A stretch of DNA of 33,244 nt, taken from positions 1 through 33,244 of the forward strand of contig PLRX01000106.1 in assembly GCA_003164095.1 (NCBI GenBank), written 5' to 3'. Numbering within the stretch: the first letter of the stretch is position 1; every line of letters begins with the position of its first letter. Under the pieces are notes generated by a model. It was not told the DNA's origin and did not search any database. It was given only the letters and a program-made list of their open reading frames with translations. A program made the position numbers and the translations under genes. The DNA is from Acidimicrobiaceae bacterium. Its GTDB lineage: Bacteria; Actinomycetota; Acidimicrobiia; Acidimicrobiales; RAAP-2. Positions 1 to 33,244 of this stretch are shown piece after piece.

Positions 1-79
1 GCAATGCCCCGGGACTACCCGACCGCAAGACTTCCACTCCTTCAAACATGCGAGTTTGAGCGCCACCACGAGTCCACAA

Positions 80-117
80 AGGACCTTCGGCCCTGTCGGG
101 TCCCAACCTTTGGCCTT
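80..117. promoter_or_regulatory. Possible DosR/DevR-like box pair
   Basis: AGGACCTTCGGCCCT (80-94) is an imperfect palindrome of 6+3+6 bases with one arm mismatch. It resembles the GGGAC-N-GTCCC type boxes bound by DosR/DevR response regulators in actinobacteria. A weaker related string, CAACCTTTGGCCTT (104-117), follows with its centre about 23 bp on, close to two helical turns. Both lie upstream of the 85-aa gene at 152. The match is by eye only and the regulator assignment is inference. Confidence 0.3.
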
Positions 118-151
118 GCCGGGCCACTTCTGCCCACGGCATCTTGTGCGT

Positions 152-409
152 ATGACAATTCAGATGCGGGAAACGGCAATCGACGAGGATCAGGCTCGAC
201 TGCGGCTGCGCAGCTCTCTACTCGAGTACCTCGAGCGGAACACGGAGCACCACGATGAGTTCGTATGGGCAGTCAGGTCCGGTACGGTTCACAGTTGCGA
301 CACAATGTTGCGCTTGGCTCAATTGCTAGGACAGCGCGACACCGCCCTCGAAGCGCATCTCGACCTTCTCGCCGAAACGGAGCGACGAGGCGGCGCTCTC
401 TTCGACTGA
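152..409 (+). CDS. Unrecognised 85-aa hypothetical protein
   Basis: I do not recognise this family. The product from ATG 152 is about 85 residues, soluble, rich in Glu, Arg and Leu, and predicted mostly helical; the C-terminal half (TMLRLAQLLGQRDTALEAHL) reads like two amphipathic helices. The frame stays open upstream to an ATG at 56, but residues before 152 have no coding character and cover the putative box at 80-117, so 152 is preferred. No Shine-Dalgarno sequence is visible; CATCTT six bases before the ATG could be a -10 of a leaderless transcript. The frame ends 72 bp before the 3' end of the convergent broken kinase gene. Confidence 0.5.
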   Translation: MTIQMRETAIDEDQARLRLRSSLLEYLERNTEHHDEFVWAVRSGTVHSCDTMLRLAQLLGQRDTALEAHLDLLAETERRGGALFD

Positions 410-480
410 GTGTTGCGAATGAAGCCGAGCGGATGTCTGGCGCGGCCCTATCACTTGTCCCCCCGAGACTGACCAGGCAG

Positions 481-1036
481 CTACTCCTGAAGTCGGTCAG
501 GGTGTGTCATGCGCTCCCGGATGAGCACTGCCGTGGCCTCGGGATCAATCTCCGTACTGTCGAAGGTGAAGTGCTCAATCGGGCCGAGGTGGGAGAATTG
601 ATTCCACATGTACCGGATCGGGCCCTCATCCGTCAGGGCGTCTCGATGCTCTGCCGACTCCAGGACTCGCCCTGCGCTCGGGCCAGGTATGTGTGTCCAT
701 CAGGTCGAAGCACGACGTAGTTCACTGGCGCCTTGCAAGCAGCCGATTCTTCTCGACGGGGGCCGAAATGCCACGGTCCGAGGATGCCGTCCAAGACCGT
801 CGTGAATCCGGCAGTTGCCAACCGCACGCCGGTCGCCGTCGCTGCGCGGATCATGGCCGTAGTCTGACTGTCCGCCGCGCCCTCCCACGGAGGGATTCCA
901 CCGTTGACGATGGCGGTCCAGAACCAGTCCGACTGGTGCATGCCGACTGAGGTGAACCGGCGGCGATGATCGCTCCAACGGTGGTCTTTCCAGCCCCGGG
1001 AGGACCAGTGAGGACGAGCAGCATCCCGTCGTCCAT
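481..1036 (-). pseudogene. AAA-type P-loop kinase gene, two frameshifts
   Basis: Three consecutive pieces in three frames make one P-loop kinase of about 184 residues. Piece 1 starts at ATG 1036 and carries Walker A GPPGAGKT (residues 11-18). Piece 2 continues after about 958 with HQSDWFWTAI, GGIPPWEGA, TTVLDGILGPW and NYVVLRPDG. Piece 3 continues after about 656 with ALTDEGPIRYMWNQF, LGPIEHFTFD and a C-terminal helix to TAG at 481. The order matches small AAA/chloramphenicol-phosphotransferase-like kinases (P-loop, substrate loop, VLRP strand, lid with Arg, C-terminal helix). Each junction is explained by loss of one base. As read, no full product is made. Decay and sequencing error both remain possible; the conserved sense of all three pieces argues that the breaks are recent or artefactual. 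Confidence 0.8.
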
Positions 1037-1042
1037 GCCATG

Positions 1043-1048
1043 ACGCTA
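1043..1048 (-). promoter_or_regulatory. Putative -10 of the broken kinase gene
   Basis: On the minus strand TAGCGT lies six bases before ATG 1036. This spacing would place the transcript start at or next to the start codon, so the message would be leaderless. The same layout recurs at several other genes in this window. No clear -35 is seen. Confidence 0.35.
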
Positions 1049-1137
1049 TCCACTCGCGACTCGTCTGGGTCGGGCACCCCGAACAACGCCGGGAGTGAGG
1101 CAGTTCGACACCTCCGGGCCGGGACGCAGTCGCACAC

Positions 1138-1494
1138 GTGCCCATGCCTGTCGGAGGGCAAGATCCAACGTCCTCTCCCGTCGACCTGTGCGACACTTGT
1201 CTCGTGGCAGCCTTGCCCGACGTTCGAGCATTCTTCGAAAAGCAGGAAGCCAAGCGTGAGTCACGGTACGGACCCGATCCCGTCCGCTGGATGATCGTCA
1301 CCGGGCTGAACGGGTTCACCTCGCTCATCGGCCTAGCGTTCGCCCTCACGATCGTCGCTCACCCTGCCCACGAAGCCGTTCCCTGGTGGATCCCATTCAC
1401 CTGGACGATTGGCTTCGGCCTCGCCGCAGTAGTCGCCATGCGGAGGATGAGGCGGCACCGCAGGAGAGTAATCACCGCGGCCACTCAGGTCTGA
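1138..1494 (+). CDS. Small membrane protein with N-terminal CxxC
   Basis: A 118-residue protein of no family I can name. Residues 18-21 are a CxxC pair (DLCDTCL), then a charged helix around 30-45 (FFEKQEAKRESR), two hydrophobic segments (about 51-73 and 83-101, the second after PWWIPF) and a very basic tail (MRRMRRHRRRV). This suggests a two-pass inner-membrane protein with both ends in the cytoplasm, the CxxC possibly binding metal. Start is GTG 1138 or ATG 1144; no convincing ribosome site separates them. It diverges from the broken kinase gene, and its last bases overlap a short minus-strand zinc-knuckle ORF. Confidence 0.5.
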   Translation: MPMPVGGQDPTSSPVDLCDTCLVAALPDVRAFFEKQEAKRESRYGPDPVRWMIVTGLNGFTSLIGLAFALTIVAHPAHEAVPWWIPFTWTIGFGLAAVVAMRRMRRHRRRVITAATQV

Positions 1495-1559
1495 GCCGCT
1501 TGCGACCCAGCAGGCGTCGCAATCTCGACACTGCCGCAGTTCGGGCAGGTGTCGGGCAT
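1485..1559 (-). CDS. Possible 24-aa zinc-knuckle peptide, perhaps a truncated zinc ribbon
   Basis: Minus-strand ATG 1559 opens a 24-codon frame starting MPDTCPNCGS and ending QAAQT. The N-terminal CPNCG is typical of the first half of small zinc-ribbon proteins, where QTW and a second CxxC usually follow; here TGA comes right after QT. The ATG lies 11 bases downstream of the STAS gene stop on the same strand, so it could be the second gene of that transcript. Very short; may be a remnant. Confidence 0.25.
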   Translation of the reverse strand: MPDTCPNCGSVEIATPAGSQAAQT

Positions 1560-1570
1560 CCGTAACGCCA

Positions 1571-1894
1571 CTACTCCTCAAAGACCAAGAGGGCGTCGAG
1601 GTCCAAGAGTCCGAGTACTCGTCGCAGGAATGGTCGGGGACGGCGAAGGATCACCCGGAACTCATCTGGATGGTGAGTCCTCGCTCTCACAATCAGGCTG
1701 AACCCGGAGCAATCCATGAACTCGGTCGCACTCAGGTCCAGGGTCAAATCGAGCGGATCGCGAGCCAGGACACTGGCAAGGCAATCGTCCAGTTCGGAAG
1801 CGGTGGCGAGGTCAACCTCCCCTCGAACGTGGACAACGGGATGGCGAGACTCCGGGCTGTGGACCTGGACGGCAAAGGCAGGGACAGCGGTCAT
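1571..1894 (-). CDS. STAS-domain anti-sigma factor antagonist
   Basis: The 107-residue product is a single STAS domain. The first strand and turn read VVHVRGEVDLATASELDDCL (16-39), the central strand is LDLTLDLSATEF (48-59), and the phosphorylation loop is DCSGF (61-65), with Ser63 at the position that partner anti-sigma kinases phosphorylate in SpoIIAA/RsbV proteins. These proteins bind a serine kinase anti-sigma factor and thereby free an alternative sigma factor; no kinase or sigma gene lies nearby, so the partner is unknown. Length is normal. Start ATG 1894 was chosen because the domain begins a few residues later. Location near CsbD fits a stress-response neighbourhood. Confidence 0.85.
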   Translation of the reverse strand: MTAVPAFAVQVHSPESRHPVVHVRGEVDLATASELDDCLASVLARDPLDLTLDLSATEFMDCSGFSLIVRARTHHPDEFRVILRRPRPFLRRVLGLLDLDALLVFEE

Positions 1895-2649
1895 CCAACA
1901 CGTGACGCCGATGGCTCCGATTGACCGGCGTGTCGGCCCCCAGGCAGGGGGTCGGTTGGCGTCGAGGAGTGCGTCGTGACTTCCTGGCCGATCACTCGAC
2001 CACCCTCGACACTACGAGACAACCGCCCGGGCTGAACCCCGCCCTTCTGACCTGGGATGTTTCGGGATTCGCCGAAGGGCACGGTGGTGTTGCGAGCCGG
2101 AAGTCGGCTCGTCACGGCAACCCACGGGCAGCCTGGCGGTCGTCAAGGCAGTGACGGCCACCAGGTCCAGGTCATCTCGATCCCGTTCGTGCCGCTGGAC
2201 CATCCCTGATCGCCTGGCCAGTGTCCCTCTCCGGCACTTCCACAGCGAACGACAGGCGGGGTGCTGGGTACAACAATGGCCTACTGGTTGGCACGGGTCG
2301 CATGAGGTCGTGGTAGGGGCGGCAATGGCAGCCGGAGCCGAACCCACGGCGGTGGCTGGTTTCCGCTGGGATTGCGGCACTGCCTACTCTCATCACGATT
2401 GCCCTCGCGGCGATGGTGCACGGAACGCGCGCTCATTGCAGGGGCCCCTGGTGGTCCTACCTCGTCTTCGCCGTCCCTTCGGCGCAATTGCGGGCAGATC
2501 CACTCGCTGTTCGGGTTGCTGACGGCGCTGGACGCTCGCAGTTGATGACCTTTGCCTCTGACCGGCGTTGGCCGCCGGGGCCAGAGTTGAACGTGTAGCT
2601 CCCGGCAGTACGGGTCCGGGGCCGAGTTCGGCGAACAAGGAGCAGAGTG
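1895..2649. other. Gene-poor stretch with one small ORF and a possible gene remnant
   Basis: About 750 bases lack a convincing full-size gene. The only coding-like frame with a start is the 50-aa ORF at 2057-2209. A second open stretch runs from about 2317 to 2598 and contains a hydrophobic segment (WLVSAGIAALPTLITIAL) followed by PWWSYLVFAVPSAQL, which resembles part of a small membrane protein. A TAG precedes it and there is no start before the hydrophobic segment, so it is more likely a remnant than a gene. Nothing else supported on either strand. Confidence 0.4.
2057..2209 (+). CDS. Possible 50-aa small protein
   Basis: ATG 2057 opens a 50-codon frame with an in-frame TGA just upstream, so this is the only ATG start. 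The product begins MFRDSPKGTVVLRAGSR and ends QVQVISIPFVPLDHP, two strongly beta-like stretches joined by a Gly-rich turn. Third codon positions are mostly G or C, as expected for a coding frame here. No strong ribosome site is seen. Family unknown. It may also be a fragment of a longer former gene. Confidence 0.3.
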   Translation: MFRDSPKGTVVLRAGSRLVTATHGQPGGRQGSDGHQVQVISIPFVPLDHP

Positions 2650-2841
2650 ATGGCTGGAAAGACTGATCAGATGAAGGGCCAGGCCAAAGAGGCCATCGGA
2701 GACGTGACCGGAAACAAGGACCTCAAGTCAGAGGGTAAGGCTGACCGTCAGGCCGGCGAGGCCAAGGAGAAGGCCGGCAAGGTCGAGGAGAAGGTCGAAG
2801 AGGTGATCGACAAGGCCAAGGGTGTGCTTCACCCGAAGTAG
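2650..2841 (+). CDS. CsbD family stress protein
   Basis: The 63-residue product is small, highly charged and helical, beginning MAGKTDQMKGQAKEAIGD, the classic CsbD signature of G-x-A-K-E-A-x-G repeated blocks; the rest is Lys/Glu-rich (GEAKEKAGKVEEKVEEVI). CsbD proteins are general-stress proteins in many bacteria (under SigB in Bacillus); their molecular role is unknown. ATG 2650 was chosen over GTG 2647 because AAGGAG at 2637-2642 then has a spacing of seven. The next gene, a small membrane protein with its own strong ribosome site, follows 74 bases later and may be co-transcribed. The STAS gene upstream fits a stress theme, though it lies on the other strand. Confidence 0.9.
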   Translation: MAGKTDQMKGQAKEAIGDVTGNKDLKSEGKADRQAGEAKEKAGKVEEKVEEVIDKAKGVLHPK

Positions 2842-2915
2842 TCCGCTGCCTTCCAGCCCGCGTCGGCCACCGGCGCCGGGGCAAAACGAGTCAACCAGAA
2901 GGAGGCGAGTTCCTC

Positions 2916-3188
2916 ATGTCAGTTCGTTCGCCGGAGACTCGACGCATTCATTCGTTGCTCGGTCAGCGCCGGGTTTCAGGCGTCGTGATGGTGATCATCC
3001 TCTCGGTCGCGCTCTTGGCCGGCCTGGTCGGCTTCGCCGTCCACGTTCTTTGGATTGTCGCTGTCGTCGTGCTTGCCCTCGGGCTCGGGTATGTGGTCGC
3101 CGATGCCCGTCAGGATCGCAGAGAGGCCATCGATCGTCATCGGGAGGACGAGGAACAGGCGGAGGACTCGCCTGGTGAGCCCAGGTAG
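2916..3188 (+). CDS. Small two-pass membrane protein
   Basis: A 90-residue protein with a basic N-terminus (SPETRRIHSLLGQRR), two adjoining hydrophobic segments at about 21-40 and 42-62, and a long acidic and basic tail (QDRREAIDRHREDEEQAE). The topology suggests a helical hairpin in the cytoplasmic membrane with a charged cytoplasmic tail. I do not recognise the family, though such proteins often lie near CsbD genes. ATG 2916 is supported by AGAAGGAGG ending 10 bases upstream. It lies 74 bases after csbD on the same strand. Confidence 0.7.
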   Translation: MSVRSPETRRIHSLLGQRRVSGVVMVIILSVALLAGLVGFAVHVLWIVAVVVLALGLGYVVADARQDRREAIDRHREDEEQAEDSPGEPR

Positions 3189-3338
3189 TGCGCCTCAGTC
3201 CCTGATCATTGGCAACGAGGTCGACAGGCGCGTCCCCTCCCCGGGGGCGGGTGTGCCGCCGAATGCAGAGAAGGAAGCCCGGTACTACTGGCATGCGGGT
3301 CACCTGGGGCACGGAAGGTGAACAGAATCGTCCGCTTC

Positions 3339-3402
3339 CAGGCGAATGGAACTCCATGCACACAGCCATCACGGACAGACAGGGGAATCGAACTCCATGC
3401 AC
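3339..3402 (+). repeat. 23-bp imperfect direct repeat, 41-bp period
   Basis: CAGGCGAATGGAACTCCATGCAC at 3339-3361 recurs at 3380-3402 with two substitutions (positions 5 and 10 of the unit). Each copy contains an ATG, at 3356 and 3397, but the 41-bp offset puts them in different frames. The first ATG opens the lipoprotein gene; the second lies inside its signal-peptide coding region. The 18 bases between the copies are not repeated. Confidence 0.85.
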
Positions 3403-4522
3403 CGGCGGTCTGGCCGGTGTCGTCGTGACAGTTCTTGCCCTGAGCGGTGCCGCGTGCAGCAGCCCTTCGGCCTCCTCGCCTCGGTCCACTTCCGCGACAA
3501 CCGTCACCACGGCGAGCCCCGCGACGACCACGGCCCCTGTGCCTGTCGTCGGTCCACCGGGGGGCCCGATCCCGACAGGCTTCCAGGCCACCTCGTTCAC
3601 TTCGGTGGGCCTGGATGCATGGTGGATGCTCGGGACTGCTCGATGCCTCACCGGATCCGGGACCTGCGGTGCCATTCTCCGCACCACCGATGGGGGCTCC
3701 GCATTCGCCGGTATTCCGAGCCCGCCGGTGAGTGCGAGCGACGTGTCGCAGCTCCGCTTCGCCAGCCCCCTCGACGGCTATGCCTTCGGCCCTGAGCTGT
3801 GGCAGACGGCGGACGGAGGGTCCACCTGGACGAACGTCCCCGTCCCGGGGCAGGTCACCGAACTCGAGGCGGCCGACGGCGAGTCGTATGCGCTGGTCAC
3901 CAGCGCAGGCTCCGCGAACAGCACGTCGAACGAGCTGCTGACTGCTCCGGTCGGATCACAGCAGTGGCGGCAAGTGCCGACGCCCACGCCTCTCGGCTTC
4001 GGGGCGCAATTCGCTCTCAGCGGGTCGAATCTGTACGTACTCGGGGGCAACGGAGACCAGGCCCTCCTGTATTCCACCGATCAGGGAGCCCAGTTCAGCC
4101 AACGGGTCGATCCGTGCACAGCCGGTCTCGGGGGCTCGGTGACCGCCGCCGCCGACGGGTCGCCGACGCTCTGGGCCGCGTGCCCGACCGGCATGATGGC
4201 CGAGGGGATGCTGTCGACCGATGGTGGTGTGACCTGGCGTGTCGCCACGGCGCCCGGACCGTTCCCCAATTCGTTGAAACTGGCCGCGGCCTCGTCATCG
4301 GTCGCCCTCGCGTCGCCCGCACCGGAGACGCTCAAGGGGGCAGTGGTGCGGACGACGAACGCAGGCAGTACCTACACAGTTGTCCTGGCCGGGACGAGCC
4401 CGTCGACGATCTCGTGGGTGGGGTTCAGCGGCCCGTCTCGCGCCTACGCGCTCCTTGCCGGCAGTCTGTTCGAATCGAGTGACGGGGGCGCCAACTGGCG
4501 CTCTGTAGCGCTCAAGAACTGA
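3356..4522 (+). CDS. Secreted lipoprotein with BNR/photosystem-II-assembly-like repeats
   Basis: From ATG 3356 the product has about 388 residues. A short polar lead is followed by a hydrophobic stretch (GLAGVVVTVLALSG) and a lipobox-like GAAC, then a Ser/Thr/Pro-rich linker (about 35-70) as in surface lipoproteins. The body has repeated blocks of the form T-x-DGG-x-x-W or close variants: RTTDGGSAF, QTADGGSTWTNV, STDQGAQF, STDGGVTWRV, RTTNAGSTYTV and SSDGGANWRSV. These are Asp-box (BNR) motifs, as in sialidases and YCF48-type beta-propellers, so an extracellular beta-propeller is expected. Sialidase catalytic residues were not seen, so enzyme activity is doubtful. The frame extends upstream to 3209 without coding character. 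A direct repeat overlaps the start. Confidence 0.8.
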   Translation: MHTAITDRQGNRTPCTGGLAGVVVTVLALSGAACSSPSASSPRSTSATTVTTASPATTTAPVPVVGPPGGPIPTGFQATSFTSVGLDAWWMLGTARCLTGSGTCGAILRTTDGGSAFAGIPSPPVSASDVSQLRFASPLDGYAFGPELWQTADGGSTWTNVPVPGQVTELEAADGESYALVTSAGSANSTSNELLTAPVGSQQWRQVPTPTPLGFGAQFALSGSNLYVLGGNGDQALLYSTDQGAQFSQRVDPCTAGLGGSVTAAADGSPTLWAACPTGMMAEGMLSTDGGVTWRVATAPGPFPNSLKLAAASSSVALASPAPETLKGAVVRTTNAGSTYTVVLAGTSPSTISWVGFSGPSRAYALLAGSLFESSDGGANWRSVALKN

Positions 4523-4596
4523 CTCGGTCCGGTACGCCGCTGAGTGACCTGAGACCGTCGATCCTGCCCACTCACCGCCGGGTGACCGGGAGGACG

Positions 4597-4758
4597 TCAT
4601 GACCCAGCGAGAACCGCCTCTGCAGCCTCCGCGGCGCCGGGTTCGTTGACCAGCCCCACCCATGACCAGGAGTCGAAGCCCAGTGTACGGAGTTCTGTGA
4701 TCAGGTCTCGACGCCGAATCTGGAACTGACTCTCCAGCGTCGATGCATCAGCAGGCAT
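4597..4758 (-). CDS. Possible 53-aa small protein
   Basis: On the minus strand ATG 4758 opens a 53-codon frame ending TGA at 4597. The product begins MPADASTLESQFQIRRRDL, continues ITELRTLGFDSWSWVGLVN and ends in an Ala/Glu-rich helix. The sequence has the balanced composition of a folded small helical protein and few rare residues. AGGTGG just upstream could serve as a ribosome site, though the spacing is short. I do not recognise the family. It is convergent with the lipoprotein gene and divergent from pyrE. Confidence 0.4.
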   Translation of the reverse strand: MPADASTLESQFQIRRRDLITELRTLGFDSWSWVGLVNEPGAAEAAEAVLAGS

Positions 4759-4887
4759 GGCCACCTACGTTCCCATGGGGCCGCTACTCGCCATGAACGG
4801 GCTGCGACCTTCAGATGTGTCCCCCTGGTTCGCGAGGAGCAGGCTCCTTGGTCCCCATGCCATTGCCCCTGACCGCACGGTGAGTGA

Positions 4888-4893
4888 CATAGT
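4888..4893 (+). promoter_or_regulatory. Putative pyrE -10 element
   Basis: CATAGT lies six bases before ATG 4900, a spacing that would give a leaderless pyrE transcript. TTGCCC at 4863-4868, 19 bases upstream, is a weak -35 candidate. No Shine-Dalgarno sequence is present. Confidence 0.35.
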
Positions 4894-4899
4894 GACTCC

Positions 4900-5442
4900 A
4901 TGTCATCGGCGGACGACGACTTCGGCCCGGAACATCGAGCACTCGCACGCCTGATCCGCGAGCGGTGTCGTCTGACCGGAAACTTCACACTCCGCTCGGG
5001 TCGGGAATCGTCCACGTACTTCGACAAGTACCTGTTTGAAGCTGACCCCCGACTCTTGGCACAAGTAGCCACACTTGCAGCTCGACTCATCCCGAAAGAC
5101 ACCGAGGTCCTTGCGGGTTTGGAATTGGGAGGCGTACCTGTCGCCACCGCCCTGTCGTTGGCAACCGGGCTGCCGGCGGCATTCGTCCGCAAGGAAGCAA
5201 AGAAGTACGGAACCGCCCAACTGGCCGAAGGTGCTCAGATCGCTGGCAGGCGAACCTTGGTGGTCGAGGACGTGATCACCACGGGCGGCCAGGTCGCTTC
5301 GTCAGCTGCGGATCTCCGAGCCAGATGGGCTCTCGTCGAGGCAGTGCTGTGCGTCATCGATCGGAGCGATGGAGCTCACCTTCAGCTCGATGCCATGGGC
5401 TGCAAGGTGATCTCGCTCCTGACGGAGGAGGAACTCGGCTGA
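4900..5442 (+). CDS. pyrE: Orotate phosphoribosyltransferase
   Basis: PyrE joins orotate to PRPP to give orotidine 5'-monophosphate, the fifth step of UMP synthesis, in the cytosol. The 180-residue product shows the family landmarks: FTLRSGRESSTYFDK (about 28-42) for the N-terminal orotate hood, GLELGGVPVA (about 72-81), VRKEAKKYGT for the mobile catalytic loop, and the PRPP-binding LVVEDVITTGGQ (about 118-129). Length is normal for the shorter actinobacterial form. It stands alone, about 19 kb from the pyrR-pyrF operon, which lacks pyrE, so it is probably the gene that completes that pathway. Its codons (GCA, CTT, CGA, ACA) are less GC-biased than those of the operon, which hints at a separate history. 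Confidence 0.95.
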   Translation: MSSADDDFGPEHRALARLIRERCRLTGNFTLRSGRESSTYFDKYLFEADPRLLAQVATLAARLIPKDTEVLAGLELGGVPVATALSLATGLPAAFVRKEAKKYGTAQLAEGAQIAGRRTLVVEDVITTGGQVASSAADLRARWALVEAVLCVIDRSDGAHLQLDAMGCKVISLLTEEELG

Positions 5443-5594
5443 TCCGCGGTCGTACCTCGGTCGCCCCTACGCGGATGATCCTTCTGGCAATGCAGCGCAT
5501 GCTGTCCAGCGTCGGGCCGACGCCCGATGACCCTGCTCGCCCGATCCGAACGCCGCCACAGAGGCGTCGGTGCCACATCGGGCCGTACGGGTGG

Positions 5595-5634
5595 ACTACT
5601 ACGTAGTGCGGTGCTACGTACTACGTAGTAGATT
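5595..5634 (+). promoter_or_regulatory. TACGTA operator array and promoter of the padR gene
   Basis: Three TACGTA cores occur at 5600-5605, 5615-5620 and 5622-5627. The outer two sit in perfect palindromes, ACTACGTAGT at 5598-5607 and TACTACGTAGTA at 5619-5630, whose centres are about 22 bp apart, two helical turns. TAGATT (5629-5634) is a likely -10, six bases before ATG 5641, so the transcript would be leaderless. A repressor bound here would cover the whole promoter. PadR proteins commonly bind such palindromes and repress their own operon, so autoregulation is inferred. Confidence 0.7.
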
Positions 5635-5640
5635 GGCGGC

Positions 5641-5976
5641 ATGTCCGCCCCCGCTGGTCCCGCCCTCCGCAGGGCCAACGATCCACCCCTCCTGATCCTC
5701 ACCAGCCTTGCGTCCGGTCCGAAGCACGGCCACGCGCTGGCCAAGGACATCGAAGGTTTCGCCGCGGTCCACCTCGGACCCGGCACGCTCTACGGTGCCA
5801 TCACCCGGCTCGAGGAGCGAGGCCTCATCGAGCCCCTGGCGTCCGACGACCGCCGCCGCCCCTACCGGATCACGGCCGCGGGGTCGACGGCGCTGGCCGA
5901 GGCGGTCGCCGACATGCGTCGGCTCGCCGACGTGGGGGCCGGACGGCTCGGGCTGACGCTCGGGGTGACGGGGTGA
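5641..5976 (+). CDS. PadR family transcriptional regulator
   Basis: A 111-residue winged-helix protein of the short PadR class. PPLLILTSLASGPKHGHALAKDIEGF (about 15-40) is the first helix-turn region, GTLYGAITRLEERGLIEPL (about 48-66) is the recognition helix with the PadR hallmark G-T-L-Y, and RRRPYRITAAGSTAL (about 71-85) is the wing. The C-terminal helix for dimer contact is short. Such regulators repress efflux or membrane-protein genes and are released by small ligands. It overlaps the next gene by four bases (GTGA), so the two form one operon. A palindromic operator array covers its promoter. Confidence 0.9.
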   Translation: MSAPAGPALRRANDPPLLILTSLASGPKHGHALAKDIEGFAAVHLGPGTLYGAITRLEERGLIEPLASDDRRRPYRITAAGSTALAEAVADMRRLADVGAGRLGLTLGVTG

Positions 5977-6905
5977 GACGAGCGCCGGAAGACCCCGAGC
6001 GGCTGCTCCGCTGGTACCCGTCGGCCTGGCGCGACCGCTACGGGGGCGAACTGGTCGCCCTGCTCGAGGACGAGCTCGACGGGGCGAGGCCGACGGTCGG
6101 GCTCCGGATGTCGTTGGCACTGGCCGGGACACGGCAACGGGCACGGTCCGGAGGTCTGACGGGGGACGGTGGGGACCCTGAGCTCCGGGTCCGGACCGGC
6201 GCACTCGTGGTGCTGACCGGTTGGACCCTCGTGGTGTTCGGAGGTGCCGCCTTCGCGAAGGTGTCGGAGCACTTCGGCGATGCCCAGCCGGCCAGCGCAC
6301 AGTCGCTCGCCCGCGGCGCCTTCGCTGCCGTGGTGGTGCTTGCCGTCAGCGGCGACCTCCTCGTGCTCGCCGGAGCGGCCCTCGCATTGCCGGCGACACT
6401 GCGGTTCCTGCGGTCCGGTGGCTGGTCCTCTGTCCGACGCCGTGTGCTGTGGGCAGCGGTGGCTGTCGTAGGACTGGTTGCGGCAACGTTCGGTCTGGCG
6501 AAGTGGGCCCACCAGTTGACGGTCCACCAGCGCAACGGCGGCGACCTCGCCTACTCCGTGGCGTTCCTCGCGTGGGGCGTCCTCGCTGCAGTCACCCTCG
6601 GCCTCGTCACCGCGGCCGGGACCGCAATCGCGCGTCGGGTCAGCCTCGAGCGACCGGTGCTGCGGGCAGAGGGCGCACTGGCGACCGTGGTGGGTGCCCT
6701 TGCGACCGCGCTCACGGTTGCCACCGGACTGTGGTGGGCGGGCATGGCCCGGGGTGCTCCCTGGTTCCTGGCCGGCACCCGACCCGGCACCCACCCGTCG
6801 CCGGTCACGGTGCCGCTCGTTTTCGTCGAGGGGTGCCTCGTGCTGGCGAGCGCCGTGGCCCTCTACGGTGCGGTGCGCACCGCACGTTCCGTGTCCGCCA
6901 TCTGA
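5973..6905 (+). CDS. Multi-pass membrane protein co-transcribed with padR
   Basis: A 310-residue integral membrane protein. The cytoplasmic N-terminus reads RLLRWYPSAWRDRYGGELVALLEDEL (about 10-35), a sequence style found in actinobacterial membrane proteins encoded next to PadR regulators. Roughly six hydrophobic segments follow (for example about 72-93, 115-138, 149-166, 184-208, 225-246 and 280-298). No transport or catalytic motif is seen. GTG 5973 overlaps the padR stop, so translation is coupled. The partner regulator suggests expression under an envelope or chemical stress; the ligand is unknown. It converges on the LCP gene. Confidence 0.75.
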   Translation: MRRAPEDPERLLRWYPSAWRDRYGGELVALLEDELDGARPTVGLRMSLALAGTRQRARSGGLTGDGGDPELRVRTGALVVLTGWTLVVFGGAAFAKVSEHFGDAQPASAQSLARGAFAAVVVLAVSGDLLVLAGAALALPATLRFLRSGGWSSVRRRVLWAAVAVVGLVAATFGLAKWAHQLTVHQRNGGDLAYSVAFLAWGVLAAVTLGLVTAAGTAIARRVSLERPVLRAEGALATVVGALATALTVATGLWWAGMARGAPWFLAGTRPGTHPSPVTVPLVFVEGCLVLASAVALYGAVRTARSVSAI

Positions 6906-6975
6906 CACCGCCGGTACGGCGCGGGCCAATGGACCCACGTGACCCGGCCCGACGAGCGGCTACGACCCGGATGCC

Positions 6976-8361
6976 TCAGCAGGGAGTGGGGTCGTAGTTC
7001 GGGGCCGAGGTCCCGGTGGATGCCGCCGGCGTGGTCCCCGTGGACGAGGCCGGTGCGGTGGTGGTGGCCACCGGTGCGGTCGTCGTCGTGGTCGGCGTGC
7101 TCAGCGTGAGCGCGTTGCCGTACTGGTCGATCGGCGGCGTGGTGATCGTGCCGAGCGGGCCGCCCAGGAACTGGCTGATCATGGCCGAGGCCGCCCCGGC
7201 CTGGACCACTTCGACGTCGCCCGCGTAGGAGGACACGGCACCCTCGGTGGGCAGCACGTACGCCGGCACCGACGAGCCCGACAGGGCGTGGTAGCGCTCG
7301 GCGAGGGCGAACAGGTCGCCCGCGGACAGGTCGTTGTCCTTGGAGAAGTCGTGCACCACCGACGACAGCAGCGAGTTGAGCTTCAGCGGGTCATAGGTCG
7401 ACTTGGCCTTGTCCATGGCAGCAGAGATCACCAGATTCTGCCGTTCGATCCGGCCGAGGTCCGACGTAGGGTCGGAGTGCCAGTAGCCGTCGGTGTAGTA
7501 CTGGTAGTACCGCGACCGCGACAGGCTCAGCGCCTGGGACCCATTGAGCACCTGGCAGCCGGCCGTCGGGATGTTGAGCCCGGAGTTGTTGTAGCAGACG
7601 CCCGTCGAGCAGTCCTGGTCGCGGGCCGGGTAGGGGAAGTCGAGGGAGATGCCGCCGAGGGCGTTGACCGCGTCCATCACGCCGAAGAAGTTGATGACGA
7701 TGTAGTGGCTGATGGGGATGCCGAACGTGTTCTCGATCGTCTGGACGGTGGCGTCCGGACCGGCGGAGAACGCCGCATTGATCTTGTTCTGGGTCGACAG
7801 CTGCGTGTTCGACGGGAGTCCCGTGATGGTCACGAAGGTGTCGCGGGGGATCGAGAGTGTGGAGGCCGTTCCGGCCTGGGGATCCACATGGATGATCTTG
7901 AGCGTGTCGGAGCGCTGTCCGGCGGCGTCCGTCGGCGAGCCGAACTGCTGGGCCTCGGCCGCCGTCTCGCCGGCGCGGCTGTCGGAGCCGATCAAGAGGA
8001 TGTTGTACGGGGCGCCGTTGGCGGCGGCCACGCAGGTACTGCAGGGGGCGGAGGCGACCTGCGCCCACTGGTAGCGGAAGTAGCCGTAGCCGGCGGCCAC
8101 CACGACAAGGATGATGGCCACGAGGCTGATCAGGCCGCGCAGGACCCGCTCGCCCGGGGACCGACGCCGCCGCCGCGACTTCCGGATCTCGCGCTTGGTC
8201 GGGATCGCCACCTCGCCGCCGAGGATGGGGCCGGCGAACCGGGGGTCGTAGCCGCGTCGCCCCGATCCCGGGGTCGTGCCGCGAGGGCGGCCGGTCGGCT
8301 CTGGGGCCGGTCGTCCCGAGGGTCGGGACGAGCGGGGCGGTGTGGGGTCGTCTGGAGTCAC
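6976..8361 (-). CDS. LCP (LytR-CpsA-Psr) family cell-wall glycopolymer transferase
   Basis: LCP proteins transfer lipid-linked glycopolymers (in actinobacteria, arabinogalactan or similar) to peptidoglycan on the outer face of the membrane. The 461-residue product has a Pro/Arg-rich cytoplasmic tail (1-70), one membrane helix (about 76-94), and an extracellular LCP domain: NILLIGSDSRAGE (120-132), RSDTLKIIHVDP (150-161), LSIPRDTFV (169-177), NKINAAFSAG (192-201) and HYIVINFFGVMDAVNALGG (219-237). These include the Arg and Asp residues that bind the pyrophosphate and metal. A Thr/Ala/Ser-rich tail ends it. Five Cys in the outer domain (107, 110, 251, 256, 269) may form disulfides. GTG 8361 is the only start in the frame after an upstream stop. 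Confidence 0.93.
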   Translation of the reverse strand: MTPDDPTPPRSSRPSGRPAPEPTGRPRGTTPGSGRRGYDPRFAGPILGGEVAIPTKREIRKSRRRRRSPGERVLRGLISLVAIILVVVAAGYGYFRYQWAQVASAPCSTCVAAANGAPYNILLIGSDSRAGETAAEAQQFGSPTDAAGQRSDTLKIIHVDPQAGTASTLSIPRDTFVTITGLPSNTQLSTQNKINAAFSAGPDATVQTIENTFGIPISHYIVINFFGVMDAVNALGGISLDFPYPARDQDCSTGVCYNNSGLNIPTAGCQVLNGSQALSLSRSRYYQYYTDGYWHSDPTSDLGRIERQNLVISAAMDKAKSTYDPLKLNSLLSSVVHDFSKDNDLSAGDLFALAERYHALSGSSVPAYVLPTEGAVSSYAGDVEVVQAGAASAMISQFLGGPLGTITTPPIDQYGNALTLSTPTTTTTAPVATTTAPASSTGTTPAASTGTSAPNYDPTPC

Positions 8362-8526
8362 GATGGGTGTCGGGGTGGCGCGGGGACGGGACCCGTCGGC
8401 CGAGGCGGCCGCCTCGGCGGCTATGTCGTCGGTGTCAGTTTCCCATGATCGGGGCCCGACCTGGTGTCACCGTCGCCCCCGGGCGTCGGGAGCGGCCCGG
8501 CGCTCACGTTCGACGCGTGCGTGGCG

Positions 8527-9873
8527 CTACGAGGTGGACGGTACCCATGAGCCGTGGAACCCGAAGGGCACCCTGGCAGGGAGGTGCACGGTGGCCACCG
8601 GGGGCCCGGCGAACGACGTGGCGTCGAGGATCACCAGGTCGGAGGTGTCGCTGGCGGCGTCGTACACGACCGTCAGCACCCATCCCTCGTCCTCACCCGC
8701 CCCATCGGCGGCGCGCACGAACACGGGCTCCCCAGGCGAGCGTCCCTCGCCCGGGTCGTATCGGACGGATTCGTCACGGGCGAAGTCGTACTTGACGAGA
8801 CCCTCGAACGAGGGCTGCTCCGGGTCCGTGCCGGTGCGCACGCAGTAGCCGTACCGTTGGCGTTCCCCGGCCACGGCGGGGTCGATGCGCGGGAACTCGA
8901 CCGGGGTGTCGTCGAGCGCCTCCTCGTGCACGCGGTTGCCCGCGGGGTCCACGGTCCACCGGAAGAGCATCGGGGCCGACCGGGTGATCGCCTCACCGGG
9001 TGCGGTGTCGAACACGGCGTCGTAACGGACGAGGTCGAGCACCGTCCGGTCACCGTCGTCGAAGGCGTTGAGGACGTGGAAGACGTAGCTCGGGTCCATG
9101 GCGATCCACCGGATCTCGTCACCCGTGCCGTTGCGGGGCAGCACCCCGACGCGGGACCCCGCCTCTGGGTCCCACCGGAAGGGCAACCGTCGGCCTTGGG
9201 CCGCGAGCGCCAGATCGAAGACGACCGGCTGGTCGAGGAAGACGGCACGGGTGGCGGTGACCCCGAAGTCGTGCATCATCGTGGCCCGGGGCACGTCGAT
9301 CTCCTCGGTGGTCGTCAGCTGTCCAGTCGCGTCGACCACGTGGTAGCGGAGGAAGGGCGGACCGAACAGGTCGACACCGAAGAACACGAGCTCACCGGTG
9401 ACCGGATCGACCTTCGGGTGGGCAGTCATCGGCGACGACAGGGTGCCGTCGAAATCGTGGATGCGCGCGCGGTCGAGGTCGGGGGAGACGGCGTGGGGGA
9501 AGCCCGACTCCACGAGGGCGAGCGTCGTGCCGGCGTGGCGGATGACGTGGGTGTTGGCCGGTCCGTCGATCGGCTCGCTCGGTCCCTTGGGCGGGACGGT
9601 GGCCACCCTGGACGCCAGTGCGCGGGTGCGCACCCAGCGGTTGCGGTAGCCCGTCGCCCTGCCGCCGCCGAGCCAGATGCCGTGGAGCATCCCGTCGCCC
9701 GAGAACCAGTGGTAGTCGGTCGGGTCGTCCGGCACCGACAACGGGTTGGGCCCGTTGCGCAGGAGCACGCCCTCCAGATCGGGCGGGACGACCCCGGCGA
9801 CCTCGAGCTGGTGGTCGTCGGTCCGCTCCTCGAGCACCGGGGCGAAGTTGCCTTCGAGATACGGGTTCACCAT
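8527..9873 (-). CDS. Carotenoid oxygenase family protein
   Basis: This family cleaves double bonds of carotenoids, apocarotenals or stilbenes with O2 at a non-heme iron held by four histidines. All four are visible in the 448-residue product: His152 (TAHPKVD), His201 (MMHDFGVT), His266 (FHVLNAFDD) and His440 (GFHGSWVP). The N-terminal GVLLRNGPNP (35-44) and WFSGDGMLHG (56-65) are also typical, and length matches. Substrate cannot be told from sequence. ATG 9873 is preferred over a longer frame to 10044 that runs into the divergent tyrS; GGAGGG (9882-9887 complement) lies eight bases upstream. It shares a divergent promoter region with tyrS and is followed, 165 bases on, by the LCP gene. Confidence 0.93.
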   Translation of the reverse strand: MVNPYLEGNFAPVLEERTDDHQLEVAGVVPPDLEGVLLRNGPNPLSVPDDPTDYHWFSGDGMLHGIWLGGGRATGYRNRWVRTRALASRVATVPPKGPSEPIDGPANTHVIRHAGTTLALVESGFPHAVSPDLDRARIHDFDGTLSSPMTAHPKVDPVTGELVFFGVDLFGPPFLRYHVVDATGQLTTTEEIDVPRATMMHDFGVTATRAVFLDQPVVFDLALAAQGRRLPFRWDPEAGSRVGVLPRNGTGDEIRWIAMDPSYVFHVLNAFDDGDRTVLDLVRYDAVFDTAPGEAITRSAPMLFRWTVDPAGNRVHEEALDDTPVEFPRIDPAVAGERQRYGYCVRTGTDPEQPSFEGLVKYDFARDESVRYDPGEGRSPGEPVFVRAADGAGEDEGWVLTVVYDAASDTSDLVILDATSFAGPPVATVHLPARVPFGFHGSWVPSTS

Positions 9874-9920
9874 GGTCCATGCCCTCCGGTCGGGCCCCCG
9901 GTGGTCGGGCCGGCAGGGCG

Positions 9921-9926
9921 ATCGTA
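9921..9926 (-). promoter_or_regulatory. Putative -10 of the carotenoid oxygenase gene
   Basis: On the minus strand TACGAT lies about 47 bases before ATG 9873, which would give a leader of about 40 bases carrying the GGAGGG ribosome site. The site overlaps a plus-strand TAGCGT (9925-9930) that could serve tyrS, so this may be a face-to-face divergent promoter. Confidence 0.3.
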
Positions 9927-9964
9927 GCGTCCGGTCACCGGCCGTCGGCATGGCAGGCTGTGGC

Positions 9965-11251
9965 ATGGCCGACTTCATCGAGGACCTCCGTTTCCGGGGG
10001 TTGATCCACCAGGTGACCGACCCCGAGCTGGGCGCACGGCTCAACGGCGGTCGGATGACGGGCTACACGGGGTTCGACCCCACCGCCGACAGCCTCCACG
10101 TCGGCCACCTGCTGCAGGTCTGCAACCTCCGGCGCCTGCAGGAGGCCGGACACCGGCCGATCGCCGTCGCCGGTGGCGGCACCGGCTTCATCGGTGACCC
10201 CGGCGGCAAGTCCGAGGAGCGGTCGTTGCTGACCGTCGATCAGCTCGAGGCGAACCTGGCCGGGATCCGCACCCAGCTGGCCCGGTTCATCGACGTCGGC
10301 ACCGACGGGGCAGGATCGAAGGCGCTGATGGTCAACAACGCCGACTGGCTCCAGTCCATGACGCTCTTCTCCTTCCTGCGCGACGTCGGCAAGCACTTCA
10401 CCGTCAACCAGATGGTGGCCAAGGACTCGGTCAAGTCCCGGCTGTCCAGGGCCGACCAGGGCATCTCCTACACCGAGTTCAGCTACATGCTGCTGCAGGC
10501 CTACGACTTCCTCAGGCTGTTCGACGACCACGGATGCACCCTCCAGATCGGGGGCAGCGACCAGTGGGGCAACATCACCATGGGCATCGAGCTGATCCGG
10601 AAGGTGCGCCAAGCCGAGGCGTTCGGCCTCACCACGCCCCTGGTGCTCAAGTCCGACGGCACCAAGTTCGGGAAGACGGAGTCCGGTGCGGTGTGGCTCG
10701 ACCCGGCCCGCACGTCGCCCTATCAGCTGTACCAATTCTTCCTCCGCAGCGAGGACGGCATGGTCGGCGCCTACCTCCGCTACTTCACCTTCCTCCCGCA
10801 CGAGGAGATCGGAGTACTCGACCTCGCCACCGCCGAGCACCCGGAACGTCGTGAGGCCCACCGGGTCCTGGCCCGCGAGGTGTGCACGCTGGTCCACGGG
10901 CCGGACGAGACGGAGCGGGCCGAGCACGCTGCGGCCGCACTCTTCGGTGGTGATGTCACCGGCCTCGACGAGCGGACGCTGCTCGACGTGTTCGCCGACG
11001 CGCCCTCCACGGACCTGCCGGTGGGCCGGCTGGACGACCCGGGCCCGCTGCTCGTCGACCTGCTGGCCGACACCGGGCTGGTGGGCTCGAAGAGCCTGGC
11101 CCGGACCACCGTGTCCCAGGGCGGCGCCTACGTGAACAACGCCCGGGAGGACGACGTGACCCGCCGGCTGACCGGGGCCGACCTGGTGGCCGGCCGCTAC
11201 GTGGTGCTGCGTCGGGGCAAGAAGGACCACCACCTCGTCCGATTCGGCTGA
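9965..11251 (+). CDS. tyrS: Tyrosyl-tRNA synthetase
   Basis: TyrRS charges tRNA-Tyr with tyrosine using ATP. The 428-residue product has the class I signature HVGH (45-48, the HIGH motif) after YTGFDPTADSLH, the tyrosine pocket YTEFSYMLLQAYD (169-181) and GGSDQWGNI (196-204), the KMSKS equivalent KFGKT (234-238), and a C-terminal S4-like RNA-binding domain (about 365-425, VGSKSLARTTVSQGGAYVNN). KFGKT rather than KMSKS is normal for bacterial TyrRS. An in-frame ATG at 9950 would add five residues (MAGCG); 9965 is preferred because the family begins close to this point. No T-box leader is visible. A perfect 13-bp hairpin follows the stop. Confidence 0.97.
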   Translation: MADFIEDLRFRGLIHQVTDPELGARLNGGRMTGYTGFDPTADSLHVGHLLQVCNLRRLQEAGHRPIAVAGGGTGFIGDPGGKSEERSLLTVDQLEANLAGIRTQLARFIDVGTDGAGSKALMVNNADWLQSMTLFSFLRDVGKHFTVNQMVAKDSVKSRLSRADQGISYTEFSYMLLQAYDFLRLFDDHGCTLQIGGSDQWGNITMGIELIRKVRQAEAFGLTTPLVLKSDGTKFGKTESGAVWLDPARTSPYQLYQFFLRSEDGMVGAYLRYFTFLPHEEIGVLDLATAEHPERREAHRVLAREVCTLVHGPDETERAEHAAAALFGGDVTGLDERTLLDVFADAPSTDLPVGRLDDPGPLLVDLLADTGLVGSKSLARTTVSQGGAYVNNAREDDVTRRLTGADLVAGRYVVLRRGKKDHHLVRFG

Positions 11252-11252
11252 G

Positions 11253-11283
11253 CCGGGCCCGCGGGGGTCGCCCGCGGGCCCGG
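11253..11283 (+). terminator. Perfect 13-bp GC hairpin after tyrS
   Basis: CCGGGCCCGCGGG (11253-11265) and CCCGCGGGCCCGG (11271-11283) form a perfect 13-bp stem with a 5-base loop, starting two bases after the tyrS stop. There is no U-run, so if it ends transcription it does so as the U-less hairpin type proposed for high-GC actinobacteria. Its right arm ends four bases before the -10 of the next gene and so lies over the -35 region. Confidence 0.65.
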
Positions 11284-11286
11284 TCC

Positions 11287-11292
11287 TACACT
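11287..11292 (+). promoter_or_regulatory. Putative -10 of the DUF3151 operon
   Basis: TACACT ends seven bases before ATG 11300, so the transcript is likely leaderless. There is no Shine-Dalgarno sequence. The -35 position falls in the tyrS hairpin. Confidence 0.5.
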
Positions 11293-11299
11293 GACGGCC

Positions 11300-11770
11300 A
11301 TGACCGCACCCGGTGACCCCACCGACACGTCGGCCGTCCGGCTCACCACCGGCCTGCCCGAGACCGTCCTGCCCGCCGAGCCGGAGGACCTGCGCCGCAC
11401 GCTGGCCGAGGCACTGGACCAGCCGGGGGAGCGCCGCCGCCATGCGGTGTCCGACGTGGTGCGCGCCGATCCCCGTTCGCTCGAGGCGTGGGCTGCACTG
11501 GGCTCGCTCGCCCGGGACGACGTCGAGGCGTACGCATGCTTCCGCGTCGGCTACCACCGCGGGCTGGACGCCCTGCGGGGGAGCGGCTGGAAGGGCTCCG
11601 GCCTGGTGCGGTGGTCACACGCCGAGAACCGTGGCTTCCTTCGCTGCCTCGACGGGCTGCGCTCCAGCGCCGGTGCCATCGGCGAGCACGCCGAGGAGGA
11701 GCGCTGCGCCCAGTTCCTACGCCAACTCGACCCCGCCTGGCGGCCGGACCGGACCGGCTACCCCGTCTGA
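11300..11770 (+). CDS. DUF3151 family protein
   Basis: The 156-residue product matches the actinobacterial DUF3151 family by its core YACFRVGYHRGLDALRGSG (about 75-93) and VRWSHAENRGFLRCLDGL (about 100-117), preceded by an Arg/Asp-rich helical region (VSDVVRADPRSLEAWAALG). The family is soluble, tetratricopeptide-like in character, of unknown function and widely conserved in actinobacteria. ATG 11300 fits a leaderless transcript from TACACT. The stop overlaps the start of the next gene by one base (TGATG), so it heads an operon with a lipoprotein and a flavin-binding protein. Confidence 0.85.
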   Translation: MTAPGDPTDTSAVRLTTGLPETVLPAEPEDLRRTLAEALDQPGERRRHAVSDVVRADPRSLEAWAALGSLARDDVEAYACFRVGYHRGLDALRGSGWKGSGLVRWSHAENRGFLRCLDGLRSSAGAIGEHAEEERCAQFLRQLDPAWRPDRTGYPV

Positions 11771-12324
11771 TGCTCCACCTGGGACTCCGTCGGACCGACG
11801 GGAGCCGGGTGCGCCTGCTCCCGGTCGTCGCCGCACTGGTGATCGGCGCCATCGCACTCGGCGGCTGCGCCGGCCAGGAGCAGTCCGGTGACCCTGCCCA
11901 ACGGGTGTCGACCTGGGTCGACCAGGGGGGCGGCGGGTCGTCGGTCGGCAACCTCGAGGTCGACGCCAAGAACGTCGACCTGGCGCTGTCCCAGCACAAC
12001 AAGCCTGCGGCGATCCGCGAGGTGTGCGACCTGCTCAGCAACGACGGCCAGACCGGTGTCGGCAACCTGCCGACCCCGGACCAGGAGCTGACCACAGACC
12101 TGGACAACGCCTACATCGAGGCCACCGACGCCGGTGGTGACTGCTACAGCGGAGCGGGGGGCAACGCCGCGCTGATGTCCAAGTCGGCGACCGAGCGGGC
12201 CCGTATGGTCGCGCTGCTGAATGTCGCCGTGCAACGCATGGAGACGGTCATGGGAAGGACGCCGACCACCGACACCACCGTCCCGCCGACCGGCGGCGGC
12301 GACCCGTTCGCCGGCGGGACATGA
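11770..12324 (+). CDS. Lipoprotein of unknown function
   Basis: A 184-residue exported lipoprotein. The basic start (LGLRRTDGSRVR), hydrophobic core (LLPVVAALVIGAIA) and lipobox LGGC place the lipidated Cys at residue 33. The mature part is about 150 residues, predicted helical, with two further Cys (REVCDLL and GGDCYSG) that could pair outside the cell, and a Thr/Pro/Gly-rich tail. No family recognised. ATG 11770 overlaps the DUF3151 stop and its own stop overlaps the next ATG (ATGA), which argues for co-expression. A GTG at 11812 would give a shorter signal peptide and cannot be excluded. Confidence 0.75.
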   Translation: MLHLGLRRTDGSRVRLLPVVAALVIGAIALGGCAGQEQSGDPAQRVSTWVDQGGGGSSVGNLEVDAKNVDLALSQHNKPAAIREVCDLLSNDGQTGVGNLPTPDQELTTDLDNAYIEATDAGGDCYSGAGGNAALMSKSATERARMVALLNVAVQRMETVMGRTPTTDTTVPPTGGGDPFAGGT

Positions 12325-12944
12325 CCCACGAGGCGGCCCATGGCAGGACCGGCGAACCCGGTGCGGACGACGAAGCCGACGCCTATGACCGGCTCCGGCG
12401 TCGGGTCCTGTGGGCCCTGCCGACCGGGCTGTTCGTGGTCGGGAGCCGGGCCGGCGGCGACCGCAATCTGATGACGTGCAACTGGGTCATGCAGGTGGCC
12501 ACGGCGCCCAAGCTCGTGGCAGTCGCGGTCGAGTCCGGCTCGGTGACCCGCGGGCTGATCGAACGAGGTGGCTCGTTCAGCGTGTCGTTGCTGGCGAGGT
12601 CCGACCGTGGCCTGGTGCGCCGCTTCGTGAAACCGGTACGCGACATCGAGACCGATGGCCGGGGGGTGGCGCTCCGGATGCAGGGCGAGCCGGTCCACGA
12701 GGTCGTGGGTGGCCTGCCGTGCCTCGCTGCCGCGGTGGCCTGGCTGGCATGCTCGGTGCGCTCGCTGTCCGACTGGGGCGACCTCACGCCGGACCGGCGT
12801 GCCGACGGCGGGTCGTCAGGGGCGAGTCACGTCCTGGTCGTCGGGGAGGTCGTCGGCGCTGCCGCCACGGACCGGTTGGCAGGAGTGTCCGACGAGGACG
12901 CCGTGCTGTCGATGGCCGACACCCGCATGAGCTACGGCGGTTGA
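12321..12944 (+). CDS. Flavin reductase-like FMN-binding protein
   Basis: A 207-residue protein of the flavin reductase-like split-barrel family, which binds FMN or FAD and passes electrons from NAD(P)H to a partner oxygenase or other acceptor. The hallmarks are LPTGLFVVGSRAGGDRNLMTCNWVMQVATAPKLVAVAVE (about 33-71, start of the barrel and flavin phosphate site) and RGGSFSVSLLAR (about 82-93). The C-terminal strand SHVLVVGEVV fits the family. The partner is not evident; the only possible oxygenase in the window is the distant carotenoid oxygenase, which does not need one. ATG 12321 overlaps the lipoprotein stop. It ends convergent with a small minus-strand gene. Confidence 0.85.
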   Translation: MTHEAAHGRTGEPGADDEADAYDRLRRRVLWALPTGLFVVGSRAGGDRNLMTCNWVMQVATAPKLVAVAVESGSVTRGLIERGGSFSVSLLARSDRGLVRRFVKPVRDIETDGRGVALRMQGEPVHEVVGGLPCLAAAVAWLACSVRSLSDWGDLTPDRRADGGSSGASHVLVVGEVVGAAATDRLAGVSDEDAVLSMADTRMSYGG

Positions 12945-12952
12945 GGCCGGTC

Positions 12953-12967
12953 CCGTGCGGTGCACGG
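12953..12967. terminator. Short hairpin between convergent genes
   Basis: CCGTGC, loop GGT, GCACGG forms a 6-bp stem in the 91-base gap between two convergent genes. There is no U-run. It could end both transcripts, but the stem is short. Confidence 0.3.
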
Positions 12968-13035
12968 TCTCTCGCCCTCCGTCATCCGGCAACGGAGTGT
13001 CCTCCGTCCCACGACGTGGTGCGCCACCGGACGGC

Positions 13036-13272
13036 TCAGTCCGTCGAAGGCCCGTCCGACGGTCGCAGATCGATCCGGAGGACGAGGACGCCGTCCTCGA
13101 TCGACGCCTCGGCGTCACCCAGCATGGCGTAGTCCATGAAGTCGGTCCGGGCCTGCTCGATGAACCGCTGGCGGTCCGGCCCCTCGATGGGCGGGAGCCC
13201 CCGGTTCCGGACGGCTTCCGCCCGGGCCCGGAACCGCGCCACCATCTCCTGGGGATCGAATTCGTCGGCCAC
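13036..13272 (-). CDS. Small conserved hypothetical protein
   Basis: A 78-residue soluble protein, beginning ADEFDPQEMVARFRARAEAV and continuing with a helix (RQRFIEQARTDFMDYAML) and a beta pair (ASIEDGVLVLRIDLRP). The layout, two helices and a terminal hairpin, is that of small actinobacterial proteins of unknown function. Start is GTG 13272; TACAGT ends six bases upstream, so the message may be leaderless. It diverges from the 69-aa gene at 13424, with 151 bases between them. Confidence 0.7.
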   Translation of the reverse strand: MADEFDPQEMVARFRARAEAVRNRGLPPIEGPDRQRFIEQARTDFMDYAMLGDAEASIEDGVLVLRIDLRPSDGPSTD

Positions 13273-13278
13273 GGTGCG

Positions 13279-13284
13279 ACTGTA
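13279..13284 (-). promoter_or_regulatory. Putative -10 of the 78-aa gene
   Basis: TACAGT on the minus strand lies six bases before GTG 13272, giving an apparently leaderless start. No Shine-Dalgarno sequence is present. Confidence 0.45.
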
Positions 13285-13334
13285 GCGGGCCCTCGGAGGC
13301 CTCCGGGGGTGCCACGGCTCGGTGGGCGCCGCAC

Positions 13335-13340
13335 TACACT
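13335..13340 (+). promoter_or_regulatory. Putative -10 of the 69-aa gene, with long leader
   Basis: TACACT at 13335-13340 would start RNA near 13347 and leave about 77 bases before GTG 13424. The leader contains a possible CCCAC/GTGGG stem at about 13393-13407 just before the ribosome site. Confidence 0.35.
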
Positions 13341-13423
13341 GGGTGCATCGTTCTCAGGTGGTGACCCGGGCGCGCCGTGCGCAGGGAAGAGCCCACCCCG
13401 GTGTGGGGCAAGGAGTTGGACTC

Positions 13424-13633
13424 GTGAAGAAGGGACGCCATCGCCGCTTCGAAGAAGCGCGCAGCTTGAAGCGGTCGGTCGCCACGGCCAACCGTCGCTG
13501 CCCCGAGTGCAGCGCGGAGCCCGAGGACAAGCACGCCTCCTGGTGCCTGGCCACCGAGGACGACTACGACGAGATCCTCGGGACCACGCCCACCTCGACC
13601 ACGTCCGACGAGTACGACCCACTCGCCGAGTAG
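13424..13633 (+). CDS. Small Cys-containing conserved protein
   Basis: A 69-residue protein with a very basic N-terminus (KKGRHRRFEEARSLKRS), a CPEC pair at about 27-30, a third Cys in HASWCLATEDDYDE (about 42) and an acidic tail. The CxxC and later Cys suggest a partial metal site; the basic head could bind nucleic acid. I do not recognise the family. GTG 13424 is set by GGCAAGGAG (13407-13415), spacing about eight, which is one of the few strong ribosome sites in this part of the window. It is convergent with the Cys-rich gene that ends at 13666. Confidence 0.65.
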   Translation: MKKGRHRRFEEARSLKRSVATANRRCPECSAEPEDKHASWCLATEDDYDEILGTTPTSTTSDEYDPLAE

Positions 13634-13665
13634 CGGTCGCTGGTCGGGTCGGTCCGCGACGTGCG

Positions 13666-14415
13666 TCAGCGGCGCACCGCCGGGTGGGGGAGCAGCGTCA
13701 CCGTGACCCCGGGCCCGGTGCGTCCGTCGAGGTAGGCGGCCAGTCGCTTGTAGACCTTCCTGCCCGCCATGGTCTCGAGTTCGGTGCGCATGGTGCGGTA
13801 CACGGGATCGGCCCCGATGAAGGCCTCGGGGTCCTCCGTGCACCACCAGTGGAATTCCGCACCACCCTCGCCCCAGTGCCGGCGGTCCCACTGGCGCACC
13901 ACCGATGTCACCCGCCCGTCGGGGGCGGTCTCGTCCTCGCGGCGGAGTGGCAGCTGCCAGCAGACCTCGGGCTTCAGCTCGACATGGCTGACGCCCCGGC
14001 GTGCGGCCTCGACGTGCAGGGCGCACCCGGGTCCGGTGGCGAAGCCCGGCCGGTTGAGGAAGATGCAGGCATCGTCCACCAGCCGTGTCCCGAGGTCGCC
14101 GTCGGCCAGCTTCTTGACGACACCCTTCTGCCCCTTGGCGTGGAACTGCCAGACGTCGGGGCCGAGGGTCTTCGCCACCGCTGCGACCTTGTCGGCGTCT
14201 TCCTGCCCGGTGAAGTGCGCCCCGTAGGAGCAGCACCCCTGGGCGAGCTCGGGGGTGGGTCCGGTCAGGACGCCCTGGCACCCGTTGCCGAAGATGCACT
14301 CCCACCCGCTGGCCAGGAAGGTGACGTCGAACAGCCAGGTCCGCTCCTCGTCCGGGTCGTCGAAGCTGACCCACTCGTGGGCGTCGTCGGGCACGTGCTT
14401 GTGAGCGGGGGACAC
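13666..14415 (-). CDS. Cysteine-rich conserved protein, possibly YkgJ/DUF3109-like
   Basis: A 249-residue soluble protein with conserved-looking Cys clusters: WECIFGNGCQG (Cys40, Cys46), QGCCSYGAHF (Cys61, Cys62), DACIFLNRP (Cys117), GPGCALH (Cys131), KPEVCWQLPLRR (Cys152) and HWWCTED (Cys192). The spacing (C-x-F-x-NRP, GCALH, KPxxCWxxPL) resembles zinc/iron-cluster proteins of the YkgJ/DUF3109 kind, so metal or Fe-S binding is likely; this family call is from memory. Start GTG 14415 is preferred, GTG 14394 is an alternative. It diverges from the nfuA-like gene with only 18 bases between the starts, so both may fire from overlapping promoters. No signal peptide or membrane segment. Confidence 0.8.
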   Translation of the reverse strand: MSPAHKHVPDDAHEWVSFDDPDEERTWLFDVTFLASGWECIFGNGCQGVLTGPTPELAQGCCSYGAHFTGQEDADKVAAVAKTLGPDVWQFHAKGQKGVVKKLADGDLGTRLVDDACIFLNRPGFATGPGCALHVEAARRGVSHVELKPEVCWQLPLRREDETAPDGRVTSVVRQWDRRHWGEGGAEFHWWCTEDPEAFIGADPVYRTMRTELETMAGRKVYKRLAAYLDGRTGPGVTVTLLPHPAVRR

Positions 14416-14426
14416 GCCCTTATGAT
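14399..14426 (+). promoter_or_regulatory. Promoter of the nfuA-like gene
   Basis: TTGTGA (14399-14404) and TATGAT (14421-14426) are separated by 16 bases, a good match to a housekeeping promoter. Seven bases lie between the -10 and ATG 14434, so the transcript is probably leaderless. The whole promoter lies over the divergent gene's start region, so the two genes may compete for RNA polymerase. Confidence 0.65.
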
Positions 14427-14433
14427 GACAGGC

Positions 14434-15084
14434 ATGAGTGAAGACCGTGAGGACATCGCACCGGTGCTGACGATCACCCGTGACGCGCGCGCGACCGTGC
14501 TGGAGGTACTGGCCAACGAAGCGGAGTCGGACACCCTCGCGCTGTGGCTCGAGGTCAACGGCGAGGCGAATGGCGCCTACACCTACGACATGTACTTCCA
14601 GGCCCTGTCCGACGCCGCGGCCGGCGACGTCGTGCAGCGCGACGACGACCTGCCGGTCGTGGTGCCCTCGGCCGCGGTGGAGCGCCTGCAGGGCGCCACG
14701 CTCGATTTCGTCACCGATGCCTCGGGCGAGGGTGGTCTGGTCATCGTCAACCCCAACACCCCGAGCGCGCCGACGCTGTCCGGACTGGAGTCGATCCCCG
14801 AGGTCGACCTGTCGGACCCGTTCGCCCAGCGTGTCGTCAGCGTCCTCGAGCAGCAGGTGAACCCCAGCATCGCGTCGCACGGCGGTCGTGCCGACCTGGT
14901 GGCCGTCGAGGACTCGTCGGTCTACCTGCGCCTCAGCGGCGGCTGCCAGGGCTGCGGCATGGCCAAGGCCACGCTGTCGCAGGGCATCGAGGTCATCCTG
15001 CGGGAGGCCATCCCGGAAATCGCCAACGTGGTCGACGTCACCGACCACGCCGACGGCACCAACCCCTTCTACCAGCCGGCCTGA
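14434..15084 (+). CDS. nfuA: NfuA-type Fe-S cluster carrier
   Basis: NfuA carries a 4Fe-4S cluster bound between two subunits and hands it to target enzymes. The 216-residue product has an N-terminal degenerate A-type (HesB-like) domain lacking its cysteines (about 10-115, LTITRDARATVLEVL, LWLEVNGEANGAYTYDM) and a C-terminal NifU domain (about 127-205) with the cluster-binding CxxC at Cys171 and Cys174 (GGCQGCGMAKATL). Length and domain order fit NfuA. ATG 14434 is set by the promoter spacing. The divergent Cys-rich protein and this carrier may be functionally linked, which is inference. The frame extends far upstream without coding character and should not be used. Confidence 0.9.
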   Translation: MSEDREDIAPVLTITRDARATVLEVLANEAESDTLALWLEVNGEANGAYTYDMYFQALSDAAAGDVVQRDDDLPVVVPSAAVERLQGATLDFVTDASGEGGLVIVNPNTPSAPTLSGLESIPEVDLSDPFAQRVVSVLEQQVNPSIASHGGRADLVAVEDSSVYLRLSGGCQGCGMAKATLSQGIEVILREAIPEIANVVDVTDHADGTNPFYQPA

Positions 15085-15117
15085 GCACGCCGCCCGGTCC
15101 ACCGACCGGGCCCATCG

Positions 15118-15842
15118 TCAGTCCACCGGAGCGAGATGGGCGTCGAGCCACTCCAGGGTGTGCTGCCACGCGTCCGTCGCCGATGCCTCGTGGTAGGCGT
15201 CGCGTGCGTCGCAGTGGAAGCCGTGGTCCGCTTCCGGGTACCGCACGATCGACGTGTCGACGTCGGCCCCCGAATTGAGCGCGTCCCGCACCCGCTCGAC
15301 GTCCTCCACCGGGATGGACGGATCGGCGTCGCCGAACAGGCCGAGCCACGGTGTCCGCAGATCGGGCACCAGGTCGAGCAGCGCCGGCATACCCTCCGTC
15401 CGGCCTGTCACGATGCCGCCCCCGTAGAAGCCGACCCCGGCGCCCAGCGCCTCGTGGCCGGCGACCAGGAATGTCGTGCGGCCACCCATGCAGAACCCCA
15501 CGATCCCGATCTGGCGGTCGGCCCAGCCGGCCCGTCGCAGATGGTCGAGCGCGGCCCGCACGTCGGCGAGCTGCCCTCGTCGGACAGGGCCAGGATGTGG
15601 GGGATGACGACCGTGAAGTCGTCGTAGCCGTAGTTCGGCGACCCGGTCCGGTGGAAGAGGTGCGGCGCCACGGCGTGGTAGCCGGCTGAGGCGAACCGCC
15701 GGGTCACGTCCTCGATGTGGCCGTTGACCCCGAACGCCTCCTGGACGACCACGACCGCACCCCGCGGCGGCCCGTCGGGCTCGGCCTCGTAGAGCGGCAT
15801 GCTCCCGTCGGCGGTGTCCAGCGTCACGGTGCGGGTCTCCAT
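15118..15842 (-). pseudogene. Dienelactone hydrolase family gene with one frameshift
   Basis: Dienelactone hydrolases open lactones or esters with a Cys-His-Asp triad. From ATG 15842 the frame reads VVVVQEAFGVNGHIEDVTRRFA, YHAVAPHLFHR and HILALSDEG, then leaves the family sense near residue 89. In a second frame the family resumes with QLADVRAALDHLRRAGW, the nucleophile motif GFCMGG, GDADPSIP (Asp) and DHGFHCDA (His), to TGA 15118. One missing base in the CCC run near 15574-15576 (plus strand) restores a 242-residue protein. All triad residues survive, so either the break is very recent or it is a sequencing error. Its start diverges from the A24 peptidase gene. Confidence 0.85.
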
Positions 15843-15881
15843 AGGTCCGCAACGATGCCCGGTCCGCGGGTGTGCGTCCAG

Positions 15882-15887
15882 TACCGT
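15882..15887 (+). promoter_or_regulatory. Putative -10 of the A24 peptidase gene
   Basis: TACCGT ends seven bases before GTG 15895, giving an apparently leaderless start. The spacing matches the other leaderless genes in the window. The sequence lies in the 52-base gap between two divergent starts. Confidence 0.4.
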
Positions 15888-15894
15888 GCGTGGC

Positions 15895-16722
15895 GTGCAC
15901 GCCCTGTACGTCGGCCTCGTCGGCCTCGTCGGCATCGTCGGCGCAGCAGTGGGCGCGTCGCTCGACCCGCTGGGCCAGCAGCTGGCCGACCGGAGCCGCG
16001 CCGCAGACGAGCGGCGACGGGCGGCACGGGAGGCCCGAGCGGCCGAAGAGGGCGGGGCGGCCGACAGCACCGACCGCACGCCGACCGACGACGCGGCGGC
16101 TGACGCGTCGGCGGATGAGGCACCCGAGGTGCGCCACCTGCTCCCGTCCGGCCACTCGACGGTGAGGACGTCCGCCGCCGCCGTCGTGACCGGCGTGCTG
16201 TGGGCCGCCGCCACCCACGCTGTCCAACCCTTCCTGGCCCTGACCCCGTTCCTGGCGTTCCTGGCCCTGGCCGTCGCCGTGTCGTTCACCGACCTGTCCC
16301 ACCGGCTGGTGCCCCGCCAGCTCCTCTACGGGGGGCTCGGCGTGATCGTGCCGCTGCTCGTGATCGTCTCGGCGGTCGAGCACACCTGGTCGCACCTGTT
16401 CTGGGCAGCGATCTGCGGGGCGGCGGCCTTCGCCGTGTTCTTCGTGATCTGGTTCCTGGTCCCCCGGGGCATGGGCTTCGGTGACGTGCGACTGTCCGGG
16501 GTCATCGGGCTCACGGTGGGCTACCTCGGCGTCGTGCACGCCTATGTGGCCTTCCTCGTCGGCTTCGTGGTCGGCGTCGTGTTCGGCCTGGTGCTGATGG
16601 TGGGCTCGTCGGCCGGACGGAAGACCAGGATCCCGTTCGCCCCTGCGCTGTGCATCGGGGCCGTGGTGGCCATCGTGTGGGGCGACCCACTGGTCCACCA
16701 CGTCTTCCATGCCGGGTCCTGA
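15895..16722 (+). CDS. A24 family prepilin-type peptidase
   Basis: A24 peptidases are membrane aspartic proteases that cut prepilin leader peptides for type IV pili or Tad/Flp systems. The 275-residue product has one N-terminal hydrophobic segment (1-22), a long charged, Ala/Arg/Asp-rich stretch (about 27-85) and then several membrane helices. The two catalytic aspartates are visible: Asp133 in FTDLSHRLVP and Asp197 in GMGFGDVRLSG (the GxGD motif). The N-methyltransferase domain of bifunctional PilD is absent. No pilin or assembly gene is nearby. The start is GTG 15895; the frame is open to 15799 but that part overlaps the divergent hydrolase. The hydrophilic insert is unusual and its role unknown. 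Confidence 0.85.
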   Translation: MHALYVGLVGLVGIVGAAVGASLDPLGQQLADRSRAADERRRAAREARAAEEGGAADSTDRTPTDDAAADASADEAPEVRHLLPSGHSTVRTSAAAVVTGVLWAAATHAVQPFLALTPFLAFLALAVAVSFTDLSHRLVPRQLLYGGLGVIVPLLVIVSAVEHTWSHLFWAAICGAAAFAVFFVIWFLVPRGMGFGDVRLSGVIGLTVGYLGVVHAYVAFLVGFVVGVVFGLVLMVGSSAGRKTRIPFAPALCIGAVVAIVWGDPLVHHVFHAGS

Positions 16723-16731
16723 CGGGTCGTA

Positions 16732-16746
16732 CCGCCCCTCGGGCGG
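16732..16746 (+). terminator. Hairpin after the A24 peptidase gene
   Basis: CCGCCC, loop CTC, GGGCGG forms a compact 6-bp stem nine bases after the peptidase stop, upstream of the aroC promoter. There is no U-run. Further GGGGCC/GGCCCC-type pairing is possible downstream. Confidence 0.4.
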
Positions 16747-16790
16747 GGCCGCCCGTGGGTGGGGCCACCGGAACCGTCCCGCACCCCGAG

Positions 16791-16796
16791 TAGATT
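16791..16796 (+). promoter_or_regulatory. Putative -10 of the shikimate operon
   Basis: TAGATT ends seven bases before ATG 16804, so aroC is probably translated from a leaderless message. No Shine-Dalgarno sequence and no good -35 is seen. Confidence 0.5.
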
Positions 16797-16803
16797 TGAC
16801 CGG

Positions 16804-18030
16804 ATGCTGCGCTACCTGACCGCCGGAGAAAGCCACGGACGCGCCCTCGTGGTGATTCTCGAGGGGGTGCCGGCCGGACTGCTGGTCACCGCCGGGGACG
16901 TCCAGCGCGGTCTGGCCCGCCGCCGGCTGGGCTTCGGACGCGGCCCGCGCATGCGCTTCGAGGCCGACGAGGTGAGCCTGGTCGGCGGCATCCGGCACGG
17001 CCGCACGCTCGGCTCGCCGATCGCCATCGAGATCGCCAACACCGAGTGGCCGAAGTGGGAGGAGGAGATGTCGCCCGCGCCGGGCCTCCCCTCGAAGGTC
17101 CTCACCCAGCCCCGCCCGGGCCACGCCGACCTGGCCGGGATGCTCAAGTACGGCCTCGACGACGCCCGCGACGTCCTGGAGCGGGCGTCGGCCCGTGAGA
17201 CGGCTGCCCGGGTGGCTGCGGGCACCGTGGCCAAGCTGCTGCTCCAGCAGATCGGTGTCGACGTCCTCAGTCACATCGTCCAGATGGGCAAGGCCAAGGC
17301 CCACACCGATGCCCTGCCCCGACGCGAGGACCTGCCGGCCATCGACGGGTCCCAGGTGCGCTGCTTCGACCCCCGTGCCGAGAAGCGGATGGTGGCGGCC
17401 ATCAAGGCGGCGGCCAAGGCCGGCGACTCCCTCGGCGGTGTGGCCGAGGTGATCGCCTACGGCGTGCCCGTCGGTCTGGGCAGCCACGTCCACTGGGACC
17501 GGCGTCTCGACGCGCTCCTCGCACAGGCGCTGATGAGCATCCAGGCCATCAAGGCCGTGGAGATCGGTGAGGGCGCCGAAGTGGCGGCCATGCTCGGCTC
17601 CGAGGCCCACGACGCCATCCGCATGGCCGACCCGGACCCCGATACCCCCGAGGGGGCGGCCGCCACCAAGAGCGGGGGCTACATGCGCGACACACACCGG
17701 GCCGGCGGCATCGAGGGCGGCATGAGCACGGGGGCGCCGATCGTTGCCCGCGTGTCGATGAAGCCGCTCGCCACCCTCAACCGGCCGACCCTGGCCACCA
17801 TCGACGTGGTCACCAAGGAGTCGACGGTCTCGTTCAAGGAGCGCACCGACGTGACCGCCGTGCCGGCCATGGGTGTCGTCGCCGAGACGATGACGGCGCT
17901 GGTACTTGCGGGCGAGGCGCTGCGCAAGTTCGGCGGCGACTCCGTCGACGAATTCGTCCGCAACCACGCCGGCTACCTGTCCACGCTGGGGGCGACCCCG
18001 TCGGGCGCCGTGCCGGCCGCTGATGGCTGA
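16804..18030 (+). CDS. aroC: Chorismate synthase
   Basis: AroC makes chorismate from EPSP with reduced FMN, the last step of the shikimate pathway. The 408-residue product shows the family signatures: [18 protein letters not shown] (about 8-25), the GFGRGPRM region, [15 protein letters not shown] (about 126-140, with the conserved R-E-T-A), [17 protein letters not shown] (about 301-317) and [17 protein letters not shown]. No flavin reductase domain is attached, as expected for bacteria. ATG 16804 follows a -10 at the leaderless distance. It is first in the operon and overlaps aroK by eight bases, so translation is coupled. Confidence 0.97.
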
Positions 18031-18544
18031 CCGTCTCGTCCTGGTGGGGATGATGGGCAGCGGCAAGACGACCGTCGGCCGCCAATTGGCCGTGCGTCTC
18101 GGCTGGACCTTCTGCGACTCGGACGCCATGGTGGAGTCCTCCACCGGGTCGACCGTCGCGGAGCTGTTCGCCATGCGGGGCGAGGACGCGTTCCGGGCCG
18201 AGGAGTCCCGGGTGCTGGCCGAGGCCCTCGCCACCGACGGACCGGTGGTGGTGTCCGCGGCGGGCGGCGTCGTGCTCTCACCCGACAACCGGGCGCTGCT
18301 CGCCGGCCACCCTGTGGTCTGGCTGCGGGCCGACCCGGCCACCCTCGCCGCACGGGTGGGCGCGGGCGAGGGGCGACCGCTGATCGACGCCGACCCCGCC
18401 GGCACCCTGGTCGGGCTCGATGCCGTCCGGCGCCCGCTGTACGAGGAGGTGGCCGACGTGGTCGTCGATGTCGACGCACTCGACCCGGCGATGGTGGTCG
18501 ACCGGGTGCTGGCCGCCACCGCACTCGTCAGGAGCATGCCGTGA
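18023..18544 (+). CDS. aroK: Shikimate kinase
   Basis: AroK phosphorylates shikimate at O3 with ATP. The 173-residue product has Walker A GSGKTT within [12 protein letters not shown] (about 8-19), the shikimate-binding DSDAMVE (about 34-40), FRAEESRVL (about 58-66), the glycine-rich AAGGVVLS (about 78-85) and the lid [10 protein letters not shown] (about 135-144). The glycine motif reads A-G-G where most relatives have G-G-G; whether this affects shikimate binding is not known. ATG 18023 lies inside aroC; the stop overlaps the aroB GTG by four bases. Length is normal. Confidence 0.95.
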
Positions 18545-19605
18545 CCACCGTCGTGCCGGTCGCTCTGGCCGACCGTTCCTATGATGTGGTGGTGGGCGAC
18601 GGCGCCCGCCACGAGCTGGCCCGGGTCGTGGGGGAGTCCGTCCCCTCGGCCCGACGGGCCGTCGTCGTCACCCAGGAGGGGATCGGGGTCGAGGTCGACC
18701 CCGGCCTCCCGTTCGAGGTCGTGACCGTGCCCGACGGCGAGTCGGCCAAGTCGCTGCCCCAACTCGAAGGATTGTGCCGGCGGTTCGCCCGGTCGGGACT
18801 CAGCCGGGCCGACGTGGTGGTGGCCGTGGGCGGGGGCGTAGTGACCGACCTGGCCGGGTTCGCCGCCGCATCGTTCCACCGGGGCACGGCGTACGTGAAC
18901 GTCGCCACCTCGCTGCTGGCCCAGGTGGACGCAGCCATCGGCGGCAAGACCGGCGTCAACATCCCCGAGGGCAAGAACCTGGTCGGCTCCTTCTGGCAGC
19001 CCGCCGCGGTCCTGTGCGACACCGCCACGCTGGCCACCCTGCCGCCGCGCGAGTGGGCGTCGGGACGGGGCGAGGTCGCCAAGTACGCGCTGCTGGGCAT
19101 CGACACCGATCTCGGCGGTGCCCCGACGGCCGACCTCCCGATCGGGGAGCAGGTGGCCCGTTGCGCGGCCATCAAGGCGGCCGTGGTGGCCGCCGACGAG
19201 CGCGAGGGGGACCGGCGGATGCTCCTCAATTACGGCCACACCCTGGCCCACGCCCTCGAGGCCGCCTCGTTCGACGACGACGACGCCGATCTGCGCCACG
19301 GCGAGGCCGTGGCCGTGGGACTGGTGTTTGCCGCTCTGTTGGCCCGGCGACTCGGTCGGATCGACGACGCCCGGGTGGCCCACCACCGACGGGTGGTCGG
19401 CGCCTTCGACCTCGCCACCGACCTGCCGGTCGGACACGAGCCCGGGGACCTGCTCGCCTTCATGGGACGCGACAAGAAGGCCCATGGCGACCTCACCTTC
19501 GTCCTCGACGGCCCGTCGGGTGTCGAGGTGGTCCGTGGCATCGACCCGGCCGACGTGGTCGCTACCCTGGCGGACATGGAGTCGAACCGGGGGAGTGCGT
19601 CATGA
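18541..19605 (+). CDS. aroB: 3-Dehydroquinate synthase
   Basis: AroB closes DAHP to 3-dehydroquinate with NAD and a divalent metal, the second shikimate step. The 354-residue product shows VAVGGGVVTDLAGFAAASFHRG (about 95-116, NAD site), TSLLAQVDAAIGGKTGVN (about 123-140), and the metal ligands in SGRGEVAKYALL (Glu), LNYGHTLAHALE (His) and RHGEAVAVG (His). It ends with GRDKKAHGDLTFVL, typical of the family. GTG 18541 overlaps the aroK stop by four bases. There are 19 bases before aroQ. All catalytic residues I can check are present. Confidence 0.97.
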   Translation: MTTVVPVALADRSYDVVVGDGARHELARVVGESVPSARRAVVVTQEGIGVEVDPGLPFEVVTVPDGESAKSLPQLEGLCRRFARSGLSRADVVVAVGGGVVTDLAGFAAASFHRGTAYVNVATSLLAQVDAAIGGKTGVNIPEGKNLVGSFWQPAAVLCDTATLATLPPREWASGRGEVAKYALLGIDTDLGGAPTADLPIGEQVARCAAIKAAVVAADEREGDRRMLLNYGHTLAHALEAASFDDDDADLRHGEAVAVGLVFAALLARRLGRIDDARVAHHRRVVGAFDLATDLPVGHEPGDLLAFMGRDKKAHGDLTFVLDGPSGVEVVRGIDPADVVATLADMESNRGSAS

Positions 19606-19624
19606 TGCAGACACGGGATCCGTC

Positions 19625-20077
19625 GTGAGCACGGGCGGGCTGGTGCTGCTGCTCAGCGGGCCGAACCTCAACCTCCTGGGGGAGCGGGAGCCCGAGGTGT
19701 ACGGCACGGCGACCCTCGACGACCACGTGGCCGCGGCCACGTCGGCGGCCGTCGCCCTCGGACTCACCCTGGAGCACGTCCAGTCGAACCACGAGGGCGA
19801 CCTGGTGGAGGCGGTCCACGGCGCCCGCGGGCGGGCCGTGGCCATCATCGTCAATGCCGGCGCACTGACCCACACGTCGTGGTCGCTGCACGACGCGCTG
19901 GCCGCCTTCGACGGGGTCGTGGTGGAGCTGCACCTCTCCAATCCGGCGGCGCGCGAGCCGTTCCGCCACACGTCCACGATCGCGTCGGTGGCCGACGGCT
20001 GCATCGCCGGCTTCGGCGGCCTGGGCTACCCGCTGGCGGTCGAGGCCGTGTCCCGCATCCTCGCCGACCGCCGGTGA
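19625..20077 (+). CDS. aroQ: Type II 3-dehydroquinate dehydratase
   Basis: AroQ dehydrates 3-dehydroquinate to 3-dehydroshikimate, the third step. The 150-residue product has the type II landmarks: LSGPNLNLLGEREPEVYG (about 9-26, with the catalytic Tyr), QSNHEGDLVEAVHGAR (about 54-69), NAGALTHTSWSLHDAL (about 79-94) and VVELHLSNPAAREPFRHTS (about 100-118, catalytic His). GTG 19625 was chosen because homologous sequence begins about eight residues later; a tiny frame ATG 19602 to TGA 19628 lies just upstream and is not considered a gene. The stop overlaps the next GTG by four bases. Confidence 0.95.
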   Translation: MSTGGLVLLLSGPNLNLLGEREPEVYGTATLDDHVAAATSAAVALGLTLEHVQSNHEGDLVEAVHGARGRAVAIIVNAGALTHTSWSLHDALAAFDGVVVELHLSNPAAREPFRHTSTIASVADGCIAGFGGLGYPLAVEAVSRILADRR

Positions 20078-21246
20078 CCGGCACCGTCGGCGCACCGGTG
20101 GTCGACCTCACCGCGCCGCTCGCACCGCTGTCGGTGGCCGGGCGCCTGGCCCGGCTGCGCGCCGCACTGGCCGCCGTCGGGACCGAGGGCCCGCGACCGG
20201 AGGCCCTCGTGGTCACCACACCGGCCAACATCCGCTGGCTGACCGGCTTCACCGGGTCGGCCGGCGTCCTGGTGGTGACGGAGGACCATGCCCTGCTGGC
20301 CACGGACGGGCGCTACCGCACCCAGGCGTCCGAGCAGCTCGGCGCCGCCGGGGTCGAGGCCGACGTCGACCTCTGCATCGGCGGCGTGGCCGCCCAGCGG
20401 GAGGCGCTTGCTGCCACAGCGTCGTCCGCCGGCGCTGTGGGCCTGGAGGCCGGCGACGTCACCTGGTCCGCCGTGCACACGTGGGAGGAGGTGCTCGCCC
20501 CCCGGCCGCTCGTGGCCACCCACGGCGTGGTGGAGGACCTCCGGGTGGTGAAGGACGCCGGCGAGGTGGCCCGCATGGAGCGGGCGGCGGCCATCGCCGA
20601 CGCCGCCCTCGGCACCGTGCTGCCACTCCTCCACGGTGCGGCCGGGGGCGCAGCGTTGACCGAGTCGGCGTTCGCCGCCGCGCTCGAGCACGCCATGCGC
20701 ACCCACGGTGCAGAGGACCGCGCCTTCGAGACCATCGTCGCCTCCGGCGAGAACTCGGCCAAGCCACATGCCCGCCCCGGGCAGCGTGTGATCCGGGCCG
20801 GCGACCCCGTCGTGGTCGACTTCGGCGCCACGTTCGACGGCTACCGCTCCGACATGACCCGCACCTTCTGCATCGGGGGCGCACCGACCGGCGAGCTGGC
20901 CACGGTGTTCGCCGTCGTCGCCGAGTCGCAGGTGGCGGGCGTGGAGGCCGTGGCGCCGGGCGTGGCGACCGGTGACGTCGACAAGGTCTGCCGCGACCGC
21001 ATCGCGGCGGCCGGCTGGGGCGAGCGGTTCGAGCACGGGACCGGCCACGGTGTCGGGCTCGACATCCATGAGGGGCCTGCGGTGGGTGCGGGATCGACTG
21101 CTATCCTGCAGCCCGGCACCGTGGTCACGGTGGAACCCGGCGTGTACCTCCCGGCGGTCGGCGGGGTCCGCATCGAGGACACGCTGGTCGTGACCGACAC
21201 CGGCAGCCGACCGCTCACCCGTTTCCCGAAGGATGTACCCGTCTGA
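20074..21246 (+). CDS. pepP: M24 family Xaa-Pro aminopeptidase
   Basis: This enzyme removes N-terminal residues before proline with two metal ions. The 390-residue product has the N-terminal creatinase-like domain (about 20-150, NIRWLTGFTGSAGVLVVTEDHALLATDGRY split across 50-80) and the catalytic pita-bread fold: SGENSAKPHARPG, VVDFGATFDGYRSDMTRTF (two metal Asp), GTGHGVGLDIHEGP (metal His), VTVEPGVY (metal Glu) and GVRIEDT (metal Glu). All ligands are present. GTG 20074 overlaps aroQ by four bases and the stop overlaps the efp start by one. The aroQ-pepP-efp order is common in actinobacteria and Gram-positives. pepP is used in the broad sense; pepQ is often used for the same position. Confidence 0.9.
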   Translation: MTGTVGAPVVDLTAPLAPLSVAGRLARLRAALAAVGTEGPRPEALVVTTPANIRWLTGFTGSAGVLVVTEDHALLATDGRYRTQASEQLGAAGVEADVDLCIGGVAAQREALAATASSAGAVGLEAGDVTWSAVHTWEEVLAPRPLVATHGVVEDLRVVKDAGEVARMERAAAIADAALGTVLPLLHGAAGGAALTESAFAAALEHAMRTHGAEDRAFETIVASGENSAKPHARPGQRVIRAGDPVVVDFGATFDGYRSDMTRTFCIGGAPTGELATVFAVVAESQVAGVEAVAPGVATGDVDKVCRDRIAAAGWGERFEHGTGHGVGLDIHEGPAVGAGSTAILQPGTVVTVEPGVYLPAVGGVRIEDTLVVTDTGSRPLTRFPKDVPV

Positions 21247-21806
21247 TGTCCGTCTCCACCAACGATCTCCGCAACGGCATGACGCTGAACCTGCCCGAGG
21301 GCCTGTTCAACGTCATCGAGTTCCAACACGTCAAGCCGGGCAAGGGCGGTGCCTTCGTGCGCACCAAGCTCAAGAACCAGCGCACCGGCGCCGTGATCGA
21401 GCGGACCTACCGGGCCGACGAGAAGCTCGAGCAGGCCATCATCGACAAGAGGGAGATGCAGTTCCTCTACCGCGACTCGGGCGAGTACGTCTTCATGGAC
21501 ACCCGCTCCTACGACCAGCTCCAGGTGGAGACCGGCCTGCTGGGCGACGCCGCCAACTACCTGAAGGAGGGCGACGACGCCGAGCTGCAGTTCTTCGGCG
21601 ACGAGATCGTGGGGGTCGAGCTGCCCGCCGCCGTCGAGCTGACCATCGCCGAGACGGAGCCCGGGCTCCAGGGCGACCGGGTGTCCGGCGCCCGCAAGCC
21701 GGCCACCCTCGAGACCGGCCTGGTCATCCAGGTCCCGCTCTTCGTCAACCCGGGCGAGAAGGTCCGCGTCGACACCCGCACGGGCGAGTACCTGACCCGG
21801 GCCTGA
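21246..21806 (+). CDS. efp: Elongation factor P
   Basis: EF-P binds ribosomes stalled at polyproline stretches and helps peptide-bond formation. The 186-residue product is full length with three beta domains: KOW-like N-terminus ending in the tip loop KPGKGGAF (about 30-37, Lys33 at the functional tip), the RNA-binding middle domain (SGEYVFMDTRSYDQ, about 78-91), and the C-terminal OB domain closing with VDTRTGEYLTRA. No EpmA/EpmB/EarP-type modification gene is in the window, so whether Lys33 is modified is unknown. ATG 21246 overlaps the pepP stop, and nusB begins 51 bases downstream. Confidence 0.98.
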   Translation: MSVSTNDLRNGMTLNLPEGLFNVIEFQHVKPGKGGAFVRTKLKNQRTGAVIERTYRADEKLEQAIIDKREMQFLYRDSGEYVFMDTRSYDQLQVETGLLGDAANYLKEGDDAELQFFGDEIVGVELPAAVELTIAETEPGLQGDRVSGARKPATLETGLVIQVPLFVNPGEKVRVDTRTGEYLTRA

Positions 21807-21857
21807 GCCCGACGCCCCGGGCCCCGGCCCGCCCCCCCACACCATGGCCCCGTCCCG

Positions 21858-22271
21858 ATGAGCAGCGACCCCGCACCCCGCCACCAGTCGCGCGAGCGTG
21901 CCCTCACCCTGCTCTACGAGGCGGACGTCAAGGGCGAGACCCCGACCGACGTGCTGGCGGCGCTCCCGGTCGCCCCCGACCCCTACGTCACCACCCTGCT
22001 CGAGGCGGTGGGCGGCCAGCTCGAGCGGATCGACGAGCTCGTCGGCGCGGCGGCCATCGGCTGGGACCTCGGACGCATGGCCGTGGTCGACCGCAATGTG
22101 CTGCGCCTGGCCACGGCCGAGCTGCTGACCTGTGACGATGTGCCGACGGCGGTGATCCTGAACGAGGCGGTGGACCTGGCCTCGGCATTCTCGACCGACG
22201 ACTCCGGTCGGTTCGTGAACGGCGTGCTGGCGACCGTGGCGAAGCGGATCCGACCGGCCACCGACGCCTGA
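21858..22271 (+). CDS. nusB: Transcription antitermination factor NusB
   Basis: NusB joins NusE (S10) on the boxA RNA to keep RNA polymerase processive through rRNA operons. The 137-residue product has the compact helical fold: HQSRERALTLLYEADVKGETP (about 8-28), GWDLGRMAVVDRNVLRLATAELL (about 69-91), VPTAVILNEAVDLASAF (about 95-111) and GRFVNGVLATVAKRI (about 116-131). All are family signatures. ATG 21858 is 51 bases after efp with no clear ribosome site. It closes the shikimate-efp cluster; a hairpin follows the stop. Confidence 0.97.
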   Translation: MSSDPAPRHQSRERALTLLYEADVKGETPTDVLAALPVAPDPYVTTLLEAVGGQLERIDELVGAAAIGWDLGRMAVVDRNVLRLATAELLTCDDVPTAVILNEAVDLASAFSTDDSGRFVNGVLATVAKRIRPATDA

Positions 22272-22274
22272 TCG

Positions 22275-22297
22275 GCAGGCGCCCCGCCCTCGCCTGC
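22275..22297 (+). terminator. Hairpin after nusB
   Basis: GCAGGCG (22275-22281) and CGCCTGC (22291-22297) form a 7-bp stem with a 9-base loop, starting three bases after the nusB stop. There is no U-run. It may separate the shikimate-nusB operon from the MFS gene. Confidence 0.5.
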
Positions 22298-22364
22298 GGG
22301 GGTGCACCGCCAGGTGTGCGTCTCCCGCCAGACTGGTTCCCCGCAGTGGGGGAGGTGGACCGTG

Positions 22365-23924
22365 GTGAGCAGTGGGGGCCGGTCGAACGGTCTGATCCTG
22401 GCGGCGATGATCTTCGCCGTCTCTATGACCTTCATCGACCAGACGATCGTCTCCATCGCCGTGCCGGAGATCCAGCAGGAGCTCGGCCTGAGTGCCACCG
22501 GCGTGCAGTGGGCGGTCAACGCCTACCTGCTGTCGCTGGCCGCATTCTTCGCTTACGGCGGACGCCTGGCGGACACCGTCGGGCACCGCAAGGTGACCGT
22601 CATCGGCGTGGTGGTCTTCGCGCTGGCGTCGACGATGTGCGGGCTCACGCCCAAGGGGAGTTTGGCGGAGGCCTGGATCGTGACGTTCCGCGTCGTGCAG
22701 GGATTCGGCGGCGCGCTGCTGTTCCCGGCGGCGCTGGCCATCGTGGTCCAGACGTTCCCGCTGCGTGAGCGGGGCAAGGCGCTCGCCATGTTCTTCGGCA
22801 TCGCCGGCGGCCTGACGGCCATCGGACCGCTGCTGGGCGGCTACCTCACCCAGTGGACGTGGCGGGCGATCTTCTGGGTCAACATCCCCGTGGCCGTCGT
22901 CGCGCTGGTGCTGATCGCCATCTCGCGCCCGACCACCGTCCACCACCCGGCCCGGATGGACTATCGGGGCCTGGCCCTCATCGTGGCCGGCGTCGGGCTC
23001 AGCGTCTTCGGGTTCCAGCAGGCGTCGACCTGGGGCTGGGGGAACCCCGCCATCGGCCTCTGTATCGCCGCTGGCGTCCTCTTCCTCGTCGCCTTCGTCC
23101 TGGTCGAGCTGCGTACCGGGTCGCCGTTGATGCAGGTCCGCATCTTCCGCATTCGTCCGTTCCTGGTCGAGAACCTGGTGCTCGGCATCGCCATGCTGGC
23201 GTTCGTGCCCGTCTTCTTCTTCGCCTCCGAGTACGCCCAGGTGTCGCTGGGCAAGTCGGCATCGGAGGCCGGGCTGTTCCTGCTCACGTTCTTCGCCGGG
23301 TTCGTGGTGGCGGCCCAGATCGGCGGTCGGCTGCTCGACCGGGTCGGGGCCAAGCTGCCCGTGGTGCTGGGCTGCGCGCTCTCCGCCGTCGGCTTCGTGC
23401 TGTGGGCGGGCAAGGTCACGACGCTGAGTTTCTCCGCCCAGCAGTGGTACGTGGTGGTGGCCGGGGCCGGCATGGGCTTCATGCTGGGGCCGGCCAGTAC
23501 CGACGCCGTCAACCGTGCCTCCAAGCTCTCCTACGGCGAGGCGACGGGGATCACCCAGACGGTGCGCAACTACGCGGCCAGCCTGGGCCTGGCCATCCTC
23601 GGCACACTGCTCGTCACTGAGATGCGGTCCCATCTCACCACTTCACTGGTGTCGATGGGCGTTCCCCACGGCACGGCGGTCGCCGACGCGGCCCGCCTGG
23701 CCGAGGGTCGGTCGGCGAACATCACCACACACGGCTCGGCCATCCCGCACTTCTTCGAACTCGACTTCGCCTCTGCCACCCGCAGCGTGCTGTGGACCAT
23801 GGCCCTCGTGATGGCGGTGGCGGCGGTGGTCGGTGCCGTCGGCCTCACCCGGGGACGCCAGGAGGAGGGTGACGGCGTGGACTGGGACGGTGACACGCTC
23901 GACGACGCACCGGCCGCCCTGTGA
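22365..23924 (+). CDS. MFS drug exporter, DHA2-type
   Basis: A major-facilitator exporter of about 519 residues with roughly 14 membrane segments, as in the DHA2 (EmrB/QacA) proton antiporters. The first helix carries SMTFIDQTIVSIAVPEIQQEL (motif D1 region), helix 2-3 loop has GGRLADTVGHRKV (motif A) and helix 5 has GGLTAIGPLLGG (motif C), all typical. Substrate cannot be told. GTG 22365 was chosen because GGGGGAGG (22348-22355) lies nine bases upstream; GTG 22362 is equally possible. It lies between nusB and pyrR, a place with no exporter in the usual actinobacterial order, and has its own strong ribosome site, so it may be an insertion. No TetR or MarR gene is adjacent. Confidence 0.92.
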   Translation: MSSGGRSNGLILAAMIFAVSMTFIDQTIVSIAVPEIQQELGLSATGVQWAVNAYLLSLAAFFAYGGRLADTVGHRKVTVIGVVVFALASTMCGLTPKGSLAEAWIVTFRVVQGFGGALLFPAALAIVVQTFPLRERGKALAMFFGIAGGLTAIGPLLGGYLTQWTWRAIFWVNIPVAVVALVLIAISRPTTVHHPARMDYRGLALIVAGVGLSVFGFQQASTWGWGNPAIGLCIAAGVLFLVAFVLVELRTGSPLMQVRIFRIRPFLVENLVLGIAMLAFVPVFFFASEYAQVSLGKSASEAGLFLLTFFAGFVVAAQIGGRLLDRVGAKLPVVLGCALSAVGFVLWAGKVTTLSFSAQQWYVVVAGAGMGFMLGPASTDAVNRASKLSYGEATGITQTVRNYAASLGLAILGTLLVTEMRSHLTTSLVSMGVPHGTAVADAARLAEGRSANITTHGSAIPHFFELDFASATRSVLWTMALVMAVAAVVGAVGLTRGRQEEGDGVDWDGDTLDDAPAAL

Positions 23925-23981
23925 GCGTCCCGGCCCCTCCGGTGCGGACCACCGGCCCGGACGCCGTCGGGGGCGACGCGG

Positions 23982-23987
23982 TATAGT
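23982..23987 (+). promoter_or_regulatory. Putative -10 of the pyrimidine operon
   Basis: TATAGT is a strong -10. RNA would start near 23993 and leave about 48 bases of leader before GTG 24042, just enough to hold the PyrR-type hairpin. No clear -35 is seen. Confidence 0.6.
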
Positions 23988-23991
23988 CGAG

Positions 23992-24036
23992 TCCTGACCG
24001 TGAAGCGGGTCCCGTGAGGCCCGTACGGACAGGAGG
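23992..24036 (+). promoter_or_regulatory. PyrR-binding leader hairpin overlapping the ribosome site
   Basis: The leader folds into one stem. TCCTG (23992-23996) pairs with CAGGA (24030-24034); an A-A mismatch (23997/24029); CCGT (23998-24001) pairs with ACGG (24025-24028); GAAG faces a single T as an internal bulge; CGGG (24006-24009) pairs with CCCG (24020-24023). The 10-base loop TCCCGTGAGG (24010-24019) fits the PyrR-recognised UCC-N-G-N-GAGG consensus known from Bacillus. The AGGAGG ribosome site of pyrR (24031-24036) is half inside the stem. PyrR with UMP or UTP bound would stabilise it and block translation, as proposed for mycobacteria. There is no downstream attenuator-like U-run. Confidence 0.85.
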
Positions 24037-24041
24037 ATCAG

Positions 24042-24611
24042 GTGGCCGAACGAGAGCGCAGTCATACCCGCCCGCGGGGTGCCGTCTTCGTTCCCCGGGT
24101 CCAGGTGATGTCCGCTGACGACGTCCGCCGCGCCATCACCCGCATGGCCCATGAGATCGCCGAGCGCAACCGGGGTCTGCACGACGTCGTCCTGGTCGGC
24201 CTGCAGACCGGCGGCGTGGGCATCGCCCGGCGCCTGGCGGAGACCCTGGCCGACGTGGAGGGCGCCGATGTGCCCGTCGGGACCCTCGATGTCGCCTTCT
24301 ACCGCGATGACATCGGGCTGCGCCCCGTGCTGCCAGAGGCGGCCACCGACATCACCACCGACCTCACCGGCTCGACGGTGGTGCTCGTCGACGACGTGCT
24401 CTTCACCGGTAGGACCATCCGGGCCGCCCTGAACGCACTGGGCGAGTACGGCCGGGCCCAGGTGGTCGAGCTGGCCGTGATGGTCGACCGGGGCCACCGC
24501 GAGCTGCCGATCCGGCCCGACTACGTCGGCAAGAACCTGCCCACCAACCGCGAGGAGATGGTCGACGTCTCCGACGAGGGCGTGTCGCTGGGCGAGCTGG
24601 TGAGCCGGTGA
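24042..24611 (+). CDS. pyrR: Bifunctional pyrimidine operon regulator / uracil phosphoribosyltransferase
   Basis: PyrR binds the leader RNA of pyrimidine genes when UMP or UTP is high, and often has weak uracil phosphoribosyltransferase activity. The 189-residue product is a type I PRTase: [20 protein letters not shown] (22-41), [15 protein letters not shown] (51-65), [11 protein letters not shown] (82-92), the PRPP loop [13 protein letters not shown] (113-125) and [11 protein letters not shown]-type dimer region with DYVGKNLPT. All are family hallmarks. GTG 24042 follows AGGAGG with a spacing of five; this ribosome site is within the regulatory hairpin. The stop overlaps the pyrB GTG by four bases. 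First gene of the operon it is expected to control. Confidence 0.96.
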
Positions 24612-25579
24612 GCGGCTTCCCGACCCACCTCCTCAGCATGGACGACCTCGACGCCGCGGCGATCGCGGACGTCCTCCGGGTGACGGACTCCTTCGCCGAG
24701 GTCGGCCGACGGGCCAATCCCAAAGTGCCGACGCTGCGGGGCCGCACGGTGGCCACGCTGTTCTTCGAGGACTCGACCCGCACCCGCATGTCCTTCGAGA
24801 CGGCAGCGAAGCGCATGTCGGCCGACGTGCTCTCCTTCGCCGCCGGGTCGTCGTCGGTCAAGAAGGGCGAGTCGCTGCGTGACACCATCGAGACCATCCA
24901 GGCCATCGGCATGGACGCCGTGATCATCCGGCACAGCTCGTCGGGCGTACCCGCCCGGGTGGCCCAGTGGGTCGACAACTGTGCGGTGGTCAACGCCGGT
25001 GACGGCTGGCACCAGCACCCGACCCAGGCGCTGCTCGACCTCTACACCGTGCGCCAATCGCTCGGCGGCGGCCAGGAGGGGACCGACGCCTTCCGGGGCC
25101 TCCGGGTCACCATCGTGGGCGATATCCGCCACAGCCGGGTGGCCCGCTCGCAGATCACCGCCTACGCGGCGCTCGGCGCCGAGGTCACCCTGGTGGCACC
25201 GGCCACCCTGCTGCCCCCCTCCCTCGAGGGCTGGCCGGTGGCGTCGGTCGGCCACGACCTCGACAGCGTGCTCGAGCGCACCGACGTCATCTCCCTCCTG
25301 CGGCTCCAGGCTGAGCGGGGGAGCGGCGACTACGTGCCGACGATGCGCGAGTACTCGACCGGCTACTCGCTGACCGCACGGCGGGCGCTGCAGCTGCCAC
25401 CCGAGGCGATCATCCTCCACCCGGGCCCGATGGTGCGCGGGGTGGAGATCGCCTCGGAGGTGGCCGAGCTGCCGTCCGCCCGCATCACCGACCAGGTCGG
25501 CAACGGCGTCGCCGTCCGCATGGCCGTCCTCTTCCTGCTCCTCGGTCAGGGCACCCTGGGAGGGGAGCGACATGACTGA
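24608..25579 (+). CDS. pyrB: Aspartate carbamoyltransferase catalytic subunit
   Basis: PyrB joins carbamoyl phosphate and aspartate to carbamoyl aspartate, the first committed step. The 323-residue product has the carbamoyl-phosphate site [15 protein letters not shown] (52-66), the mobile loop [16 protein letters not shown] (about 85-100), the aspartate-side [13 protein letters not shown] (about 136-148), [13 protein letters not shown] (about 168-180) and [11 protein letters not shown] (about 277-287). No pyrI regulatory subunit is present, as usual in actinobacteria. GTG 24608 overlaps pyrR by four bases, and the 3' end overlaps pyrC by eight, so the operon is translationally coupled. Confidence 0.97.
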
Positions 25580-26885
25580 CCGGACGGACACCCCCGAGCT
25601 GGTGGTCCGGGGCGGCATGGTCGTCGACGCCACCGGCTCGCGGCGGGCCGACGTGCGCGTGTCCGGCGGCATGGTGGTGGAGCTGGGCGTGGGTCTGGAG
25701 ACGCCCGCCGGCACCACCGTGCTCGACGCGGGCGGCTGCGTGGTCGCCCCCGGGCTCGTCGACCTCCACACCCACCTGCGCGAGCCGGGTCGTGAGGAGG
25801 CCGAGACCGTGGCCTCCGGCACCCGGGCGGCCGCCCTCGGCGGGTTCACCGCGGTCGTCGCCATGCCCAACACCGACCCCCCGCTCGACTCGGCGGAGTC
25901 GGTGCGCAACGTCTACGCACTGGCCGAGGGCGCCCTGGCCCAGGTGGCGGTGGCCGGTGCCATCACCGTCGGCCGGGCCGGCGAGCGCCTCGCACCCATG
26001 GCCGAGCTGGCCGCCCTCGGGGTCCGGCTGTTCACCGACGACGGCGACGGCGTGCAGTCGGCCGGGCTCATGCGCCGGGCCCTGCAGTACGCCACCGGGC
26101 TCGGGGTCGTGCTCGGCCAGCACTGCGAGGACCGCAGCCTGGCCGCCGGCGGGACCATGCACGAGGGGGACTGGTCGAGTCGCCTCGGCCTCCCCGGCAT
26201 GCCCGCCGAGGCCGAAGAGGTCATGGTGGCCCGAGACATCGCCCTGTCGCGGGCGACGGGCGGGCGGGTGCACTTCCTCCACCTCTCGACGGCGGGCTCC
26301 ATCGACCTCGTGCGCCGGGCCCGGGCCGAGGGTGTGCCCGTCACGGCCGAGGTGGCACCGCACCACTTCACCCTCACCGACGGATGCACCTCCGGCTACG
26401 ACCCCGTCTTCAAGGTCAACCCGCCGCTGCGCCCGCAGGCTGACGTCGACGCCGTCAAGCGGGCGCTGGCCGACGGCACGGCCGACGCCATCGCCACCGA
26501 CCACGCCCCCCACGCGCCGGAGTTGAAGGACCTCCCGTTCGACCAGGCGCCGGCGGGCATGCTGGGCCTGCAGACGGCCCTGGCCCTGGCCGTGACCGAA
26601 CTCGACCTCCCGCTCGAGCGGATCCTGGCACTGCTGAGCTGGCAGCCGGCGGCCATCGCCATGCTCGACCCCGCCCATGGCGGCGCGCAGGGTGGCCCGA
26701 TCGCCGAGGGATCACCCGCCAACCTGGTGGTCGTCGACCCGACGGCCACGTGGAGGGTCGATCCGACCGCCCTCGCCTCGCGCAGCCGCAACACCCCCTA
26801 TGCCGGCAGGACCCTGACGGGTCGGGTCCGGCACACCGTGCTGGCCGGTGAGCCGGTCGTGATCGACGCCGAGGCCCGGCGATGA
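25572..26885 (+). CDS. pyrC: Dihydroorotase, class I
   Basis: DHOase closes carbamoyl aspartate to dihydroorotate at a zinc centre in an amidohydrolase barrel. The 437-residue product has [17 protein letters not shown] (64-80, metal His66 and His68), the Pro-Asn-Thr signature [11 protein letters not shown] (about 97-107), QHCEDRSLA (His ligand), [11 protein letters not shown] (His ligand) and [14 protein letters not shown] (metal Asp). This is the longer class I form, typical next to pyrB. The overlap with pyrB (eight bases) and carA (four bases) indicates coupling. The C-terminus has the standard [15 protein letters not shown]. Confidence 0.96.
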
Positions 26886-28017
26886 ACCACCGCAGCGGAA
26901 GCCTCCGTCGTGAGCCGGCCCTCCTGGTGCTGGCCGACGGCGCGGTGTTCGAGGGAGAGGCCTTCGGCGCGGTGCCCGACGACGGCGTCTCCGTAGGCGA
27001 GGCCGTGTTCAACACGGTGCTGTCGGGCTACCAGGAGGTCATCACCGATCCGTCGTACGCCGGACAGGTCATCGCCTTCACCTATCCCCACATCGGCAAC
27101 TACGGGGTCAACCCGGCCGACGACGAGGCGGCCGCCCCGCACTGCAGCGGCGTCGTCGTGCGCGACCTGGCCGACGCCCCGTCCAACTGGCGGTCCACGG
27201 GTTCGCTCGAGGACTACCTGGTGTCCCACGGGGTCGCCGGGATCACCGGTGTCGACACCCGTCGACTGACCCGGCACCTGCGCGACCACGGCTCGGCCCC
27301 CTGTGCGTTCGGCACCGCCGCCGAGGGCGACCTCCTGGCCGCCGCCCGGTCCGCTCCCCCGACCGACGGGCGCGACCTGGTGTCGACGGTCACGAGGTCG
27401 ACCGTGCTCACGAGGGGGGACGGCCCCTACCGGGTCGTCGCCTACGACTTCGGCATCAAGGAGGCCATGCTGCGCCAGCTCGGCGACCTGGCCACCGTGA
27501 CCGTGGTGCCGGCCGCCACGCCGGCCGACGAGGTGCTCGCGCTGGGGCCCGACGGCATCTTCCTCTCCAACGGCCCCGGCGACCCGGCGGCACTGCCGGG
27601 TGTCATCGCCGAGATCCGCGGTCTCGTCGACCACGGCACCGTCCCGATCTTCGGCATCTGCCTCGGCCACCAGCTCCTGGCTACCGCGTTGGGTGCCACC
27701 ACCTACAAGTTGGCCTTCGGGCACCACGGCGGCAACCACCCGGTCCGGCGTACGTCGACCGGACGGGTCGAGATCACCTCGCAGAACCACAACTACGCGG
27801 TGGCCGCCGACTCGCTGGGGGCGACCGAGGTGACCCATGTCAACCTCAACGACGGGGTCATCGAGGGTCTGGCCAGCACCGAGGTCCCGGCCTTCAGCGT
27901 GCAGTACCACCCCGAGGCCGGTCCCGGCCCCCACGACGCCCGCTACCTGTTCGAGGAGTTCCGGATGCTGATGGATGCCCACGGCGGGCCGAGCGGACGA
28001 GACGGGGGAGCTGCCTG

Positions 28018-28018
<1 letters not shown>
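26882..28018 (+). CDS. carA: Carbamoyl-phosphate synthase small subunit
   Basis: CarA hydrolyses glutamine and channels ammonia to CarB. The 378-residue product has the CPSase N-terminal domain ([37 protein letters not shown] split at 39-62, [15 protein letters not shown] at 121-135) and the class I amidotransferase domain (about 183-365) with the nucleophile Cys260 ([11 protein letters not shown]), His343 and Glu345 ([11 protein letters not shown]). The triad is complete. ATG 26882 overlaps pyrC by four bases; the stop overlaps the carB ATG by one. The operon supplies carbamoyl phosphate for pyrimidines and probably arginine too. Confidence 0.97.
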
Positions 28019-31332
<3,314 letters not shown>

Positions 31333-31336
31333 CCCG

Positions 31337-32347
31337 GTGAGCGGCAGTGCCACGGGCACCGGACGACGCGGCCGGGTGGGCCGGGCCTGGCGGGCCGCCA
31401 CCCGCGGCGACGTGGACCTGTCCGTCCCCGTCGGCTCGCTCACACTGCCCAACCCGGTCATGACCGCGTCCGGCACGGCCGGCCACGCCGACGAGCTCGA
31501 GGCCTACGGACCCCTGGCAGCCCTCGGCGCCGTGGTGGTCAAGTCGCTGTCGGTGGAGCCGTGGCCCGGGAACCCGGCTCCCCGGGTCCACCAGGCCGGT
31601 GCCGGCATGGTCAACAGCGTCGGCCTGCAGGGCCCCGGCATCGAGGCGTGGCTGCGGGACGACCTGCCCCGGTTGGCGGCCGCCGGGGCACGCACGGTGG
31701 TCAGCATCTGGGGGCAACGGGTCGACGACTACTCGGAGGCCGCAGCGCTCCTGTCGGACGTCGAGGGACTGACGGCCATCGAGGTCAACGTCAGCTGCCC
31801 CAACCTCGAGGACCGCCGCCACATGTTCGCCCATTCGCCGACTGCCACGGCCGAAGTCATCGCCGCCGTGGTCGCCAACGGCCCCGACGTGCCCCGCTGG
31901 GCCAAGCTCAGCCCCACCGTGGCCGACCTGGCCGAAGTGGCCGGTGCCGCACTGGCGCACGGTGCCGAGGCGGTGACGCTGGTCAACACGGCGCTGGCCA
32001 TGGTCATCGACCTCGAGAAGCGGGCCCCGGTGCTCGGGTCGGGCCCGGCCGGAGGCGGACTGTCCGGCCCCTCGCTGCACCCGATCGCGGTGCGCGCCGT
32101 CTTCGACGTCCGTGCCGCCCATCCCGACGCCACCATCATCGGTGTGGGCGGGGTGATGTCCGGCCGGGACGCCGTCGAGCTGCTGATGGCCGGCGCCGAC
32201 GCGGTGCAGGTGGGGACGGCCACCTTCCGGGACCCCCGCGCCGCCTGGCGCATCCTCGACGAGCTGGGGGCGTGGTGCGCCGACCATGAGGTCCGGGCCG
32301 TGCGGTCGCTGCGAGGGGTGGCTCAACCGACGAGGAGGATGCCGTGA
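31337..32347 (+). CDS. pyrD: Dihydroorotate dehydrogenase, class 1
   Basis: PyrD oxidises dihydroorotate to orotate with FMN. The 336-residue product has a basic N-terminal extension (1-24) and then the barrel: LPNPVMTASGTAG (38-50), MVNSVGLQGPGIEAW (91-105), AIEVNVSCPNLEDR (147-160) with Cys154 as the class 1 catalytic base, VTLVNTALAMVIDLEK and GVGGVMSGRDAVELLMAGADAVQVGTA for the FMN phosphate. A Cys rather than Ser, and no membrane-binding N-terminus, mark class 1. Class 1B forms need a PyrK Fe-S partner, but none lies in the operon. GTG 31337 is four bases after carB; the stop overlaps the pyrF start by four. Confidence 0.95.
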   Translation: MSGSATGTGRRGRVGRAWRAATRGDVDLSVPVGSLTLPNPVMTASGTAGHADELEAYGPLAALGAVVVKSLSVEPWPGNPAPRVHQAGAGMVNSVGLQGPGIEAWLRDDLPRLAAAGARTVVSIWGQRVDDYSEAAALLSDVEGLTAIEVNVSCPNLEDRRHMFAHSPTATAEVIAAVVANGPDVPRWAKLSPTVADLAEVAGAALAHGAEAVTLVNTALAMVIDLEKRAPVLGSGPAGGGLSGPSLHPIAVRAVFDVRAAHPDATIIGVGGVMSGRDAVELLMAGADAVQVGTATFRDPRAAWRILDELGAWCADHEVRAVRSLRGVAQPTRRMP

Positions 32348-33183
32348 CCGACGGGTTCGCGATGAAGGTGGCGAAGGCGGTGGCCGGCACCGGCCCCATG
32401 TGCGCGGGCATCGACCCGAGCGCCGACCTGCTCGGTGCGTGGGGCCTCCCCGACACGCCTGACGGACTGCGGGCCTTCGGGCTGGCGTGCGTGGAGGCGT
32501 TCGCCGGGGTGGTGCCCGTGGTCAAGCCCCAGGTGGCCTTCTTCGAACGGATGGGGTCGGGCGGGATGGCCGCCCTCGAGGAGGTCCTGGCCGCGGCCCG
32601 CAGCGCCGGGCTGCTGGCCATCGCCGACGCCAAGCGGGGTGACATCGGGTCCACGATGGCGGCGTACGCGTCGGCCTGGCTCGACCCGGCCAGTCCGCTG
32701 GTGGCCGATGCCCTGACGGTCATGCCCTACATGGGCCTCGGCGCCCTGCAGCCCGCACTCGACCTGGCCGCGGCCGGAGGGCGGGGGGTCATCGTGGTGA
32801 CCCGCAGCTCCAACCCCGAAGGGCGGTCGCTGCAGACGGCCGTCACCGCCGCCGGCCCGTCGGTGGAGGACCAGCTCCTGGCCGAGGTGGCCGCCCTCAA
32901 CTCGGGCGGGCTCCCGGTGCCGGGCACCGTCGGCGTGGTCATCGGGGCCACGCTCGAGCCGTCGGCCTTCGACCTGTCCGGCCTCGGGGGTGTGGTCCTG
33001 GCGCCGGGCTTCGGTGTCCAGGGCGGCACGACCGAGACGGTCCGGACCCTGTTCGCCGGGTGCGCCCCGGGGACGGTCCTGCCCAGCGCCTCACGCTCGC
33101 TGCTCTCGACCGGGCCAGATGTCGGCACCCTGCGGGACAGCGCGGCGCTGGAGTGCGAGGCACTGCGCACCGCACTGGGCTGA
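32344..33183 (+). CDS. pyrF: Orotidine 5'-phosphate decarboxylase, type 2
   Basis: PyrF decarboxylates OMP to UMP, the last step. The 279-residue product is the long type 2 form: MCAGIDPSADLLGAWGL (19-35), VVKPQVAFFERMGSGG (59-74), the catalytic LAIADAKRGDIGSTMAAYA (91-109, with Lys97 in DAKRGD) and VLAPGFGVQGG (about 219-229). Length and motifs fit mycobacterial-like enzymes. GTG 32344 overlaps pyrD by four bases. A hairpin follows the stop after seven bases. It is the last operon gene in this window; a downstream gene may continue past the edge. Confidence 0.96.
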   Translation: MTDGFAMKVAKAVAGTGPMCAGIDPSADLLGAWGLPDTPDGLRAFGLACVEAFAGVVPVVKPQVAFFERMGSGGMAALEEVLAAARSAGLLAIADAKRGDIGSTMAAYASAWLDPASPLVADALTVMPYMGLGALQPALDLAAAGGRGVIVVTRSSNPEGRSLQTAVTAAGPSVEDQLLAEVAALNSGGLPVPGTVGVVIGATLEPSAFDLSGLGGVVLAPGFGVQGGTTETVRTLFAGCAPGTVLPSASRSLLSTGPDVGTLRDSAALECEALRTALG

Positions 33184-33190
33184 GCCGCGC

Positions 33191-33208
33191 CAGCGGGCGG
33201 CCCCGCTG
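33191..33208 (+). terminator. Hairpin after pyrF
   Basis: CAGCGGG, loop CGGC, CCCGCTG forms a perfect 7-bp stem seven bases after the pyrF stop. There is no U-run. It may mark the end of the pyrimidine operon. The last 36 bases carry TAGCCT (33222-33227), which could be a -10 for the next gene outside the window. Confidence 0.5.
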
Positions 33209-33244
33209 CCCGAGTGCCTCCTAGCCTCGAAAATTCGTCCCGCC

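Follow-up and report, generated by a model that had tools for sequence, protein, structure and literature searches.

The question raised by this locus, a pyrR gene with its downstream pyr genes in a window of 33,244 nucleotides (the whole stretch of DNA that was analysed), is whether its very short leader forms a binding site for the PyrR protein, and if so by which means the operon is controlled. The identity of the regulator gene itself is straightforward, since its product matches PyrR proteins in the PDB with E-values down to 4e-51. The genes from pyrR through pyrB, pyrC and carA to carB presumably share one mRNA (Table 1), and two further frames, at 31199-32347 and 32344-33183, resemble pyrD and pyrF by eye.

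Table 1. Leader elements and pyr genes of the window, in window coordinates
Feature	Position	Strand	Basis or remark
-10-like box TATAGT	23982-23987	+	spacing to hairpin core kept across loci
Putative 5' leader of pyrR, some 48 nt	23994-24041	+	inferred from the -10 position and covariation reaching 23994
Outer stem, 5' arm CUG	23994-23996	+	own versus swapped flank test
Lower stem, 5' arm CCGU	23998-24001	+	pairing retained in 77-81 of 81 loci
Purine bulge GAA	24002-24004	+	80 of 81 loci have A at the second place, and 80 of 81 at the third
Upper stem, 5' arm GCGGGUC	24005-24011	+	both-side changes at 5 of 7 pairs
Hexaloop CCGUGA (C-N-G-N-G-A)	24012-24017	+	fixed positions identical in all 81 rows
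Upper stem, 3' arm GGCCCGU	24018-24024	+	covariation, 65-row alignment
Lower stem, 3' arm ACGG	24025-24028	+	65-row alignment
Outer stem, 3' arm CAG, overlaps Shine-Dalgarno	24030-24032	+	own versus swapped flank test
Shine-Dalgarno AGGAGG, 5 nt 5' of start codon	24031-24036	+	sequence
pyrR, GTG start, 189 aa	24042-24611	+	NF003549, 213 bits (cut-off 138); PDB PyrR matches
pyrR codons 8-17, site of the in-gene terminator predicted in relatives	24063-24092	+	in the window a weak hairpin, codons GTC TTC GTT
pyrB, overlaps pyrR stop	24608-25579	+	NF002032, 371 bits
pyrC	25572-26885	+	dihydroorotase models
carA	26882-28018	+	TIGR01368
carB	28018-31332	+	NF003671

The hairpin core extends from 23998 to 24028 and ends 13 nt ahead of the pyrR GTG codon, and in the fold of the window leader its upper stem comprises seven pairs. 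A mismatch between A23997 and A24029 separates the lower stem of the core from the outer stem, the 3' arm of which shares its last two bases with the first two of the Shine-Dalgarno sequence, and TC at 23992-23993 together with GA at 24033-24034 could furthermore add two pairs to this outer stem. The sequence-only reading that first drew attention to the leader had its bases and coordinates right, with TCCCGTGAGG at 24010-24019 flanked by CGGG at 24006-24009 and CCCG at 24020-24023, but what it described as a loop of ten bases folds into a loop of only six, CCGUGA, which is closed by the pairs U24010-G24019 and C24011-G24018.

The ten-base loop pattern by itself is weak and uninformative evidence, as it has 183 matches in the 3.7-Mb genome versus 120 for a reversed control pattern. 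Folding of the 48-nt leader (23994-24041) gives -19.5 kcal/mol against -14.2 ± 2.6 kcal/mol for shuffled sequences, 5 of 200 of which are equally good; a wider fold of 23982-24060 is unexceptional compared with shuffles (z -0.95), and that of 23994-24100 is no better than its shuffles either (z +1.16). The convincing evidence for the hairpin is comparative, resting on aligned leaders. A PyrR search yielded 568 relatives, the best 80 of which were fetched and make up, together with the window, a set of 81 loci; the 80 are titled mostly as Acidimicrobiales, Acidimicrobiaceae or unplaced Actinomycetes MAGs. The hairpin is found at the pyrR start in all 80 fetched loci, although it is one loop base short in L076, and in an ungapped placement the C, G, G and A of the loop are identical in all 81 rows. 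Three of the loci, L047, L048 and L049, are filed under Bifidobacterium breve (two MAGs) or Acidobacteria, and since their pyrR genes and leaders group with those titled Acidimicrobiales, these record names are probably wrong.

For covariation, 65 of the 81 rows were aligned, near-identical rows having been removed and L076 omitted for its loop deletion. Paired cells amount to 86.5% in this alignment as compared with 81.2% after shuffling and at most 45.4% when the arms are slid, and 67 cells with a double change are seen versus 27.2 in shuffled alignments. Changes on both sides occur at five of the seven pairs of the upper stem, and in the lower stem of the core three of the four pairs are invariant, the fourth being CG, UA or UG and hence compensatory. 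The sequence-only reading had named a lack of lower-stem covariation among relatives as the finding that would speak against it; this ground for rejection did not materialise, since the outer extension of the stem does covary, as set out below, although the core pairs hardly vary apart from the one compensatory case. That the leader hairpin is real, as that reading had observed, is thereby confirmed.

The outer stem was assessed by folding the 5' flank of each locus with either its own 3' flank or the 3' flanks of other loci, the core being held fixed. When 4 nt of 5' flank are included, own combinations average -3.75 kcal/mol versus -2.92 kcal/mol for swapped ones (z -5.6, 0 of 1000 shuffles), with 3 nt the effect is smaller (z -2.4), and with 2 nt own and swapped flanks give no signal. 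Eighteen controls in which the flank was slid up- or downstream gave z-values between -1.7 and +2.3. Since these slid controls are flat and own flanks pair better than foreign ones, positions out to about 23994 appear to pair and should thus be transcribed, and the notion that the hairpin pairs directly into the Shine-Dalgarno sequence is supported. The outer pairs nevertheless vary and shift among the loci, the innermost missing in 22 and the outermost in 35 of the 65 rows.

A pattern TAnnnT ends exactly 10 nt ahead of the hairpin core in 58 of the 81 loci and 8-13 nt ahead of it in 79, and a scan of the window with a sigma-70 consensus found no promoter. In the available part of one report, 95% of Mycobacterium tuberculosis transcript starts are purines (PMC4633059). 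The nearest well-placed purine after TATAGT is G23996, the very position from which, according to the sequence-only reading, a mapped start would have undermined the proposed hairpin, whereas the covariation requires transcription to begin no later than 23994. By analogy, the purine rule would favour transcription from G23996, which would leave the outer stem with a single pair. The hairpin appears to be situated at the 5' end of the pyr mRNA or very close to it, the exact start of this mRNA being our inference.

Known PyrR binding loops share a C-N-G-N-G-A hexaloop on a UCC/GG upper stem and an internal bulge. The hexaloop on its UCC/GG stem is present in the window and its relatives (81 of 81 rows, L076 being one base short), and so are the internal bulge and lower stem, in the form of GAA and CCGU/ACGG. 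Bacillus PyrR loops, as represented by RF00515 and by the consensus just given, have the hexaloop, the UCC/GG upper stem and the internal bulge in common with the window, but the window differs in having no antiterminator or terminator and in not being reported by the Rfam model. Indeed RF00515 gives no match to the leader even at E <= 10 and none in the genome at E <= 1, and it exceeds its cut-off in 0 of 60 genomes of the class; the model spans 115 positions versus the 48 nt of the leader. The best Rfam listing for the leader, a Streptococcus sRNA (E 1.3, 15 bits against a threshold of 37), was read as chance.

A covariance model of the element, applied to genomes at E <= 0.01, detects one site in the window's own genome, at 72.3 bits, everything else scoring 21 bits or less. 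The two weak matches in this genome, at 21 and 18 bits, were rejected for want of a C-N-G-N-G-A loop; the 18-bit match adjoins, on its 5' side, a frame that resembles fabD by eye. Among 295 sampled genomes of the class the element is found in 181 and pyrR in 259, and all 181 genomes with the element also carry pyrR, as opposed to none of the 36 genomes lacking pyrR that carries the element. Within the window's order, of which 111 genomes were sampled, 109 of the 110 pyrR-bearing genomes have the element and one genome (G091) has neither; in these counts genomes outside the order were checked by script and those of the order taken from match listings. As to its position, the element stands before pyr genes in 46 of the 47 loci of the order and class that were read, 43 times before pyrR and three times before carA (L122, L129 and L133), L138 being unplaced. 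The sole sampled genome of the order with pyrR and without the element is G226 (L171), where no recognisable PyrR loop is seen in 170 nt and pyrR follows close behind a frame resembling nusB by eye. Another genome of the order, G087, has two PyrR-like matches. In a sample of the entire phylum the model matches in 81 of 396 genomes, 48 of them belonging to the window's class; 20 of the 33 matches in other classes were fetched, and 17 of these have a CCUUUAA or CUUUAA core, L161 and L167 looking spurious.

The claim that the hairpin is of the PyrR type thus draws support from the C-N-G-N-G-A loop, shared by all 81 rows, from the covariation and from the co-occurrence with pyrR. The apparent placement of the hairpin at the extreme 5' end of the mRNA would also suit a simple stabiliser of that end, or a direct sensor of nucleotides, in either case acting with no part played by PyrR, but such roles are highly improbable given that the C-N-G-N-G-A loop is conserved and that not one of the 36 genomes lacking pyrR has the element.

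How PyrR would act on such a hairpin depends on what follows it. In Mycobacterium smegmatis the pyr operon is reportedly subject to PyrR-dependent translational repression, the PyrR hairpin being said to lie near the first pyr ribosome site with no attenuator between hairpin and gene. The window has the same type of anatomy, in that the hairpin abuts and overlaps the first ribosome site and is then followed by no convincing terminator. The sequence-only reading had likewise seen no intrinsic attenuator here, and this holds up, as neither a terminator pattern scan of 23900-24250 nor a strict terminator scan found a match in the window, and a looser scan gave a single weak candidate (dG -9.4, 4 T of 8) no better than synonymous draws. 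Since the window has no convincing terminator, and with the structure, covariation and position of the hairpin and its co-occurrence with pyrR observed as described, PyrR-dependent translational repression of pyrR fits best, and we consider it the best explanation with a probability of roughly 0.78. By analogy with the PyrR of B. subtilis and the system of M. smegmatis, PyrR would bind the hairpin, depend on an effector in doing so, and repress. With an ample supply of pyrimidine nucleotides, PyrR carrying UMP or UTP would accordingly hold the hairpin, and the lower stem and the outer stem beyond it would, together with PyrR itself, cover AGGAGG and deny ribosomes access to the start of pyrR. 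Under a shortage of nucleotides the hairpin could open freely, which would allow pyrR and the downstream genes to be translated. A possible difference from M. smegmatis is that the group to which the window belongs has a lower stem CCGU/ACGG with a GAA bulge, and because of this form of the core the Shine-Dalgarno sequence lies outside it and is reached by the separate, covarying outer stem. The window therefore seems to represent a familiar type of control whose sequence form is distinct, a notion supported by the above, and it would bring PyrR translational repression to a group unreported by the Rfam PyrR model, with covariation backing the sequestering stem.

It is however too simple to regard the locus, as the sequence-only reading did, as a clean example on which to test the actinobacterial mode, since many relatives have a terminator-like signal inside pyrR itself. 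A strict scan for a stem of at least six perfect pairs (at least four of them G-C) followed by a U-tract, covering up to 2.1 kb around the pyrR start, gave 81 sense matches in the 81 loci, and 47 of these fall into one 25-nt bin, 25-49 nt into pyrR, so that a terminator-like signal which a ribosome could gate is seen in 47 of 81 loci, the window not being one of them. The antisense control gave 34 matches with no bin above six. The hairpin and U-tract mostly coincide with pyrR codons 9-18, examples being ACGCCCCCATATGGGGGCGT then TTTTGTTG in L038 and GACGCCCCCCCGCGGGGGCGTC then TTTGTTCC in L018, and a loose motif scan left L058, L186, L227 and L228 unplaced. One might suppose that hairpins of this sort are a trivial product of a Pro-Pro-x-Gly-Gly stretch (CCN CCN...GGN GGN), but this is answered by a null in which synonymous codons were redrawn at each locus's own usage, the 47 loci with a terminator comparing with 13.6 ± 3.1 expected out of 81. 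Codon choice points the same way, valine being encoded by GTT in 73 of 114 codons at the U-tract versus 84 of 1620 further along the gene, and phenylalanine by TTT in 29 of 67 versus 12 of 207. The stem of the strict loci furthermore averages -16.2 kcal/mol versus -9.1 kcal/mol in synonymous draws, and when the same test is moved to eight other positions along pyrR the mean z-values lie between -0.18 and +0.15.

Paired synonymous changes are also seen, for instance ACG CCC CCC...GGG GGC GTC versus ACC CCA CCG...GGT GGG GTC. In a terminator alignment of 39 of the 47 loci (identical rows, L067 and L062 were left out) plus five non-hits chosen for their shared register, the stem has 15 double-change cells versus 2.4 after shuffling in these 44 selected rows; pairs with changes on both sides number 3 versus 1.8 in the same selected rows, a value reached in 113 of 500 shuffles and thus no excess. 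Among further genomes outside the first set a match was obtained in 25 of 39 (38 of the order and one of another order), some of them at 41-64 nt, which brings the combined total with an in-gene terminator to 72 of 120. Sequestration of the Shine-Dalgarno sequence is alike with and without the terminator, the mean pairing being 0.30 in both groups, and the distance from core start to pyrR start is mostly 45-49 nt with a terminator versus 43-44 nt without, in a comparison that ignores kinship. The strict scan also gave 17 terminator-like matches in three bins within pyrB, 1425-1500 nt past the pyrR start, in a conserved stretch of the protein; here 9 were seen versus 14.9 expected under the control in 48 loci, which is no excess, and these matches are probably protein-driven.

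The relatives also bear on attenuation of the Bacillus type, in which terminator and antiterminator are competing structures and PyrR stabilises an anti-antiterminator. The loop and stem are of the same type as in Bacillus, and in the other-class loci L149, L155 and L159 hairpins seem to follow at a distance, as judged by eye, but the window has no terminator either by the strict scan or by the scan of 23900-24250, and in the 47 relatives leader and 5' arm of the terminator vary independently, own combinations giving -14.51 versus -14.49 for swapped ones. The terminator's own two arms, serving as positive control, are clearly coupled (-19.2 versus -16.3), although an antiterminator built from invariant bases only would escape such a test. 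An antiterminator in the relatives is consequently unsupported, there being no coupled variation of leader and terminator, and control of the Bacillus type seems a very poor candidate for the window. With PyrR expected on the hairpin, the terminator lying in translated RNA and no antiterminator coupling, the ribosome is the simplest link between the two. In such relatives a free hairpin would allow a ribosome to load and shield the terminator some 45 nt into the translated RNA, and a hairpin bound by PyrR would keep the ribosome away, so that the uncovered in-gene terminator could fold and stop transcription.

The signal is not confined to the window's order. In other orders of the class 48 loci were placed out of 51 tried, and in 43 of the 48 a pyrR start lies in frame at no more than 25 nt from the hairpin; many of these genes begin with a variable N-terminal extension. 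Strict terminators occur in 23 of these 43 loci versus 2.1 ± 1.4 expected, often in the N-terminal extensions. In L184 there is instead a leader ORF of 17 codons, the end of which overlaps the pyrR start by 4 nt, and the terminator lies inside this leader; L180, L223, L225 and L226 gave no strict terminator match. In another class of the phylum, represented by the best 30 of 78 matches (L229-L258), the same loop type stands before pyrR as in the window, 14 cases being in frame without a leader ORF, 13 being leader-ORF or unresolved forms and three having no hairpin. In the 14 in-frame cases the start codon lies 3-15 nt past the core in 13 and 1 nt past it in one. The core of this class is often CCUUUAA...AAGG followed by A, and the 3' arm of the lower stem therefore overlaps the Shine-Dalgarno sequence itself, unlike in the window. 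Seven of the loci (L232, L234, L237, L243, L254, L256 and L258) have leader ORFs of 21-22 codons that overlap the pyrR start by 4 nt, and six of them fold into a strong hairpin with a U-run at the junction, the script having chosen another T-run in L232.

On a tree of pyrR and pyrB the window belongs to a clade of 22 rows (SH-aLRT 93), and gain and loss of the terminator requires about 11 changes on this tree, in which the branches of L051 and L026 are absurdly long, probably from a bad reading of pyrB. An alternative is that in-gene attenuation gated by the ribosome operates in the window as well, repression there being both translational and transcriptional. Such a terminator is indicated in the relatives (the 47 of 81 loci and 25 of 39 further genomes given above), G199 (L095), which belongs to the window's genus, is positive in the terminator scan, and the window itself retains the rare valine codon GTT where relatives have the U-tract, with a T count of 5 versus 4.0 (p 0.035), in addition to the weak candidate of the loose scan. 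However, the stem of the window, at -6.3 versus a synonymous mean of -7.8 (p 0.73), is no stronger than chance, the 33 loci without a strict match show no excess of stem stability (mean z 0.06), and the terminator is absent in 21 of the 22 rows of the window's clade, all of which makes it unlikely that the window is attenuated in this way. On our reading the lineage of the window has lost the terminator with a residue left behind, on a tree whose root is not fixed, and translational repression seems to be what is left to it.

Taken at class level, we lean somewhat towards the view that these loci contain a ribosome-gated attenuator within the coding sequence of the regulator itself, which would have been gained and lost repeatedly, and of which the window's clade would be a natural knock-out left with translational repression alone. 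The in-gene terminator is a prediction from sequence and from signals of selection. Something similar has reportedly been proposed for Thermus ZO5, where PyrR is said to control a terminator through the translating ribosome and with no antiterminator. This proposal resembles what is suggested for the window's relatives, the window itself having no terminator, and it differs in the site of the terminator, which would be the leader in Thermus ZO5 as opposed to the codons of pyrR in the relatives. Attenuation that depends on translation of a uORF is described for a DUF1127 gene of Sinorhizobium meliloti in the available part of PMC12218461, and termination there depends on ribosome cover of the start of an ORF, just as in the attenuator proposed here; as far as that part goes, it differs in that no RNA-binding regulator takes part, the translated frame is a separate uORF, and the element consists of C-rich codons instead of an intrinsic terminator in a regulator gene. 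A survey of attenuators, according to the available part of PMC2965389, covered intergenic regions and short ORFs, and terminators inside pyrR would thus be beyond its scope. Placement of a terminator in pyrR's own codons looks new, and an open-licence library, which includes few subscription papers, yielded no earlier report either of a terminator inside pyrR or of this group's element. The unexpected terminator of the relatives raises interest beyond the hairpin of the window, since one order offers the same operon with and without a terminator-like signal in pyrR and with otherwise similar anatomy, which matters more than the window alone. A contrast of this kind makes ribosome blocking alone versus the added exposure of a terminator directly testable.

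Finally, the hairpins found before carA deserve mention. Genome G108 (L124/L129) has a second PyrR hairpin before carA by way of an ORF of 24 codons, the stop of which overlaps the carA GTG and which resembles the N-terminus of PyrR by eye. In G019 (L122) a second PyrR hairpin likewise precedes carA by way of an ORF, here of 35 codons and with a stop overlapping the carA ATG, and in G051 (L133) a second PyrR hairpin stands directly 5' of carA. A hairpin at L169 (G267:C17:18596-18641, minus strand) also precedes a carA-like frame and has the lower stem of the element with a loop lacking the PyrR consensus, which suggests that it may be a diverged copy or may have another specificity.
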